DNA of 64,000 nucleotides, taken from the NCBI GenBank assembly GCA_014896295.1, contig JADBKR010000003.1, positions 124,001-188,000 of the forward strand, in the 5' to 3' direction. The stretch is from Limnochordaceae bacterium. GTDB lineage: Bacteria > Bacillota > Limnochordia > Limnochordales > Geochordaceae. The position numbers were made by a program, and so were the translations under genes. The notes under the pieces were generated by a model, which saw nothing but the letters and a program-made list of their open reading frames with translations, ran no database searches and had not been told where the DNA came from. Positions 1-64,000 of the stretch are shown in pieces. Each line of letters opens with the position of its first letter. Position 1 is the stretch's first letter.

Positions 1-569
1 GCATCGTGGGCGTGGTGATGCTCTACAGGCTGAAGGTGCAGCCTCGGTGGGGCGGGTTGTGGGCGGCTCCCACCTTCAAGGCGATCATGGAGGACGCCCT
101 GGGATATCTGCGGGTGCCCCGGCGGGAGGAGAAACCGAAGCAACCTTCCAAGGACGCCAACGGGGTCCAGATGGTGCTGGTGCCCAACGTGCTCTACCTG
201 ACGGCCGAAGAGGCCGCCCAGAAGCTCGGCGCCGCCGGGCTCAAGACGGGGATCGAGGGCACCGGCCAGCTCGTCGTCGACCAGGTCCCGAGGGGCGGAG
301 CCGAAGTGGATCCAGGGACGCGGGTGCTGCTGGTCCTCGACCAGCACGTCCACCCGGTGGAACGGAGCGAAGTGGAGGTGCCGCCGGTCCTGGGCAAGAG
401 CGTGAGGGACGTAGCTGCCATCCTGGCGGAGTACGGCCTCATCCTGCACGTGGACGGCTCGGGATTCGCCACGTTTCAGAGTCCGAGCCCGGGAACCCGC
501 GTGCCGGTCGGCAGCCCGGTGGAGGTGCGGTTCCAGCCTCCCGGGAGCGGAAAGGAAGCGTCACCGTGA
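1..569 (+). CDS. spoVD: C-terminal end of a PASTA-domain penicillin-binding protein, SpoVD/FtsI type (5' truncated)
   Basis: The window opens inside this gene, reading in frame from base 3. About 188 C-terminal residues remain. They begin with a stretch ending GGLWAAPTFKAIM, typical of the end of a class B transpeptidase domain, followed by two PASTA domains (about residues 60-120, starting near VPNVLYL, and 123-180, starting VPPVLGKSV). The catalytic Ser, SxN and KTG motifs lie upstream of the window. Class B PBPs with PASTA repeats cross-link septal or spore-cortex peptidoglycan. The position directly upstream of murE matches spoVD in Bacillus, but pbpB/ftsI is the alternative because no second copy is visible here. 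The TGA stop overlaps the likely murE GTG start by 4 nt, which implies translational coupling. Confidence 0.85.
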   Translation, partial: IVGVVMLYRLKVQPRWGGLWAAPTFKAIMEDALGYLRVPRREEKPKQPSKDANGVQMVLVPNVLYLTAEEAAQKLGAAGLKTGIEGTGQLVVDQVPRGGAEVDPGTRVLLVLDQHVHPVERSEVEVPPVLGKSVRDVAAILAEYGLILHVDGSGFATFQSPSPGTRVPVGSPVEVRFQPPGSGKEASP

Positions 570-2127
570 CGGTAGAGGAATTGGCCGCGTGCCTTGCCCC
601 CTCGAGCGGCCGGGACGCGCATGGGAGTCCCCCTCCAAGAGAGGGGCGCTCGTGCGGGGCGTGCGCTACGACTCCAGGGAGGTGGTGCCGGGAGACGTCT
701 TCGTCTGCATCCGTGGCCATCAGCACGACGGCCATGCGTTCGCAGGCGAGGCGGCCGGCAGGGGCGCCGTGATGATCGTGACCGAGCGACCCCTGCAGGG
801 GGGCCTGGAAGACCAGGTGCCCACGGTGCGGGTCGGCGACAGCCGCTCGGCTCTGGCCATCGCGGCGGCCGCCTTCTTCGGCCATCCCGACAGGGCCCTG
901 CGGCTGGTGGGCGTGACGGGCACCAACGGGAAGACGACCACCACCTTCCTGACCAGAGCGGTGCTGGAGGCCGGCGGGTACCGTACGGGGCTGGTGGGGA
1001 CCGTGCTGCGGGTCGTGGGCGACGAGGTGCTGGACGCCGATCGGACCACCCCCGAGTCGAGCGACATGCTCGAGCTCTTTTCCCGGATGGTCCAGGCGTC
1101 GAGCACGCACGCGGTGACGGAGGTATCGTCCCACGCCGTGGTGCTGCGGAGGTTGGCCGGCATCGAGTACGACGTGGGCATCTTCACCAACCTGACGCAA
1201 GACCACCTGGACTTCCACGGCACCATGGAAGCCTACCGGGATGCCAAGGCCGCCTTCTTCGCCTCCCTCACGCCGGGAACCAAGGGTCACAAGCTTGCCA
1301 TCGTCAACGGCGACGATCCGTCCGGCGAGTACATGGCCCATGAGAGCGCTGCCCCGGTGGTGCGTTACGGGCTCGACCCCCGCTGGGACGTGACGGCCGA
1401 GCAGGTGCGGCTGGGCGGGCAGGGAGCCTCCTTCCTGGTGAAGAGCCCGTGGGGGCAGGCAGAGGTACGGCTGAAACTCTCCGGACGCTTCAACGTGTAC
1501 AATGCGCTCGGGGCGCTGGCGGCGGGGCTCCACGAGGGTGTCCCGCTCGAACGGGCGGTGCTGGGGCTGGAGCGGGTGGAAGGGGTACCGGGGCGCTTCG
1601 AAGCGATCCGGGAGGGGCAGCCGTTCGAGGTGATCGTGGATTACGCCCACACGCCCGACGGGCTCGAAAACATCCTCAAGGCGGCCCGGGACCACGGCCC
1701 GCGGCAGGTCTGGGTAGTCTTCGGATGCGGCGGCGACCGGGACCGCGGCAAGCGGCCCATCATGGGGAGCATTGCGGCACGCCTGGCCGAGCGGGTGGTC
1801 ATCACCTCGGACAATCCCCGGAGCGAAGAGCCCGAGAGCATTTGCCGGGAGATCGAGCGAGGGGTGCTCGAGGGGCGCCGCTCGAGCGAAGCCCGGCTGG
1901 AGGCGTACGAGGTCGTCGTCGACCGCAGGCAGGCCATCGAGCAGGCGCTGAGAGGAGCGGCGCCGGGCGACATGGTCGTGATTGCCGGGAAGGGTCACGA
2001 GACGTACCAGGTCTTCCGGGACCGGGTCATCCACTTCGACGACCGGGAGGTGGTCCGGGAGGTCCTGCGCCGGATGGGCTACGGGGAGGCCACCGAGGGA
2101 AAGGCGGAACGACGTGCAGGAGCTTAG
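566..2127 (+). CDS. murE: UDP-N-acetylmuramoyl-L-alanyl-D-glutamate--2,6-diaminopimelate ligase (apparent frameshift near N-terminus)
   Basis: MurE is a cytoplasmic ATP-dependent Mur ligase that adds the third stem-peptide residue. The longest open frame starts at GTG 589 and contains the YDSR motif, the P-loop GTNGKTT and DNPRSEEP. The DNPR form is the established signature of meso-DAP-specific MurE. The true start is probably GTG 566: it overlaps the upstream stop by 4 nt, has an AAAGGAAG Shine-Dalgarno about 7 nt upstream, and begins VTVEELAACL, which looks like a MurE N-terminus. That reading is in a different frame from the body, so a one-base change between about 590 and 645 is inferred. 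Overall size (about 520 residues) is normal. It overlaps murF by 14 nt. Confidence 0.9.
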
Positions 2128-3550
2128 CGTACAGGCCGTGGCCGAAGGAGCCGGCGGTAGGGTCGTCCGCGGGCCCGCCCATGGCCGGTTGACGGGAGTC
2201 AGCACCGACTCGCGTAGCGTCCGGCCGGGCGATCTGTTCGTGGCCCTGGTGGGGCCGCGCTTCGACGGTCACGACTTCGTCGGGCAGGCGGTGGAGCGGG
2301 GAGCCGCCGCGGTGATGGTCAACAGCCGGCGGGCCGGCGCGCTCCCGCCGGGCGAGTACGCGGCCGTCGCGGTCGAGGAAACCCTGGAGGGTCTCCAGCG
2401 CCTCGCCGCGTGGTACCGCCGCCGGCTGGCGGCGCGGGTGGTGGCCGTGACCGGCAGCGTGGGCAAGACCACCACCAAGGAGATGACCGCGGCCATCCTC
2501 GGCCGGGTAGGCCCCACCGTGCGGGCGCCCGCCAGCTTCAACAACGACGTGGGCGTGCCCCTGGCGATCCTGATGGCAAGCGACGAGACCCGCTATCTGG
2601 TCCTGGAGATCGCCATGCGGGGGCTCGGCCAGATCCGCCACCTGGGCCGCCTGGCCCTGCCCTCGGTCGGGGTGGTCACCAACGTCGGGGAGTCCCATCT
2701 CGGCGTGCTGGGCAGCGTGGAGGCCATTGCCCGGGCCAAGGCGGAGCTGGTGGAGGCGCTCGAGGCCGGGGGAGCGGCCGTCCTCAACGCAGACGACCCG
2801 CGGGTCGTGGCGATGCGTGCCCGGGCTCGAAGCGGAGTACGCGTGATCACCTTCGGGACCTCCGACGCCGCGGACGTGCGGGTGCAGCACGTGGAAGGAG
2901 GCGGGCTTTTGGGCACCCGCTTCGAGCTCGCGGTGCGGGACGGGCCGACCATCCCGTGTCACGTGCCGATCCCGGGCCGGCACCTGGCGCTGGACGCCGC
3001 GGCCGCCGCCGCTGCCTCGCTGGCGTGCGGCGTCGACCCGGCGGCCGTCCCGGCCGGCCTCGCCGAGTTCGCGGGGGCGTCCATGCGCATGGAGACCGTG
3101 CCGGGGGCGGACGACGTCCTCATCATCAACGACGCCTACAACGCCAGCCCCGCCTCCATGCGGGCGGCGCTCGAGACCCTGGAGCGGATCGCAGCGGAGC
3201 GGAGAAGCCGTGCCGTCGCCGTGTTGGGGGACATGCTCGAGCTGGGTGAGCTCGCCAGGGAGGCCCACCGGTCCGTGGGAGAGGAGGCCGCTCGCCGGGG
3301 CGTCGCGGTGCTGGTGGCGACCGGCAGCATGGCGGCGTGGACGGCCGAAGGCGCCCGCCGGGCGGCCGGCGGCGGGCAGGTGGACGTCGTGGTGGCCTCG
3401 GATGCCGGCGAAGCAGCCGCCCGGGTAACGGGGATCGTCCGGCCGGGAGATACGGTGTTGGTCAAAGGCTCGCGAGCAGTCGGGCTCGAGCGCGTGGTGC
3501 AGGCGCTTGCCTCCGCTCGAGACGCGGCGCCCGGGAAGGAGGTCCCGTGA
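2114..3550 (+). CDS. murF: UDP-N-acetylmuramoyl-tripeptide--D-alanyl-D-alanine ligase
   Basis: MurF joins D-Ala-D-Ala to the UDP-MurNAc-tripeptide in the cytoplasm, completing the pentapeptide precursor. The protein (about 478 residues from GTG 2114) has the N-terminal Rossmann-like domain with STDSRSVRPGDLF, the P-loop GSVGKTTTKE and the central ligase region with FNNDVGVP. The C-terminal domain contains NDAYNASP and VLGDMLELG, both typical of MurF. The frame stays open upstream to 1982, but that part lies within murE and does not resemble the family, so the start inside the end of murE (14-nt overlap) was chosen. Its stop overlaps the mraY start (GTGA), so the cluster is probably one transcript. 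Confidence 0.95.
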   Translation: MQELSVQAVAEGAGGRVVRGPAHGRLTGVSTDSRSVRPGDLFVALVGPRFDGHDFVGQAVERGAAAVMVNSRRAGALPPGEYAAVAVEETLEGLQRLAAWYRRRLAARVVAVTGSVGKTTTKEMTAAILGRVGPTVRAPASFNNDVGVPLAILMASDETRYLVLEIAMRGLGQIRHLGRLALPSVGVVTNVGESHLGVLGSVEAIARAKAELVEALEAGGAAVLNADDPRVVAMRARARSGVRVITFGTSDAADVRVQHVEGGGLLGTRFELAVRDGPTIPCHVPIPGRHLALDAAAAAAASLACGVDPAAVPAGLAEFAGASMRMETVPGADDVLIINDAYNASPASMRAALETLERIAAERRSRAVAVLGDMLELGELAREAHRSVGEEAARRGVAVLVATGSMAAWTAEGARRAAGGGQVDVVVASDAGEAAARVTGIVRPGDTVLVKGSRAVGLERVVQALASARDAAPGKEVP

Positions 3551-4545
3551 ACCCCGCGACCCTGGGCCAGATCATCGGCGCATCCCTGTTCGCCATGATC
3601 GCCACCTTCTTGCTCATGCCGGGCAGCATCCGCATCCTGCACCGCATGAAGGTCGGAAAGGCCATCCGGAGCGAGGGGCCGGCCCGGCACGCGGCCAAGG
3701 CGGGCACGCCGACCATGGGAGGCGCGGTGGTGGTAGTGGCAGCCGCGGCGGCCACCCTGGTCTTCGCCCCCCGCGTGGATCGGGCGCTGGTGCTCGTGCT
3801 GTTCGTCGTGGCCTTCGCCCTGCTCGGGAGCATCGACGACCTGCGGGCCCTGCGGCTGCATCGTGCGATGGGCCTGCGGGCCCGCGAGAAGTTCGCCGGC
3901 CAGGTGTTGCTGGCCGCCCTCCTGGCGGTGTGGACCCTGCGCGTGGCCCCGGAAGCCGCCCGGCAAGGAGTGCCGTTTGCCGGGACGAGCTGGGAGCTCG
4001 CCCCGTGGCTCTTCGTGTTGCTGTCCACCCTGGCCACGACGGCCAGCGCCAACGCCGTCAACCTGACCGACGGCCTGGATGGGCTCGCCGCCGGCGCCAT
4101 CGCCATCGCCTCGGCGGTCTACGCGGGCGCCGCCTGGATGACCGGGCGGCCGGAGGTGGGTATCTTCGCCGGCGCCGTCGGAGGAGCCTGCCTGGGGTTC
4201 ATGTGGTACAACGGGTACCCGGCCCAGGTGTTCATGGGCGACACGGGCAGCCTGGCGTTGGGAGCGGCGCTGGCCGCCATGGGGACGTTCACCGGGACGC
4301 TCCTCTCCTTGCCGATCGTGGGCGGGCTGTTCGTGGTGGAGACGCTGTCGGTCATGGCGCAGGTCGCCTACTTCCGGCTCACCGGCGGCCGCCGGCTCTT
4401 GCGCATGAGCCCGTTCCACCATCACCTGGAGCTCGAGGGGTGGAGCGAGCCGCAGGTGGTCGTGCGGCTGTGGCTGTGGGCCGCGTTGTTCGGGCTCGTC
4501 GGGCTGTGGGCCATCCTGTCCGGGAGCGTGGGGGTGACACCGTGA
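3547..4545 (+). CDS. mraY: Phospho-N-acetylmuramoyl-pentapeptide transferase
   Basis: MraY transfers phospho-MurNAc-pentapeptide to undecaprenyl phosphate in the cytoplasmic membrane, forming lipid I. The 332-residue product is a polytopic membrane protein of normal length. Recognisable segments are TPTMGGAVV after the first helix, the acidic motif SIDDLRA, the active-site stretch NAVNLTDGLDGLA, FMGDTGSLALG and the C-terminal PFHHHLE motif. The GTG start overlaps the murF stop by 4 nt and the stop overlaps the ftsW start by 4 nt. In Bacillus murD follows mraY; here nothing separates mraY from ftsW, so murD must be elsewhere. Confidence 0.97.
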   Translation: MNPATLGQIIGASLFAMIATFLLMPGSIRILHRMKVGKAIRSEGPARHAAKAGTPTMGGAVVVVAAAAATLVFAPRVDRALVLVLFVVAFALLGSIDDLRALRLHRAMGLRAREKFAGQVLLAALLAVWTLRVAPEAARQGVPFAGTSWELAPWLFVLLSTLATTASANAVNLTDGLDGLAAGAIAIASAVYAGAAWMTGRPEVGIFAGAVGGACLGFMWYNGYPAQVFMGDTGSLALGAALAAMGTFTGTLLSLPIVGGLFVVETLSVMAQVAYFRLTGGRRLLRMSPFHHHLELEGWSEPQVVVRLWLWAALFGLVGLWAILSGSVGVTP

Positions 4546-5699
4546 GCGTCATCGAATTGCGGCGCCGACCGGGCAGCCCCCCGAGGGAGATGGCGGCGTC
4601 GGACGTGCCGCACGCGCAGGCGCCGCCCGACCTCGTGCTCATCGCCGCGCTGAGCGTGCTCATGGCCATCGGGCTGGTCATGGTGCTGAGCGCCAGCTAT
4701 ACCCGGGGCCTCGCGCAGTTTCGCGATCCCTACTACTTTTTCAAGCGCCAGGTCGTGTACGCGGCGATGTCGTGGGCCCTGGCGTTGGCCATGCTGCGCT
4801 TCGACGTGCAGCGCCTGCGGCCGGTGGCGGTGCCGCTCATGGTCTTCTCCTACGTACTGTTGGCCGTGGTGCTGGTGGTCGGCCAGGAGATCGGCGGTTC
4901 GCGCCGGTGGATCTCCCTGCCCTTCGTCAATCTGCAGCCGTCGGAGCTTGCCAAGCTCGCGGCCATCAACTTCACGGCCTGGTGGGCGGCCGACCGTACG
5001 GACACGATGAGCTCCTTCGTCCGGGGCCCGCTCGTGCCGATCCTGGCGGTCGGCGTGGCGTTCGGCCTCATCATGCTGGAGCCCGACTTCGGCACGGGGC
5101 TGGTGCTCCTGGCGGTGGTGGTGACGGTGCTGTTCGCCGGCGGCATGCGCTACCAGCAGCTCGTGGTTCTGGGCCTGCTGGCACTGCCGGCCATGCTCGC
5201 CCTCATCTGGATCGAGCCGTACCGGATGGCCCGGCTGCTGGCCTTCCTCGACCCGTGGGCCGACCCTGCCGGCAAGGGGTGGAGCGTCATCCAGTCGCTG
5301 CTCGCGGTCGGGTCGGGCGGGCTGTTCGGGCTCGGGCTCGGGCAAAGCCGCCAGAAGTTCGCCTACCTGCCGGAGCACCACACGGACTTCATCTTCGCCA
5401 TCTTGAGCGAGGAGCTGGGCTGGGTCGGCGCCGCCACGGTGGTGGCCCTGTTCGCCGTGGTCGCCTGGCGAGGCTACCGCATCGCGCTCGGGCTGCAGGA
5501 TCGCTACGAGCAGCTGCTGGCGGTGGGCGCGGTCTCGCTCGTGGTCGTGCAGGGGCTGCTCAACATCGGTGTGGTGACCGGGAGCTTGCCGGTCACCGGG
5601 ATCCCATTGCCGTTCATCTCGTACGGGGGCAGCTCCCTGATGGCCAGCATGACGGCCATGGGCGTGCTGCTGCGCCTTTCCCGGCGGAGCGTGTTGTGA
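4542..5699 (+). CDS. ftsW: SEDS-family lipid II polymerase, FtsW/SpoVE type
   Basis: This 385-residue polytopic membrane protein belongs to the SEDS family (FtsW, RodA, SpoVE), which polymerises lipid II into glycan strands with a partner class B PBP. About ten hydrophobic helices can be seen. Conserved pieces are GGSRRWI with LQPSELAKL, PDFGTG, the motif near LPEHHTDFIFA and the C-terminal ISYGGSS. The place between mraY and murG in a cluster headed by a SpoVD-like PBP fits either vegetative FtsW or cortex-specific SpoVE; the window does not say which. Starts with GTG overlapping the mraY stop by 4 nt and overlaps the murG start. Confidence 0.93.
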   Translation: MSVIELRRRPGSPPREMAASDVPHAQAPPDLVLIAALSVLMAIGLVMVLSASYTRGLAQFRDPYYFFKRQVVYAAMSWALALAMLRFDVQRLRPVAVPLMVFSYVLLAVVLVVGQEIGGSRRWISLPFVNLQPSELAKLAAINFTAWWAADRTDTMSSFVRGPLVPILAVGVAFGLIMLEPDFGTGLVLLAVVVTVLFAGGMRYQQLVVLGLLALPAMLALIWIEPYRMARLLAFLDPWADPAGKGWSVIQSLLAVGSGGLFGLGLGQSRQKFAYLPEHHTDFIFAILSEELGWVGAATVVALFAVVAWRGYRIALGLQDRYEQLLAVGAVSLVVVQGLLNIGVVTGSLPVTGIPLPFISYGGSSLMASMTAMGVLLRLSRRSVL

Positions 5700-6839
5700 G
5701 CGTGCACGTGGTCATCGCGGCAGCCGGCACCGGCGGGCACATCTACCCCGGGCTGGCGGTGGCGCAGGAGCTGCGGGCCCTCGATCCGCAGGCCGCCGTC
5801 ACGTTCCTGACGACCCGCCGGGGCCTGGGACCGGTGCTCTTGCGGCGACACGGGGAGGCTTTCCACGTCGTGGCCGGCGAGCCGGCGCCCGCCAGGCTCT
5901 CCCCGGCGGCTGCCGTCTTCGCCGCGGCGTTGGCCCGAGGCGCCGTGGAAGCGGCGTGGCGGCTGCGAGCCCTGGGCGCGCGGGTGGTGCTCGCGACGGG
6001 CGGCTACGGCTGCGCCCCGGCGGTGGCCGGCGCCCGGATGGTGCGGATCCCGGTCGTCTGGCAGGAGCAAAACGCTCTGCCGGGCCGGGCGACGCGGCTC
6101 ATGGCCCGCTGGGCGCGAGCGGTGGCGCTGGGCTTCGAGGAGGCGAGGAACCGCCTGCCGGCGCCGGTGCAGGCCCGGGCCGTGGTCACCGGCAACCCGG
6201 TGCGGCGGGAACTGTTGACCGTGGGCCGGGAGGAGGGAATACGACGGCTGGGCCTCGAGGCGGGCCTGCGAACGGTGCTCGTGGTAGGGGCGAGCCAGGG
6301 AGCCCGGCGGTTCAACTTCGCCGTGGTGGAGGCCGCCGAGGAGCTGGCCCATCTCGAGGGAGCGCAGGTGCTGGTCTCGACCGGACAAAGCCAGTTCGAT
6401 GAGGTAGAGGCCGCCCTGTCGGCCCGGTACCCCGGAGGGAGGCGCGACAGCGGCGGCTGGCGGTTGGGGCGGCTTCGGGTCGTGCCGTACGTGGACGACA
6501 TGCCGGCGGCGGTGGCGGCCGCCGACCTGGCGGTCTCCCGGGCCGGCGCCATCTCCATCGCGGAGTACACGGCGCGAGGCGTGCCCCTGATCCTGGTCCC
6601 GTACCCGTATGCGGCCGAAGGCCACCAGCAACTGAACGCCCGGGCCGTGGAGCGGGCGGGCGCGGGCGTGGTGGTGCCCGACGGCGCCCTCACGGGGAGC
6701 CGCCTGGTGGAGGTCATCCGAGAGCTCTTGATAGAGCCCCGAGCGCTTGCGGGCCATGGCCCAGGCGAGCCGGCGGCTCGGCCGGCCCGGGGCAGCCGAG
6801 GAGGTGGCGAGGCTGGTGCTGCAGGCGGCCGGAGCGTAA
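5696..6839 (+). CDS. murG: UDP-GlcNAc--lipid I GlcNAc transferase (frameshifted C-terminus)
   Basis: MurG is a peripheral membrane GT28 glycosyltransferase that converts lipid I to lipid II. The N-terminal glycine loop GTGGHIYPGLAVA and the C-terminal-half motifs VVGASQGARRFN, SRAGAISIAEY and PYPYAAEGHQ are present. In the open frame the last 40 residues become non-homologous after LLIEP. A one-base change in the CCCC run at 6737-6740 restores a normal MurG end (ERLRAMAQASRR then EEVARLVLQAAGA) and a stop at 6837-6839. I therefore give the end as 6839; the uncorrected frame runs on to 6892. GTG start overlapping the ftsW stop by 4 nt. Confidence 0.92.
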
Positions 6840-6905
6840 CGGGGCGCGCCGCACCGGGCTTTTTCCCCCGGCATACCATGAAGCGGTCATAGGGGGAACC
6901 ATCCG

Positions 6906-8176
6906 GTGGAGCGTAACGGTCTGCTGATCCGGGGTGGCGCGCCTCTCTCCGGCGAGATCACCGTCTCCGGCGCCAAGAACGCGGCGCTCAAGCTGATGGC
7001 GGCGACGCTGCTCACATCCGAGCGCTGCGTCATCCGCGACGTACCTGACATCGCCGACGTGCGCACCATGATGCGCGTGCTGTCCGGCCTCGGCGTGAAG
7101 GTCGAGTGGACAGGGCCGGGTACGCTGGCCCTGCAAGCGAGCGACCCGTTGGCCGAGCAACCCCCGGACGAGCTCGTCCGGACCATGCGGGCGTCCGTCC
7201 AGCTGCTCGGACCGGTAGCGGCCCGATCGGGACGAATCCGCATGGCACAGCCCGGAGGCTGCGACATCGGGGAACGCCCGCTCGACCTGCACCTGCACGG
7301 GCTGCAGAGCCTGGGCGCCGAAGTGCGCCAGGAGGGCGGCTTCATCGAACTGACCGCCCGGCACCTGAGCGGCACGGACATCGTGCTGGACTTCCCATCG
7401 GTCGGGGCCACGGAGAACTTGATGATGGCGGCCGTGCGGGCCAGGGGGTCACCGTCATCCACAATGCGGCGCGAGAGCCGGAGGTGGTGGAGCTCCAGAG
7501 CTTCCTCCAGGCGATGGGGGCGAGGGTGCAGGGGGCGGGGAGCTCCGCCATCCGGGTCGAGGGAACGGAGGGCGGCTTGCACGGTTGCGAGTGGAGCCTG
7601 ATGCCGGACCGGATCGAGGCGGCCACCTGGCTCCTGGCGGCCGCCATCACCCGGGGGCACCTGCGCCTCACGGGCGCGAGGGCGGATCACCTGGCTGCGG
7701 TCATCGCCAGGCTTCGTTCGGCAGGGGTGGAGGTGGAGCGCGTCGAGGAAGGGCTCGAGGTGTCGGCGCAGGGGCGGGCGCTTTCGGCCGTCTCCGTGCG
7801 CACCCAACCCTATCCCGGTTTTCCGACGGACGTGCAGCCGCAGTGGGTGGCGCTGATGGTGACGGCTCGTGGGACGAGCGTGGTGCGGGAGGAAATCTAC
7901 TCGAGGCGGTTCCGTTTCGTCCAGGAGTTGTGGAGAATGGGAGCAGACATCGCGGTGGACGGCCGGGTCGCCGTCGTGCGAGGGCCGTCCCGCCTGAGCG
8001 GGGCGGACGTCGAGGCTCCCGACCTTCGCGGAGGGGCCGCGCTGGTGCTGGCCGCCCTGGCGGCCGAGGGCCAGAGCTTCGTCGGCGGCGTCCATCACCT
8101 GGACCGGGGGTACGAGCGGTTGGTCGAGAAACTGGCGCAAGCAGGCGCCCAGATCAGGCGGGTGAGCCGGGCATGA
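6906..8176 (+). CDS. murA: UDP-N-acetylglucosamine 1-carboxyvinyltransferase (frameshifted in the middle)
   Basis: MurA transfers enolpyruvate from PEP to UDP-GlcNAc, the committed step of peptidoglycan precursor synthesis and the target of fosfomycin. The N-terminal SGAKNAALKL motif and the active-site loop PGGCDIGERP are intact, with the catalytic Cys at about residue 119. The frame breaks after VGATENLMMAA at the GGGGG run 7444-7448. The family sequence resumes one frame over as VTVIHNAAREPEVVEL and continues to the end, so one missing G is the simplest explanation. GTG start behind AGGGGG at 6891-6896. A 66-nt gap separates it from murG. It occupies the position where Bacillus has murB, and no murB is seen. 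Confidence 0.93.
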
Positions 8177-8963
8177 CGAGACCGAGCCTGCGCGCGCCGG
8201 CCAGCGTGGCCGGAGTGGCCCTGGTGGCCGCGCTGGGGGTTTACGGGGCGGCCGCTTCTCCGCTCTTTTCGGTGAGCCGGGTGACGGTCACCGGCGTCGG
8301 GGCGGAGGTAGGGGACCGGCTGGTCGCCCGCCTGCGGTGGGGCCAGGGGCGTAACGTGCTCGACGTGCAGCAGCGGGAGATCGATCGCGCGGTGGCCATG
8401 GAGCCGCGCGTCGCCAGCGCCCGGCTCGTCCGGCACCTTCCGTCGGTGCTGGAGGTGCGCGTGATCCCCCGGGGCCCCGTGGCGTACGTCGCGACCGGCC
8501 AGTCCATCGTCGAAGTGGACAAGCAGGGCAGGGTGCTGGGCCCCCCGCCGGCCAGGACGTCGAGGGAGCTTCCCGTCATCACCGGGGCGTGGGAGCCAGG
8601 CGCCGTGCTGGAGCCGCTCGATCCGGCGCCCCAGGCCGTGGCCCTGGGGGCGGCGCTGGCCGAACGGCTGCTCCCGCTGTTGGGAGGCCGTCTGTCCGAG
8701 CTGCACCTGGACGCCGAGCGCGGGGAGTGGACGCTGTTGTTGACGGACGGGAGCAGCGTGGCGTGGGGAGTGGCGGGCGACGGTCAGGGACCGCGCTCTC
8801 GCCCGACGACCTGCGACGTTTGACGCTGCTCTCGGCCCTGTTGCAGCGGCTGGGCCCGGGCGACGTGCCTTTCCAGGCCGACATGCGCAACAGCGACCGG
8901 GTCACCTGGAAGCGGGCAACGAGCAACGGAGCTGCACCCGCAAAGGATGCGTCCGGGCTCTGA
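8173..8963 (+). CDS. ftsQ: Cell division protein FtsQ/DivIB (frameshifted near the C-terminus)
   Basis: FtsQ/DivIB is a single-pass divisome protein with an external POTRA domain. The product starts with a basic segment, one membrane helix (about residues 9-28) and a POTRA-like region (FSVSRVTVTG, then VLEVRVIPRGPVAYV). The open frame stops at 8823 in a short non-homologous tail. The adjacent frame continues as LSPDDLRRLTLLSALLQRLG, which matches the usual end of the beta domain, to a stop at 8961-8963. A one-base change around 8785-8796 is inferred. It overlaps murA by 4 nt (ATGA). The family is poorly conserved, so the assignment leans on topology and on position just before ftsZ. Confidence 0.85.
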
Positions 8964-9017
8964 TGAAGTATCGCCGAAGAGCGGGCCGACGGTGGGAGGT
9001 TTGGGGGCGGTTCATCG

Positions 9018-10130
9018 ATGGTGGAGTTCGACCTGGACGCGGGCCCTTACGCCAACATCAAGGTCATTGGCGTCGGCGGCGGTGGTTCCAATGCGGTCAA
9101 CCGCATGATCGAGGCTGAGCTTCGCGGGGTAGAGTTCATCGCCATCAACACGGACGCCCAGGCGCTGGCGCTGTCCAACGCTCCCCGCAAGATCCAGATC
9201 GGCGAGAAGCTGACCAAGGGGCTCGGTGCCGGTTCGCTCCCGGAGATCGGGCAAAAGGCGGCCGAGGAGAGCCGCGACCAGATCCGGGAGGCGCTGATGG
9301 GCGCCGACATGGTCTTCATCACGGCGGGGATGGGGGGCGGGACCGGCACCGGCGGGGCTCCGGTGGTGGCCGAGGTGGCCAAGGAGGTCATGGCGCTCAC
9401 CGTGGCGGTGGTGACCCGGCCGTTTTCCTTCGAGGGACGCCGCAGGATGCGCCAGGCCGAGGAGGGGATCGCCAATTTGCGCGGCAAGGTGGATACCCTC
9501 ATCGTGATCCCCAACGACCGGCTGCTGCAGGTCATCGACAAGAAGACCTCGGTGCTCGACGCCTTCCGGCTGGCCGATGACGTGCTGCGCCAGGGGGTGC
9601 AGGGGATCTCCGACCTCATCACCGTACCGGGGCTCATCAACCTGGACTTCGCCGACGTGCGGACGATCATGTCCAGTGCCGGCTCGGCGCTGATGGGCAT
9701 CGGCCGGGCGGGCGGCTCGGAGGACCGCGCGGTGAAGGCCGCTCGGGCGGCCATCTCGAGCCCGCTGCTCGAGGCCAGTATCCAGGGGGCCAAGGGGGTG
9801 CTGCTCAACATCACGGGGAGCTCCAACCTGGGCCTCTTCGAGGTCAACGAGGCGGCGCAGACCGTGGCCGAGGCGGCCGACCCGGAGGCCAACATCATCT
9901 TCGGCGCCGTCATCGACGAGTCGCTCAACGACGAGGTGCGGGTGACGGTGATCGCCACGGGCTTCACGGGGCAGCCCCGCGACGACCACCGGCCGGGGCC
10001 CCAGGCGGCGCAGCAGCCCCAGGCCGCTCGGGCCGGAGGTCAGGACCGGCAGCCTGGCCGGGGGACGGGGGACATCCGCCCGCTCGTCCACGACGACCTG
10101 GAGATCCCGCCCTTCTTGAGGCGTCGCTGA
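9018..10130 (+). CDS. ftsZ: Cell division protein FtsZ
   Basis: FtsZ is the tubulin-like GTPase that forms the Z ring. The 370-residue product has the N-terminal [13 protein letters not shown] loop, the tubulin signature GGGTGTG (residues 106-112), the T7-loop region INLDFADV and an S/T/Q/P-rich linker. It ends in the conserved C-terminal peptide [11 protein letters not shown], which binds FtsA, SepF, ZapA and other partners. A G-rich Shine-Dalgarno (9003-9010) precedes ATG 9018. No ftsA lies between ftsQ and ftsZ, so membrane anchoring may rely on SepF or an FtsA elsewhere. The next genes downstream face it (convergent). Confidence 0.98.
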
Positions 10131-10188
10131 CTCCTCGTACCGTGACGGCAGCCCCGGCGGCGTGGTGGCGGATCGGGCCCGGCGAGCG

Positions 10189-10989
10189 CTAGCAGGTCGC
10201 CATCTGGTGGATTTCCCGGCGCAGTTTGCGCAGGATGCGCTTTTCGAGCCGGGAGATGTAGGACTGGGAGATGCCCAGCAGGTCGGCGACCTGCTTTTGC
10301 GTGCGCTCCTCGCCGTCGAGCAGGCCGAAGCGAAGCTCCATGATGCGCCGCTCCCGCCCGCTCAGGCGGTGCATGGCGGTATAGAGCAAGTCCTTTTCGA
10401 CCCGATCCTCGAGGTGGCGCACCACGTCACTCTCGGTACCCAGGATGTCCGAGAGGAGCAGCTCGTTGCCCTCCCAGTCGGTGTTGAGCGGCTCGTCGAG
10501 GGAGACCTCGGAGCGGGTCTTGGCATTGCGGCGCAGGAACATCAGGATCTCGTTCTCGATGCAGCGGGAGGCGTAGGTCGCCAGCTTGATGCGCCGGGTC
10601 GGATCGAAGGTCTGGACCGCCTTGATGAGGCCGATGGTGCCGATCGAGACCAGGTCTTCCGTGCCGATCCCCGTGTTTTCGAACTTGCGGGCGATGTAGA
10701 CCACCAGCCGCAAGTTGTGCTCGATGAGCGGCGTGCGGGCGGTGAAGTCGCCCAGAGCCAGCTGGTGGATGAGGCCCGCCTCTTGTTCGGAAGTGAGGGG
10801 CGGCGGGAGCACCTCGCCCGAACCGGTGCCCACGTACCCGACCAGGTCGGCCAGGCCCCGCAGGCGGGCGCGCAGCCATACCATGCGCAGGACGACCACG
10901 AGCCGGCGGGCCAGCGCGGCCAGCCGCGCCCACCTGGGCAATCCTGCTTGCCGGCCAACGAGCGGCTGCTCAGGCTCCAACTTTGACAC
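10189..10989 (-). CDS. sigE: RNA polymerase sporulation sigma factor SigE (pro-sigma-E)
   Basis: This 266-residue sigma-70 family protein directs early mother-cell transcription. After a basic and hydrophobic N-terminal pro-sequence of about 50-60 residues comes the SigE-type junction [14 protein letters not shown]. Region 2 ([23 protein letters not shown]) and region 4 ([31 protein letters not shown]) follow. The pro-sequence is roughly 20 residues longer than that of Bacillus. It is translated from a start inside the end of spoIIGA (20-nt overlap), so protease and substrate are made together. The spoIIGA-sigE pair is inverted relative to ftsZ and sigG, unlike the co-directional Bacillus order. 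Confidence 0.95.
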
Positions 10990-11911
10990 CCACCATACCT
11001 CCCCCGTCTGGCATCCGAGCCTGCACGACCGGATCCCGGGCGGCTCTGGCAGCGGCCAGGATTTCGGGCGGCACCAGCGCCTGGACCTCGCCGGAGCGGA
11101 GCGGTGCTGGCGAGACGGCCACCACGGTCGGGCCTACCTCCACGGGAGGCTCCAAGGGGCGCTCCAGCCTCGCTTCGTCGGCCCGGAAAGCGGCGAGCAC
11201 CCCGTGGCGGATCCCCACCCCTTCGAACGGGACCAACCGGAACCGTTTGGCCCACCCGGGGGCGATGGAAGGCAGGCGTTGAGCCAGGGCCCACGCGTCC
11301 CGGGCAATCCCCTCCGTCCACCACCCGTCGTCGCCGACCGCGGCCGCCATGACCTCGGGCCCGACCAGGATGACCGGGAGACCCGTCACCGGCTCCTTGA
11401 GGCGGTTGCCCGTGTCGACGAACCCCTCGGCCAGCATCCACCGGTCGCCGAAGCGCACCCGCACCGTCACCCGCAGGGAACGCTCCACGCCCAGGGTCGA
11501 AAGGCGCCGGTGCCCCCAACGGGCGGTGGCCCACAGAGCGGCCATCGAGACCGCCGCGCCCGCGCAAGCCGGCCGCCCCGGTAGCCCCGCGATGCTCTGG
11601 GCCGCGAGCCCGGCACCGGCGGCCACGAACGCCACCGCCCACACCGTGCCGGTGATCGCCACGAGGCTCCGCGGTGCCCGGGGCTGGAAAGCCAGGGCCG
11701 CCATCACCACGGAGACGGCCACGGCTGCCGTCGCCGTCAGGAGCGGGCCCGAGCGATCCGGGAGGAGCGCGAACAGGATGGCGCCTGTCCACGCCGCCGC
11801 CGCCAGCCTCCCCAGCGGGGCCGGGGTGGCCCGCAATTGAGCGGTGGCCCACAACAACGCCCAGTCGAACAGGAAATCGACGACGGTCCAGGCGACGAGA
11901 CCTGGTACCAT
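10970..11911 (-). CDS. spoIIGA: Sporulation sigma-E factor-processing peptidase SpoIIGA
   Basis: SpoIIGA is the membrane-embedded aspartic protease in the septum that cleaves pro-sigma-E when triggered by SpoIIR from the forespore. The 313-residue product has about five hydrophobic helices in its first 140 residues. A soluble protease domain follows, with the catalytic motif [11 protein letters not shown] (Asp at about residue 166), then PFEGVG and a late LVPPEIL segment. Length and layout match the family. ATG at 11911 is preceded on the minus strand by GGAGGGGG. It is divergent from sigG; the two starts are about 115 nt apart. Confidence 0.93.
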
Positions 11912-11959
11912 GCGCGGCCCCCTCCGGTGCCCGGCTCCTGGCTACCTCTATGCGCGCCG

Positions 11960-11988
11960 GAATAGCTTCATGCCATCCCGGCCATACT
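11960..11988 (+). promoter_or_regulatory. Predicted sigma-F/sigma-G-type promoter of sigG-spoIIR
   Basis: GAATA at 11960-11964 and GGCCATACT at 11980-11988 are separated by 15 nt. They match the forespore sigma-F consensus (GWATA, about 15 nt, GGNNANANT) at every defined position. The site lies 38 nt upstream of the sigG start, in the divergent gap with spoIIGA. In Bacillus sigG and spoIIR are both sigma-F genes; here they share one operon, so a single promoter could serve both. Confidence 0.65.
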
Positions 11989-12026
11989 CGCAGATGCACG
12001 GAAGCTGCATCAGAGGTGGGCGTTCG

Positions 12027-12806
12027 GTGCAAAGTACCAAGGTCGAGATCTGTGGGGTCAACACCGCCAAGCTTCCCGTCCTCTCCAACACCCGCATGCG
12101 GGAGCTGCTCTACCGCATGCGCCGCGGAGACCCGTCGGCCCGGGAGGAGCTGATCCAGGGCAATCTACGGCTGGTGCTCAGCGTCATCCAGCGCTTCAAC
12201 AGCCGCGGCGAGTACGTGGACGACCTCTTCCAGGTCGGCTGCATCGGGCTGATGAAGGCCATCGACAACTTCGATCTGACGCAAAACGTGAAGTTCTCGA
12301 CGTACGCGGTGCCGATGATCGTGGGCGAGATCCGGCGGTACCTGCGCGACAACAACCCGATCCGGGTGAGTCGATCGCTGCGGGATATTGCCTATAAGGC
12401 GCTCCAGGTCCGCGACGCGCTCACCAGCAAGTATTCGCGAGAGCCGACGGTCGCGCAAATCGCCGAGGCGCTCGACGTACCCCGGGAGGAAGTCGTCGCG
12501 GCCCTGGATGCCATCCAGGAACCCGTCTCTCTCTTCGAGCCCATCTACCACGACGGCGGGGACCCCATCTTCGTGATGGACCAGGTGAGCGACGATCCGG
12601 ACCCCGACGGCGGCTGGCTGGAGAGTATTTCCATCCGGGAGGCCATCCACCGCCTCGGGCCGAGGGAGCAGCGCATCCTGAAGATGCGCTTCTTCGACGG
12701 CCGAACGCAGATGGAAGTGGCCGAGGCCATCGGGATCTCCCAGGCCCAGGTCTCACGGCTGGAGAAGGCCGCGCTCAAGCAGCTGCGGCGGCACATGGCG
12801 GGATGA
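12027..12806 (+). CDS. sigG: RNA polymerase sporulation sigma factor SigG
   Basis: Sigma-G directs late forespore transcription. The start GTG 12027 was chosen because it gives the family N-terminus STKVEICGVNTAKLPVL and has AGAGGTGGG 7 nt upstream; the open frame extends further but without homology. The 259-residue product has region 2 RFNSRGEYVDDLFQVGCIG and FSTYAVPMIVGEIRRY, the YHDGGDPIFVMDQ stretch of SigG/SigF proteins, and the region 4 helix-turn-helix with QMEVAEAIGISQAQVSRLEKAA. Its stop overlaps the spoIIR start (ATGA). Confidence 0.97.
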   Translation: MQSTKVEICGVNTAKLPVLSNTRMRELLYRMRRGDPSAREELIQGNLRLVLSVIQRFNSRGEYVDDLFQVGCIGLMKAIDNFDLTQNVKFSTYAVPMIVGEIRRYLRDNNPIRVSRSLRDIAYKALQVRDALTSKYSREPTVAQIAEALDVPREEVVAALDAIQEPVSLFEPIYHDGGDPIFVMDQVSDDPDPDGGWLESISIREAIHRLGPREQRILKMRFFDGRTQMEVAEAIGISQAQVSRLEKAALKQLRRHMAG

Positions 12807-13597
12807 GCAGCATGCGGACGCGTGAGCTTCGCCGCCTTGCCTGCGTCGTCGCCGTGGCGTGGATCCTGATCCTGCTCTCGGCTCCTGCGGCCCGGGGCGA
12901 GAGCTCGGGCTGGGGGAGCGGCGTGCCCGCGGCTCCATCCATCGTACGGCTGCACGTCATCGCCCACAGCGACGACCCGGTCGACCAGCAGGCCAAGATG
13001 GCGATCTTCCGGGCGGTGCGCGATCAGATCACCGGGCTGTACGGCGCGTGGGCGGCCACGAGACAGCCCTCCGACCGGCTCACGACCCGGCCGGACGCTT
13101 TCGTGTCGTACCTCTACCGCTACCGGGACGGCATCGTGGCGACGGCCCGGCGGGCGCTCGTCCGGGGAGGATATGCCCTGCGCCCGGTGCGGGTGGAGGC
13201 CGGCCGGTTCCTGTTCGGCGAGACCACCGACCCGTTCTCCCACGCCCGTTATCCGGCCGGGTGGTACCCGGCGCTGCTGGTCGTGGTCGGAGAAGGGCGA
13301 GGTCACAACTGGTGGTGCGTCGTCTTCCCGTCGCTGTGTCCGGTCGGCCGCCCCGAGAGCGAAGAGGCGGGGACGGTGAAGGCGGCTCCCGGCTCTTCCG
13401 CTTCGCCGATTCGCCAGGCGCCGCAAGACGCCAGGCCCGGCGCGCTGGCGGCTCCTGCGACGGCGCCCGGACCGGGCCCGCTCGTCTGGAGTAGCTCCGG
13501 GACGGCTTCCGGGCCGAGCGCGCCCTCCCGGGTGAAGCCCCCGGAGCGGCAAGAGCCGTGGTGGGTGCGCCTGTTGCCGTGGCGCTGGCTCGGATGA
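12803..13597 (+). CDS. spoIIR: Stage II sporulation protein R (SpoIIR)
   Basis: SpoIIR is made in the forespore, secreted into the intermembrane space, and activates SpoIIGA to process pro-sigma-E. The 264-residue product has an N-terminal signal or anchor helix (about residues 12-31) and the motif IVRLHVIAHSDDPVDQQAKM. A long helical region follows, ending in the family hallmark GHNWWCVVFPSLCPV (around residues 170-185). A Pro/Ser/Ala-rich tail of about 75 residues then makes it longer than the Bacillus protein. The ATG overlaps the sigG stop by 4 nt, so forespore sigma-F activity at the upstream promoter would give both sigma-G and the signal that starts mother-cell sigma-E. Confidence 0.92.
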   Translation: MSSMRTRELRRLACVVAVAWILILLSAPAARGESSGWGSGVPAAPSIVRLHVIAHSDDPVDQQAKMAIFRAVRDQITGLYGAWAATRQPSDRLTTRPDAFVSYLYRYRDGIVATARRALVRGGYALRPVRVEAGRFLFGETTDPFSHARYPAGWYPALLVVVGEGRGHNWWCVVFPSLCPVGRPESEEAGTVKAAPGSSASPIRQAPQDARPGALAAPATAPGPGPLVWSSSGTASGPSAPSRVKPPERQEPWWVRLLPWRWLG

Positions 13598-13598
13598 G

Positions 13599-13625
13599 AT
13601 AACGACACCCTTCGCCCATAAGATA
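13599..13625 (+). promoter_or_regulatory. Candidate mother-cell (sigma-E/sigma-K) promoter of the YlmC/YmxH gene
   Basis: The -10 candidate CATAAGATA at 13617-13625 fits the CATANNNTA core used by sigma-E and sigma-K. An ATA at 13599-13601, 15 nt upstream, could act as a sigma-E -35 element. It lies just after spoIIR and about 80 nt before the chosen start of the next gene. The -35 match is weak. Confidence 0.35.
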
Positions 13626-13704
13626 GAAGGTGGTAGAGGCTCCGGCGGCCGGCGACGAGGGTCCGGCGGAGAGCGCCGGCGGCCGGGTACAGGGGGGCCG
13701 CGAG

Positions 13705-13980
13705 GTGCAGCTTCGCGCCTCGGAGCTTCGGTCCAAGGACGTCATCAACATCGCCGACGGCCGCAAGCTCGGGAACCTTTACGACCTCGACGTCGACGTG
13801 GAGACCGGCCGCATCCGCTCCCTCATCCTGCCTGCGGGCGGCCGTGGCGGGTGGTTCCGGGCCAGGGAGCGGGACGTCGAGATCCCCTGGCAGGACATCG
13901 TGCGCATCGGCGTCGACGTCATCCTCGTCGACCTGCCCAGCAGTATCACTCCCCATGCGGGCGCCTCGGGTTCGTCCTAG
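13705..13980 (+). CDS. YlmC/YmxH family PRC-barrel sporulation protein
   Basis: A small (about 91 residues) single-domain PRC-barrel protein. The pattern LRSKDVINIADGRKLGNLYDLDVDVETG, then IRSLILPAG and WQDIVRIGVDVILVD, is that of the YlmC/YmxH family found in nearly all endospore formers. Its biochemical role is unknown. The open frame extends back to 13630, but GTG 13705 gives the family N-terminus, has a G-rich ribosome-binding site (13691-13697) and lies downstream of the candidate promoter. It stands alone between spoIIR and nrdR. Confidence 0.8.
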   Translation: MQLRASELRSKDVINIADGRKLGNLYDLDVDVETGRIRSLILPAGGRGGWFRARERDVEIPWQDIVRIGVDVILVDLPSSITPHAGASGSS

Positions 13981-14019
13981 CCACCTGTGATAAGATGACT
14001 CCCGGGGAGCCGAGCTCGT

Positions 14020-14514
14020 TTGAAATGCCCGTATTGTGGTGAGCCGGACACCCGCGTCGTGGACTCGCGGCTGACCGAGGAAGGGGCAGCGGTTCGCAGG
14101 CGGCGGGAGTGCCCCGGGTGCGGGCGGCGATTCACGACGTACGAGCGCCTGGAGGAGCCTCCGCTGCTGGTCGTCAAGAAAGACGGCCGGCGAGAGGTCT
14201 TTTCGCGCGCCAAGATCCTGGCGGGCGTCCTCAAGGCATGCGAGAAGCGCCCCATCCGGATGGATCAGGTCGAGGACCTGGTGGGCAGGGTCGAACGGGC
14301 GGTGCGCCAGCAGTTCGGGGGGGCCGGCGAGGTCCCGTCGGCCGCCATCGGGGAGCGGGTCATGGACGAACTGCGCCGGCTCGACGCGGTGGCGTACGTG
14401 CGCTTCGCCTCCGTCTACCGGGAGTTCAAGGACGTGAGCGGCTTCGTGGCCGAAGTGGAGGGCCTGCTCGGACGGCGCCCCGGCGTTTCTGAGCAGGGCG
14501 GCACCTCCCCGTGA
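14020..14514 (+). CDS. nrdR: Transcriptional regulator NrdR
   Basis: NrdR represses ribonucleotide reductase operons in response to nucleotides. The 164-residue product has the N-terminal zinc ribbon (CPYCG near the start and [15 protein letters not shown] around residues 31-45). The nucleotide-binding ATP-cone follows ([28 protein letters not shown]) and includes the [13 protein letters not shown] end motif. Translation starts at a TTG behind GGGGAG. No ribonucleotide reductase gene is in the window. The stop overlaps the next gene start by 4 nt. Confidence 0.97.
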
Positions 14515-15307
14515 GGGCCGTCGTGCGAGGGTTCACCGACCGCAACGGGGGCGTGAGCGAAGGGCCGTTCCGCTCGCTCAACCTGTCGTGGTCCACGGGC
14601 GATGATCCCGGGCGGGTGCAACAGAACCGCCGCCGGGCCGCGCGGTTGGTGGGCTGGCCGGAGGACCTGCCGGTTCACACGGCCCGTCAGGTGCACGGGA
14701 AGGACGTTGTCCGGGTCACGAGCTCGGGGGTCCCGGGCGAGCGAGCCCGGGCGGTCGACCGGCGAGCCCCGACCGCTGGAGCGATGCCGGCACGGGGGAC
14801 ATCCTGGTCATCACCCGGCCGGGCCAGGCCGCCGCCGTACTGGTTGCCGACTGTGCCCCGGTGCTGCTGTGGGAGCCGTCGGGAAAGGCGGCGGTGGCGG
14901 CCCACGCGGGGTGGAGAGGCCTGGCGGCCGGCGTGGTGCAGGCCGCGGTGTGGGCTGCCTGCGAGGCTGCGTCGTGCAGCCCGGAGCAGCTGCAAGCCCG
15001 CGTCGGCCCTGCCATCCGGGCTTGTTGCTATCGGGTCGGCGGCGAGGTCATCCGGGCGGTGGGGCGGGCCGTGGCAGGCGACGCGCCGCAGGACGACACG
15101 GGATGGGTGCGCCGCGAGGGCGAGTCGCTCTTCCTCGACGTGCCGGAGGCGGTGCGGGCGGCCCTGATCCGCTCGGGCGTGCCGCCCGAGCGGTGCCGGC
15201 TGGACGGGCGCTGCACGGCGTGCCACCCCGAGCTGTTTTACTCGCACCGGCGGGATGGTCCCCGGACCGGCCGGATGGCGGGGATCATCGGCATCCTGGA
15301 GGGATAG
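14511..15307 (+). CDS. pgeF: Purine nucleoside phosphorylase / laccase-domain protein PgeF (YfiH/YlmD), frameshifted
   Basis: Members of this family (DUF152, formerly called multicopper polyphenol oxidase) act on purine nucleosides or correct amino acids misadded to peptidoglycan precursors. The N-terminal part reads [19 protein letters not shown] and RQVHGKDVV. The frame then changes at about 14750-14785 and continues as [36 protein letters not shown] (metal and catalytic His/Cys region) and [13 protein letters not shown] follow. The corrected protein has about 265 residues, normal for the family. GTG start overlaps the nrdR stop by 4 nt. ylmD also follows sporulation and division genes in other Firmicutes. 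Confidence 0.87.
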
Positions 15308-15311
15308 CCGC

Positions 15312-17627
15312 ATGAAGCGCTGGCAAGCCGAAGTGGCGGGCTTTTTGATCATGCTCGCCGCGGTCTGGGCGGCGCTCGCCCTTTTCTGGGGACAGGCCGG
15401 CGAAGCCGGCGCCTACGTGGCCGAGAGCCTGTGGAAAGCCTTCGGGGTGGCGTCGGTGGCCGTGTTGACCCTGGCGCTCGTCATGGGCTGGCAACTGGCT
15501 CGCCAGCCCGAGGGAGTGCGGGCGTGGGTGAGCCTGGTGGGCTGGTTGGCCGGCGCATCGGCCATGACGGTCTTGGTGGAGCTGATCCCGTGGGTCCGAC
15601 GCTGGGCGCAAGGCATCGAGGTAGCCGGGGCTTCCGGCCCTGCCCGGGCGGGGGGACTCGTGGGACGAGCCCTGGTCACGTGGCTCACCCAGGCGGTGGG
15701 GGTGAACGGCACCTACCTGGTGGCGGTGGCGCTGCTGGTAGTGGCGGCCGCCCTCGTCTTCCACGTGGGGCCCTCCCGGATCCTGGAGGTGCCGATCCGG
15801 GGTGCCGCCCGCGGGGCAGCGTGGACCGTCGGCCGAGCGGGCCGGGGGATCGTGCGGGCGGGCCGTGCTCTGGCCGGCCGCCGGCGGCCGCCCTCTGGAG
15901 TCTCTGCGCCTCCGGCAGGCAGTGGACCCCCGATGGCTCCCGCGGGGGAGCACGCCGGGGGGAGGGCGGGGGAGGTCGCACAGGCTGCATGGCAGGCGGC
16001 AGCTGCGGCGGGCCCGCCTTCAGGCCCGCCGGAGGAGGAAGGAGGCGGCGTGGCTCTGGCTCCCTCGCAGCCTCGGGAGACCAGGCCGGCCCTTTCTCTC
16101 TCCGAGCGGCTCGCCTTGCCGCGGTGGGGCAAGGAGCGTGCGGGCGATAGTCAGGAAGGCCAGAGCTCGAAGGCTCCCGTGACCGTCCCGGTGACGGGAG
16201 GAGCGCGGGGCAACTGGCGCCTGCCGCCCTCCGCCCTCCTTGCGAAGGTGCCGGCACGGCGGCGCCCGCAAGATCAGCAGGAGATCGTGGCCCGCAGCCA
16301 TCTGCTCGAGCAGACCCTGGCCAGCTTCGGCATCGAGGCCAGGGTGGTGAGCCACACTCGCGGCCCCGTCGTCACGCGCTACGAGATGGCGCTCGCGCCG
16401 GGCATCAAGATCAGCCGGGTGGTCAACCTGGCCGACGATCTGGCCCTGGCCCTGGCCACCACCGGCGTACGGATCGAGGCGCCGGTGCCGGGCAAGCCGG
16501 TCATCGGCATCGAGGTGCCCAACGCTTCCGTGGAGACGGTCACCCTCCGGGAGGTGCTGGAGTCGGCCGCCTTCGCCCGCTCCGAGCGCCCGCTGACGCT
16601 GGCCTTGGGCAAGGACGTGGCCGGGGAGCCGCTGGTGGGAGACCTGGAGCGGGTCATCCACCTTCTGATTGCCGGAGCCACGGGGTCGGGCAAGAGCGTC
16701 TGCCTTGCGTCGATCATCATGAGCTTGTTGTTCCGCCTGACGCCGGACCAGTTGCGGCTGCTGCTCATCGACCCCAAGCGGGTCGAGCTGACGGTATACG
16801 AGGGGATCCCCCACCTCCTGGCGCCGGTGGTCACCGAGGTGCGCCAGGCGGCTTCCGCCCTGCGATGGGCGGTTCGCGAGATGGAGGCCCGCTACCAGGA
16901 GATGGCCAAGGTCGGGGCGCGCCACCTCGGCCTGTACAACCAGATGGCCGCCGAGGGTAAAGTGGCCCAGCCCATGCCGTACGTCGTGGTGGTCATCGAC
17001 GAGCTGGCCGACCTCATGCTGGTGGCGGCGGCCGACGTCGAGGACAGCATCTGCCGCCTGGCCCAGATGGCCCGCGCGGCGGGCATCCACCTGGTGATCG
17101 CGACTCAGCGCCCTTCGACCGACGTCATCACCGGGCTCATCAAGGCCAACATCCCCTCGCGCCTGGCCTTTGCGGTCTCGTCCCAGGTCGACTCCCGCAC
17201 CATCCTGGACGCCGGAGGCGCCGAGCGCCTGCTCGGGCGCGGCGACATGCTGTACCATCCTCTCGGCGAGCCCAAGCCGATCCGCGCGCAGGGGTGTCTG
17301 GTGACCGAAAAGGAGATCGAACAGGTGGTCCGGTTTTGGAAGGAGCAAGGGCCGCCCCAGTACCAGGTCGACGTCTTCGAGGAGCCGGAGGACGAGAAGG
17401 CCGGCACGGCGGACGACGACGACCCGCTGTACGACGAGGCGGTCAAGCTGGTCACGGAGGCGGGACAGGCGTCTGTCTCCATGCTGCAGCGGCGCTTCCG
17501 CATCGGCTACGCCCGGGCGGCGCGCCTGGTCGACATGATGGAGCGGCGCGGGGTCGTAGGGCCGTACCAGGGAAGCAAGCCCCGGGAGGTGCTCCCGGCG
17601 TACCGCCGGCGCGATCAGCCGGCATGA
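15312..17627 (+). CDS. ftsK: DNA translocase FtsK/SpoIIIE
   Basis: A 771-residue hexameric DNA pump that moves chromosomal DNA across a closing septum; in spore formers SpoIIIE packs the forespore chromosome. The first 170 residues contain four hydrophobic helices, followed by a Pro/Gly/Ala-rich linker to about residue 310. The motor has an alpha domain (FGIEARVVSHTRGPVVTRYE) and a RecA-like beta domain with Walker A GATGSGKSV, Walker B VVVVIDELADLM and IATQRPSTDVITGLIKANIPSR. The C-terminal winged-helix gamma domain (DEAVKLVTEAGQ, SMLQRRFRIGYARAARL) recognises KOPS/SRS-type sequences. ATG 15312 lies 4 nt after the pgeF stop. The gene does not say whether it serves division, sporulation or both. 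Confidence 0.95.
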   Translation: MKRWQAEVAGFLIMLAAVWAALALFWGQAGEAGAYVAESLWKAFGVASVAVLTLALVMGWQLARQPEGVRAWVSLVGWLAGASAMTVLVELIPWVRRWAQGIEVAGASGPARAGGLVGRALVTWLTQAVGVNGTYLVAVALLVVAAALVFHVGPSRILEVPIRGAARGAAWTVGRAGRGIVRAGRALAGRRRPPSGVSAPPAGSGPPMAPAGEHAGGRAGEVAQAAWQAAAAAGPPSGPPEEEGGGVALAPSQPRETRPALSLSERLALPRWGKERAGDSQEGQSSKAPVTVPVTGGARGNWRLPPSALLAKVPARRRPQDQQEIVARSHLLEQTLASFGIEARVVSHTRGPVVTRYEMALAPGIKISRVVNLADDLALALATTGVRIEAPVPGKPVIGIEVPNASVETVTLREVLESAAFARSERPLTLALGKDVAGEPLVGDLERVIHLLIAGATGSGKSVCLASIIMSLLFRLTPDQLRLLLIDPKRVELTVYEGIPHLLAPVVTEVRQAASALRWAVREMEARYQEMAKVGARHLGLYNQMAAEGKVAQPMPYVVVVIDELADLMLVAAADVEDSICRLAQMARAAGIHLVIATQRPSTDVITGLIKANIPSRLAFAVSSQVDSRTILDAGGAERLLGRGDMLYHPLGEPKPIRAQGCLVTEKEIEQVVRFWKEQGPPQYQVDVFEEPEDEKAGTADDDDPLYDEAVKLVTEAGQASVSMLQRRFRIGYARAARLVDMMERRGVVGPYQGSKPREVLPAYRRRDQPA

Positions 17628-17679
17628 CGGCACGACCCTGCCGAGCATCTCGAAGCATGAGCGACTGGAGGGCCCGGCA

Positions 17680-18709
17680 TTGACCGTGTATCGAGGCGAA
17701 AGCGCGCCGCAGGGCGAATCCCCGACTCCTCCGGGTCAGGTACTGCGGGAGGCCCGGGAGGCGCTGGGAATGAGCCTGGAGGAGGTAGAGGCCCGGACTC
17801 ACGTCCGGGTGCGGCTGCTGCAGGCCATCGAAGAAGGCCGGTGGGATCAGCTCCCCGGCCCGACGTACGCGCGAGGGTTCATCAAGTTGTACGCCCACGC
17901 GGTCGGGGTGGACCCTGCCCCCCTCCTCGATGCGTACGAGCGGAGCGCAGGGGTGGCCCGGCGCGTTCGGACGCCTTCGCTGCCTCGTCGCACGGTGGCA
18001 TGGTGGTCGAAAGACCCGCTCCTCGAGTCGCTGGAGCCCCAGCGCCGCGTTCGGGCCGTGGCGACGGGAGCCGGGATGGTCATCCTGGTGGCGCTGGCCG
18101 GAGCGTGGCTGCTCTCTCGAAGCGTGGGCGGGCCGTACGACCAGCCCGGCGTGACGGCGGGCAGTTCCGCCCCTGCTGCGGCGTCGCAGGCGCAGCCGGC
18201 GGGCCCGGAGGGCTCGTTCTCCCACGCAGGGCGCTTCCGAGCAGAGCGCTTCCGACGGTGACGCGCCGGGGACGACGCCAGGCCTCGCTGCCTCCGGCGC
18301 CGCCCCCGTCCCCGGGACGAGCCGGGTGGCGCCGGGCGGGCCGTTGCCGGTCCAGGGCGGGGCGCCGGACCTGCCGGCCGTGGCCCCCGCTCCACCGCAG
18401 GCGGCTCTGCTGGAAGTGGTGGCGATCGTGCAGGAGCGGTGTTGGATGGAAGTGTACGTGGACGGCGCCCGCCAGTTCTACAGGACGGCCGAGCCAGGGG
18501 AGCGCTTGACCTGGCGGGCCGACAAGGGGATCACCATCCGGCTCGGCAATGCCGCAGGGGTACGGCTCCTGGTCAACGGCCGCCCCGAAGTGCTCCCGAG
18601 CGGAGTCGTCACCCGCCACTTCACCCCCGCGATGGTGCCGAGGCGCGAGCAGGCGAGTGCCGTTCCCCGCGCCGGTACGCCGGCAGGGCAGGAGGCGTCC
18701 CAGCCTTGA
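17680..18709 (+). CDS. RodZ-like helix-turn-helix membrane protein with DUF4115 domain (frameshifted linker)
   Basis: The protein has an N-terminal Xre-type HTH of the RodZ kind (VLREAREALGMSLEEVEARTHVRVRLLQAIEEG, then PGPTYARGFIKLYAHAVG). A basic region and one membrane helix (about residues 130-150) follow. The open frame stops at 18261 in the low-complexity linker. The neighbouring frame continues the Ser/Gly/Ala/Pro-rich linker and then a C-terminal DUF4115 beta-domain (LLEVVAIVQERCWMEVYVDG, then ITIRLGNAAGVRLLVNG). A single extra base between about 18150 and 18245 is inferred. RodZ proteins tie MreB to wall elongation. A TTG start is used behind GGAGGG at 17667-17672. It follows ftsK, as in several Firmicutes. 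Confidence 0.82.
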
Positions 18710-18766
18710 CGAAGCGCGCAGGAGGAACTCCCGGGGGGCACCCGTCCGGCCTCTCAAGGCCGGCTC

Positions 18767-19687
18767 GTGCGCATGGTGGCGGCCGACGGGCAGATCCGCG
18801 CCGCCGCCTGCGTGACGACCCGTGTCGTAGAGAGAGCCCGCGTGCGCCACCGCCTGATGCCGACGGCGGCGGCCGCCCTGGGGCGGCTGATGACGGCGGC
18901 CGTGCTGATGGCCTCGTCCCTCAAGGGGCGTGAGCGCGTCATGCTCCAGATCGTGGGGGACGGCCCCATTCGCCACGTCGTGGCGCAAGCCGATGCCCGG
19001 CTCACCGTGCGCGGCTACGTGGGCGATCCCCTGGTCCACCTGCCCCTCAACGGGGCGGGCAAGCTCGACGTGGCGCGGGCGATCGGCAAAGGGTCCTGTA
19101 CGTCATCCGGGACCTGGGGCTGCGCGAGCCGTATCGGGGAGCGGTGCCCCTGGTGACGGGCGAGATCGCACGAGGACGTGGCACACTACCTGGCCCATTC
19201 CGAGCAGACGCCCGCGGCGGTAGCGCTGGGGGTCCTGGTCGAGCCCGATACGCGGATCCGGGCGGCGGGCGGGTGGATGGTCACACCGCTGCCGGGCGCT
19301 TCCCCCGACTTGCTCGGAGAGCTCGAAGCGCGCCTGAAGCAGGCCCCGCAGGTCAGCCGGGCGATCGATGCCCTGGGGAAGGGCGCGCAAGAAAGCCCGG
19401 CCGTCCTCCTCGAGGAGCTGCTCGCCCCCTGGCGGCCCCGCATCCTGGCCGAGCAGCCGGTCGCCTTCCACTGCTCGTGTAGCCGCAGCCGGTTCGAGGC
19501 CGGGTTGGTGGCGCTGGGCCCCAAGGAGCTGCTCGACATCGCCCGCGAGCAGGATCCCGTCGAGCTGCGATGCCGGTTTTGCGGTCGCCGCTACCTGTTC
19601 TCCGCGGAGCGCATCCGTCAACTCGCTGTCCGCGCGGCCGGGCCGCGCCTTCGGGTCGTCAAAGGAACGGGAGCGTCTACCTCATGA
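18767..19687 (+). CDS. hslO: Redox-regulated chaperone Hsp33 (two compensating frameshifts)
   Basis: Hsp33 is a cytoplasmic holdase activated by disulfide formation and zinc release under oxidative stress. The N-terminal half starts VRMVAADGQIRA and includes AALGRLMTAAVLMASSLK. The region 19088-19175 reads as the expected LYVIRDLGLREPYRGAVPLVTGEIA only in another frame. The original frame resumes as YLAHSEQTPAAVALGVLV, so one base is lost near 19088-19092 (GGG) and one gained near 19171-19175. The C-terminal redox switch is intact: CSC in FHCSCSRSRF and CRFC in LRCRFCGRRY. The exact start is uncertain; GTG 18767 lacks a strong ribosome-binding site. The stop overlaps the next gene by 4 nt. 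Confidence 0.88.
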
Positions 19688-22384
19688 TCGTCCGCAACCT
19701 TCTCCTCCGCCTCGCCTTCTTGCTGGTCGCCCTGGTCGTCGTCGCCCTGGCGTTCGCCCGCACCCTGACCGACTGGATGTGGTTCGGCAGCCTGGGGCGC
19801 ACCGCGCTGTTCGTGACGCCGTGGACCTGGCGCTGCGCGGTCTTCGCGGGCGCCACGCTCGTGGCCCTCGCCGTGTTGTGGCTCAACTTCTCCCTGGCCC
19901 GGCCGGCGCTGGCCAGGGCTTACCTCCGGTGGGACGAGCTCACCTCGTCACGCCTGGCCGGAGCCTGGCGCCTGTTGCGACGCTTCGCCTCCCTGGCAGT
20001 GCTCGGCCTGGCGGTGCTGCTGGGCCTGGGGGTCTCGTCCCGGTGGATGGAGGTGGGGTTGTTTTTCCATCGCCGCCCCTTCGGCGTGGTCGATCCCGTG
20101 CTGGGGCAGGACGCGGGCTTTTACGTCTTCAGCTTGCCGTTCTACCGGATCGTGCTCTCCCTGGTCACGGGGGCGCTCGTCCTTTCCCTGGGGATCATCC
20201 TGTTCGTCTATACGGCCGCGGGCTTGCTCGCCTGGCGCCGGGGGAGCGGACAGGCCCTGTGGGGGCGCCCTCGCCGGCACGTCTTCCTGCTGCTCGCGGC
20301 GCTGGCGGCCATCTGGGCCGTCGAGACGTGGCTCGGACGGTTCGACCTGCTCTTTGCTCCGGGCGGGGTCATTTACGGGCCCACGTTCACCGACGTGCAC
20401 GTGCGGCTGCCGCTCCGGGTCATCGTGACGGCGCTCGCCGGCGTGACGGCCCGTGCTGACCGCAGCGGCCGCCTGGCGGCCGTGGGGGCGATATGCGGCG
20501 GGAGCGGCCATCGTGACGCTCGCCGTAGCCGTGGCGGGTGAGGCGGGGGCAGGGCTCGTGCAGCGGTTCGTGGTGCGGCCCAACGAGCTGGTCCGGGAAG
20601 AGCCGTTCCTGCGCCACCACATCGCGATGACCCGCAAGGCTTACGGCCTCGACGGGGTGCGGGAGGTCGCCTTCGACCCCAAGGATGCCATCGAAGCGAC
20701 GGACGTGCAGGCCGCGCGTCCTTTGCTCCAGGAGATCCGGCTGTGGGATTGGCGGCCGCTCGGGCGGGCATACAGCCAGCTCCAGGAGTTTCGCCCCTAC
20801 TATGACTTCGTCGAGGTCGACGTGGACCGGTACCGGGTGGGCGACCGCATCCGCCAGGTGATGCTCTCGGTGCGCGAGCTCAACGCGCAGCGGCTGCAAA
20901 ACCCCAGCTGGATCAATCGCAAGCTCCAGTACACCCACGGCTACGGCCTCGTCATGAGCCCGGCCTCCGAGGTGAGCGGCCAGGGGATGCCCCGCCTCAC
21001 GGTCGCCGACATCCCGCCCCGGTCGCAAGACGGATGGCCCCAGGTGACACGCCCCCAGATCTACTTCGGGGAGATGGCGGCGGACTGGATCGTGGTCCAG
21101 GGCCGTACCCCCGAGTTCGACTACCCCTCGGGAGACCAGAACGTCTTCCATCGCTACGAGGGGAAGGACGGCATTGCGCTGACGTTGTGGAACCGGCTGC
21201 TCTTCGCAGCCCGATTCGGCAGTACCGAGCTGTTGTTGTCGCCGGAGGTGAGCGCCAAGAGCCGTGTCCTGATGTACCGGACGGTGATGGAGCGGCTCCA
21301 GCGGCTCATGCCCTTCCTGCGCTACGACCGCGACCCGTATCCCATCGTCACCCGGGACGGGCACGTGCTGTGGATGGTCGACGCCTACACCACGACCGAC
21401 CGCTTCCCCTACGCCCGGCCCATGGCCGGGTGGGGCAACTACGCCCGCAACTCGGTCAAGGTCACTCTGGACGCCTACGACGGGACCGTCCACTTCTATC
21501 AGGTCGACGAGAGCGAACCCCTGGCTTCGGCTCTTTCCGACCTGTTCGGCGGCTTCCTGGAACCGGCGTCGGCGGTGCCCGAGGACGTGCGGGCCCACTG
21601 GCGCTACCCCGAAGACCTCTTCTGGCTGCAGGCGGCCGTCTACGCCGTCTACCACATGGTCAACCCCGGGCTCTTCTACAACCAGGAGGACCGCTGGGAT
21701 TTTCCCCGGGAGATCCACGGGGAGCAAGAGGTCGTGATGCAGCCGTACTACGCCATGGTCGACCTGGGAGACGGCCCGGAGTTCGCCCTCTTGTACCCGT
21801 TCACCGCCCAAGACAAGCAAAACATGACGGCCTGGATGGTCGGCCGCTCCGACCCGCCCCACTACGGGCAACTCCAGGTCTTCCGCTTCCCCAAGCAGCG
21901 TCTCACCTACGGACCCATGCAAATCGAGGCCCGCATCAACCAGGATCCCGACATCTCCCGGGAACTCACGCTGTGGGGGCAGCGGGGCTCGCGCGTTCTG
22001 CGGGGAAACCTCATCGTCGTGCCGGTCCGGGGCACCGTACTCTACGTCAAGCCGTTGTTCCTCGTATCGGAACAAAGCCAGCTGCCCGAGCTGCGCCGGG
22101 TCGTGCTGGCGACGAGCGCGCAGCTCGTGATGGCGCCCGACCTGATGAGCGCGCTCGCCATCGCCACGGGCGCTCAGGCGCCGGCGCCGCCTGCGACCCC
22201 GGCCGCTCTGCCGCCCGCCGCTTCCCCCACGGGCCCGCAGGCCGCCCAAAACGCCCGGCTGCGAGAGGCGCTCGACGCGCTCCAACAGGCGCGCCGGCGA
22301 CTGGAAGCGGGGGACTGGGAAGGGTTCGGCAAGGCCATGCAACGAGTGGAAGCGCTGCTGAAGGAAGTGGCGGGCGGGACGTAG
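19684..22384 (+). CDS. UPF0182 family large membrane protein (frameshifted)
   Basis: A protein of about 899 residues when read across the break. The first 300 residues hold about seven hydrophobic helices, with motifs such as FARTLTDWMWFGSLG and DPVLGQDAGFYVFSLPFY. The rest is a large extracytoplasmic domain (YTHGYGLVMSPAS, YFGEMAADWIVVQGRTPEFDYP, LWMVDAYTTTDRFPYA, VYHMVNPGLFYNQED). A Gln/Arg-rich coiled tail forms the last 60 residues. This is the UPF0182 (PF03699) family, whose function is unknown. The frame changes at about 20445-20450 (CCC) between helices, and helix sequence continues without loss. Its ATG overlaps the hslO stop. Confidence 0.9.
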
Positions 22385-22396
22385 ATCCGGAGGCTT

Positions 22397-22426
22397 GTCA
22401 TAGGACGACCACCGGCCCCATATAGT
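22397..22426 (+). promoter_or_regulatory. Candidate sigma-E promoter of spoIIP
   Basis: GTCATAG at 22397-22403 resembles the sigma-E -35 element. CATATAGT at 22419-22426 differs at one defined base from the sigma-E -10 consensus CATACANT, and the spacing is 15 nt. It lies in the only gap between the UPF0182 gene and spoIIP. SpoIIP is a sigma-E-regulated protein in Bacillus, which supports the reading. Confidence 0.5.
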
Positions 22427-22443
22427 GCGGCCGAAGGGGGTCG

Positions 22444-23335
22444 GTGGTGGTGGCGGCCACACACGGAAAGACCGAACGGGTCGGAGGACCCGGGCTTTTG
22501 TTCGTTCTGGTGGCGCTGCTGGTGGTCGCAGTGGTCGGAGGCCGGTTCCTCGGGCTGATTCCGGGAGAACGAGGGCAGGCGCCCTCTCCGGCCAGACCGC
22601 CGCAGGCCCAGCGGCAGGGCCAGCCGCAGGTGGGCAGCACCCCGGCGGTGTTGATCTATCACGCCCACACGACGGAGAATTACCAGCCCGCCGCCACCCA
22701 CGAGCGGGGCAAGCCCGGCGGCGTGGTGACGGTGGGGGACGAGCTGGCGGCGGTGCTGGAGCAAAGAGGAGTGCGAGCCATCCACGATCGCAACGTCCAC
22801 GATTACCCCAACTACAGCGAAGCGTTCGTCCATGCGCTCGACCACGGTCAACGAGCTCTTGCGCTCCAACCCGGACGTGGCCGCGGTATTGGACGTCCAT
22901 CGTGACGCTCTGCCCTCGGACTACCCCGACGGCTACACGACCGCGGAGATCGACGGGCAGAAGGTCGCCAAGATCCTGCTGGTCGTCGGGGACGTTTCGA
23001 ATCCCTATGCCGACCAGAACCTTGCCTTCGCCGAGGCCCTGCGAGCGAAGCTCAACGACCTGTATCCGGGTATTTCGAGAGGGATCAAGGTGCAACACAC
23101 CGCTCTCAACGGGCACGTGCACCCCAACAGCCTGACGGTCTTCATCGGCGACTACAGGGACAACACGCTGGACGAGGCGAGGGCGGGCGCCCGCATGCTG
23201 GGCGAGGCTTTGTCCCGCCTGTTCGAGGAGCAGGCGACGGGGTGGCGGCAAGGCACGCCCCAGGGCTCTGGCCGTCCGGAAGGCCCGGCCCAGCCCGGCG
23301 CTCCCGGCGCGCCCGATGTGCGACAGCAACCGTAG
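22444..23335 (+). CDS. spoIIP: Stage II sporulation protein P (SpoIIP), frameshifted
   Basis: SpoIIP is the peptidoglycan amidase/endopeptidase of the SpoIID-SpoIIM-SpoIIP complex that thins septal wall and drives engulfment. The product has one N-terminal membrane helix (about residues 15-37), a Pro/Gln-rich spacer, and the catalytic SpoIIP domain. That domain has VLIYHAHTTENYQP (metal-ligand His), VRAIHDRNVHDYPNY, then after a frame change at about 22830-22845 VAAVLDVHRDAL and HTALNGHVHPNSLTVFIG. One extra base would explain the break. Corrected length is about 296 residues. Several in-frame GTG codons follow GAAGGGGG (22433-22440), so the start could be 22444, 22447 or 22450. Confidence 0.9.
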
Positions 23336-23386
23336 CCGGCAGCCGCAGGCACGAACGTGGGAGCCCGGCTCCCAGGGAGGTACGCG

Positions 23387-24784
23387 ATGACCCGGCACTA
23401 TCACCTGATGGGGATCGGCGGCACCGGCATGAGCACCCTGGCCGAGTTGCTCAAGGCAGAGGGCGAGACGGTCAGCGGATGTGATGCCCGGCGCAGCGAG
23501 ACCACGGAGCGCCTGCGGGCGACAGGCATCGCCGTCGCCGAGGGGCACGATCCTGCCCACCTTTCCGGCGTGGACGTCCTGGTCGTCTCGAGCGCCATCC
23601 CGGCCCGCCACCCGGAGAGGCTGGAGGCGGAGCGGCGGGGCATCGCGGTGCAGCACCGGGCCGAGGCCCTCGCCGGGCTGGTCAATGCCCGGCACCTGGT
23701 GGCCGTAGCCGGGGCGCACGGGAAGACGACCCTGACGGGCTTGCTGGTGCACGTGCTGGCGTCGGCGGGCCTCGACCCGCTGGGCGCCATCGGTTTCGCC
23801 ATGCCGGGATCGCCGTCGGGCGCCCGGTGGGGGCGCGGAGAGTGGGCCGTGGTGGAAGCAGACGAGAGCGACCGCTCGTTCCTGCACTTCGAGCCCACGA
23901 TCGGAGTGGTCACCAACGTCGAGCCGGACCACCTGGAAAACTACCACGGGCGCTTCCAGGATCTGATCGCGGCCTACCGTGCCTTTCTCGACCGGGTCCG
24001 GCCCGAGGGCACCTGGGTGCTGGGCACCGATAACGCCATTCTCCGGGAGACGGCCGCCACCGCTCCGGAGACCCGGCGCCTGGTCACCTTCGCCCTGCAC
24101 GCCCGGGCCGACTGGCAGGCCTCCGACATCCACCTCGAGGCGCGCACGGCCCGCTTCGTCGCCCTTTACCGGGGCAAGCCCGTCGCCGAGGTGCAGCTAT
24201 CGATACCGGGGCGCCACAACGTCTGCAACGCCCTGGCCGCCCTCGCTGTCGCTCGCCTTGCCGGGATCGACGCGCCACGAGCGGCCTCCTCCATGGCCGG
24301 CTTCGCCGGCGCGCGGCGGCGTTTCGAGGTGCTGGCCGATACCGCCGGCGTGATGGTCGTCGACGATTACGCGCACCATCCCACGGAGATCGCGGCGACG
24401 CTGGCGGCCGCCAAGGAGGGGTACGGCCGCCGGGTGGTGGCCGTCTTCCAGCCCCACCGTTACCACCGCACGGCGTCGCTGATGGACGACCTGGCGGCAG
24501 CGTTCGACGGTGCCGACACGGTCATCCTGACCGAAATCTACGCCCCCACCCCCGAGGAGGTCATTCCGGGAGTCGGGGGAAGGGCGCTGTTCGACCGCCT
24601 GCTGGACCGGCCGGCGTGGCGGGATCGGACGGAGCGCGCCTTTTTCTGCCCGACCCTCGACGAGGCGTACCGGTGCGCGCTCTCCCAGGCGGAGCCCGGC
24701 ACCCTGATCCTCGTCATGGGAGCGGGGAACGTGACGTCCCTGGCGCACCGGCTGGCAGAACGGGTGAAGGCGCGGGCAAACTAG
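23387..24784 (+). CDS. murC: UDP-N-acetylmuramate--L-alanine ligase
   Basis: MurC adds L-Ala to UDP-MurNAc, the first stem-peptide ligation. The 465-residue product has the MurC N-terminal MGIGGTGMSTLAELL, the P-loop GAHGKTTLTG, the Mg/ATP region VEADESDRSFL and NVEPDHLENY. The C-terminal domain contains DDYAHHPTEI and FQPHRYHRT. ATG 23387 follows AGGGAGG (23374-23380). It is 14.5 kb from the rest of the mur genes here, between spoIIP and a helicase. A 5-bp hairpin (23359-23373) sits just before its ribosome-binding site. Confidence 0.97.
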   Translation: MTRHYHLMGIGGTGMSTLAELLKAEGETVSGCDARRSETTERLRATGIAVAEGHDPAHLSGVDVLVVSSAIPARHPERLEAERRGIAVQHRAEALAGLVNARHLVAVAGAHGKTTLTGLLVHVLASAGLDPLGAIGFAMPGSPSGARWGRGEWAVVEADESDRSFLHFEPTIGVVTNVEPDHLENYHGRFQDLIAAYRAFLDRVRPEGTWVLGTDNAILRETAATAPETRRLVTFALHARADWQASDIHLEARTARFVALYRGKPVAEVQLSIPGRHNVCNALAALAVARLAGIDAPRAASSMAGFAGARRRFEVLADTAGVMVVDDYAHHPTEIAATLAAAKEGYGRRVVAVFQPHRYHRTASLMDDLAAAFDGADTVILTEIYAPTPEEVIPGVGGRALFDRLLDRPAWRDRTERAFFCPTLDEAYRCALSQAEPGTLILVMGAGNVTSLAHRLAERVKARAN

Positions 24785-24792
24785 GCCCGCCA

Positions 24793-26601
24793 ATGAAGGG
24801 CGCCATCTGGGTACCGCGAGATCCGGCATGGTACCGGACGCTGGTAAACCGGGCAACCCAGGGGGGCCTGCAAACGCGTGGGAGCGCCTTCTTGCTGTGG
24901 CCTGCGCTCCTGGAGCGGTTCGACGAGGCCCCATCGGGGCATCTGTACTGCCTCGAGGCGATGCCCGTACGGCTGTTCGCACACCAGCAGGCTGCGGTGC
25001 AAAGAGCCGTCGGCCCGTTGCAGGGACGGGCCATCCTGGCCGACGAGGTGGGGCTCGGCAAGACCGTCGAGGCCGGCGCCATCCTCAAGGAACTGATGCT
25101 CCGCGGCCGGGTGCGCCGCGCGCTGGTCCTGGCGCCTGCCGCCCTCGTCCGGCAGTGGCACGCCGAGCTGCTGCGCCACTGTGCCATCCGGGCCTGCATC
25201 CATCCCCGGCCTGACCATGGATGGGACCGCCCCGAGGTCGTGCTCGCATCCCTGCAGACCGCACGGCGTTCGCCGCACGCCGAGGCGATCGCCGGCCTGC
25301 CGTGGGACATCGTGATCGTGGACGAGGCGCACCGGCTGCACCGTGCTTCGTCGGCCGCCTTCCGGCTGGTGGCGGCCGTGCGCAAGCGGGCGCTGTTGCT
25401 GATCACCGCCACGCCGGTCCAAAACGACCTGCACGAGCTCTACCACCTGGTGAGCTTGCTGCGGCCCGGACAGCTCGGCACCCCTCGCACCTTCCGCCGG
25501 GAGTTCACCCGGGATCGCCGCACCCCCGCAATACCGTGCACCTGCGGCGCCTGGTAGGGGAGGTGCTCATCCGCACCCGCCGTCCGGAAGCGGGGCTCAC
25601 CCTTCCTCCGCGGCAAGTCTCCAGCGTCTTGACCCTGTTCGGCGAACCGCATCGCCGGCTTTACGAGGAGCTGCTCCGAACGCTGCGGGCCATGGCGAGA
25701 CAGATGGGGGGACAGGAGCGGGCGCGGATGGCGCTGGTCGCCTCGCTCTTGTTGCGGGAGGCGACCTCGAGCCCCGTGAGCCTGAGCCACACGCTGGCCC
25801 GCCTCGTCGCGCGTCCTCCGGACGAAGAGTGGCGCCCCTGGCTCGGTGCCCTCGCAGAGCTGGCCCGGCGAAGCCGGCACCTGGCCTGCCACGACCCGGG
25901 GCCCAAGATCGGCTGGGTCGTGGAGTGGCTGCGGCGGGAGCCGCCCCAGCCCGGTAGCGTCGTCCTCTTCACCCAGTTCGTCTCGACCGCGAAGGCGGCC
26001 GCCGAAGCACTGGCCCGGGCGGGGATGGAACCGGCGCTGTACTGCGGCGAGATTGGATCTCGCCCGGCGCCGAGCCGCGCTGGAATCGTTCCGAGAACGA
26101 CTCCGCGTGCTGGTCAGCACGGACGCCGGCAGCGAAGGGCAGAACCTGCAGTGGGCCTGGAGGCTCGTCAACCTCGACCTGCCGTGGAACCCCATGCGGG
26201 TGGAGCAGCGCATCGGACGGCTCCACCGCCTCGGGCAAAGCCGCCCCGTGGAGGTCGTCAACCTGGCGGTGCCCGGCACGATCGAAGAGTACGTCCTGAC
26301 GCTGCTTTACGAAAAGCTGGGGATGTTCCGCGAGGTGGTGGGGGATCTCGACGAGGTGGTGGCCACCGTGCCGGGAGGGATCGGCGCCTACATCGGCCGG
26401 CTGGTGATCTCGGGCGCGGACGACGAGGCGGTGCTCACGGGCCTGCGGCACCTCGGCGGCTTCCTCGAACGGCAATGGCGCCGCTGGAAGAGGGCCCGGG
26501 AGCTGACGGCCACCGTCCTGGACGGCCCGAAGCAACCGCCGGAGGAGGGCCAGGAGGAGGGGTGGATCGCGTGGCCCGCAGCCAGGCACGCCTCGGGGTG
26601 A
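24793..26601 (+). CDS. SNF2-family DEAD/DEAH ATPase (helicase-like), two frameshifts
   Basis: An SF2 ATPase of the SNF2/RapA-like type, about 602 residues when read across two breaks. Motif I is DEVGLGKTVEAG (about residues 84-95), motif II VDEAHRLH (about 178-185), motif III LLITATPVQND. The C-terminal RecA lobe has VVLFTQFVSTAKAAAEAL, VSTDAGSEGQNLQ and the arginine-finger region RIGRLHRLGQ. The frame changes at the CCCCC run 25523-25527 (just before PRNTVHLRRLVGEVLIRTRR) and again at about 26053-26056 (before LDLARRRAALESF). Translocases of this kind remodel protein-DNA or protein-RNA complexes rather than unwinding duplexes. It starts 8 nt after murC and overlaps the next gene by 40 nt. 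A related pair lies on the minus strand at 30.1-32.9 kb. Confidence 0.85.
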
Positions 26602-27647
26602 GCCTGCAGCCCCACCCGGCGGGCGACGACCTGGCGGCCCTGCTGCAAAAGGGCCTCGAGGTGCTGGGGTACCGCGCCACGCTCGCCGGGCCAGGGCTAT
26701 TGCGAGTGCGCCGGGCCGGCAAGACGGGGGGGACGGAGCGCCCGATCGCCGTGGACCCGGCGTGGGACGGCCGGGTCGAAGGGCTAACGCCGGCGCTGCC
26801 GGGTTCGCCGTTCGCACGAGGCGTGTGGCGGGCCGTGCAGGAGCTCGGCGCGTTCGCGGTGCTGGCGTACCTGCCGCCATGCCACGGCCGGCCCTTGCGG
26901 CGTCTGTTGTGGTTCAGGTTCTTGGTGGTCATCGCCGGCTTTGCGCTCGACGGCGGGGTGAGACGCCGGGTGGTGGACGTCCTCGTGGACCCTGCCCGGG
27001 AGGCCGCCGTCTGGAGCGGCGCGTCCCCGTTTCCCGAAGGTCTTGCGGGGTCCCGGGGGCATCTTTCCAGGGTCGCCATCGGCGGAGGCCCGGCGTGGCT
27101 GTCCGAGTACGAGGTCCGCCGGGTGAGCGACGCGGCCCTGCGTGCGGCCGTTTCCGCGGCCCGGGAGGCGATCCGGCGGGTCGAGCAGGAGCTCGAGCCT
27201 GCCTACCGGGCCGAGGTGCGCCGCCTGCGGGCTTACTTCCGCCAGCGCCGGGCGGAAGAGATGGACACGGTGCGCCGGTTGGCCCGGCATCTCGCTTCCG
27301 TGCAGGCGTACGCCAGGGTGGCCGGATCGACGGAGCTGGCGGCGCTGTTGCGGGAGCGGGAAGGCCGTGTGGCCCGTACCATGGGCCGGCACGAGCAGCG
27401 CCTGCGCCGGCGGCTGTCCCAGCTGGAGGACGAGGAGCGCCAGGCTCTGCAAGAGCTGCACGACCGCTTCACGCTGCGAGGGCGCATCCGGCCGGCCGGG
27501 CTTGCCATCCTCTGGGCCCCCGAGGGATGGCCGGGAGCGGCGCCGGGCCAGGGGGCCAGGAGGTCCGGGGTGGCCGAGAGCGAAGCCATCGCCCATGGAC
27601 GTCGAAAAGTGGCTCGAGCAACTGCACCTCCAGGCGGGGCCGGATGA
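26562..27647 (+). CDS. Unrecognised accessory protein of the upstream SNF2 ATPase (YqhG-like by position)
   Basis: I do not recognise this 361-residue protein securely. The first 200 residues are a mixed domain (LAALLQKGLEVLGYRATL, then FARGVWRAVQELGAFAVLAYLPP). The rest, from about residue 200 to 345, is Arg/Glu-rich and probably a long coiled coil (AIRRVEQELEPAYRAEVRRL, RRLSQLEDEERQALQELHDRF). There is no signal peptide. In Bacillus an SNF2 ATPase (YqhH) is followed by YqhG, a protein of unknown function, and the second SNF2 gene of this window also has a follower. That makes a helicase-partner role likely, but it is inference. GTG 26562 has a GGAGGAGG ribosome-binding site directly upstream and overlaps the ATPase by 40 nt. 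Confidence 0.7.
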   Translation: MDRVARSQARLGVSLQPHPAGDDLAALLQKGLEVLGYRATLAGPGLLRVRRAGKTGGTERPIAVDPAWDGRVEGLTPALPGSPFARGVWRAVQELGAFAVLAYLPPCHGRPLRRLLWFRFLVVIAGFALDGGVRRRVVDVLVDPAREAAVWSGASPFPEGLAGSRGHLSRVAIGGGPAWLSEYEVRRVSDAALRAAVSAAREAIRRVEQELEPAYRAEVRRLRAYFRQRRAEEMDTVRRLARHLASVQAYARVAGSTELAALLREREGRVARTMGRHEQRLRRRLSQLEDEERQALQELHDRFTLRGRIRPAGLAILWAPEGWPGAAPGQGARRSGVAESEAIAHGRRKVARATAPPGGAG

Positions 27648-30192
27648 CCCGATCCGGGCGGTGCACTGGACGGAGGCGCGGCCGGCCCGTTACCGGGACG
27701 TCTCGCCGCCTTTGCTGCCCGCCGTGCAGCAGGCGCTGGAGCGCAGGGGGATCCACCAGCTCTACGTGCACCAGGCCCTTGCCATCGAGCACGCCCGTGC
27801 CGGGCGGCACGTGGCGGTGGCGACGGAGACGGCCAGCGGCAAGAGCCTGGCCTACCACGTCCCCGTGCTGGAGGCGCTCCTGATGGACCCCAGGGCGACG
27901 GCCCTGTACCTCTTTCCGACCAAAGCCCTGGCGCAGGACCAGCTCCGCACCCTGCTGGAGCTCCTGGAGGCGCTGGGGCCGGGCGCGGTGCGCGGCCGGC
28001 GCCAGCACGGCGCAGCCGTGGCGGGCACCTACGACGGGGATACGCCGCCCGACCAGCGCAAGCAGTTGCGGGAGTGCGGGCGGGTCCTGCTGACCAACCC
28101 GGACATGCTCCACGCGGGGATGCTCGGCCACCACGTGGCCTGGGGCGCCTTCTGGCGGGGCTTGCGGTACGTGGCCGTCGACGAGATGCACGTTTACCGC
28201 GGGCTGTTCGGTTCGCACGTGGCCAACGTCTTGCGCCGGCTGCAACGCGTCGCCCGGCACTGGGGCGCCTCGCCGGTGTTCGTCCTCTGCTCGGCGACCA
28301 TCGGCAATCCGCGGGAGATGGCCTCCCGTCTCATCGGACAGCCGGTGGAGCTGGTAGACGAGGATGGCTCCCCGCGGGGCCGTCGCTGCATGATTCTCTG
28401 GAACCCGCCCCGAGTCGGGCATCCTCCTGCCCGGCGCTCGGCCAATTTGGAGGCGGCCGACCTCATGAGCCGCCTCGTCGCCGACGGCATCCCGACGATC
28501 GCTTTCGGGCGGGCCAGGGTGGTGGCGGAGCTCCTCTACCGCTACACGCGCGAGCGCCTCGAGCGGCTCGCGCCGTCGCGGGCCAACCGGATCGCGGCGT
28601 ACCGGGGCGGGTACCTGGCCGCCGAGCGGCGGGAGATCGAGCGCAGGCTCTTTCAGGGGGAGCTTCTGGGGGTGTGCAGCACCAGCGCCCTGGAGCTCGG
28701 CATCGACGTGGGGGCGCTGGAGGCGGCCATCCTGGTCGGTTACCCCGGCTCCATCGCCTCGGTCCGGCAGCAGGCGGGCCGGGCGGGGCGCAAGCAGGAG
28801 ACCGGGCTGGCGGTGCTGGTGGCCCACGAGTCGCCGGTGGATCAGTATCTGGCGAACCACCCCGAGTACCTGTGGGGCCGCGCCAGCGAACCGGGGGTCC
28901 TCGACCCCGACAACCCCCAGGTCATCCTGGGGCACTTGCGGGCCGCCACGTACGAACTCCCCTTGAGCCCCCAGGAGCTCGAGCGCTTCGGCCCTCATGC
29001 GGGTGCGGTGCTGCGGCTGCTGGTCGAAGGGGGAGACCTCTTCTGGGACGGGCGCACGTGGCGCTGGAAGGGCTCCGGGTATCCGGCCGGGGCCTTCGGG
29101 CTGCGCACCGCTTCGGAGGCGACCTACACCATCATGGAGGCCGAGCGCCCGGGCGCGCCGGGAGGCCGGGTGATCGGAAGCCTGGACGAGCCCAGCGCCT
29201 TCTTCCAGCTCCACCCTGAGGCCGTCTACCTCCACGAGGGGGAGACCTTCGTCGTCGACCGGCTCGACCTCGAGGCCAAGGTGGCCTGGGTGCGCCGCCA
29301 GGGGGTCGATTACTTCACCCAGGCGGTGGCCGAGCAGCGGGTTCGCCCGGTGGTGGAGGCAGGGCCGCTGCTTGCCCGGCGCATTCCCGGGGGCACCGCC
29401 CAGTTCGGCGACGCGGTGGTCACCCAGCTGGTCTACATGTTCAAGAAGGTACGCTTCGAAAGCCGCGACAGCCTCGGGTGGGGGAGGGTGGAGCTGCCGC
29501 CCACGGAGATTTACACGAACGCCCTGGCGCTCACCCCGGACCCGGGGGCGGTGGCGGCGGTCACGGCCATGGGGGCCCAGCCCGTGGACGCCCTGTGGGG
29601 GGTGGCCAACGCCGTGGTTGGCGTGCTGCCCCTGTTTGCCGGGTGCGACGGGCCGGACGTGGGCGCCGTGGTCGACACGGGCCCGGCAGGCGGCCCCGCG
29701 GTCTACGTGTACGACCGGCACCCGGGTGGGGCGGGATTCGCGCGGCAGGCCTTCGAAGCGGTGGAGCAACTCGTACGGGCGGCCCGGGACCTCGTGGCCC
29801 GGTGCCCGTGCGAGTCGGGCTGCCCGTCGTGCGTGGGAGCCCCGCTGCCGCCGTCGTCCCAGACCGACCCCGATACGACCGCCCGGGGCCGGGTGCCCGA
29901 CAAGGCGGCGGCGCTGCGACTCCTCGAGGCTCTCCTGGAGCCTGCTGCGGCCCGGGTCGCGGAGCCGGGGGAGGCGGCAGGGCTGCCGCCTCCCGGGCCA
30001 CCGCCTGCGTGCCACGCCGGACGGGGGAAAGGAGGGGGAGCGGATCCCCGTGCCTCCCCCGGTCATGGGACCTCCTCTTCCCGCAGACCTCGAGGTGCGC
30101 CTGCGCCGGCAGCTGGAGCGAATGCGCCGTTTCGCCGATCGTCGAGCTGCAGGAGGGCGGGAGGGGGCCATGGCCGCTCCGCCGGCAGGTAG
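27595..30192 (+). CDS. DEAD/H-box helicase with C-terminal DUF1998-type cysteine cluster (MrfA/YprA-like)
   Basis: A large SF2 helicase (865 residues). Motif I ATETASGKS at residues 77-84, motif Ia FPTKALAQDQ, motif II VDEMH (about 198-202; DEVH in relatives), motif III SATIGNP. The second lobe has STSALELGIDVGALEAAI and motif VI QQAGRAGRKQ. A long C-terminal region holds the four-cysteine zinc site CPCESGCPSC at about residue 737. This is the MrfA (YprA) architecture; in Bacillus MrfA works with the exonuclease MrfB in mitomycin-type lesion repair. No mrfB-like nuclease is next to it here. The last 80 residues are low-complexity and overlap the tail of the convergent gene by 130 nt, so the true end may be earlier. 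The start overlaps the previous gene by 53 nt. Confidence 0.85.
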   Translation: MDVEKWLEQLHLQAGPDDPIRAVHWTEARPARYRDVSPPLLPAVQQALERRGIHQLYVHQALAIEHARAGRHVAVATETASGKSLAYHVPVLEALLMDPRATALYLFPTKALAQDQLRTLLELLEALGPGAVRGRRQHGAAVAGTYDGDTPPDQRKQLRECGRVLLTNPDMLHAGMLGHHVAWGAFWRGLRYVAVDEMHVYRGLFGSHVANVLRRLQRVARHWGASPVFVLCSATIGNPREMASRLIGQPVELVDEDGSPRGRRCMILWNPPRVGHPPARRSANLEAADLMSRLVADGIPTIAFGRARVVAELLYRYTRERLERLAPSRANRIAAYRGGYLAAERREIERRLFQGELLGVCSTSALELGIDVGALEAAILVGYPGSIASVRQQAGRAGRKQETGLAVLVAHESPVDQYLANHPEYLWGRASEPGVLDPDNPQVILGHLRAATYELPLSPQELERFGPHAGAVLRLLVEGGDLFWDGRTWRWKGSGYPAGAFGLRTASEATYTIMEAERPGAPGGRVIGSLDEPSAFFQLHPEAVYLHEGETFVVDRLDLEAKVAWVRRQGVDYFTQAVAEQRVRPVVEAGPLLARRIPGGTAQFGDAVVTQLVYMFKKVRFESRDSLGWGRVELPPTEIYTNALALTPDPGAVAAVTAMGAQPVDALWGVANAVVGVLPLFAGCDGPDVGAVVDTGPAGGPAVYVYDRHPGGAGFARQAFEAVEQLVRAARDLVARCPCESGCPSCVGAPLPPSSQTDPDTTARGRVPDKAAALRLLEALLEPAAARVAEPGEAAGLPPPGPPPACHAGRGKGGGADPRASPGHGTSSSRRPRGAPAPAAGANAPFRRSSSCRRAGGGHGRSAGR

Positions 30193-30947
30193 GTGAGCGC
30201 CGCCAGGACCAGCACGAGGCGCAAGGTGGCCGCTCCACCCGCCACCGCGGCCGCCCTCGCCCAGGAGAGCAGCTCGGGGACCCGCCCGAGCTCCCGGGCG
30301 ACGGCCTGCGCCGCCATGTCCAAAGCCTGTCCCAGCTTGACCGATCGGCGCGCGGCGCGGGAGGGCGGCCGTCCCCAGACCACCCGTAAGACGCCGGCAC
30401 TCGGTGGGTGCAGGGACGGATCCGGAGGCTCCCCCAGCCAGGAGACGTGGGCGGGCTCCTCGCTCTGGCCCGCGGTGCCGGGCGCCAGGGATATCCAGAC
30501 GACCGCGCCGTGAGGCCGAGGAGCGGCGGCCAGCGGCCCTCCCGCCCAGGCGGCGTCGCAACGCAGCCAAAGAGCCGGCCGGTAGGCCGCCGGGCCTCGA
30601 GGCGACGGCTCGTGGAAGACGCCCAACGGCGCGCGCTGCAGGCAGAGCTGCCAGATGTCCCAGATGCGCCGGGAGCCGGGCTCGACCCATTCCGGCCCGT
30701 CAGCCGGCGCCGGCTCGCCCGGGCCGGCCGGGGCGCCGCCGCAAGGCGGGTCGAAGACCAGGTCGAGCGGCGGATGGGGCCGCCCCCGGTGCCCCCACTG
30801 CCAGGCGAGGTCCTCCGGGAGCTCGACGTGGTAGATGCTCTGCCCTTCCCGGCGAAATGCCACCGCCCGGGCTCCGGCCAGGGTGAGCACCTCCAGGCAG
30901 AAGTCGCGGCACGCCCGGGTAGCAGGGGAGGACGGGGGTCTCTTCAA
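30063..30947 (-). CDS. Unrecognised accessory protein of the second SNF2 ATPase (YqhG-like by position)
   Basis: A 294-residue protein encoded right after the minus-strand SNF2 ATPase: its TTG start overlaps the ATPase stop (TTGA) and has GAGGAGG upstream. The beginning, FCLEVLTLAGARAVAFRREGQ and then HVELPEDLAWQWG, is hydrophobic and acidic in a way that recalls YqhG. The middle is Pro/Ala-rich and the last 90 residues are helical (LGQALDMAAQAVARELGRVPELLSWARAAAVAGG). No enzyme motif is seen. The paralogous arrangement at 26562-27647 supports a common role as an ATPase partner. The C-terminus overlaps the MrfA-like gene tail to tail. Confidence 0.65.
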   Translation of the reverse strand: MKRPPSSPATRACRDFCLEVLTLAGARAVAFRREGQSIYHVELPEDLAWQWGHRGRPHPPLDLVFDPPCGGAPAGPGEPAPADGPEWVEPGSRRIWDIWQLCLQRAPLGVFHEPSPRGPAAYRPALWLRCDAAWAGGPLAAAPRPHGAVVWISLAPGTAGQSEEPAHVSWLGEPPDPSLHPPSAGVLRVVWGRPPSRAARRSVKLGQALDMAAQAVARELGRVPELLSWARAAAVAGGAATLRLVLVLAALTYLPAERPWPPPALLQLDDRRNGAFAPAAGAGAPRGLREEEVP

Positions 30948-32854
30948 CGCCGCCTCCTCGCCCCCTTCGAAGCAGCCGGGGCCCCGGGGTGACCGGCGCC
31001 GGCGTCGCCGTCCAGCCGGGAGAGGGCTTCCTGCCAGGCGCCGGCCAGCTCCTGCAGCGCCTGCTGGATTTGCTGCGCGGTCATGGCGTCCGTGGCGGCG
31101 CGGGTGAAAAGGCGCGTGAGATCCCGTTCGAGGCGGGCCACCACGGGCACGTCTTCCACGATGCGATCGAGTTCCCCGACAAAGCGCCGGAACAGGTCGA
31201 GCTTCTGCACCAGGAGGTACACCACGTACTCCTCGATGGTCGAGCGGGCCACCAGGTTCCAGATGTGGACGTCCCGCGCCTGTCCCAGCCGGTGGACGCG
31301 CCCGATGCGCTGTTCGATGCGCATCGGGTTCCACGGCAAGTCGACGTTGACGACGTGCCGGCAAAACTGCAAGTTGACGCCCTCGGCGCCGGCGTCGGTG
31401 GAGACCATGACAGGGGCCTGGCGCTCGAAGACTCCCCGGGCCCAGTCGCGCTGCATGGGCGTCAGCTGCCCGTGGAAAAGCACAACGGGGCGCCCCAGCT
31501 CGGCCAGGCGTTCGGCCAGCGCCTGCTGGGTCGCCACGTACTCGGTGAAGAGGAGCACGTGCTCGTGGCCGAGCCGGCGCACGAGGCGAAGGGCCGCATC
31601 CGCCTTGGCCCAGCGCAGCGTCTGCTCGGCCCGCTCCGCCAGTGCCACGAGGTGGGAGGCGCTGCGGTGGGCCACCATGCGCCGCAGGCTGGCCGCCAGG
31701 GCGTGCGGGCTCGAACACAGCTCCCGCTTGAGGGTGAGGAAGGCCAGTACGTGGTGGCCCGCCCGGCCGCCGCCGGCCTCCTCCATCACCAACCGGTCGA
31801 GGTCGGCGTAGAGGGCCGCCTCCTGCTGGGTCAGGCGGACCGGCACGGTGTGGAGGTGGCGGGCCGTGAAAGGGATGGGGGTCTCGGAGCGCCGGTACCG
31901 GACCATCACCGACCGGGCCACCCGGCGCAGGGTGTGCGCCGCCGGGTCGTCCGGCGCCATCCGCCTGGCCGCCGTGGGCAGCCGGATGGCACGCTGGCCG
32001 GAGACCAGGCGGACCAGGGAGAGGAGTTCGCCGGCGTGGTTGTGGACCGGGGTCGCCGTCACCAGGAGCAAGTAGCGCGTGCGGGTGGCGGCGACCAGTT
32101 CGAAGGAGCGGGTGCGGTCGTTCTTCAGGCGGTGCGCTTCGTCCACGATCACCATGTCGTACTCCTGCGCGAGGATGGCCTCCCGGTGGGGCGGGCGCTT
32201 GGCGGTGTCGAGGGAGGCCACCAGCAAGGGCACCCGGCCCCAGTCCCACTCGCTGGCCTGCAGCTCGGCCGGCAGGTCGAACTTCTCCCGGAGCTCCTGG
32301 TACCACTGCCAGCACAGCCCCGAAGGGACCAGCACCAGCGCCCGGATGACCAGGCGGCGCAGCATGAGTTCGTGAAGGACGAGCCCGGCCTCGATGGTCT
32401 TGCCGAGTCCCACCTCGTCGGCCAGGATGGCCCGGCCACCCAGTTCGAAGATCACCCGGCGGGCCGCAGCGATCTGGTGCGGGTAGGGGATGACCCCGGC
32501 GGTCCGCCACCGGTGGGCCAGGAAAGGAAGGGAGAGGAGTTGGTCCTCGCCCGGGTGGGGCCGCAGCGCATCCCCCCGCCACGCGGCGGCGAAGAGGCGG
32601 GCATGGGTGCCCCCGGCCGGCGAGCGCAGCGCCCGGCGCCACGCCGCGCGCCACCGTATCCCTGGCAGAGCATACCCTTCGATGCGAAGGGGAGCCGAGG
32701 CGCCGGCGACCCGGACCTCGTGGACGAGGCCGCGCTCCAACGGCGCGCCCAGGCCCTTGGCGGCCCGCAGGGGGCCGGCAGCACCGGGGCCGAGCAACAG
32801 AGCCGGATCGATCCGTGGAAAGGCCAGGGCGAGTACGTCACCCGACGGGATCAT
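30944..32854 (-). CDS. SNF2-family DEAD/DEAH ATPase (helicase-like)
   Basis: A 636-residue SF2/SNF2 ATPase in one intact frame. About 120 N-terminal residues precede the motor. Motif I is DEVGLGKTIEAGLVLHE, motif II VDEAHRLKND, motif III LLLVTATPVHNHAGELLSLV. The C-terminal lobe has LLFTEYVATQQALAERL, VSTDAGAEGVNLQFCRHVVN, LPWNPMRIEQRIGRVHRLGQ and STIEEYVVYLLVQKLDLF. It is clearly a paralogue or relative of the 24.8-kb ATPase, and both contain the DAGxEGxNLQ and RIGRxHRLGQ blocks. ATG 32854 is preferred; the frame is open to 32893 but the extra residues look non-coding. The nearest relatives known to me are YqhH/RapA-like ATPases. The target is unknown. Confidence 0.88.
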   Translation of the reverse strand: MIPSGDVLALAFPRIDPALLLGPGAAGPLRAAKGLGAPLERGLVHEVRVAGASAPLRIEGYALPGIRWRAAWRRALRSPAGGTHARLFAAAWRGDALRPHPGEDQLLSLPFLAHRWRTAGVIPYPHQIAAARRVIFELGGRAILADEVGLGKTIEAGLVLHELMLRRLVIRALVLVPSGLCWQWYQELREKFDLPAELQASEWDWGRVPLLVASLDTAKRPPHREAILAQEYDMVIVDEAHRLKNDRTRSFELVAATRTRYLLLVTATPVHNHAGELLSLVRLVSGQRAIRLPTAARRMAPDDPAAHTLRRVARSVMVRYRRSETPIPFTARHLHTVPVRLTQQEAALYADLDRLVMEEAGGGRAGHHVLAFLTLKRELCSSPHALAASLRRMVAHRSASHLVALAERAEQTLRWAKADAALRLVRRLGHEHVLLFTEYVATQQALAERLAELGRPVVLFHGQLTPMQRDWARGVFERQAPVMVSTDAGAEGVNLQFCRHVVNVDLPWNPMRIEQRIGRVHRLGQARDVHIWNLVARSTIEEYVVYLLVQKLDLFRRFVGELDRIVEDVPVVARLERDLTRLFTRAATDAMTAQQIQQALQELAGAWQEALSRLDGDAGAGHPGAPAASKGARRRR

Positions 32855-32907
32855 GTCGGGTCTTAGTCTATCCCGGCATGGGCCTTTCCCCACCGGCCCC
32901 GGTCGTG

Positions 32908-32913
32908 TATAAT
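32908..32913 (+). promoter_or_regulatory. -10 element (TATAAT) of the tRNA-Ala gene
   Basis: A perfect TATAAT lies 26 nt upstream of the mature tRNA 5' end. The -35 region (around 32885-32890) does not match TTGACA, so only the -10 is claimed. Confidence 0.5.
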
Positions 32914-32938
32914 CGGGAACGGCACGCCAATGGTGCGT

Positions 32939-33013
32939 GGGCCTGTAGCTCAGTGGGAGAGCGCTGCAATCGCACTGCAGAGGTCGTGGGTTCGAATCCC
33001 ATCAGGTCCACCA
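32939..33013 (+). tRNA. tRNA-Ala (anticodon CGC)
   Basis: A full cloverleaf folds. The acceptor stem GGGCCTG pairs with CAGGTCC and includes the G3:U70 wobble that identifies alanine tRNAs. The D arm is GCTC/GAGC, the anticodon stem CTGCA/TGCAG with loop ATCGCAC (anticodon CGC, reading GCG), and the T arm GTGGG TTCGAAT CCCAT. Discriminator A and an encoded CCA follow (33010-33013). It stands alone between the divergent SNF2 gene and the convergent nuo operon end. A dedicated CGC tRNA suits a GC-rich genome that uses GCG often. Confidence 0.96.
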
Positions 33014-33081
33014 TCCCCCGACGAGACGCAAACCCGACCGGCGCGGCGACGCGCCCCGAGCTCTCCCCGTGGATGCGGCGG

Positions 33082-33109
33082 GGCCGCCCGCGAGCAGCGG
33101 CGGGCGGCC
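33082..33109 (-). terminator. GC-rich hairpin between tRNA-Ala and the nuoN end
   Basis: GGCCGCCCGC at 33082-33091 and GCGGGCGGCC at 33100-33109 form a perfect 10-bp stem with an 8-nt loop. It starts right after the nuoN stop codon on the minus strand. There is no U tract on either side, so intrinsic termination is uncertain. It could serve both the nuo operon and the tRNA transcript. Confidence 0.45.
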
Positions 33110-33110
33110 G

Positions 33111-34574
33111 TCAGGGTAGCATGGCGACCACGTGCTGGGCCTGGCCGAGCCAGTCCAGGATCGGTTGGGGGAAGAGCAGAAGCAGGACCGTGGCCGCCGC
33201 CGAGATGACCAGCGCGAGCTGCATGGGAAGGGGCATACTCGAGGCCGCGCCCGGGGCCGCTTGTTGCATGGCCGTCCGCTCCCGCACGGCGTCGCCCTCG
33301 AGGTACATCCTCCGCACGATCCCGTAGTAGTAGCCTGCCGAGATCGCGCTGTTGACGACCATGACCACGGCCAGCCAGACCATGCCGGCACTCACGGCCG
33401 ACTTGATCAGGTAGAACTTCCCGGCAAAGCCCGCCGTCGGCGGGATCCCGATGAAGGAGAGCATCAGGAGCACTGTGAGGGCGGCCACCCAGGGCACCCG
33501 CCGGCCGAGGCCCTGGAAGTCGTCCAGCATCTCGTCGGGCCTGGACAAAGAGAGCCAGGCGATGACCGCGAAAGTGCCGAGCACCATGAAGGCGTAGGCC
33601 AGCAGGTAATAGAGCATGGCGCTCACCGCCTCCGGGGTGCCGACGGCCATGCCCACCAGCACGTAACCGGCCTGTGCGATGGCCGAGTACGCCATCATGC
33701 GCTTGGCGCTGGTTTGCACCAGGGCTACCGCGTTGCCGTAGGTCATGGTGGCGACCGCCAGTACCGTGAAGACCGCGCGCCAGTCGGCGGCAAGCGGCGC
33801 AAAGGCATCGTTGAAGACCCGGATGAGCGCCGAGAAGGCGGCCGCCTCCGAGCCGGCGATGAGCAGCGCCGCCACCGGCGTCGGAGCCCCGTGATAGACG
33901 TCCGGCGCCCACATGTGGAACGGCACCGCGGCCACCTTGAAGCCGAACCCGACCGCCAGGAACCACATGCCGACCAGCGCGACGCTCTTCCAGGGGCCGC
34001 CAACGGCCACGGCCCGGCGGATCGCCTCCAGGTGGGTCGCACCGGACACCCCGTACAGGAGCGAAAGCCCGAACAACAGCACCGCCGACGTCATGGCGCC
34101 GATGAGGAAGTACTTGAGGGAGGCCTCGAGCGAGCGGGGGTCATCCTTGAGCATGCCTGCCAGCACGTAGGAGCCGATGGAGAGGAGCTCCAACCCCAGC
34201 CAGATCACCAGCAGGTCCCGCGACGAGGCCATCATCGTCATGCCCAGGACCACGAAGACCAGCAGCGAGTAAAACTCGCCGGCGTGGATCTCCTTCTTTC
34301 GCACGTAGGGCAGCGAGAAGAGCACGACCAGCGCGCCCGTGACCAGGAAGAGCATGGAGAAGAAGGTGGAGAAGCCATCCACCACGAGCATGCTCTGCCA
34401 CGCTTCCCCCACCCTGCCGGCGGCCGCTCCCACCGCCGCCGCGGCGACGACCAGGGTGAGCCCGGCCGTGAGGGCCGAGAGCTCCTGCCGCTTCGCGGCC
34501 AGATCCACCCCGATGACCGCCAGCCCGCCGGCGGTGAGCAGGAGCTGGGGCAGGACCATCATCCAGTCGGTCAT
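33111..34574 (-). CDS. nuoN: NADH-quinone oxidoreductase subunit N
   Basis: NuoN is one of three antiporter-like, proton-pumping membrane subunits of complex I. The 487-residue product has about 14 hydrophobic helices, with LLVIWLGLELLSIGSYVLAG, FGFKVAAVPFHMWAPDVYHGAPTPVAA and KRMMAYSAIAQAGYVLVG, including the Lys and Glu residues of the pumping channel. Start ATG 34574 follows GGGAGGG; the frame is open to 34658 but without homology. It is the last gene of the operon, 4 nt after nuoM. Confidence 0.96.
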   Translation of the reverse strand: MTDWMMVLPQLLLTAGGLAVIGVDLAAKRQELSALTAGLTLVVAAAAVGAAAGRVGEAWQSMLVVDGFSTFFSMLFLVTGALVVLFSLPYVRKKEIHAGEFYSLLVFVVLGMTMMASSRDLLVIWLGLELLSIGSYVLAGMLKDDPRSLEASLKYFLIGAMTSAVLLFGLSLLYGVSGATHLEAIRRAVAVGGPWKSVALVGMWFLAVGFGFKVAAVPFHMWAPDVYHGAPTPVAALLIAGSEAAAFSALIRVFNDAFAPLAADWRAVFTVLAVATMTYGNAVALVQTSAKRMMAYSAIAQAGYVLVGMAVGTPEAVSAMLYYLLAYAFMVLGTFAVIAWLSLSRPDEMLDDFQGLGRRVPWVAALTVLLMLSFIGIPPTAGFAGKFYLIKSAVSAGMVWLAVVMVVNSAISAGYYYGIVRRMYLEGDAVRERTAMQQAAPGAASSMPLPMQLALVISAAATVLLLLFPQPILDWLGQAQHVVAMLP

Positions 34575-34578
34575 GCCG

Positions 34579-36116
34579 TCACAGCCCTCCCAGCCGGTTG
34601 AGCAGCGCCTGCAGCGACGGGTTGAACAGGCGCAACAGCACCGAAGGTGCCACCCCAAAGAGCACGATGAGGGCCATCAGCGGAGCGCTCACCAGCGCTT
34701 CCCGCAGCCGCAGGTCAGGCAGCCGCAGCGCCGGCGCCTCGGCGTGCGATGCGTGGGAAGGCGGGGAGGGTGCACCGTGGGCCGCTGACGCATCCGCGTG
34801 CCCCGCCGCGTGAACCGATGCGTCGCCCATGAGGATCCGCTGCATCATCCACAGGTGATACGCCGCGGTCAGCACCATCCCGAGCACGCCGATGTAGACC
34901 AGCGCCGGCAACACCGGGAAGGTCCCCACGAAGGTGAAGAACTCCCCGGCAAACCCCGACAGCCCCGGCAGGCCCAGGTTGGCGAAAGAGGCGAACGCCA
35001 TGAGCGTGGCCGCAATCGGCATCTTGGTGAACAGCGCGTTCATCTCGTCGAGCATCCGGGTATGGGTACGCTCGTACAGCACGGTGCCCGCGAAGAAGAA
35101 CATCATCGGGCTGATGAGCCCGTGGGAGATCATGACGAACAGCCCGCCCGCCATCGACATGGGCGTCATGGCCGCCAACCCGAGCAGCACGAAGCCCATG
35201 TGGCTGATGCTCGAATAGGCCACCATCTTCTTGAGGTCCTTCTGCGCCATGGCGACCAGCGCGCCGTAGATGATGTTGATCACGCCGAGGACGCCCATGA
35301 CGATGGCAAAGGCCCGAGCGGCGTCAGGCAGCGTGGGGTAGCTGATGCGGTAAAAGCCGTAGGTGCCCATCTTCAGCAAGACGCCCGCCAGCAACATGCT
35401 GCCGCCGGTCGGGGCCTCGACGTGGGCGTCCGGCAACCAGGTGTGGAACGGAAAGACGGGGACCTTCACCGCGAAGCCGAAGAACAGCAGCAGGAAGATC
35501 CAGTACTGGGCCGTCGGCGCCAGCCGGGCCTTCTCGGCGATCTCCAGCATGTCGAAGGTGCCGAGGCCGCTCTGGAAGTACAGGGCCAGGATGCCGACCA
35601 GCATCACCACGGAGCCGAGCAGCGTGTAAATGAAGAACTTGATGGCCGCGTACTCCCGCCGGGGCCCGCCCCAGATGCCGATGATGAAGTACATCGGCAC
35701 CAGGACCACTTCCCAGAAGATATAGAACAGGAAGTAGTCGAGCGCGACGAAGACCCCCAGCATGCCCGTCTCCAGCAGCAGCATGAGGGCCATGAAGTCC
35801 TTGACCCGCTCCTCGATGCTGAAGGAGACCAGGATGGCGAGCGTCGTGACGAGGGCCGTGACGATCAGCATGGGGAAGCTGATGCCGTCGACTCCCAGGA
35901 AGTACTGGATGCCGACGCTCGGGATCCAGGGGACCGCTCGACGAACTGCATGCCCTGGACGGTGGTGTCGAACCGGGTCCAAAGGAACAGCACCACCGCC
36001 AGCGGGACCAGCGAAAAGGCCAGCGCCGTCCTGCGGAGCAGCGGCTTGTCGTCCTTGGGCATCAGCACCAGGACCAGGGATCCGATGAGCGGCGCGAAGA
36101 CCAGAAGACTCAGCAT
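34579..36116 (-). CDS. nuoM: NADH-quinone oxidoreductase subunit M (frameshifted)
   Basis: The second antiporter-like subunit. The N-terminal 60 residues (MLSLLVFAPLIGSLVLVLM onward to GMQFVE) are in one frame, from ATG 36116. After a one-base change at about 35932-35938 the rest continues as VPWIPSVGIQYFLGVDGIS. Further on come FWEVVLVPMYFIIGIWGG, FGFAVKVPVFPFHTWLPDAHVEAPT, KKMVAYSSISHMGFV and a His/Ala-rich cytoplasmic loop near the end. Corrected length is about 512 residues, normal for NuoM. It lies 9 nt after nuoL. Confidence 0.94.
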
Positions 36117-36125
36117 GTCGAGGCT

Positions 36126-38072
36126 CTAGCCTCCCATCGTGAAGATGATGAGCCCGACCACCACGGAGACGAACAGCGTCAAGGCATACGCCTGCACGTA
36201 GCCCACCTGGGCCCGGCGCAACTGGTTGCCGGCGGCCACCGTGCTCGTCGCCGCCAGATGGACGGCGCCGTCGATCACCTGCTGGTCGACGAAGTGGCTC
36301 CCATCGGCAAGCCCTCTCGTGAAGGCGGCGACGCCGTTGACGAGCCCGTCGATGACCGCCTGATCGAACCATCCGAGGAGCCTCGCCAGGGCCACCGTAC
36401 CCCGGACGAACAGCCAGTGGTACGCCTCGTCCACGTAGTACTTGTGCTTGAGCAGCGTGTGGACGGGCCGCAGCGTCCGCACGACCCACGCGGCCGGAAT
36501 CCACCGCCACGCGTAGATGACGAGTGCTCCCAGCACGCCCAGGAGGGCCCCGCCGACGGCCAGGCCGGTCACCAGGCCGCTGGGGGGCAGTTCGTGCGGC
36601 TCCCCGAAGTAAACGAACCGCCCGAACGCGAAATGGGTGACGGGGGAATTCCAGAAACCGGCGATCGCCGCCAGGACCGCCAGCCCCACGAGCGGCCAGG
36701 TCATGACTGCGGGCGCCTCGTGGGCGTGGTCGTACAGGTGCTGGTCACGGGGCCGCCCGAAGAAGACCATCCACGTGGCCCGGGTCACGTAGAAGGCGGT
36801 CAGGACCGCACCCGCAAGGCCCAGCCAGAAAAGGGCCGGGGTGGCCGAGTGGTACGCTGCCAGCAGGATCTCGTCCTTGCTCCAGAAGCCGGAGAAGGGC
36901 GGGATGCCGGCCAGGGCCGCCGCGCCCACCACCCAGGTGAGGGCCGTGATGGGCATCTTCCGGGCGAGCCCGCCCATGCGGTGCATGTTCTGCTCGTGGT
37001 GGAGCGCGTAGATGACGCTACCGGAGGCCAGGAACAGGAGCGCCTTGAAGAAGGCGTGGGTCGTGAGGTGGAAGAAGCCCGCCGTGTACGCCCCCACCCC
37101 CAACCCCATCATCATGTACCCGAGCTGGCTCACCGTGGAGTAGGCCAGTACCTGCTTGATGTCCTCCCGCACCAGGGCGATGGTCGCCGCAAACAGTGCC
37201 GTGAAGCCTCCGATCCAGGCCACCACCTGCAGCGCTTCGGGGGAGGCGACGAACACCCCGAAGGCCCGGGCGACCAGGTACACCCCCGCGGCCACCATGG
37301 TGGCCGCGTGGATGAGGGCGCTCACCGGTGTCGGGCCGGCCATGGCGTCGGGGAGCCAGACGTGCAGCGGGAACTGGGCCGACTTGCCCACCGCCCCGCC
37401 AAAGACCAGGACGGCGGCCAGCGTCAACGTCGCCGGAGCAAGTTGGTGCGCCGAGATCGCCTGGAAGATGGTCCCGAAGTGGAAGCTCCCGGTCTCCCGG
37501 AACAGCACCATGATCCCGGCGAACATGGCGACGTCGCCGACCCGGGTCGTCAAGAACGCCTTGATGGAGGCGTAGCGGGCATCGGCCCGCTCGTAGTAGT
37601 GGCCGATGAGCACGTACGAGGCGAGCCCCACCAGCTCCCAGAAGATGAACAGCAGCAAGAAGTTGTCGGCCACCACGAGGCCCAGCATGGCGAAGGTGAA
37701 GAAGGAGAGCATCGCGTAGTAGCGCTTGTAGCGGACGTCGCCTTCCATGTAGCCGGCAGAGAAGACGTGGACGGCCAGGCTGACGGTGGTGACCACCACC
37801 AGCATCACCGCCGCCAGGGGGTCGAGGAGGAAGCCGACGCTCACGGACCCAGAGCCGGCCGCTGCGGGCGCGAACTGGGCCCAGGTCCACGCTCCCGCCG
37901 CCCGCCCTCCCCCGAGGGCGTCTACGAGGATCCCCAACGAGAGGAGCCACGACAGGCCCACTGCCCCGATGCCCAACCAATCGCCTTGCCGGGGCAGCCT
38001 GCGCCCCCAGAAGGCCAGCACCAGGGAGGACGCGGCCGGGATGAGAGGCACCAGCCAGGCAACGGCAGCCAT
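36126..38072 (-). CDS. nuoL: NADH-quinone oxidoreductase subunit L
   Basis: The largest antiporter-like subunit of complex I (648 residues), intact. About 16 helices including the distal lateral helix region. Typical stretches are LLLFIFWELVGLASYVLIGHYYER, VGKSAQFPLHVWLPDAMAGPTPVSALIHAATMVAAG, IKQVLAYSTVSQLGYMM, FFKALLFLASGSVIYALHHEQNM and GIPPFSGFWSKDEIL. The C-terminal part carries HKYYVDEAYHWLFVRG. It lies 10 nt after nuoK. Confidence 0.97.
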   Translation of the reverse strand: MAAVAWLVPLIPAASSLVLAFWGRRLPRQGDWLGIGAVGLSWLLSLGILVDALGGGRAAGAWTWAQFAPAAAGSGSVSVGFLLDPLAAVMLVVVTTVSLAVHVFSAGYMEGDVRYKRYYAMLSFFTFAMLGLVVADNFLLLFIFWELVGLASYVLIGHYYERADARYASIKAFLTTRVGDVAMFAGIMVLFRETGSFHFGTIFQAISAHQLAPATLTLAAVLVFGGAVGKSAQFPLHVWLPDAMAGPTPVSALIHAATMVAAGVYLVARAFGVFVASPEALQVVAWIGGFTALFAATIALVREDIKQVLAYSTVSQLGYMMMGLGVGAYTAGFFHLTTHAFFKALLFLASGSVIYALHHEQNMHRMGGLARKMPITALTWVVGAAALAGIPPFSGFWSKDEILLAAYHSATPALFWLGLAGAVLTAFYVTRATWMVFFGRPRDQHLYDHAHEAPAVMTWPLVGLAVLAAIAGFWNSPVTHFAFGRFVYFGEPHELPPSGLVTGLAVGGALLGVLGALVIYAWRWIPAAWVVRTLRPVHTLLKHKYYVDEAYHWLFVRGTVALARLLGWFDQAVIDGLVNGVAAFTRGLADGSHFVDQQVIDGAVHLAATSTVAAGNQLRRAQVGYVQAYALTLFVSVVVGLIIFTMGG

Positions 38073-38082
38073 ATCCCCTCGA

Positions 38083-38391
38083 TTACCCCTTCAACAGGTG
38101 AATCTTGTCGACGTCGACGTCGGTCCGGTTGCGGGCGATGATCAGGAAGATGGCGAGCCCCACGGCCGCTTCGGCGGCCGCGACGGTCATGATGAAGATG
38201 GCCATGATCAACCCCTTGGGCTGGTCCGGGTGCAGGTAGCGTGAAAAGGCGACGAGGTTGAGGTTGACCGAGTTGAGCATCAACTCGATGGACATGAGGA
38301 TTCGCACCGCGTTGTGCAGCGCCAGCGCTCCGTACAGCCCCAGCCCGAACAAGAGGGCGCTCGTGGCGAGCACCCAGTGGAGCGGGATCAC
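38083..38391 (-). CDS. nuoK: NADH-quinone oxidoreductase subunit K
   Basis: A small (102 residues) three-helix membrane subunit with the conserved Glu-bearing segments AVRILMSIELMLNSVNLNLVAFSR and MTVAAAEAAVGLAIFLI. GTG 38391 overlaps the nuoJ stop by 4 nt and has GGAGGAGG upstream. The open frame extends far beyond but only as a shadow of nuoJ. Confidence 0.96.
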   Translation of the reverse strand: MIPLHWVLATSALLFGLGLYGALALHNAVRILMSIELMLNSVNLNLVAFSRYLHPDQPKGLIMAIFIMTVAAAEAAVGLAIFLIIARNRTDVDVDKIHLLKG

Positions 38392-38929
38392 CGGGACCGC
38401 ACCTCCTCCCGCATGGCCAGGACGATGGCGCCCACCAGCGCGACGAGCAGCAGCACCGAGGCGATCTCGAAGGGCAAGACGTACTGGCTGAACATCACCT
38501 CGCCGATGGACGCCGTCACGTTGTCCGGAGCCGCGGCCGGCTCCGCCGGCCAGGGCGTGCGGGCCGTCACGACCCACAGCGCGGCGGTGAAGCCCACCGC
38601 GGCCAGGAGCGGCAGCAGCCCCGCCGCGGCGACAGTACCAGGCGCAGGATCCTCGTCCACACGGGGGCGCCGGCCTCGGGCCGCAGGTCCCGGATGTCGG
38701 AGAGCATGATGCCGAAGAGGATCATGGTGGTGATGGCCCCGACGTAGATGAGGATCTGGGCGGCGGCCAGGAAGTCGGCGTCGAGCAGCACGAAGATGGC
38801 TGCCATGCCGACGAAGGTCGCCCCGAGCCACAGAGCCGAGTGCATGAGCCTGGAGGACGCCACGACCCCGTATCCGCACAAGAGGGTCGCGGCGGTCACG
38901 AGCAGGTAGATGACCTGGATGGCGCTCAT
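38388..38929 (-). CDS. nuoJ: NADH-quinone oxidoreductase subunit J (frameshifted)
   Basis: Membrane subunit of about 180 residues. The N-terminal part is MSAIQVIYLLVTAATLLCGYG, then LDADFLAAAQILIYVGAITTMILFGIML (the pi-bulge helix region), then RDLRPEAG. At about 38625-38640 the frame changes, and the last helices continue as AAAGLLPLLAAVGFTAALWVV and YVLPFEIASVLLLVALVGAIVLA. A missing base explains it. The ATG overlaps the nuoI stop (ATGA). Confidence 0.92.
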
Positions 38930-39438
38930 CGCTTGACCGGCTGCCCCTCCGTCTTCACTCCGAAGTTGATGATCGGCGTCTTCTGCGGGAGCCCGAGCTG
39001 CTGCAGCTTCTCCTTGTCATACACCAGGGAGGAGAGCTCGTACTCGGCCATCTCGTAGTGATCCGACATGGCGATGGCCTCGGCCGGGCACACCTCCGCG
39101 CACAGTCCGCAGTACATGCACCGGCTCGCGTCGAGGTTGAACTCGTCGAGGACCTTCTTGCGGCTCTGTTCATCCCGGTGCCACTTGATCTCGATGATGT
39201 GCACCGGGCAGATCTTCTCGCACAGCTCGCAGACCACGCACTTCAGCTCGCCCTGTTCGTCCGACAGGAGCACCGGGATGCCCCGGGTCCCCACAGGCAG
39301 GTCGTGGCGTTCGTCCGGGTACTGGATGGTGATGCGCGGGCGAAAGAGCATGTTGCGGATCGTCACGCCCATGCCCACCAGTGTATGCCACAGCACAACG
39401 CCCGTCGCGCGCAGGAAGTTCACTCCTGCACCCCCCAT
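38926..39438 (-). CDS. nuoI: NADH-quinone oxidoreductase subunit I (2x[4Fe-4S])
   Basis: A 170-residue ferredoxin-like subunit of the peripheral arm that carries electrons from the input side to cluster N2. It contains two complete cluster motifs, CVVCELCEKICP (about residues 67-78) and CMYCGLCAEVCP (about 107-118), preceded by the amphipathic helix GMGVTIRNMLFRPRITIQYP. Start ATG 39438 has GGGAGGG upstream. Confidence 0.96.
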   Translation of the reverse strand: MGGAGVNFLRATGVVLWHTLVGMGVTIRNMLFRPRITIQYPDERHDLPVGTRGIPVLLSDEQGELKCVVCELCEKICPVHIIEIKWHRDEQSRKKVLDEFNLDASRCMYCGLCAEVCPAEAIAMSDHYEMAEYELSSLVYDKEKLQQLGLPQKTPIINFGVKTEGQPVKR

Positions 39439-39452
39439 GACCCTCCCGAGTC

Positions 39453-40496
39453 CTAGCGAACCATCACGTACACGCCGGTCAGTGCCAGGTTGACCAGCGA
39501 CAGCGGCAGCAGCACCTTCCAACCCAGGTTCATCAGCTGGTCGACCCGGATCCGCGGAACCGTCCAGCGAATCCACATGGCGAGGAACACGAAGAAGTAC
39601 GTCTTGATCAGGAACCAGACGAACGGCGGCAGCCACGGCCCGTTCCAGCCGCCCAGGTAGAGCGTCGCGGCGATCGCCGAGCCGGACAACAAGTTGGCGT
39701 ATTCCGCCAGGAAGAAGATGGCCCACCGTATGCCGCTGTACTCGGTGTTGAAGCCGGCGACGAGCTCCGACTCCGCCTCGATCAGGTCGAAGGGCGCCCG
39801 GTTGGCCTCCGCCAGCGCCGCCGTGTAATAGACCAGAAAACCGAGGGGCTGCAGCAGGATGAACCAGCCCGACCGCCGCTGGGCCTCGACGATGTCGACC
39901 AGGCTCAGGCTGCCGGTGAGCATCACCACCGCCACCACCGCCAGCACCAGCGGCACCTCGTAACTCACGAGCTGCGCCGCCGAGCGCAGCGCCCCGAAGA
40001 CGGACCACTTGTTGTTGGAGCTCCATCCCGCCATGAGGAACGACGGGATGATGGCCGACGTCATCGCGGCCACGAAGAGCACCCCGATGTTGAGGTCCTG
40101 CACCACGAGGCGCTCCCCGAAGGGCACGACCACGTAGATGAGCAGGGCCGGGACAAACGTCACGATGGGAGCAATGACGAAGACCCACCGGTCGGCTCCG
40201 GCCGGGATGACGTCTTCTTTCACCAGGAGCTTCAGCGCGTCGGCCATGGTCTGGAGCAAGCCGAACGGCCCGGTGCGCATCGGCCCCAGCCGGTTTTGGA
40301 TCCAGGCGCTGATCTTGCGCTCGAGCCAGATGAGGAAAAGCACGTTGAGCACGACGAAGGCGAGCACCAGCAGCACCTTGACCAGCGCCGCCGCGACGGC
40401 CAGCAGGCCTAGCGGCCAGCCGCTGCGCACGAAGTAATCCTCCGCCAGGCCGTACCACTGCGACGGCGGGGCGATGACACCGGCCACCATGCTCAC
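39453..40496 (-). CDS. nuoH: NADH-quinone oxidoreductase subunit H
   Basis: A 347-residue membrane subunit that forms much of the quinone chamber between the two arms. Conserved features: IWLERKISAWIQNRLGPMRTGPFGLLQTMADALKLL near residues 57-92, the acidic loop AEANRAPFDLIEAESELVAGFNTEYSG and FFLAEYANLL. The GTG start overlaps the nuoCD stop by 4 nt (GTGA). Confidence 0.97.
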   Translation of the reverse strand: MSMVAGVIAPPSQWYGLAEDYFVRSGWPLGLLAVAAALVKVLLVLAFVVLNVLFLIWLERKISAWIQNRLGPMRTGPFGLLQTMADALKLLVKEDVIPAGADRWVFVIAPIVTFVPALLIYVVVPFGERLVVQDLNIGVLFVAAMTSAIIPSFLMAGWSSNNKWSVFGALRSAAQLVSYEVPLVLAVVAVVMLTGSLSLVDIVEAQRRSGWFILLQPLGFLVYYTAALAEANRAPFDLIEAESELVAGFNTEYSGIRWAIFFLAEYANLLSGSAIAATLYLGGWNGPWLPPFVWFLIKTYFFVFLAMWIRWTVPRIRVDQLMNLGWKVLLPLSLVNLALTGVYVMVR

Positions 40497-42226
40497 CGGT
40501 CTACCTCCCCGAGCACGATGTCGATGGAACCGATGACGGCTACGACGTCGGCGATCAACAATCCCGGGGTCAGGACCGGCAGCAACTGCAGGTGAACGAA
40601 CGAAGGCGCCCGCCAGTGCACCCGGTACGGGCGATCGCCCTGCCCGTCGCTCACCACGTGGACGCCGAGCTCTCCCCGTGGCGCCTCGACCCGGCTGTAG
40701 GCATCTCCTGCCGGCGCCTTCCAGCGACGGGGCGTCTTGCCCATGATCTCGCCCTCGGGCAGTCCCTCGAGGGCCTGGCGTGCGATGCGGGCGCTCTGGC
40801 GCATCTCCTCCATGCGGACCGTGTAGCGGTCGAGCACGTCTCCTCGTTCGCCCACCGGGATCGAGAAGTCGTACTGCTCGTACCCCGAGTAGGGGTGGGT
40901 CTTGCGCAGATCGTAGGCGACGCCCGAGGCGCGCAGCACCGGCCCGCTCGCCCCGTACGCGATCGCGGTGGCCGCGGGGAGCACGGCGACATCGCGGGTA
41001 CGGGCCTGGAAGATCGGGTTACCCGTCAGGATCTCGTCGTACTCCGCCAGGTAGGCGTCGAAGGAGTCCAGGAACTTCCGGATCTGGCCGTCGAGTCCGG
41101 AGGGCAGCTCGTTGCGGACGCCTCCGAGGCGGACGTAGTGGAACATCATCCGGGCGCCCGACAGCGTCTCGAAGATGTCCAGCAGCTTCTCTCGCTCTCT
41201 CCAGGCGTAGAGGAAGGGCGTCACGGCCCCCAGGTCCAGCGCCATCGACCCGAACCAGACCAGATGGCTGGCGATGCGCTGCAGCTCCGCGACCAGCACC
41301 CGGATCGCCTGGGCCTTGGCCGGCACCTCGATCCCGAACAGCTGCTCCACGGCCAGCACGTAAGCCAGCTCGTTGGTCATCCCGGACAGGTAGTCGGTCC
41401 GGTCGGTGTACGGGATGACGCTGGGGTAGGGAAGGTTTTCGGCGATCTTCTCGAAGCAGCGGTGCAGAAAACCGATGTCGGGAACGGTGCGCACAATGCG
41501 CTCGCCATCGATCTCCGCCAGGAGGCGCAAGACCCCGTGGGTGCTGGGGTGCTGGGGCCCCATGTTGACCTCCACGCCTGAGGGCGGGATCCTGGGGCTG
41601 TACGTGTCGGGCACCTCCAGGACCCGGGTCACCGGGGCGCCGCCAGCCGGGTGGACCCCGTCGCCCGCGAAGGCCACACCCTCAGCAGGCACATCGAACG
41701 TCGTGGTGTTGGGATCGTCAGGCCGGTACGACGCCCGGGTCTGGCGCTGGCGCGGCAGGCGGCGATCCACGTAGTCCTTGCGGAGGGGGTGGCCCACCCA
41801 GTTGTCCTTCAAGAGGATCCGGCGCAGGTCGGGGTGGCCGTCGAACCGGACCCCCATGAGGTCCCACGCCTCACGCTCGTGCCAGTTGGCGGTCGGCCAC
41901 ACCGACGTCACGCTGGGCACACGCGCCTCGTCCCGGGGGCAGGTGGTCCGGGCGACCATCTGCATGCCGGATCCCATGGCCTCCAGGTGGAGCACCACCT
42001 CGAACCCGGCGTCGCCACGGTCGACCGCCGACAGGTTGGAGAGGAAGTCGAAGGCGAGCTCGGGATCCTCCCGCACGCCGCGGGCGAACTCCAGCCACTG
42101 GTCCCGGCTCACGCGTGCCTCGATCCAGCCGGACGGGAGCACCTGCGCCTCCACGCCGGGATACCGTTGCCGGATCCGCTCGACCGCCTTCGCCTCGATC
42201 CCGATGGCCGCGCCTACCGCCGCCAT
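40493..42226 (-). CDS. nuoCD: NADH-quinone oxidoreductase fused subunit C/D
   Basis: One uninterrupted 577-residue frame joins the 30-kDa NuoC subunit and the 49-kDa NuoD subunit. NuoC (about residues 1-165) shows ANWHEREAWDLMGVRFDGHPDLRRIL and GHPLRKDY. A linker of about 45 residues leads to NuoD with VNMGPQHPSTHGVLRLL (quinone-site His), DRTDYLSGMTNELAYVLAVE, and the C-terminal hydrogenase-like end IDIVLGEVDR. ATG 42226 follows GAGGG; GTG 42238 is an alternative. Fusion occurs in some other bacteria, but separate genes are commoner in this kind of operon. Confidence 0.94.
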   Translation of the reverse strand: MAAVGAAIGIEAKAVERIRQRYPGVEAQVLPSGWIEARVSRDQWLEFARGVREDPELAFDFLSNLSAVDRGDAGFEVVLHLEAMGSGMQMVARTTCPRDEARVPSVTSVWPTANWHEREAWDLMGVRFDGHPDLRRILLKDNWVGHPLRKDYVDRRLPRQRQTRASYRPDDPNTTTFDVPAEGVAFAGDGVHPAGGAPVTRVLEVPDTYSPRIPPSGVEVNMGPQHPSTHGVLRLLAEIDGERIVRTVPDIGFLHRCFEKIAENLPYPSVIPYTDRTDYLSGMTNELAYVLAVEQLFGIEVPAKAQAIRVLVAELQRIASHLVWFGSMALDLGAVTPFLYAWREREKLLDIFETLSGARMMFHYVRLGGVRNELPSGLDGQIRKFLDSFDAYLAEYDEILTGNPIFQARTRDVAVLPAATAIAYGASGPVLRASGVAYDLRKTHPYSGYEQYDFSIPVGERGDVLDRYTVRMEEMRQSARIARQALEGLPEGEIMGKTPRRWKAPAGDAYSRVEAPRGELGVHVVSDGQGDRPYRVHWRAPSFVHLQLLPVLTPGLLIADVVAVIGSIDIVLGEVDR

Positions 42227-42282
42227 GATCGCCCTCACGCCCCCCGTACCTGACCGATCATCGCTTCTCCATGCCGCAAGGC

Positions 42283-42798
42283 CTATCCCCGGACCGGTAC
42301 CACCAGGCCTTCCCTGGCGATCTTCTCCTGCAGCTTGAGCACGCCGTGCAGCAACGCCTCGGGGCGGGGAGGGCACCCCGGCACGTAGACGTCCACGGGC
42401 ACGACCAGATCGACCCCGTCGACCACGTTGTACTGGCCCCAGTAGGGCCCCCCGTTGACGGCGCACGCTCCCATCGCGAGGACCCACCGGGGCTCGGCCA
42501 TCTGGTCGTACAGGCGCTTGACCACGTCTGCCATCTTCTCGTTGACCGTACCTGCCACGATCATCAGGTCCGACTGCCTCGGCGACGCCCGGAAGATCAT
42601 CCCGAACCGGTCGAAGTCATATCGCGAAGCGCCCGTCGCCATCATCTCGATGGCACAGCACGCGATACCGAAGAGCATGTACCAGATGGAGGACTTGCGG
42701 CTCCAGTTGATGACCTTGCGCAAGTTGGTGAGCACGATCCCGGGTGGGACGGTGATCTCGTCCGACACCCGGGGAAAGTGCGCCGCGCTCACGTCCAA
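42283..42798 (-). CDS. nuoB: NADH-quinone oxidoreductase subunit B
   Basis: A 171-residue subunit that binds the terminal cluster N2. It has the adjacent cysteine pair in [28 protein letters not shown] and [17 protein letters not shown] 42798 sits 7 nt after AGGAGGG and overlaps nuoA by 10 nt; GTG 42792 (4-nt overlap with the nuoA stop) is the alternative start. A 56-nt gap separates it from nuoCD. Confidence 0.95.
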
Positions 42799-43142
42799 TG
42801 GAGGACCCTCCTCTTCCACGCGTACACCAGACCTACCACCAGGACGCCGATGAAGACCGCCATCTCGATGAGGCCCGCCCAGCCCAGGCTTTGGAACACG
42901 ACGCCCCACGGGTACAGGAAGACCGTCTCCACGTCGAAGATGACGAAGACCAGGGCGAAGATGTAGTAGCGGATGTGGAAGCGGGTCTGGGCCTCCCCCA
43001 CGGGCTCCTGGCCGCACTCGTACGTGGTCAGCTTGCGGGCGTAGGGGTGATGAGGTCGCAATAGTGACGACAATCCCCAGGTGACGGACACAAAAAGAAC
43101 GGCCGTTATCGAGAAAACGGCCACGTCCACGTACGGGCTCAA
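42789..43142 (-). CDS. nuoA: NADH-quinone oxidoreductase subunit A
   Basis: First gene of the operon: a 117-residue three-helix membrane subunit. It contains [41 protein letters not shown], the hallmark NuoA loop with the ECG motif and the acidic FDVE helix. The TTG start 43142 was chosen from homology and a G-rich upstream stretch. GTG codons a few residues further in are alternatives. Confidence 0.94.
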
Positions 43143-43205
43143 CCGGCCGCACCCCCCGCGCCTTCTCCGGCCCCTGCCGGCGTCGGGCCGCGTAAAACCA
43201 CAGGC

Positions 43206-43235
43206 ATTATAGTCTCCGCAAAAAACCAGCGTCAA
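43206..43235 (-). promoter_or_regulatory. Sigma-A promoter of the nuo operon
   Basis: Read on the minus strand, TTGACG (43235-43230) and a perfect TATAAT (43211-43206) are separated by 18 nt. This near-consensus vegetative promoter lies 64 nt upstream of the nuoA start. The surroundings are unusually A/T-rich for this genome (a T6 run in the spacer). Confidence 0.85.
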
Positions 43236-43293
43236 GAAAGAGCCGGCCTCGGTTGGCCGCAACCGGCCGCTTCGGCCTGCCCCAGGGACGACG

Positions 43294-43299
43294 TATAAT
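43294..43299 (+). promoter_or_regulatory. -10 element (TATAAT) upstream of rimO
   Basis: A perfect TATAAT lies 58 nt upstream of the rimO start, in the divergent gap with nuoA. The matching -35 window (about 43271-43276, TTCGGC) is poor, so promoter strength is uncertain. Confidence 0.45.
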
Positions 43300-43357
43300 T
43301 CGTCCGATCCCGCCGAATTCCTGGGAGGTACGGCCCCATTCGATACGGACGGAGGGA

Positions 43358-44803
43358 ATGGCCATCGGCGACGCTTCTTCCATCCCATCGGAGACCTTGC
43401 CTGACGCGCCAGGCGGAGCAGCGGGACAGCCATCGGTGGCCATCGTCTCGCTGGGATGCGCCAAGAACCTGGTGGACAGCGAGGTCATGGCAGGCCTGTT
43501 GCGCGAAGCGGGGTTCGCCCTGCACCCCGATCCGGAGGCAGCCGACGTGGTCATCGTCAACACCTGTGGCTTCATCGAGCCGGCCCAGCGTGAATCCGTC
43601 GATGCGATCCTCCGGATCGCCCGCAGTCGCGCCAGGGCTCGCCCCGGCGGCGCACGGTCGGGTCTCGTGGTGGCAGGCTGCCTTCCGCGCCGCTTCGACG
43701 CCGTGCAGGTGGCCTCCCAGCTGCCGGAGGCCGACGCGGTCATCGGCAACGCGGAGGTCCCCCTGATCGCCGAGGTCGTGCGCGAAGTGCTGGAGGGCCA
43801 CCGCGTGGTGATGGCGGACGACGCCCCGTCGTTCTTGTACCACGACCGGATCCCCCGGCTGCTCTCCACGCCCGGGCACCTCGCCTACGTCAAGGTCTCG
43901 GAGGGTTGCGACCATCCCTGCACCTTCTGCACCATCCCCCGCATCCGGGGGCAGCACCGGAGCCGGCCGCTCGACTCCATCGAGCGCGAGGTGGCCGCTC
44001 TCGCCGAGCGGGGCGTGCAGGAGGTGGTGCTGGTCGGTCAGGATACCACGCTGTACGGCGTGGACCTCTACGGCCGGCTCATGCTGCCCGACCTGCTCCG
44101 CCGGCTCGCCCGCACCGGGATCGCCTGGATCCGGCTCCTGTACGCCTACCCGGCCCACGTCACCGGCGAGCTCATCGCCACCATGGCCGAGCTTCCGCAG
44201 GTATGCCGCTACCTCGACCTTCCGCTGCAGCACGCCTCGGACCGCGTGCTGCGGGCCATGCGCCGCTGGGGCAACCGCCAGGCGTACGAGGCGTTGATCG
44301 ACCGGGTCCGGCGGGCCATGCCGGACGTGGCCTTGCGTACCACGTTCATCGTGGGGTTCCCCGGGGAGACGGACCGGGACGTCGAAGAGCTCCTGGAGTT
44401 CGTAGAGCGCGCCGGGTTCGACCACGTGGGGGTGTTTACGTACGCACGGGAGGAGGGAACGCCGGCGGCCTCCCTGCCCGGGCAGGTGCCGGCCGTCGAG
44501 AAACGGCGGCGGCGGGCCGCCGTGATGCGCCGCCAGCAGGAGCTGTTGCCCCGGATCATGGGCCGGCGGCTGGGCGCCGGGGTCCCCGTCCTGCTGGAAC
44601 GCCCCGCCCGGAGGTCCAGGGCCGGCGCGACCCGGTGGCAAGGCCGTACGCCCTACCAGGCGCCCGAGGTGGACGGGGTGACGTGGCTGAAAGTGGCAAG
44701 GGCGCGGCCGGGGGAGATGGTGAGCGCACGGCTGGCAGGGATGCGCGGGTACGACTTCGAGGCCGAGCTCGCCACGAGCTTGGAGGCGGCCGCGACTTCC
44801 TGA
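43358..44803 (+). CDS. rimO: Ribosomal protein S12 methylthiotransferase RimO
   Basis: RimO is a radical-SAM enzyme that methylthiolates an aspartate of ribosomal protein S12. The 481-residue product has the N-terminal MTTase domain with VSLGCAKNLVDSE, the RimO-type signature that separates it from MiaB, and NTCGF. The radical-SAM motif is CDHPCTFC (about residues 181-188). A C-terminal TRAM-like region follows (PYQAPEVDGV). ATG 43358 has GGAGGG almost directly adjacent, closer than ideal; no better start is apparent, so the N-terminus is less certain. The frame is open to 43253. Confidence 0.94.
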   Translation: MAIGDASSIPSETLPDAPGGAAGQPSVAIVSLGCAKNLVDSEVMAGLLREAGFALHPDPEAADVVIVNTCGFIEPAQRESVDAILRIARSRARARPGGARSGLVVAGCLPRRFDAVQVASQLPEADAVIGNAEVPLIAEVVREVLEGHRVVMADDAPSFLYHDRIPRLLSTPGHLAYVKVSEGCDHPCTFCTIPRIRGQHRSRPLDSIEREVAALAERGVQEVVLVGQDTTLYGVDLYGRLMLPDLLRRLARTGIAWIRLLYAYPAHVTGELIATMAELPQVCRYLDLPLQHASDRVLRAMRRWGNRQAYEALIDRVRRAMPDVALRTTFIVGFPGETDRDVEELLEFVERAGFDHVGVFTYAREEGTPAASLPGQVPAVEKRRRRAAVMRRQQELLPRIMGRRLGAGVPVLLERPARRSRAGATRWQGRTPYQAPEVDGVTWLKVARARPGEMVSARLAGMRGYDFEAELATSLEAAATS

Positions 44804-44809
44804 TATAAT
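44780..44809 (+). promoter_or_regulatory. Sigma-A-type promoter of the ftsH-like operon leader
   Basis: TTGGAG (44780-44785) and a perfect TATAAT (44804-44809) with an 18-nt spacer, overlapping the end of rimO. Transcription would begin near 44816 and cross a structured leader before the next coding region. Confidence 0.6.
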
Positions 44810-44815
44810 GGTCGG

Positions 44816-44932
44816 CGCGCCGGTGTGGGTAGACCGGCAGCTCATCGAACACCGCAACGGATGGCGAGTCGGGGTTTGGGGGTTAGCCATCTCCAGCCGG
44901 GAGGGCCGCAGTGAGTGTCCGCGGCCCTTTTT
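44816..44932 (+). ncRNA. Structured leader / possible attenuator or small RNA upstream of the ftsH-like operon
   Basis: About 117 nt between the promoter and the first gene can fold into several hairpins. GGTGT near 44821 pairs with ACACC near 44850, and GGATGGC near 44858 with GCCATCT near 44890. The third is a terminator-like stem: GGGCCGC (44903-44909) with GCGGCCC (44921-44927), followed by TTTTT (44928-44932). The ribosome-binding site GGGAGGG (44900-44906) and the GTG start at 44915 are within or next to this last hairpin, so folding could block both transcription and translation. It does not resemble a riboswitch class that I know. Confidence 0.5.
44903..44932 (+). terminator. Intrinsic-terminator-like hairpin in the leader of the ftsH-like operon
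   Basis: A perfect 7-bp GC stem (GGGCCGC/GCGGCCC) with an 11-nt loop, directly followed by five T residues. It could end rimO transcription, or act as a conditional attenuator for the downstream genes because it overlaps their start. Confidence 0.65.
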
Positions 44933-45577
44933 CGTTGGCTTCGGCCTATGGAGAAGAACAAGCGGTGGCAGTGGCCCGTCGTGGCCCTGGCGTTCGTGGT
45001 AGGACTCAGCGGCATGGTATTCGGGCAGCGGTGGTTCGACCGGTACCAGCAGGCGCCGGTGCTGGACCAACTGCGTTCGACCGAAGGGGTCGAGCGCGCC
45101 TGGATTGCGCCGGACGGAGGCGTGCGGGCCTTGTGGGTCCGCTTGCGGCCGGTGGACGACCTGCCGGGCACGGTCGACGCGATCCGGCGGGCGGCAGCTT
45201 CGGGCAGGCTGGGCCGGGTGGACGAGATCGTCCTGGTGGACGGCCGCACTCCGGCCCTGTCCGCGGCTTTGCGGGAGCTTTCTCTGGCGCTGCACGAGGG
45301 GGCTTCCACGGGCGCCTTCACGGAGATGGCCCAGCGGGTGCGCGCCCGGGCCCGGGAGCTCGGCATCGAAATCGGCGGGATCTTCGCCGACGGCACCTCG
45401 GTGTACGTGATGCTGCAGAGCCCGGACGGCGGGTACCTGTACGAGGTCGTACCCCGCCCGCAAAACCCTGCCCCCGGCCCGGGTACCTTCGCTTGGCTTC
45501 CGGTGCGGGTCGTGGGCACGGAGGCCGTCCAAGAGCTGGCGGCCGGCGGTCCGCCGCGGGGTGGTGAGGCGCGATGA
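44915..45577 (+). CDS. Single-pass membrane protein of unknown function encoded with the FtsH-like protease
   Basis: A 220-residue protein I do not recognise. It has one membrane helix (about residues 22-40) followed by an extracytoplasmic domain of about 170 residues with alternating beta and alpha pattern (GVERAWIAPDGGVRALWVRL, then VDEIVLVDGRTPALSAALREL, then GIFADGTSVYVML). GTG 44915 has GGGAGGG at good distance but lies in the terminator-like hairpin. ATG 44948 is an internal alternative without a ribosome-binding site. Its stop overlaps the protease start (ATGA), so the two are coupled. A role as substrate adaptor or membrane anchor for the protease is a guess. Confidence 0.72.
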   Translation: MSAALFRWLRPMEKNKRWQWPVVALAFVVGLSGMVFGQRWFDRYQQAPVLDQLRSTEGVERAWIAPDGGVRALWVRLRPVDDLPGTVDAIRRAAASGRLGRVDEIVLVDGRTPALSAALRELSLALHEGASTGAFTEMAQRVRARARELGIEIGGIFADGTSVYVMLQSPDGGYLYEVVPRPQNPAPGPGTFAWLPVRVVGTEAVQELAAGGPPRGGEAR

Positions 45578-47076
45578 TACGGGAAATCGCCGCGGGGCTC
45601 GTCGCCGCCTCGATCGTGTTCGCGGCGCTCAACGGGGTCAACCTGTGGCCCCTCTTGGTGCTGGGCGCGGCGCTGGTCGCGGTACGGTTGCTGGCCGCCG
45701 ACGGGAAGCTCTTGGGCCGACGGTTCGGCGTCGTGGAGGGCGGCGCAGAGGGCTCGAACGTGACCTTCGACGATATCGGGGGCCACGAGATGGCCAAGCG
45801 GGAGCTCATCGAGGCCCTCGAGTTCGTACGGGACGCCGAGAAGGTCAAGCAACTGGGCATCCGGCCGTTGCGGGGCATCCTGCTGGCCGGCCCCCCGGGC
45901 ACCGGCAAGACCATGATGGCGCGAGCCGCCGCAGGCTACACCGACGCGGCCTTCCTGGTGGCCAGCGGCTCGCAGTTCGTGGAGATGTACGCGGGCGTCG
46001 GGGCCCAGCGCGTGCGGGAGCTCTTTCGCAAGGCCCGGGCCCTGGCCCGGGAGCGCAAGAGCCGCACGGCGGTCATCTTCATCGACGAGCTGGAGGTCCT
46101 GGGGGGCCAGCGAGGCCGCCACACGAGCCATCTGGAGTACGACCAGACGCTCAACCAGCTGCTGGTGGAGATGGACGGCATGGTGCGCACCCCTGACGTG
46201 CAGGTGCTGGTCATCGGCGCGACCAACCGGATGGACCTGCTGGACTCGGCGTTGATGCGCCCCGGGCGGTTCGACCGGATCGTGCGCGTGGACCTGCCGG
46301 ACCGGGAGGCCCGGTTGCAGATCCTCCAGATCCATTGCCGTCACCGGCCGCTGGCTCCGGACGTCGATCTCGAGAGCATCGCCAAGGAGACGTTCGGCTT
46401 CTCGGGAGCGCACCTGGAGGCCGTGGTCAACGAGGCGGCCATCGCCGCGCTACGCGCCGGCCGCGACCGGCTGGAGCAAGCCGACCTGCGGGAGGCGGTC
46501 GACAAGGTCATGCTGGGAGAGCGGCTCGACCGCCGGCCTCCGGCCGAAGAGATGCACCGGGTGGCCGTGCATGAGGCGGGCCACGCGCTGGTCAGCGAGC
46601 GGCTGATGCCCGGGTCGGTGGCGCAGGTGACGGTGACCTCCCGGGGACAGGCCCTGGGCTACGTGCGCCAGGCAGAGCAGGAAGACCGCCACCTCTACAC
46701 CGCCCGCCAGCTGGAGGACCGGATCGCGGTCGCCCTGGCAGGAGCGGTGGCCGAGGACCTGGTGCTGGGCGGGCGCAGCACCGGCGCCATGAACGACTTC
46801 GAGAAGGCGACGGAGCTGGCGCGCCAGATGGTCTACGCCGGCATGTCGCCCCTGGGCGTCGTCTCCAAGGACCACGTGCCGGGAGATTCCCTGCACCAGG
46901 CCGTGGCCGGCATCTTGTCCGCCCAGGAGAGCCGGGTACGGGAGCTCTTGTCCGAGAGCCGGCCCGTGCTCACGCAGGCAGCCGAGCGCCTGGCGGACGT
47001 CGAGCGGCTTTCCGGAGACGAACTGCGGGCATGGCTGCGCGAGGTCACCGAGGCGACCCCCTCGAAGACGGCGTGA
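45574..47076 (+). CDS. FtsH-like membrane AAA+ zinc metalloprotease (short N-terminus)
   Basis: A 500-residue member of the FtsH family. It starts with two closely spaced hydrophobic helices (about residues 4-40) and lacks the usual FtsH external domain between them. The AAA domain has Walker A GPPGTGKT, Walker B VIFIDELEVLG, and the second region of homology GATNRMDLLDSALMRPGRFD. The M41 peptidase domain has the zinc motif HEAGH and the third ligand region LVLGGRSTGAMNDFEKAT. It is shorter than canonical FtsH (about 600-650 residues), so a second, specialised FtsH is likely. The upstream membrane protein may supply the missing external domain. Confidence 0.88.
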   Translation: MIREIAAGLVAASIVFAALNGVNLWPLLVLGAALVAVRLLAADGKLLGRRFGVVEGGAEGSNVTFDDIGGHEMAKRELIEALEFVRDAEKVKQLGIRPLRGILLAGPPGTGKTMMARAAAGYTDAAFLVASGSQFVEMYAGVGAQRVRELFRKARALARERKSRTAVIFIDELEVLGGQRGRHTSHLEYDQTLNQLLVEMDGMVRTPDVQVLVIGATNRMDLLDSALMRPGRFDRIVRVDLPDREARLQILQIHCRHRPLAPDVDLESIAKETFGFSGAHLEAVVNEAAIAALRAGRDRLEQADLREAVDKVMLGERLDRRPPAEEMHRVAVHEAGHALVSERLMPGSVAQVTVTSRGQALGYVRQAEQEDRHLYTARQLEDRIAVALAGAVAEDLVLGGRSTGAMNDFEKATELARQMVYAGMSPLGVVSKDHVPGDSLHQAVAGILSAQESRVRELLSESRPVLTQAAERLADVERLSGDELRAWLREVTEATPSKTA

Positions 47077-47116
47077 ACCGAGAGATCGCTCAGCGTGCGG
47101 GGCGGGGGAGGGTGCC

Positions 47117-48370
47117 GTGCGGGCCGAGATCGTGACCATCGGGACGGAGCTGTTGCTGGGGCAGATCGTGGACACCAACGCCGCGTATCTGGCCCGGACA
47201 TTGAGCGCCGTGGGGTACGACGCGCACTTCCGGCAGACGGTCGGCGACAACTACCAGCGGGCCGTCGAGGCGGTCTCCCTTGCCCTGGGGCGCTCGGACG
47301 TCGTGCTGGTCTCCGGGGGGCTGGGCCCGACGGAGGACGACGTGACCCGGGAAGTCGTCGCGGGCGCGGCCGGGGTCCCCCTGGAGCTCTCCGCCGAGGC
47401 CCTGGACCAGGTCGAGGCCTACTTCCGGCGCCTGGGCAGAGAGATGCTGGCGAGCCAGCGTCGCCAGGCGCTCGTCCCCCGGGGCTCCCGGGTCATTCCC
47501 AACCCGGTCGGCACCGCTCCGGGATTCGCGTGGGAGGGGGACGGCCGGGCGATCATCGCCCTGCCCGGCGTGCCCGCCGAGCTCGAGGCCATGACCAGGA
47601 GCTGGGTCGTTCCCTACCTGCAGGAGAGGGCCCGCCGGGCCGGGCAGAGCGGGGTCATCCTCTCCCGCGTCCTTCGGGTGACCGGGCCGGGCGAGGCGGC
47701 CGTAGAGCAAGCGCTCCAGGATCTCCTGCACGGCCGCTCCAATCCCACCGTGGCCACGTATGCCGGGACAGGCGAGGTGCACGTGCGGATCACGGCCCGC
47801 GCCCCGGACGAGGAGGCGGCTCGCGCCCTTCTCGCCCCCGTCGAACGAGAGGCCCTGCGCCGGCTCCGGGACGCCGTCTACGGCTTCGACGACCAGACCC
47901 TGGAAAGCGTGGTCGTCGACCTCCTGCGCCGCGCTTCGGCCCGCCTGGCCGTGGCGGAGTCGTGCACCGGGGGTCTGGTCGGCGACCGGTTGACCAACGT
48001 GCCCGGCGTCTCCGAATGCCTCGTGGAAGACCTGGTGGTTTACAGCAACGAGGCCAAGATGCGGCACCTGGGCGTCGATGCCCGGATCTTGAGCGAGCAC
48101 GGGGCGGTGAGCGAGCCCTGCGCGCTGGCCATGGCCAGGGGGGTGGCCGCCCGGGCGGCGGCCGACCTGGGGCTGGCGATCACGGGTATCGCCGGCCCGG
48201 GCGGGGGTACGCCCACCAAGCCGGTCGGTCTGGTCTACCTGGCGGTCGCCGGCCGGGGCGGTACGCGGGTCGAGCGTCACGTGTTCGGCGGCGATCGGAT
48301 CCAGGTGAAGCGGCGGTCGGCCCAGGCCGCGCTCGATCTCTTGAGGCGATTCTTGCTTGAGGCTTCGTAA
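47117..48370 (+). CDS. cinA: CinA family protein (competence/damage-inducible; NMN deamidase domain)
   Basis: A 417-residue two-domain protein. The N-terminal COG1058/MoaB-like domain has IVTIGTELLLGQIVDTN, VSGGLGPTEDDVTRE and ALPGVPAELEAM. The C-terminal CinA domain (from about residue 265) has AVAESCTGGLVGDRLTNVPG and LAITGIAGPGGG, the nicotinamide-mononucleotide deamidase active site in characterised members. GTG 47117 follows GGGGGAGGG. As in many Gram-positive bacteria it lies near recA. Confidence 0.95.
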   Translation: MRAEIVTIGTELLLGQIVDTNAAYLARTLSAVGYDAHFRQTVGDNYQRAVEAVSLALGRSDVVLVSGGLGPTEDDVTREVVAGAAGVPLELSAEALDQVEAYFRRLGREMLASQRRQALVPRGSRVIPNPVGTAPGFAWEGDGRAIIALPGVPAELEAMTRSWVVPYLQERARRAGQSGVILSRVLRVTGPGEAAVEQALQDLLHGRSNPTVATYAGTGEVHVRITARAPDEEAARALLAPVEREALRRLRDAVYGFDDQTLESVVVDLLRRASARLAVAESCTGGLVGDRLTNVPGVSECLVEDLVVYSNEAKMRHLGVDARILSEHGAVSEPCALAMARGVAARAAADLGLAITGIAGPGGGTPTKPVGLVYLAVAGRGGTRVERHVFGGDRIQVKRRSAQAALDLLRRFLLEAS

Positions 48371-49847
48371 CGGGCGCCGGGCGGCCCGCTGGCTCCGGTG
48401 GGTCGCGGCCGGGCTGTTGGGAGCGATCCTGGCCACGGTCGCGCTGCCCGCCCGCTACACCTATCCCGGCAACTTGAGCGTGACCGTGGAATGGCGGCTC
48501 CCGCGGCGCGGCGCGACCGTGGTCGAGCTACCCCCGCTGGGGGAAGTCGAGGCCCGGACCCACGCGCTGCCCGTCCAGTTGCGCATCCGGCTCGACCGGG
48601 TCGAGCCGGATGCCGTCGAGGCGGTCAGCCGGGCCGGCTCGCCGGAGTCGTACCGGACGCTCCAGCAGCAGCTGGTGCAGTTCCTGTCGGACAGCGCCCG
48701 GCGTTTCGCGCTGCGCCAGGTGGCGCTGGCCGGGGCAGGAGCTGCGGCGGGCTTGCGCTTGGCAGGGGCCCCGGGATGGGCAATCCCGGCGACGGGCGGC
48801 GTCGCTTTCGCCGCGCTGTTCGGTGGCCTGGCCGCAGGCGTGGCGTGGCAGTGGAACGCGGCGTCTTTCGAGGCGCCCACCTACCGCGGCGCCCTCGAGG
48901 CGGCTCCCCAGATCGTGGAGCTGGCCCGGATGGGCATCCAGGCCGTGGGCGACATGGGCCGCAGGCTCCAATGGAGCGCCCGCGAGCTGCTGGCGTTGTA
49001 CCAGCACCTCGACCGCATCCCGGTCCACGAGGACCGGGGGCCGCAGCTCGTGGTGGCCCACGTCTCGGACCTGCACAACAACCCGGCGGCCTTCGACCTG
49101 TTGAGCGCGGTCGTCCGCCACTTCGAAGTGGACGCCGTCGTGGACACCGGCGACATGCTGGAGCTCGGCTCTTCCCTCGAGCCCATCCTCACCCGGCGCA
49201 TCCGGGACCTGAGGGTCCCGTACCTCTTCGTCCCCGGCAACCACGATACGCCTCGCCTGGTGCAGGTGCTGGGCAGCCTGCCCAACGTGCGTATCCTCGA
49301 CGGGCACGTCGTGGAGGTCAAGGGTTTGAGGGTGTTCGGGATGGCCGACCCCGGCGCGGCGGACGACAGGCCCGATGCTCTGAGCGACGACCAGGCCCGC
49401 CGGCTCGCGGGCCGCATCCGCGAGCGGCTGGCGGGCGCTCTCGAGAAGCCCGCCCACGCGGCAGGATCGGGGTGGCCCGCCGACATCGTGGCGGTTCACA
49501 ACAACGTGGCAGGGGAGAGCGTGGCGCCCACGCTGGCCCAGGTGGTGCTGTTCGGCCACGACCACCGGGCGAGCTTCCGCCTGGTGGACGGCACGGCGTA
49601 CGTGGACGCCGGCAGCACCGGGGCGGCGGGGCTGAGGGGGCTGCAGTCCGGCGCCCCCTTGACGTTCACCCTTGCCCTGCTGCGGTTCGACACGGGGTCG
49701 GGGCGACCCAGGCTGTGGGCGGTGGACCAGGTGCGGTTGGACGCCGTCTCCGGCGAGTTTTCCATGGAACGCCACCTCGTCCTGGCCGAGCAAGGGGAAA
49801 AGGCGAGCAGCGTGGAACCGATGAACGGGACGGGCGCAGGCCGGTAG
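48357..49847 (+). CDS. Membrane-associated calcineurin-type metallophosphoesterase
   Basis: A 496-residue protein with an N-terminal helix (about residues 13-32), a 90-residue external-looking domain, a second hydrophobic hairpin (about 122-162) and, from about residue 228, a metallophosphoesterase domain. All metal-binding motifs are visible: HVSDLHNN, VDTGDMLE, VPGNHDT, AVHNN and FGHDH. The substrate is unknown. The N-terminal 220 residues match nothing I know. The TTG start overlaps the end of cinA by 14 nt. Confidence 0.85.
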   Translation: MRLRNGRRAARWLRWVAAGLLGAILATVALPARYTYPGNLSVTVEWRLPRRGATVVELPPLGEVEARTHALPVQLRIRLDRVEPDAVEAVSRAGSPESYRTLQQQLVQFLSDSARRFALRQVALAGAGAAAGLRLAGAPGWAIPATGGVAFAALFGGLAAGVAWQWNAASFEAPTYRGALEAAPQIVELARMGIQAVGDMGRRLQWSARELLALYQHLDRIPVHEDRGPQLVVAHVSDLHNNPAAFDLLSAVVRHFEVDAVVDTGDMLELGSSLEPILTRRIRDLRVPYLFVPGNHDTPRLVQVLGSLPNVRILDGHVVEVKGLRVFGMADPGAADDRPDALSDDQARRLAGRIRERLAGALEKPAHAAGSGWPADIVAVHNNVAGESVAPTLAQVVLFGHDHRASFRLVDGTAYVDAGSTGAAGLRGLQSGAPLTFTLALLRFDTGSGRPRLWAVDQVRLDAVSGEFSMERHLVLAEQGEKASSVEPMNGTGAGR

Positions 49848-49882
49848 CACGAGGAGAGTGAGCGGTCGCGAGCAACGAGCGG

Positions 49883-50476
49883 TTGCGTACGTTCGTGGCG
49901 GTTCTTGTGGACGAGGCCTTGCGCGACTGCATTGCCGCGTACGTCGAAAGCCTGCGGGCCGCAATGGGGCCGGCGGCACGGCACGTGCGCTGGGTCGACC
50001 CCGCTCAGTACCATTTCACCTTGCGGTTCCTCGGGGATCTGGACGAACAGGACAGGCAGCGGGTGTTCGACGCCGCCGGCGAGGCGTGCAGCGCAGCGCG
50101 GCGCTTCCGGTTGTCGACCGGGGCGGTCGGCGCCTTTCCCAGCCTGGAGCGGCCTCGTGTCCTCTGGATCGGGGTGGAGCCCCCCGAGGCCGCGCGCCGG
50201 CTGGTCGAGCTGGCGGCCCGCCTGGAGCAGGCGCTGGTGGCTCGAGGGCTGGGGCCGGCGGACAAACCGTTCTCGGCCCATCTGACCCTGGGGCGGCTGC
50301 GGGACGGCGCTCCGGGGCAGGGCGTGGCGGCGGCGCTCGGAGCGTGGCGACCTGCCGCCGCGTGCGGCAGCATGGTGGTGCGCGAGGTGACCGTCATGGC
50401 GAGCACGCTCACCGCCAGGGGGCCCATCCATACACCCCTGTTTTCCGCCCCCATCCGGGCAGGGAGGGACGAGTAG
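49883..50476 (+). CDS. thpR: RNA 2',3'-cyclic phosphodiesterase (2H family)
   Basis: A 197-residue member of the 2H phosphoesterase family (ThpR/LigT), which opens 2',3'-cyclic phosphates on RNA. Two HxT motifs are present, HFTLRFLG (about residues 44-51) and HLTLGRLR (about 131-138), with the N-terminal RTFVAVLVDE. A TTG start is used. It lies between the phosphoesterase and recA, 3 nt before the recA start. Confidence 0.93.
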   Translation: MRTFVAVLVDEALRDCIAAYVESLRAAMGPAARHVRWVDPAQYHFTLRFLGDLDEQDRQRVFDAAGEACSAARRFRLSTGAVGAFPSLERPRVLWIGVEPPEAARRLVELAARLEQALVARGLGPADKPFSAHLTLGRLRDGAPGQGVAAALGAWRPAAACGSMVVREVTVMASTLTARGPIHTPLFSAPIRAGRDE

Positions 50477-50479
50477 AGC

Positions 50480-51640
50480 ATGACCACTCCTACGGCACAG
50501 GACGCGCTGGAGCGCCAGAAGGCGCTGGAAGGCGCGATCTCCCAGATAGAGAAGCAGCACGGCAAAGGCTCGATCATGCGCATGGGCGAGACCCAGACGG
50601 AGCACGTCGACGTGATCCCGACCGGCTCGCTCGCCCTCGACATCGCCTTGGGCATCGGCGGAGTGCCCCGCGGGCGGGTGGTGGAGATCTACGGCCCCGA
50701 GTCGTCGGGCAAGACGACGCTGGCCCTCCACATCATGGCGGAGGCGCAAAAAGCCGGAGGGATCGCGGCCTTCATCGACGCCGAGCATGCCCAGGATCCC
50801 CGGTACGCCCGTCGCCTGGGCGTCGACGTGGACAACCTCCTGATCTCCCAGCCGGACAGCGCGGAGCAGGCGCTGGAGATCACGGAGGCGCTGGTACGCA
50901 GCGGGGCGGTCGACGTGGTCGTCATCGACTCGGTGGCGGCCCTTGCCCCGCGGGCGGAGCTGGAGGGCGAGATGGGCGACGCCCACGTGGGGCTTCAGGC
51001 GCGGCTGATGTCCCAGGCGCTGCGCAAGCTGACCGGGGCCATCTCCCGGTCGCGGACCACCGTGGTCTTCACCAACCAGATCCGGGAAAAAGTAGGGGTC
51101 ATGTTCGGCAACCCCGAGACCACTCCCGGGGGGAGGGCCCTCAAGTTTTACGCCACCATCCGGTGCGACATCCGCCGGGTGGAGGTGCTCAAGCAAGGTA
51201 CCGACAACATCGGGATGCGGGCCAAGGTCAAGGTGGTCAAGAACAAGCTGGCGCCGCCGTTCAAAGAAGCGGAGTTCGACATTCTCTACGGGACGGGCAT
51301 CTCCCGGGAAGGGGACATCCTGGATCTGGGCGTGGAAGCCGGCGTCATCCAGAAGAGCGGGCCATGGTTCTCTTACGGCGATACCCGGCTGGGCCAGGGG
51401 CGCGAGCAGGCGCGCGACTTCCTGCGGCAAAACGCCGCCACGGCCGACGAGATCGAAAACCTGGTCCGGCAGCACTTCGGCCTGCCCCCGATCGTGCGTG
51501 CGGTCAAGGCCGCCGCACCCTCCGAAGCCTCGTCCGCACCCCAGGCGCTGTCCGCGGCCGGCGCGGCCGCCGAAGGAGCGCCCGCGCCGGCGAGCCGCCG
51601 GAGCCGGGCCGAACGGGCCGTGACCACCGGCAGGCGATGA
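50480..51640 (+). CDS. recA: Recombinase RecA
   Basis: The 386-residue RecA has Walker A GPESSGKT (residues 72-79), the [21 protein letters not shown] region, loop L1/L2 neighbourhood [25 protein letters not shown] and the C-terminal [20 protein letters not shown]. An Ala/Pro-rich tail of about 50 residues ends in basic residues. ATG follows GGGAGGGAC. No LexA box was identified upstream; the gene is only 3 nt from thpR and probably co-transcribed with cinA. Confidence 0.98.
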
Positions 51641-51667
51641 GGGTCCGGGCCGGAAGGGGGAGCACGG

Positions 51668-52345
51668 TTGGCGATCCGGATCGCGTCGCTGGAGCGGCGC
51701 CGGGGGCGCAGCTGGTACCGCCTGATGGCCGCGTCGCAGGAGGCCTGGGTCGTGGATCAGGAAGCGCTGGAGAGCCTGGGGCTCACGGCCTGGGCCTCGC
51801 AGGGCGCGGGCAAGGCCGCGCCGGAGCCGCCGGAGATCGAGCCCCTGTTGCTCGAGGAAGCGGAGCGGGCCACGGCCCGCCGCCGCGCGATTCGTCTCCT
51901 GGGCCAGCGTGCCCGGAGCGAGGTGGAGATGCGGCGCCTCCTGGGCGCATGGCCCTTCCGCCCGGATACGATCGAGGACACGGTCCGCTGGGTCCGCGCC
52001 CTGGGGTATCTCGACGACACCGCCCTGGCCCACGACGTGGTGGACCTGCGGGTGGGGCGGGGAGCGGTGGGCCGCAAGGCCCTGCTCCTGGAGATGGAGC
52101 GGCGTGGCATCGACGAGAGCGTGGCGCTCCGGGTCGTGGCGGAGAAATACCCCCGCGAGCGAGAACAGGAGGCAGCGCTTCGCCTGGCCATGCGGCAGCT
52201 GGCGCACCTGCAGCGGCTGGCGCCCGCGCAGCGGGCCGCGCGCCTGTGGGGATACCTCGTGCGCCGCGGCTTCGACGAAGAGCTTGCGCGCGAGGTGGCG
52301 GTACGCGCGGCCCACGAATCCGGCACCGCCGGCGACGCCACGTGA
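51668..52345 (+). CDS. recX: Regulatory protein RecX
   Basis: RecX modulates RecA filaments. The 225-residue product shows three-helix repeats, for example AIRLLGQRARSEVEMRRLL with VRWVRALGYLDDTALAHDVVD, then GRGAVGRKALLLEMERRGIDES, and the last repeat RLWGYLVRRGFDEELAREV. It starts at a TTG behind GGAAGGGGG, 27 nt after recA, the usual recA-recX order. Confidence 0.93.
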   Translation: MAIRIASLERRRGRSWYRLMAASQEAWVVDQEALESLGLTAWASQGAGKAAPEPPEIEPLLLEEAERATARRRAIRLLGQRARSEVEMRRLLGAWPFRPDTIEDTVRWVRALGYLDDTALAHDVVDLRVGRGAVGRKALLLEMERRGIDESVALRVVAEKYPREREQEAALRLAMRQLAHLQRLAPAQRAARLWGYLVRRGFDEELAREVAVRAAHESGTAGDAT

Positions 52346-52370
52346 GCGGCGGGAGCCGTCGTGGTGGGCG

Positions 52371-52400
52371 TTGACACCGGAATTGCGCAAAGGCTAGAAT
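52371..52400 (+). promoter_or_regulatory. Sigma-A promoter upstream of rny
   Basis: A perfect TTGACA (52371-52376) and TAGAAT (52395-52400) with an 18-nt spacer, just after recX. It is one of the strongest vegetative promoter matches in the window. Confidence 0.8.
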
Positions 52401-52406
52401 ACGAAC

Positions 52407-52485
52407 GAAGCCGGGGAAGTGTGACTTTCCTGCGGCGACAATTGACGCCTGCCGGCAGCCGAGTGGGTGTCCCCTCGGCTTTTTG
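52407..52485 (+). ncRNA. Short structured transcript with its own promoter and terminator, upstream of rny
   Basis: About 79 nt between the promoter and a strong terminator contain no plausible gene. The RNA can form a GGAAG/CTTTCC hairpin (52415-52430), a GGCG/CGCC hairpin (about 52434-52449) and the terminator stem. This is either an independent small RNA or a transcription attenuator controlling rny. The layout (short aptamer-sized region, terminator, then gene) is like a riboswitch, but no known class is recognised. Confidence 0.5.
52458..52484 (+). terminator. Intrinsic terminator between recX and rny
   Basis: GCCGAG (52458-52463) pairs with CTCGGC (52474-52479), followed by five T residues (52480-52484). 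The loop carries GTGGGTGTCC, almost the same as the loop of the terminator at 44903-44932. Confidence 0.8.
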
Positions 52486-52554
52486 TGCATTCGCAGGCGT
52501 GTGATCGCGATGGCTGCGGGGCGGCAGGCCGCCCGGCAGTCCGCACCTTGACAA

Positions 52555-54111
52555 GTGAAGGGGGTGTCGCGGATTTCCGCGCTGGTCATCGCGCTGATCG
52601 CGCTGATTGCTGCGGGCGCTTTCGCCGCGGGCTACACGGTTCGCAAGGCGACCTTCGAGGCCCGCATCGGGGGCCTCGAGGCCCGGGGCAAGGCGATCAT
52701 CGAAGAGGCTGAGAAGACCGCCGAGGCGAAGAAGCGTGAGGCCTTGCTGGAGGCCAAGGAAGAGGCCCACCGGCTGCGGCTCGAGGCGGAACGAGAGCTC
52801 CGCCAGGAGCGAGCCGAGCTCCAGCAGGTCGAGCGGCGGTTGCTCCAGCGGGAAGAGCTGTTGGAGCGCAAGCTCGAGGGTCTGGACCAGCGGGAGCAGG
52901 CCCTTGCCCGCAAAGCTGCGTCCGTGGACAACGCCATGGCCCAGGCCGAGGAGTTGCTGCGGCGCCGGCGAGCCGAGCTGGAGCGGGTCGCCAACATGAC
53001 CACCGAGGAGGCCCGCCAGGAGCTGATCAAAGACGTCGAGGCGGAGATCCAGCGGGACGTGGCACGGATGATCCGGGAGGCGGAAGAGCAGGCCAAAGAG
53101 CAGGCCGACCGGAAAGCGAAGGAGATCATCGCGCAGGCCATCCAGCGCTGTGCGGTGGATCACGTCGCCGAGATCACCGTTTCGGTGGTCAACTTGCCCA
53201 ACGACGAGATGAAGGGGCGGATCATCGGCCGGGAAGGGCGCAACATCCGAACGCTCGAGACCTTGACCGGCATCGACCTCATCATCGATGACACGCCGGA
53301 GGCGGTCATCCTCTCCGGCTTCGACCCGGTACGGCGAGAGGTGGCCCGGCTGGCCCTCGAACGGCTGGTGGCCGACGGGCGCATCCATCCGGCCCGGATC
53401 GAGGAGATGGTCGAGAAGGCCCAGAAGGAAGTCGACGCCATCATCCGCGAATACGGCGAGCAGGCTGCCTTCGAGGCCAAGGTGCCCAACCTCCATCCGG
53501 AGCTGATCAAGCTGCTGGGACGGTTGAAGTTCCGGACGAGTTACGGGCAAAACGTGCTCAAGCACTCGCTGGAAGTGGCCTACCTGGCGGGGCTGATGGC
53601 TTCGGAGCTGGGGGCCAACGTGGACGTCGCCCGCAGGGCCGGCCTGTTGCACGACATCGGCAAGGCCGTTTCCCACGAGGTCGAAGGCGGGCACCTGCAG
53701 ATCGGGATCGAGCTGTTGCGCCGGTACCGGGAGTCGCCGGAAGTGATCCATGCCATGGCCTGCCACCACGGCGACTATGAGCCGCAGAGCGTCGAGGCCG
53801 TCCTGGTGACCGCCGCCGACGCCATTTCTGCGGCCCGCCCGGGTGCCCGGCGCGAGACCCTGGAGTCGTACATCAAGCGTCTGGAGAAGCTGGAGGCCAT
53901 TGCCGATTCCTTCGAGGGCGTGGAAAAGGCGTATGCCATCCAGGCGGGCCGGGAGATCCGGGTCATCGTCAAGCCCGAGCGGATCGACGACGCCATGGCC
54001 ACCAAGATGGCCAAGGACATCAGCAAGCGCATCGAGCAGGAGATGGAGTATCCGGGCCAGATCAAAGTGACCGTCATCCGGGAGACGCGGGCGGTGGAGT
54101 ACGCCCGCTGA
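52555..54111 (+). CDS. rny: Ribonuclease Y
   Basis: RNase Y is the membrane-anchored endonuclease that initiates mRNA turnover in many Firmicutes. The 518-residue product has an N-terminal helix (about residues 6-27), a long Glu/Arg/Ala coiled coil to about residue 190, a KH domain ([17 protein letters not shown]) and an HD domain ([41 protein letters not shown]). It ends [12 protein letters not shown] as usual. GTG 52555 lacks a clear ribosome-binding site; GTG 52564 is a possible alternative. Expression may depend on the leader upstream. Confidence 0.95.
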
Positions 54112-54137
54112 CCCGGCCGCGACATGAGGGATCACGG

Positions 54138-54174
54138 GAAGCCCCTGCCGCCCGAAGGCGACGGCAGGGGCTTC
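54138..54174 (+). terminator. 13-bp perfect hairpin after rny
   Basis: GAAGCCCCTGCCG (54138-54150) and CGGCAGGGGCTTC (54162-54174) pair perfectly across an 11-nt loop, 26 nt after the rny stop. There is no U tract, so it may be a weak terminator or an mRNA-stabilising end. Confidence 0.5.
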
Positions 54175-54336
54175 GCGCGTCTGCGGGCGTCTTTGGCCTC
54201 GAAGGCCCGGGCCACGCGCCCGGGCAGGCTGCCGGTGCCTCCAATTCCCTATCCGCCCTACCAGGGGATCCAGCCCCGGGCGACGAAGGCTACCTACGCT
54301 CATTTGAGGCGATTCGAGGAAGAGAGAGGCGTCTCG

Positions 54337-54912
54337 ATGCAGCAGCGTCCGTCGCACGCCGTCGCCGGAGATTCGCACGACAGTTTCCTGGCCATGCTGC
54401 TCGAGCGTTACCACGAGGTCCTCACGGTCCGCTACCTCGCCCGCAAGCGGCTCATCGAGCTCACGTTCCTCGCAGATGGCGAGATCGGGACGGGCCAGTT
54501 CATGCACCTGAGGACCCAGCTCCAGAGGGCCGGGGAGGCAATAGGAGTGCTCCTCTCCATCCCGCCCGGCAGCCTGCGCTGCCGCCGGAGCTTCGTCCTC
54601 GGATACACGCAGCTGACGATCCAGCGAGACCTCGACACCCTCTCCGTGGAGGAGCTGGACGTCCTGGTCGCTCTGGTGCGCCAGGTGCTCGGGCCTCGGC
54701 TCGTCGTGGAGCCGCTCGCCTCCGGCGAGGGGCCCTCCGGCGACGTGGCCGACGACGACGGAGCATCGCCGGAGCGCCTGGCTCACCACCTCGAAGCGCT
54801 CAAGCGCCGCCGCCGCATTCACACCCTCATCGGATTGCGCCACAGCGGGCAGCCTTTGGTGTACGATATGGTGACGAGCCCCGCCTCATCCGCCGGGGCC
54901 CGCCATCGCTGA
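54337..54912 (+). CDS. Protein of unknown function between rny and ymdB
   Basis: A soluble-looking 191-residue protein I do not recognise. It is helical at the start (FLAMLLERYHEVLTVRYLARKRLIELTFLADGEI), then has a beta-rich centre (IGVLLSIPPGSLRCRRSFVLGYTQLTIQRDLDTLSVEEL) and an acidic loop. It ends with a basic helix ERLAHHLEALKRRRRIHTLIGLRHSG. No signal peptide or catalytic motif. ATG 54337 follows GAGAGAGG; the frame is open back to 54124 but crosses the hairpin, so the shorter form is preferred. Base composition matches its neighbours. Confidence 0.7.
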   Translation: MQQRPSHAVAGDSHDSFLAMLLERYHEVLTVRYLARKRLIELTFLADGEIGTGQFMHLRTQLQRAGEAIGVLLSIPPGSLRCRRSFVLGYTQLTIQRDLDTLSVEELDVLVALVRQVLGPRLVVEPLASGEGPSGDVADDDGASPERLAHHLEALKRRRRIHTLIGLRHSGQPLVYDMVTSPASSAGARHR

Positions 54913-54943
54913 GCCTGACAGGCACGGAGGCCTTGGCGTCGGC

Positions 54944-55729
54944 ATGCGCATCCTGCTGATCGGCGACGTCGTAGGGCGCCCCGGGCGGCGCGCGATCCGG
55001 GAGCTCCTACCCCCGCTCGTCGAAGAGCTCAGAGCCGACTTCGTGGTGGTCAACGGGGAAAACGCCGCCGGCGGCTTCGGCATCACCGAACCCACGTACC
55101 GGGAGCTCCTCGACGCGGGCGCCCACGTGGTCACCACGGGCAACCACGTGTGGGACCGCAAGGAAGTGCTGGCCTTCATCGACCATGCTCCCCAGCTGGT
55201 CCGGCCGGCCAACTTCCCGCCCGGCGCGCCTGGGCGTGGCAGCGTCGTGGTGCGTTCGCCGGGCGGGGTCCCGGTCGCCGTGCTCAACCTCATGGGGCGC
55301 ACTTTCATGTCGGCGCTGGACTGCCCTTTCCGGACCGCGGACCGGCTGGTCGAGGAGCTGCGGCGGGAGACGCCGGTGGTCGTCGTCGACTTCCACGCCG
55401 AGGCGACCGCCGAGAAGGTGGCCATGGGGTGGTTCCTCGACGGGCGGGCCACGGTGGTCTTCGGTACCCACACGCACGTGCCCACCGCCGACGAGCGAGT
55501 CCTCCCCCGCGGCACGGCGTACCTCACCGACCTCGGCATGACGGGGCCGCGCGACGGGGTCATCGGGATGGAGCGGGAGGGGGTGCTCCGCCACCTCCTC
55601 TCGGGCCTGCCCCACCGCTTCGAGGTGGCCTCGGGCGTGGCCCGCATGGACGCCGCCCTGGTCCAACTGGACGAGGCCAGCGGGCGAGCCAGCTCCATCC
55701 AGCGCATCCACCGTTTCACCGCCTCCTAG
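54944..55729 (+). CDS. ymdB: YmdB-family metallophosphoesterase (cyclic nucleotide phosphodiesterase)
   Basis: The 261-residue product belongs to the TIGR00282/YmdB family, di-iron phosphodiesterases that hydrolyse 2',3'-cyclic nucleotides and affect biofilm and nanotube phenotypes in Bacillus. Metal motifs: ILLIGDVVGRPGR, NGENAAGGFG, TTGNHVWDRKE, VVVDFHAEATAEK, GTHTHVPTADE and DLGMTGPRDGVIG. The rny-ymdB neighbourhood is widely conserved in Firmicutes; the spoVS gene that often follows is missing here. Confidence 0.95.
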   Translation: MRILLIGDVVGRPGRRAIRELLPPLVEELRADFVVVNGENAAGGFGITEPTYRELLDAGAHVVTTGNHVWDRKEVLAFIDHAPQLVRPANFPPGAPGRGSVVVRSPGGVPVAVLNLMGRTFMSALDCPFRTADRLVEELRRETPVVVVDFHAEATAEKVAMGWFLDGRATVVFGTHTHVPTADERVLPRGTAYLTDLGMTGPRDGVIGMEREGVLRHLLSGLPHRFEVASGVARMDAALVQLDEASGRASSIQRIHRFTAS

Positions 55730-55739
55730 AAAGCGCGGC

Positions 55740-55769
55740 GAGTAGGACCCTCCGGCGCTGCGCACATTA
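55740..55769 (+). promoter_or_regulatory. Weak candidate forespore promoter of the dodecin-spoVA operon
   Basis: GAGTA (55740-55744) and CACATTA (55763-55769), spaced 18 nt, each differ by one base from the sigma-G elements (GHATR and CATNNTA). It is in the only gap upstream of dodecin and spoVAC, where a sigma-G promoter is expected. Confidence 0.28.
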
Positions 55770-55847
55770 GGAGGTGGCCGGCGTCACCTTTCGGTCTTCG
55801 CCAAAGCTTTGGCCATCCTGCCGGCCTGGTGGAGGGTGTGTGGACCA

Positions 55848-56063
55848 GTGGCGGTCGTCAAGGTCATCGAACTCGTCGGCGAGTCGAAGCAGGGATGGGA
55901 GGACGCGGTCCGTCAGGCCGTCAAGCAGGCGGCCAAGACCGTCCGCAACATCAGCGGGGTCGAGGTGCTCAACTGGACGGCCAACGTCAACCCGGCCGAC
56001 GGCTCCATCGTGGAGTACAAGGCCGACGTCCAGGTGGCCTTCAAAGTGGACGGCACGGACTGA
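55848..56063 (+). CDS. Dodecin family flavin-binding protein
   Basis: A 71-residue protein with the dodecin pattern VVKVIELVGESKQGWEDAVRQAVKQAAKTVRNISGVEVLNW and a final strand YKADVQVAFKVD. Dodecins form hollow dodecamers that store or buffer flavins or coenzyme A; the Trp in VLNW stacks on the flavin. GTG 55848 was chosen by homology, with GGAGGG 12 nt upstream. It lies 22 nt before spoVAC on the same strand. Confidence 0.9.
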   Translation: MAVVKVIELVGESKQGWEDAVRQAVKQAAKTVRNISGVEVLNWTANVNPADGSIVEYKADVQVAFKVDGTD

Positions 56064-56085
56064 GGCGAGAAGGGGGCTCGGGTCC

Positions 56086-56553
56086 GTGTCATCCCAGACC
56101 AAGACCCACCGGCGGGCGACGCAGGTCGACTACCAGCAGTTCGCCAAGCGGCGCAGGCCCAAACCGGCCTATTTGCGCAACGCGCTCTGGGCGTTCGTGG
56201 TCGGCGGGATCATCGCCCTGGTGGGCCAGTTGTTCACCAGCTGGTTCGTCGGGGCGGGGCTCCCTCCGGATCAAGCCTCCGGGCGGGCAGCGGTGGCCCT
56301 GGCCTTCATCGGCGCGTTGCTGACGGGCCTCGGCGTCTACGACCAGATCGCCCGCTTCGGCGGAGCCGGGGCGGCCATACCGGTCACGGGCTTCGCCAAC
56401 AGCATCGTGGCCCCGGCCATGGAGTTCGCCCGAGAGGGGTACGTCTTCGGCATGGCGGCCCGGATGTTCCAGGTGGCCGGGCCGGTGATCGTCTTCGGCG
56501 TCAGTTCGTCCGTCGTCGTGGGGATCATCCGGTGGCTGGTGACGAAGGGGTGA
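56086..56553 (+). CDS. spoVAC: Stage V sporulation protein AC
   Basis: SpoVAC is a membrane protein of the SpoVA channel that moves dipicolinic acid into the forespore and out at germination; in Bacillus it acts as a mechanosensitive channel. The 155-residue product has about four helices (ALWAFVVGGIIALVGQLFTSWF, AVALAFIGALLTGLGVYDQI, the GAGAAIPVTGFANSIVAPAMEF motif and VIVFGVSSSVVVGIIRW). GTG start behind GAGAAGGGGG. spoVAA and spoVAB are absent, as in many non-Bacillus spore formers. Confidence 0.95.
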   Translation: MSSQTKTHRRATQVDYQQFAKRRRPKPAYLRNALWAFVVGGIIALVGQLFTSWFVGAGLPPDQASGRAAVALAFIGALLTGLGVYDQIARFGGAGAAIPVTGFANSIVAPAMEFAREGYVFGMAARMFQVAGPVIVFGVSSSVVVGIIRWLVTKG

Positions 56554-56560
56554 GCGGCAG

Positions 56561-57632
56561 GTGCCCGGCGCAAGCCTGACGGCCCCGCCCGCCCAGGTCG
56601 CCGGCCAGCGGCGGATGGGCCCGGGTACCGTACGCTTCTTGCTGCCTCCGCGCATCCTGGCGGGCTTCACCGTGGCCGGGCCCATGGAGTGCAAGGGCCC
56701 CATGGGCGGCTACATGGACACGTGCCTCGAGGACACTTTTTACGGGGAGCGCTGCTGGGAGCGCACCGAGAGCAAGATGCTGAAGGAGGCAGTGCAACAG
56801 GCCGTTCAGCGGGCCGGCCTCACGGACCAGGAGATCGACCTGGCCCTCACCACCGACCTGCTCAACCAGAACGTGAGCGGCAACTTCGCCATGCGCTCGA
56901 TACCCATCCCGCACGTCGGCGTCTACTCGGCGTGTGCGGGGTTCGCGGGCGGCATCGCCCTGGCGGCGGCCATGGTCGACGCGGGCTTCGCCCAGCGCGC
57001 GGTGGTCGGGGCGTCGAGCCACCACGACGCCGCCGAGCGCCAGTACCGGTTCCCGACCGAGCTCGGCGTCCAGCGGCCCCCCACGGCCCAATGGACGGTC
57101 ACGGGGGCGGGTGCCGTGGTGCTCGCAGCCACCGGGCCGGACGACAGCCTGCTCGTCACCCACGCGACCTTCGGGAAGATCCTGGACATGGGGCTCAAGG
57201 ATCCCTACGACATGGGCTCCGCCATGGTGCCGGCCGCGGAGGATACCCTGCTGCGCCACCTGCAGGACACGGGGCGCAGGGTGGAGGATTTCGACTGGAT
57301 CCTCACGGGCGACCTCGGCCAGGTGGGATCGCGCATCCTGCTCGACTGGCTGAAGGACCGCCACGGCCTGGACATCGACGGGCGCCACAGCGATTGCGGG
57401 CGTACTGATGTACAACCCCGCGCACCAGGACGTCCACGCCGGTGGAAGCGGGCTGGGAGCCACCGCGTGCGTCGTCTCCGGCTACCTCCTCAAGGCGATG
57501 GCCAAGGGCCTGGTCAACCGGGTCCTGGTCATCGGTACCGGCAGCCTTCACAGTCCGACCACCTATCTGCAAGGGGAGAGCATTCCGGTAACGGCCCACG
57601 CCGTCACCATCGAACGGCCTGGCGTCTCGTAA
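56561..57632 (+). CDS. spoVAD: Stage V sporulation protein AD (frameshifted)
   Basis: SpoVAD is the thiolase-fold protein of the SpoVA complex that binds dipicolinic acid. Conserved pieces: GPMGGYMDTCLEDTFYGERCWERTESKML, NQNVSGNFAMRS, YSACAGFAGGIALAAAMVD and MGSAMVPAAEDTLLRH. After HSDCG the frame changes at about 57396-57402 (GGG). The family sequence continues as VLMYNPAHQDVHAGGSGLGATACVV with LQGESIPVTAHAVTIERPGVS to the stop at 57632. One extra base explains it; corrected length is about 356 residues. Start GTG 56561, 7 nt after spoVAC. Confidence 0.93.
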
Positions 57633-57653
57633 GGGCCGGCAGGAGGGGATCGG

Positions 57654-58004
57654 GTGCAGTACCTCTGGGCCTTTCTCGTCGGCGGCCTGTTGTGCGCCAT
57701 CGGACAGCTGATCATCGACGGCACGCGCCTCACCGCAGGACACACCATGGTGCTCTACGTGGTCGCGGGGGCGGCACTGGCGGGTCTCGGCCTGTATGAG
57801 CCGCTGGTGCGCTTCGCCGGGGCCGGCGCGACCGTGCCCGTCTCCAACTTCGGATACGTGCTCACCAAGGGCATCGTGGATCACCTGCGGCGTGAGGGCT
57901 GGTGGGGCGCGCTATCGGGGACCTTCGAGGTGGCCGGCGCCGTGACGGCCGCCTCGATCCTCTTCGGGGTGGTCATGGCCGTCATCTTCCACCCTCGCGG
58001 GTAA
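57654..58004 (+). CDS. spoVAE: Stage V sporulation protein AE
   Basis: A 116-residue membrane protein of the SpoVA complex (SpoVAEb type), homologous to SpoVAC. Motifs are WAFLVGGLLCAIGQLIID, AGAALAGLGLYEPLVRFAGAGATVPVSNFGYVLTKGIVDH and the last helix AASILFGVVMAVIFHPRG. GTG start behind AGGAGGGG (57641-57648), 21 nt after spoVAD. Confidence 0.95.
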   Translation: MQYLWAFLVGGLLCAIGQLIIDGTRLTAGHTMVLYVVAGAALAGLGLYEPLVRFAGAGATVPVSNFGYVLTKGIVDHLRREGWWGALSGTFEVAGAVTAASILFGVVMAVIFHPRG

Positions 58005-58085
58005 CGCGGGGGCGGCATAGCAGGGGTCCGGGGCGGGGGAAACTACCGGCGACCCGTGCCGAGTTCTGTCTGGAGGTGCTGGAGG

Positions 58086-58418
58086 GTGGACTGGATTCGA
58101 GCTGTCGTACGATTCGTGGTATCGGCCGTAGTGCTGATGTTCGTAGGGGCCATCGTGCCGGGCTTCCGGACCCTGGGCTTCTGGAACGCGCTACTGGCCG
58201 CCCTGGTCATCGCCGGCCTCGGGTGGCTGGTCGAGGTCTTTCTCGGCCGTAACGTCTCGCCGTACGGGCGGGGCATCGTAGGATTCATCGTGTCGGCCGT
58301 CGTGATCTGGGCCGCCCAGTTCGTCGTGCCGGGCATGTCGGTGACCATCCTGGGGGCGCTGTTGGCCGCGCTGATCATCGGCGTCGTGGACATGTTCGTC
58401 CCCACAGCCCTGCGCTGA
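58086..58418 (+). CDS. Small four-helix membrane protein, phage-holin-IV / YvlD-like
   Basis: A 110-residue protein made almost entirely of four helices (AVVRFVVSAVVLMFVGAIVPGF, FWNALLAALVIAGLGWLVEVFLG, GIVGFIVSAVVIWAAQFVVPGM, ILGALLAALIIGVVDMF). The pattern is that of the PF04020-type family (YvlD and relatives), whose function is unknown. GTG 58086 has GGAGG at 58072-58076. It lies between spoVAE and spoVAF on the same strand, so expression in the forespore is likely, but a spore function is inference. Confidence 0.75.
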   Translation: MDWIRAVVRFVVSAVVLMFVGAIVPGFRTLGFWNALLAALVIAGLGWLVEVFLGRNVSPYGRGIVGFIVSAVVIWAAQFVVPGMSVTILGALLAALIIGVVDMFVPTALR

Positions 58419-58466
58419 GGGCCGCCCCGTGAACGTGCCACCTGCGGGAGGAAACGAAGCCGGCCC

Positions 58467-60035
58467 ATGAAGCTCGAGAGGCCACGCCCCCTCCGACCTC
58501 GACAGCTTCTGGCGCCGCAAACGCCTGGGGACGGGCAATCCAGGGCCGGCGCCGACGGGGCGGGCCGGCCGCAGGCTGCCGGCGTGGAGCGCGGCCGCTT
58601 CGACGAGTGGGTCCAGGCCATCAAGGCCCGGCTGGGCGCCGAGACCAGTTTCGACGTCGTCGTCCGCAACATCCAGGTCGCCGGGCGGGACGGAGCCTTC
58701 ATCCACCTCGACGGGTTCATGCTGGCGACGCCCGCCATGCGAGTGCTGCAGGCGCTCATGCAGGCGGAGCCCAGCGCGCTGGAGGGCGATCCCCGCCGGC
58801 AGCTGGAACAGAAGCTGGTTTCCTACTTCGAGGTGAAGTGGGTCCAAAAGCCCGAGGAAGCCGCCGATGAGGTGCTGGTAGGCCAGGCGGCGCTGGTGGT
58901 GGCGGGGGTCGACCAGATCCTCCTCATCGACCTGCGCCGCTATCCTGCCCGGTCGGTGGACGAGCCGCCCATCGAACGGGTCACCCGCGGCTCCCGGGAA
59001 GGGTTCGTCGAGACCGGCCTGCTCAACGTCAACATGGTGCGCCGCCGGCTCCGGGATCCCCATCTGCGGGTCGAGGCGCTGAAGGTCGGGATACGTTCCA
59101 AGACGGACGTCTTCTTGCTCTACGTCGAGGATCTGGCGCCCAAGGACTTGGTGGACGAGATCCGGCGTCGCCTGGTCTCCATACGGGCGGACGCCTTGCC
59201 CATGGGCAGCAAGAACCTCGAGGAGTACCTGTCGGGCTCGCGCTTCAATCCCTTTCCCAGGGTCCGGTACACCGAACGTCCTGACGTCACGGCCAGCCAC
59301 CTGCTGGAAGGGTACGTCGCCGTCATCGTCGACACCGCCCCCTCCGCCATGATCCTGCCGGCCAACGTCTGGCAGTTTACCCAGCACGCCGAGGAGTACG
59401 TGCAGACACCGGTGGTGGGCACCTACCTGCGGTGGGTGCGCTTCTTCGCCATCGTCATGTCGGTCGTGCTGGTGCCGCTTTGGGTGGCGCTCGTCTCGCA
59501 GATGCCGGATCTCCCGCCCTGGCTCGGCTGGATAGGCCCCCGCAAGCCGAGCGTCTTTCCGGTCTGGCTGCAGCTGCTGTTGTTGACCCTCGGGCTCGAT
59601 ATCATCCGGATGGCGCTCATCCACACCCCCGAGGCGCTCTCCACCTCCATCGGTCTCGTCGGTGCGGTGCTCCTCGGGCAGTTCGCGGTGCAGACGGGGT
59701 TGTTCGTCAACGAGACCATCCTGTACTCCGCGCTGGCCGCCATCGGGTCGTTCACGACCCCGGCGCTGGAGTTCGCCCTTGCCCTGAGGCTCTTCCAGTA
59801 CCCCTTGATCGCCCTGGCCGCGTGGCAGGGGCTGTGGGGTCTGGCAGCCGGCCTGACCTTGATGCTCTACGGGATGGCGCTCACCCGGTCCTTCTTCCTG
59901 CCTTACCTCTGGCCGCTGGCGCCCTTCGACGGCAAGGCGCTGTCGCGCCTTTTGATGCGCTATCCGATCCCGGCCGTTCGCACCAGCAAGCCTCCGTCGC
60001 CCTCTACGAAGGAGGCCTCCCCAGGGCCCTCCTGA
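58467..60035 (+). CDS. spoVAF: Stage V sporulation protein AF (GerA-family)
   Basis: A 522-residue protein of the GerAA/SpoVAF family. An N-terminal Pro/Arg-rich tail is followed by a cytoplasmic domain (FDVVVRNIQVAGRDGAFIHLDGFM, DQILLIDLRRYPARSVDEP, RGSREGFVETGLLNVNMVRRRLRDP, VFLLYVEDLAPKDLVDEIRRRL). Five or six helices then include LPANVWQFTQHAEEYVQTP just before the membrane part. In Bacillus SpoVAF forms an accessory channel in the inner spore membrane. The downstream neighbour lysA is the same as in Bacillus. Confidence 0.94.
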   Translation: MKLERPRPLRPRQLLAPQTPGDGQSRAGADGAGRPQAAGVERGRFDEWVQAIKARLGAETSFDVVVRNIQVAGRDGAFIHLDGFMLATPAMRVLQALMQAEPSALEGDPRRQLEQKLVSYFEVKWVQKPEEAADEVLVGQAALVVAGVDQILLIDLRRYPARSVDEPPIERVTRGSREGFVETGLLNVNMVRRRLRDPHLRVEALKVGIRSKTDVFLLYVEDLAPKDLVDEIRRRLVSIRADALPMGSKNLEEYLSGSRFNPFPRVRYTERPDVTASHLLEGYVAVIVDTAPSAMILPANVWQFTQHAEEYVQTPVVGTYLRWVRFFAIVMSVVLVPLWVALVSQMPDLPPWLGWIGPRKPSVFPVWLQLLLLTLGLDIIRMALIHTPEALSTSIGLVGAVLLGQFAVQTGLFVNETILYSALAAIGSFTTPALEFALALRLFQYPLIALAAWQGLWGLAAGLTLMLYGMALTRSFFLPYLWPLAPFDGKALSRLLMRYPIPAVRTSKPPSPSTKEASPGPS

Positions 60036-60160
60036 AGGGCGTTGCCTGACGGGCTTCTCCTGCGGGCCCGTTGCGAGGCGTGCAGGTCCGATCCCCTGCC
60101 ATGTGGTACCATCGGCACAGGTCCGCGCGAACGGCGCGGCCGGAGAGCAGGGGGTAGGAC

Positions 60161-61486
60161 ATGGCGTTTCCCTTTCCACTCACGGTCAACCCTGCCGGCC
60201 ACCTGGTCATCGGCGGCGTGGATGCCCTGGAGCTGGCCGAGCAGTTCGGTACCCCGCTTTACGTGGTGGACGAGCAGGTGGTGCGAGACCGCTGCCGGCG
60301 GTACCGGGAGGCTCTGGAGCCGGTCGGAGGACTGGCGGTCTACGCCGCCAAAGCCTTCTGGACGGGCGGGATGGCCCAGGTCGTTCGCTCGGAGGGGCTC
60401 GGCGCCGACGTCTCCTCCGAGGCAGAGTGGCGGCTGGCGATGCTGGCCGGCCTGGACGCCTCCCGGCTGGTGCTTCACGGCAACAACAAGAGCCCGGCGG
60501 AACTGCGGCTCGCCGCCGAGGGCGGCGTCGGCCGCATCGTCGTGGACAGCCTGTGGGAGCTCGACGAACTGGAACGCGTCGCCGCCTCCTCCGGGGCCCG
60601 CAAGGTGCCCGTCTTGCTGCGGCTGCTCCCCGACATCCGGGCGGGCGCGCACGGGTCGATCCAGACGGGGCACCGGCACTCCAAGTTCGGCATCCCGATC
60701 GAGGGCGGGCAGGCCCGGGAGGCCGTGCGGCGCTGTTTGGCGAGCGCGCGTCTCGACCTGCGAGGCTACCACGTGCACATCGGGTCGCAGATCCTCTCCC
60801 TCGAGCCGTACCGGCAGGCGGCCCGGGTCGTAGCCGGTTTCGCCATCGAGATGGCCCGCCAGCTCGACGCCCCCTGTTACGAGGTCGACATGGGCGGAGG
60901 CCTGGGGGTGCGCTACGTCGCCGGCGACGAGCCTCCCGCCATCGAAGATCTGATCGAGGCCCTGGCCGAAACGCTCGAAGGGGCCTTCACGGCGGCCGGG
61001 ATGGAGATGCCGCTTCTCATCGTGGAACCGGGCCGTTCCATCATCGCGGAGGCCGGCATCACCCTCTACCGGGTCGGTGCCATCAAGCGACTCGCCGGCG
61101 GAGAGATCGTCTGCGCCGTGGACGGGGGCATGAGCGACAATCCCCGGGTGGCGCTCTACCAGGCCCGGTACACGGCCGTGCTGGCCAGGGACCCCTACGG
61201 CACGCCGGCGGAAGCGGTGGAGATCGCCGGCAGGCTGTGCGAGTCCGGGGACGTGCTGGTAGACAAGGCCTCGCTGCCGGAAGTCCGGCCGGGCGACGTC
61301 GTGGCCCTGTTGACCACCGGTGCCTATCACCACTCGATGGCCTCCAATTACAACGGGCTGCCCAAGCCGGCGGTGGTAACCGTGCGGGAAGGCCAGGCGC
61401 GCCTTTGGGTGCGGCGGGAGCGTTTCGAGGACCAGTACGCCTGCGACGCGCTGGTCCAGGCGCTCGGGGCCAACCGGAGTCTATAA
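60161..61486 (+). CDS. lysA: Diaminopimelate decarboxylase
   Basis: A PLP-dependent fold-III enzyme that converts meso-DAP to lysine. The 441-residue product has the PLP lysine in VYAAKAFWTGG, HGNNKSPAELR, GHRHSKFGIPI, GYHVHIGSQIL, the phosphate-binding DMGGGLGVRY, EPGRSIIAEAG and the C-terminal LLTTGAYHHSMASNYNGLPKPA. ATG 60161 follows CAGGGGG. It is 125 nt after spoVAF, and that gap holds no clear promoter. Confidence 0.97.
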   Translation: MAFPFPLTVNPAGHLVIGGVDALELAEQFGTPLYVVDEQVVRDRCRRYREALEPVGGLAVYAAKAFWTGGMAQVVRSEGLGADVSSEAEWRLAMLAGLDASRLVLHGNNKSPAELRLAAEGGVGRIVVDSLWELDELERVAASSGARKVPVLLRLLPDIRAGAHGSIQTGHRHSKFGIPIEGGQAREAVRRCLASARLDLRGYHVHIGSQILSLEPYRQAARVVAGFAIEMARQLDAPCYEVDMGGGLGVRYVAGDEPPAIEDLIEALAETLEGAFTAAGMEMPLLIVEPGRSIIAEAGITLYRVGAIKRLAGGEIVCAVDGGMSDNPRVALYQARYTAVLARDPYGTPAEAVEIAGRLCESGDVLVDKASLPEVRPGDVVALLTTGAYHHSMASNYNGLPKPAVVTVREGQARLWVRRERFEDQYACDALVQALGANRSL

Positions 61487-61487
61487 T
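61482..61487 (+). promoter_or_regulatory. TATAAT sequence overlapping the lysA stop
   Basis: A perfect -10 hexamer lies 34 nt before the start of the M50 protease gene, but no -35 element is visible 16-19 nt upstream. It could be an internal promoter for the protease-scpAB genes. Confidence 0.3.
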
Positions 61488-61520
61488 GGGGTGGCACGCC
61501 GGGCGCGTGTCCTTGATGGG

Positions 61521-62183
61521 GTGAGAACGAAGGTGCTGGGATTCGGCCACTGGACGATCGAGACCCTGATCTTGTGGACCCTGGCCATCTTACCGGCCAT
61601 CGTCCTTCACGAGTTCGCCCACGCGCTGGTGGCGTATCGCCTGGGCGATCCCACGCCGCGTTATGAAGGAAGGCTCACCCTCAACCCTCTGGCCCACCTC
61701 GACCCCATCGGAGCGCTCATGCTGTTCCTCTTCCGATTCGGGTGGGCCAAGCCCGTGGGCGTCAACCCGTCTTACTTTCACAACCCGCGCCGCGGCATGA
61801 TGTGGGTGGCGCTGGCGGGGCCGCTCGCCAACGTGACGGTGGCCTGGGTGAGCAACCTGCTCCTGCGCTTGCTCCAGGCGCTCGATCCGCTCGCCGTCGA
61901 CCCGTCCTGGTGGGGCATCTTGCGCGGGATCGCGCTCTTGTTGCAGTTCAGCGTGGAGATCAACCTCTGGCTGGCCGCCTTCAACCTGATCCCCGTCCCG
62001 CCGCTGGACGGTTCCCGTATCCTCTCCGGGCTGGTGTCGAGCCGCCAGGCCGTCGCCATCGCCCGGATGGAGGCGTACGGCCCGCTGGTGCTGGTGCTGC
62101 TCATCATGAGCGGGGTTTCTCAGGTGCTCCTGAGCCCGGTGTACCAGGTGCTGGCGATGCTCATCGGCGCCGGGAGGGTATGA
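61521..62183 (+). CDS. Site-2-protease-type M50 family membrane metallopeptidase (YwhC-like)
   Basis: A polytopic protein (220 residues from GTG 61521) with the zinc motif HEFAH in the first membrane helix. GRLTLNPLAHLDPIGALMLFLFRFGWAKPVGVNP and the second ligand motif NLIPVPPLDGSRIL follow. It lacks PDZ domains and is of the short YwhC/Rip-like type. Substrates are unknown. GTG 61533 and GTG 61491 are alternative starts. In many Firmicutes this gene directly precedes scpA, as here (ATGA overlap). Confidence 0.88.
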   Translation: MRTKVLGFGHWTIETLILWTLAILPAIVLHEFAHALVAYRLGDPTPRYEGRLTLNPLAHLDPIGALMLFLFRFGWAKPVGVNPSYFHNPRRGMMWVALAGPLANVTVAWVSNLLLRLLQALDPLAVDPSWWGILRGIALLLQFSVEINLWLAAFNLIPVPPLDGSRILSGLVSSRQAVAIARMEAYGPLVLVLLIMSGVSQVLLSPVYQVLAMLIGAGRV

Positions 62184-62968
62184 GGGCCTTGGAAGAGACC
62201 GGCGCGCCGGCCCACCTGGCGGACCTGCTGGAGGCCCTCCAGAGCGGGCGGCAGGACCCCATGGCGCTGCAGCTGGACGACCTCGTGCAGCAGACCATCC
62301 GGGAGCTCGGCCCCGTGCCGGAAGACTTCCAGCAACAGGAGCGCTGGCTCAACCGGGCCGCAGACGCGTTGCGGGTGCTCTCGGAGATGGTGCTGGTCAA
62401 GGCCCGCCTGGTGGCACCTTCCCCCGTCGCTCCGGCAGAGGCGGCCGTCACCGAGGCCCCCACGCCTGCCCTGTCGCCGGCGGAGGACGAAGACGAGGCG
62501 GGCCCCGATCCTTCGACCGAACTGGAAGCCCAGGCGGAGCTCTACCGGCGCTTCCGAGAGGCGGCCGTCTTGCTCGAGGAGCAGGCGGACGCCTGGAGCC
62601 GCCACCAGCCCCGACCGGCTCCGTCCGAACTCATCCGGACCATCGAGTCGTGGATGCAGTCCTGGCCCGAGGCCATGCCTCACGTGGGTGCAGACGCGCT
62701 GGCGGGCGCGCTGGTACGGGTACTCGGGCGGCAGGCCATGGCCGAGCGTGCCCGGGGCGCTCCCGCGCCCAGCCTGGACTGGCCGCGTCTGTTCGGGCGG
62801 GTGAGGAGCATGCTGGGCCATGACCCGGTGGACATGGAAAACCTCTTGACCCGGGCCGGGGATCGGGGGGAGGTCATCGGGCTGTTCCTGGCGGTGCTGG
62901 AGCTGGTCAAGGTGGGCGAGGTCTGGCTGCAGCAGCAGGACGGGCGGATATGGATTCGGAAGCGCTGA
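62180..62968 (+). CDS. scpA: Segregation and condensation protein A
   Basis: ScpA is the kleisin of the SMC-ScpAB complex that organises and separates chromosomes. The 262-residue product has an N-terminal SMC-binding helical region (LADLLEALQSGRQDPMALQLDDLVQQTIRELG, then ALRVLSEMVLVKARL), an acidic linker, and a C-terminal winged helix (REAAVLLEEQ, LRTRAGDRGEVIGLFLAVLELVKVGEVWL-type end). Conservation is moderate at the N-terminus. The assignment rests on this architecture and on the M50-scpA-scpB order. Confidence 0.85.
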   Translation: MRALEETGAPAHLADLLEALQSGRQDPMALQLDDLVQQTIRELGPVPEDFQQQERWLNRAADALRVLSEMVLVKARLVAPSPVAPAEAAVTEAPTPALSPAEDEDEAGPDPSTELEAQAELYRRFREAAVLLEEQADAWSRHQPRPAPSELIRTIESWMQSWPEAMPHVGADALAGALVRVLGRQAMAERARGAPAPSLDWPRLFGRVRSMLGHDPVDMENLLTRAGDRGEVIGLFLAVLELVKVGEVWLQQQDGRIWIRKR

Positions 62969-63575
62969 CGGCCGGCCCGCCGCTCGATTCGCTGGAAGCC
63001 GCCTGCGAGGCCGCGCTTTTCTCGGTGGCCCGGCCCCTTACCCTCGCGGAACTCGCGCGTGCGCTGGAGGTGGACGAGCCGGGGCCCGCAGGGCCGTCGA
63101 GGGGCTGCGGGATCACCTCGACCGGTGCGGGCACGGCGTCCAGGTGGCGGAGGTGGCGGGGGGCTACCAGCTCGTGAGCCGGGCCCGCTTTTTCGGCGTA
63201 GTGCGGCGGGCGGCCGGTGGCGTCCGCCGTCCCGTGCTCTCCAAAGCCGCCATCGAGACGCTGGCCATCGTTGCGTACCGTCAACCCGTATCGCGGGCCG
63301 ACATCGAGCACCTTCGGGGCGTCAACTGCGAGGGGCCCCTCGGTACGCTCCTCGAGCGAGGCCTCATCGAGGTGGCTTACCGGGGCGACGGCCCGGGTCG
63401 GCCCGTCTACTACCGGACGACGCGCCGCTTTCTGGAGATGTTCGGGCTTGCCTCCCTGGAGAACCTTCCTCCCCTGGACGGGCCGGGGGCACCCGCTGGC
63501 ATGGCGGGAGCACCTGCGGCTCAAACTACGGAAGGTCACCACGGGAGGGGGAAACAGGCGGATGGAGTCCCCTGA
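62950..63575 (+). CDS. scpB: Segregation and condensation protein B (frameshifted)
   Basis: ScpB dimers bridge the ScpA kleisin. The start (SLEAACEAALFSVARPLTLAELARALEVDE) is in one frame from ATG 62950. At about 63078-63085 (GGGG/CCC) the frame changes and the family sequence continues as RAVEGLRDHLDRC, then QVAEVAGGYQLVSRARF. It goes on with VLSKAAIETLAIVAYRQPVSRADIEHLRGVN and GRPVYYRTTRRFLEMFGL. A missing base explains it. Corrected length is about 208 residues. It overlaps scpA by 19 nt. Confidence 0.9.
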
Positions 63576-64000
63576 AGGCGGCCAGCCTTCGGCCTCCGAG
63601 TCCAGCCGAGGGCGGCATCCCATCGACGAGCTGATGCACACCGCCATGGACAGCCTCAAGTCCATGGTGGACGTCAACACGATCCTGGGCGTACCGGTCG
63701 AGGCGCCGGACGGCACGGTGATCATCCCCGTCTCCCGAGTGAGCTTCGGCTTCGTAGCCGGCGGCTCCGAGTTCGAGATCGCCGACGGCAGTCGCACGGG
63801 CTTTCCCTTCGGGGGTGGGAGCGGAGCAGGGGTGAGCCTCAGCCCCGTTGCCTTCCTCGTGGTGGGGAAGGGCCAGGTACGGCTCTTGCCGGTATCCGAA
63901 CGGGCCATTTACGATCGGCTCCTCGACCTGGCGCCGCGGCTGTTCGACCAGATCCAGAGGTGGACCGGCCAGCCGGCCGCGGTCGACGGCCAGTCGGCGC
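63562..64000 (+). CDS. GerW/YtfJ family sporulation protein (3' truncated by window edge)
   Basis: About 146 residues are visible and no stop is reached before the window ends. The family pattern is clear: HPIDELMHTAMDSLKSMVDVNTILGVPVEAPDGTVIIPVSRVSFGFVAGGSEF, then a Gly-rich loop FPFGGGSGAGVSLSPVAFLVVG. YtfJ (GerW) is a sigma-F-dependent spore protein needed for lytic-enzyme-dependent germination in Bacillus. ATG 63562 follows GGGAGGGGG and overlaps the end of scpB by 14 nt, as in many Firmicutes. Confidence 0.93.
   Translation, partial: MESPEGGQPSASESSRGRHPIDELMHTAMDSLKSMVDVNTILGVPVEAPDGTVIIPVSRVSFGFVAGGSEFEIADGSRTGFPFGGGSGAGVSLSPVAFLVVGKGQVRLLPVSERAIYDRLLDLAPRLFDQIQRWTGQPAAVDGQSA

Follow-up and report, generated by a model that had tools for sequence, protein, structure and literature searches.

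A promoter-terminator leader conserved upstream of the RNase Y gene, probably a transcription attenuator

The interval between recX and rny

The window, a 64,000-nt stretch of the genome of a Limnochordaceae bacterium, carries a short promoter-to-terminator unit in the gap that separates recX from rny, which encodes RNase Y (Table 1). As the earlier note had stated, this unit contains no gene; none lies between the end of recX (52345) and rny. The promoter reported there, TTGACA-18-TAGAAT, is likewise borne out. Specifically, its -35 hexamer (52371-52376) and its -10 hexamer (52395-52400) together give 11 of 12 matches, and this sigma-70-like site is the sole match in the 5.5 kb from 50000 to 55500, where shuffles yield 0.1. 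A site of 11 of 12 arises in 0 of 5000 shuffles of the recX-rny intergenic region. Transcription of the leader would be expected to start near 52407. A promoter scan detected no second promoter between the terminator and rny in the window. The segment ACCTTGACAA, which stands before the Shine-Dalgarno (SD) sequence, was considered as a second promoter and rejected, given that no -10 element follows it.

Table 1 Features of the recX-rny interval and its flanking genes, in positions of the window
Feature	Position	Strand	Remarks
recX, upstream neighbour	51668..52345	+	Outside the element, which goes with rny and not with recX
Sigma-A-type promoter of the rny leader	52371..52400	+	TTGACA, spacer 18, TAGAAT
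Variable 5' part of the leader	52407..52443	+	Hairpin possible; sequence differs even between genera of the family
Family-conserved linker GACGCCTGCCGGCAG	52444..52458	+	From aligned sequences of four family genomes
Intrinsic terminator	52457..52484	+	AGCCGAG-U-GGG-UGU-CCC-CUCGGCU with U5; core CCGAG/CTCGG conserved in the phylum
Second conserved block ACCTTGACAAGTGAAGGGGGTG (ACCTTGACAANYGARGGGRGGTG)	52545..52566	+	Ribosome-binding sequence at 52558-52566; anti-SD-like ACCTT before it
rny, RNase Y, putatively regulated gene	52555..54111	+	Start uncertain: GTG 52555, GTG 52564 or ATT 52573

The terminator had been described as perfect. It is real and has a U5 tail, but good is the more fitting word, because one U is bulged out of the stem. 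A simple terminator scan misses the hairpin at 52457-52484 because of the scan's loop rule. The tail of the hairpin in the window reads CTTTTTG and is without TTNTTT, and the pattern of the hairpin followed by a plain run of T has one match in the organism's own genome, at the rny leader.

The 79-nt RNA folds with -35.9 kcal/mol, compared with -27.0 kcal/mol for its shuffles (z -2.85), and this stability comes mostly from the terminator. The two additional hairpins that had been proposed can form, but they are weak, because the part of the leader before the terminator folds no better than shuffles (z -0.9, and -0.7 in a second test), and their sequence is lost in relatives. Rfam (Rfam 15), searched at gathering and at permissive thresholds, returned nothing relevant, either for the window or for 20 relatives. 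Antiterminator pairing between the upstream leader and the 5' arm of the terminator, measured against shuffles, showed no general signal (mean z -0.15); a z of about -2.2 was reached in just one genus-level group within family f13. Inspection by eye revealed no conserved leader-peptide frame in the window or in the family and class leaders, and no ATG in the window leader. A leader peptide, and with it a ribosome-mediated attenuator, was rejected, as no frame is conserved relative to the terminator. Nor is the invariant block constrained as a peptide, since its third codon positions do not vary. A 10-nt palindrome, CTGCCGGCAG, lies at 52449-52458 just 5' of the terminator and is invariant in the family; it could allow the formation of RNA dimers.

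Further downstream, the block ACCTTGACAANYGARGGGRGGTG is kept 5' of rny in two families of the order, f1 and f2 (the window and loci L106-L112). Its ACCUU is able to pair with the SD sequence and may hide it. The start codon of rny, furthermore, seems to be non-canonical in many Bacillota, with ATT, ATC or ATA placed 5-7 nt after a strong SD sequence; cases are found at 52555-52575 in the window and at loci L024, L036, L043, L060, L061, L116, L128 and L140. An isoleucine codon (ATT/ATC/ATA) at normal SD distance, accompanied by an in-frame GTG inside the SD sequence, occurs at 61 of the 141 loci examined; at 11 of these 141, no codon other than AUH is an in-frame candidate between -4 and +10 nt of the SD sequence. 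A class-wide non-AUG start of rny was rejected: because the GTG inside the SD sequence is in frame, a GTG start with a conserved isoleucine is equally possible in the 61 loci. At L024/L128 and at L140, an in-frame stop just upstream would make ATA the likeliest start of rny.

Conservation of the hairpin with rny

In two genomes of a sister genus, the promoter-terminator unit also lies between recX and rny. They retain the promoter and the final 40 nt (GAYGCCTGCCGGCAGCCGAG...CTCGGCTTTTT), whereas the 5' half is wholly different. Regions upstream of rny were fetched from the order and the class, and 61 class loci were compared. A promoter with 9-11 of 12 matches is present upstream of rny at 60 of the 61 loci, and the hairpin core C[CT]GAG...CTCGG with a T-rich tail lies between promoter and rny at 57 of the 61, while shuffled upstream regions give such a hairpin and tail in 0.62 of 61. 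The comparative structure search upstream of rny that the earlier note had proposed as a check is thus positive. The promoter comes before the terminator in all 56 class genomes in which the order could be evaluated, and a promoter-like site 3' of the hairpin was seen just once, and weakly, in the 61 rny loci scanned. Between promoter and terminator, the leader differs in sequence from family to family, and its length differs too. The tail contains TTNTTT in 42 of the 57 class leaders, and the closing pairs before it are often A-U or G-U. As a genome-wide pattern, the hairpin with TTNTTT has 28 sites in 72 class genomes versus 0 for the reversed control, and 24 of these 28 sites adjoin rny by their coordinates.

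Across the phylum, the hairpin with TTNTTT has matches in 56 of 299 genomes. Among 30 loci fetched from these matches, as picked by the search tool, 22 have the hairpin 4-92 nt before rny. A promoter with 11-12 of 12 matches lies 5' of the hairpin at 12 of 12 scanned phylum loci, and a site of at least 10 of 12 follows the hairpin at none of these 12. The gene upstream is recA, recX or neither, and the hairpin remains with rny; because the upstream gene varies in this way, the element can be said to follow rny and not its neighbour. Within a set of 80 named rny loci, the hairpin occurs in Desulforamulus, Thermincola, Tepidanaerobacter, Syntrophaceticus, Lucifera and others. The Bacillus-like genomes of the same set have no such hairpin, and a TTGACA-17-TAnAAT promoter is retained there. 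In Negativicutes (L036, L043), the hairpin is present without a run of T and may therefore do something other than terminate transcription in these bacteria.

Other rny leaders show features of their own. Some Desulfosporosinus-type loci carry a terminator of another sequence in the matching position before rny. Leaders of this type (L056, L063, L069, L072, L037) are ~180 nt long, appear conserved and structured (AACCUUUAAAGGUUUUCUUAUAGAUUUCGUAGUAGUCAGCU...) and sit about 70-300 nt before rny, with a terminal terminator of a different stem; a scan of L056 and L063 gave no Rfam match. Additionally, the leaders of Thermincola, Desulforamulus and a related MAG (L026, L028, L035) begin alike after the promoter, with GGGAGAAAnTAGAATnnGAT, some 190 nt upstream of the CCGAG terminator.

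The hairpin was also tested for covariation, on 45 distinct sequences that include kin. Five of its nine pairs change on both sides, and 95% of cells are paired. The covariation score exceeds those of all 500 shuffles and of all slid versions, counts that are not to be read as probabilities. It is the outer pairs that covary; four of the five core pairs (CCGAG/CTCGG) never vary, a constancy that follows in part from the selection of hairpins by the core pattern. So constant a core suggests that its sequence matters, beyond pairing alone. Because the core is almost frozen and accompanies rny in much of the phylum, the hairpin is probably read by something beyond generic-hairpin recognition.

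A probable leader terminator of rny and its alternatives

In the window, the parts stand in the order of an attenuator: a promoter comes first, an intrinsic terminator second and rny last, and no second promoter lies between the last two. Because the promoter at 52371 comes first and nothing promoter-like follows the terminator, transcription of rny from this promoter must cross it. The available sequences are best read as a cis-acting leader terminator, that is, a transcription attenuator, of rny, an interpretation that we consider probable. Of the riboswitch-like attenuator suggested earlier, the attenuator part, a promoter-terminator leader on rny, is strongly backed by comparison, and the riboswitch-like part is not.

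The data are compatible with a model in which RNA polymerase starts at the strong 52371 promoter and makes a leader of about 78 nt. At the intrinsic terminator, 52457-52484, most polymerases should stop, and the RNase Y gene would be reached only by those that read through. The reader of the hairpin would be either RNA polymerase together with NusA/NusG or a hairpin-binding protein, and the state of this reader would set the extent of read-through and thereby the amount of RNase Y. We infer that termination takes place but is incomplete, that expression of rny relies on read-through and that this read-through is regulated; it is probably tuned by termination factors or by a hairpin-binding factor. 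In other lineages, the terminator would sit inside the rny 5' UTR, since Bacillus loci share the promoter type and are without the hairpin. A point against the model is that transcription of recX could read through and constitute an alternative supply of rny.

The model leaves room for two more specific proposals. Autoregulated attenuation had been thought to make sense for this gene, and autoregulation by RNase Y at the rny leader is indeed plausible by analogy, since B. subtilis RNase Y autoregulates; the route taken in B. subtilis is cleavage of the mRNA, however. More speculatively, the CCGAG-CUCGG hairpin might be a phylum-wide, sequence-specific sensor of RNA-decay capacity that sets RNase Y via termination, an ancestral device lost in Bacilli or replaced there by autocleavage of the mRNA. 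We regard this as possible but doubtful; what is sensed might be RNase Y, its partners or the elongation factors.

Because the Negativicutes hairpin (L036, L043) has no T-run, the strongest rival is a mainly post-transcriptional role, in which the hairpin, within the rny mRNA, is bound by a protein or marks where RNase Y or RNase J enters or is blocked, termination being secondary. The almost sequence-frozen core speaks for such a role, as does autoregulation in B. subtilis, where RNase Y cuts its own transcript in the 5' UTR and the early ORF (PMC10303841). A simple binding site would, however, have no need of the T-rich tail found at 57 of 61 class loci, and we judge this rival to be rather unlikely.

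The equal chance that the earlier note gave to a free small RNA was too generous. According to this view, a stand-alone small RNA gene of ~78 nt lies before rny by chance, and its product works in trans or serves RNase Y as a decoy substrate. The unit does have its own promoter and terminator with no gene within, its 3' half GACGCCTGCCGGCAG is conserved in the family, and terminated leaders are capable of trans action too. Yet the unit always stands before rny, to which it is tied in all lineages examined, and past the terminator rny has no promoter-like site of its own. Neither independence from the neighbouring gene nor a conserved seed, the marks of a trans-acting small RNA, was found: since leader sequence and length vary between families, no seed is shared, and the part kept across families is the terminator alone. 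Such an origin of the unit is improbable.

The same can be said of the idea that the terminator just ends the recA-recX operon and insulates rny, its position after the rny promoter being incidental. Lying about 110 nt after recX, it would block read-through from recA-recX. This account would leave the promoter-then-terminator order seen in 56 of 56 evaluable class genomes to coincidence, the hairpin accompanies rny whatever is upstream, even where neither recA nor recX is in reach, and a simple operon end does not need a core that is constant throughout the phylum. Least credible is a metabolite-sensing riboswitch or T-box-like switch on rny: leader terminators are frequently part of such switches, but the window leader has just about 50 nt before its terminator, and this upstream part is variable, folded no more than shuffles and devoid of a conserved aptamer-like portion, of a general antiterminator and, in the window and 20 relatives, of any Rfam match.

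In many Bacillota, bulk mRNA decay begins with RNase Y, whose dosage therefore touches the whole transcriptome. If rny is indeed governed by a leader terminator, RNA decay in distantly related lineages would be subject to a further, so far undescribed level of control. No earlier account of an rny leader terminator was found in the open-access literature, to which the search was confined. The leader-terminator reading predicts a short terminated leader together with partial read-through, and it raises the question of what reads the CCGAG/CTCGG hairpin.

Comparison with known systems

The closest known case concerns the same gene. In B. subtilis, rny has a sigma-A promoter and a 164-nt 5' UTR (PMC10303841), and RNase Y autoregulates by cleaving this 5' UTR and the early ORF, with trimming by RNase J1 (Korobeinikova et al. 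2023, PMC10303841). The two cases have in common the gene, a sigma-A promoter, a 5' UTR that is or would be regulatory and a strong SD sequence able to join secondary structure. They differ in that no leader terminator is described for B. subtilis (PMC10303841), and the Bacillus loci examined are without the hairpin.

The NusG-dependent terminators of B. subtilis feature A-U pairs at the hairpin base, an interrupted U-tract and TTNTTT (PMC8060035), and B. subtilis NusG is reported to recognise the TTNTTT pause motif through N81 (PMC12288461). The TTNTTT of 42 of the 57 class leaders resembles these NusG-/NusA-dependent terminators (PMC8060035). The source organism departs from the type, both in the window's CTTTTTG tail without TTNTTT and in its NusG, encoded at L205:1291-1980 on the minus strand, whose WYVVRHTPGV segment has H where the B. 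subtilis protein carries N81. The window does not match the B. subtilis type, with TTNTTT spanning hairpin base and U-tract and a pause-type NusG (Y77, N81, T82); the tails of many class members do. Given the tail without the motif and the H at N81, a NusG-dependent step in the source organism is only a suggestion.

The autoregulation of rne offers a further parallel, in that a conserved leader hairpin there, too, belongs to the gene of the main decay-initiating endonuclease. Control of rne, in contrast, proceeds by binding and cleavage of the mRNA with no terminator, and both hairpin and enzyme are unrelated to those of rny. Classical attenuators and riboswitch expression platforms consist of a promoter, a short leader, an intrinsic terminator and the gene. 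Unlike them, rny has no aptamer, leader peptide or general antiterminator that could be found, and it shows that same order of parts. Leader terminators are a known kind of element; this one, with its almost frozen core, its wide distribution and its target, rny, is absent from Rfam and from the open-access papers searched.
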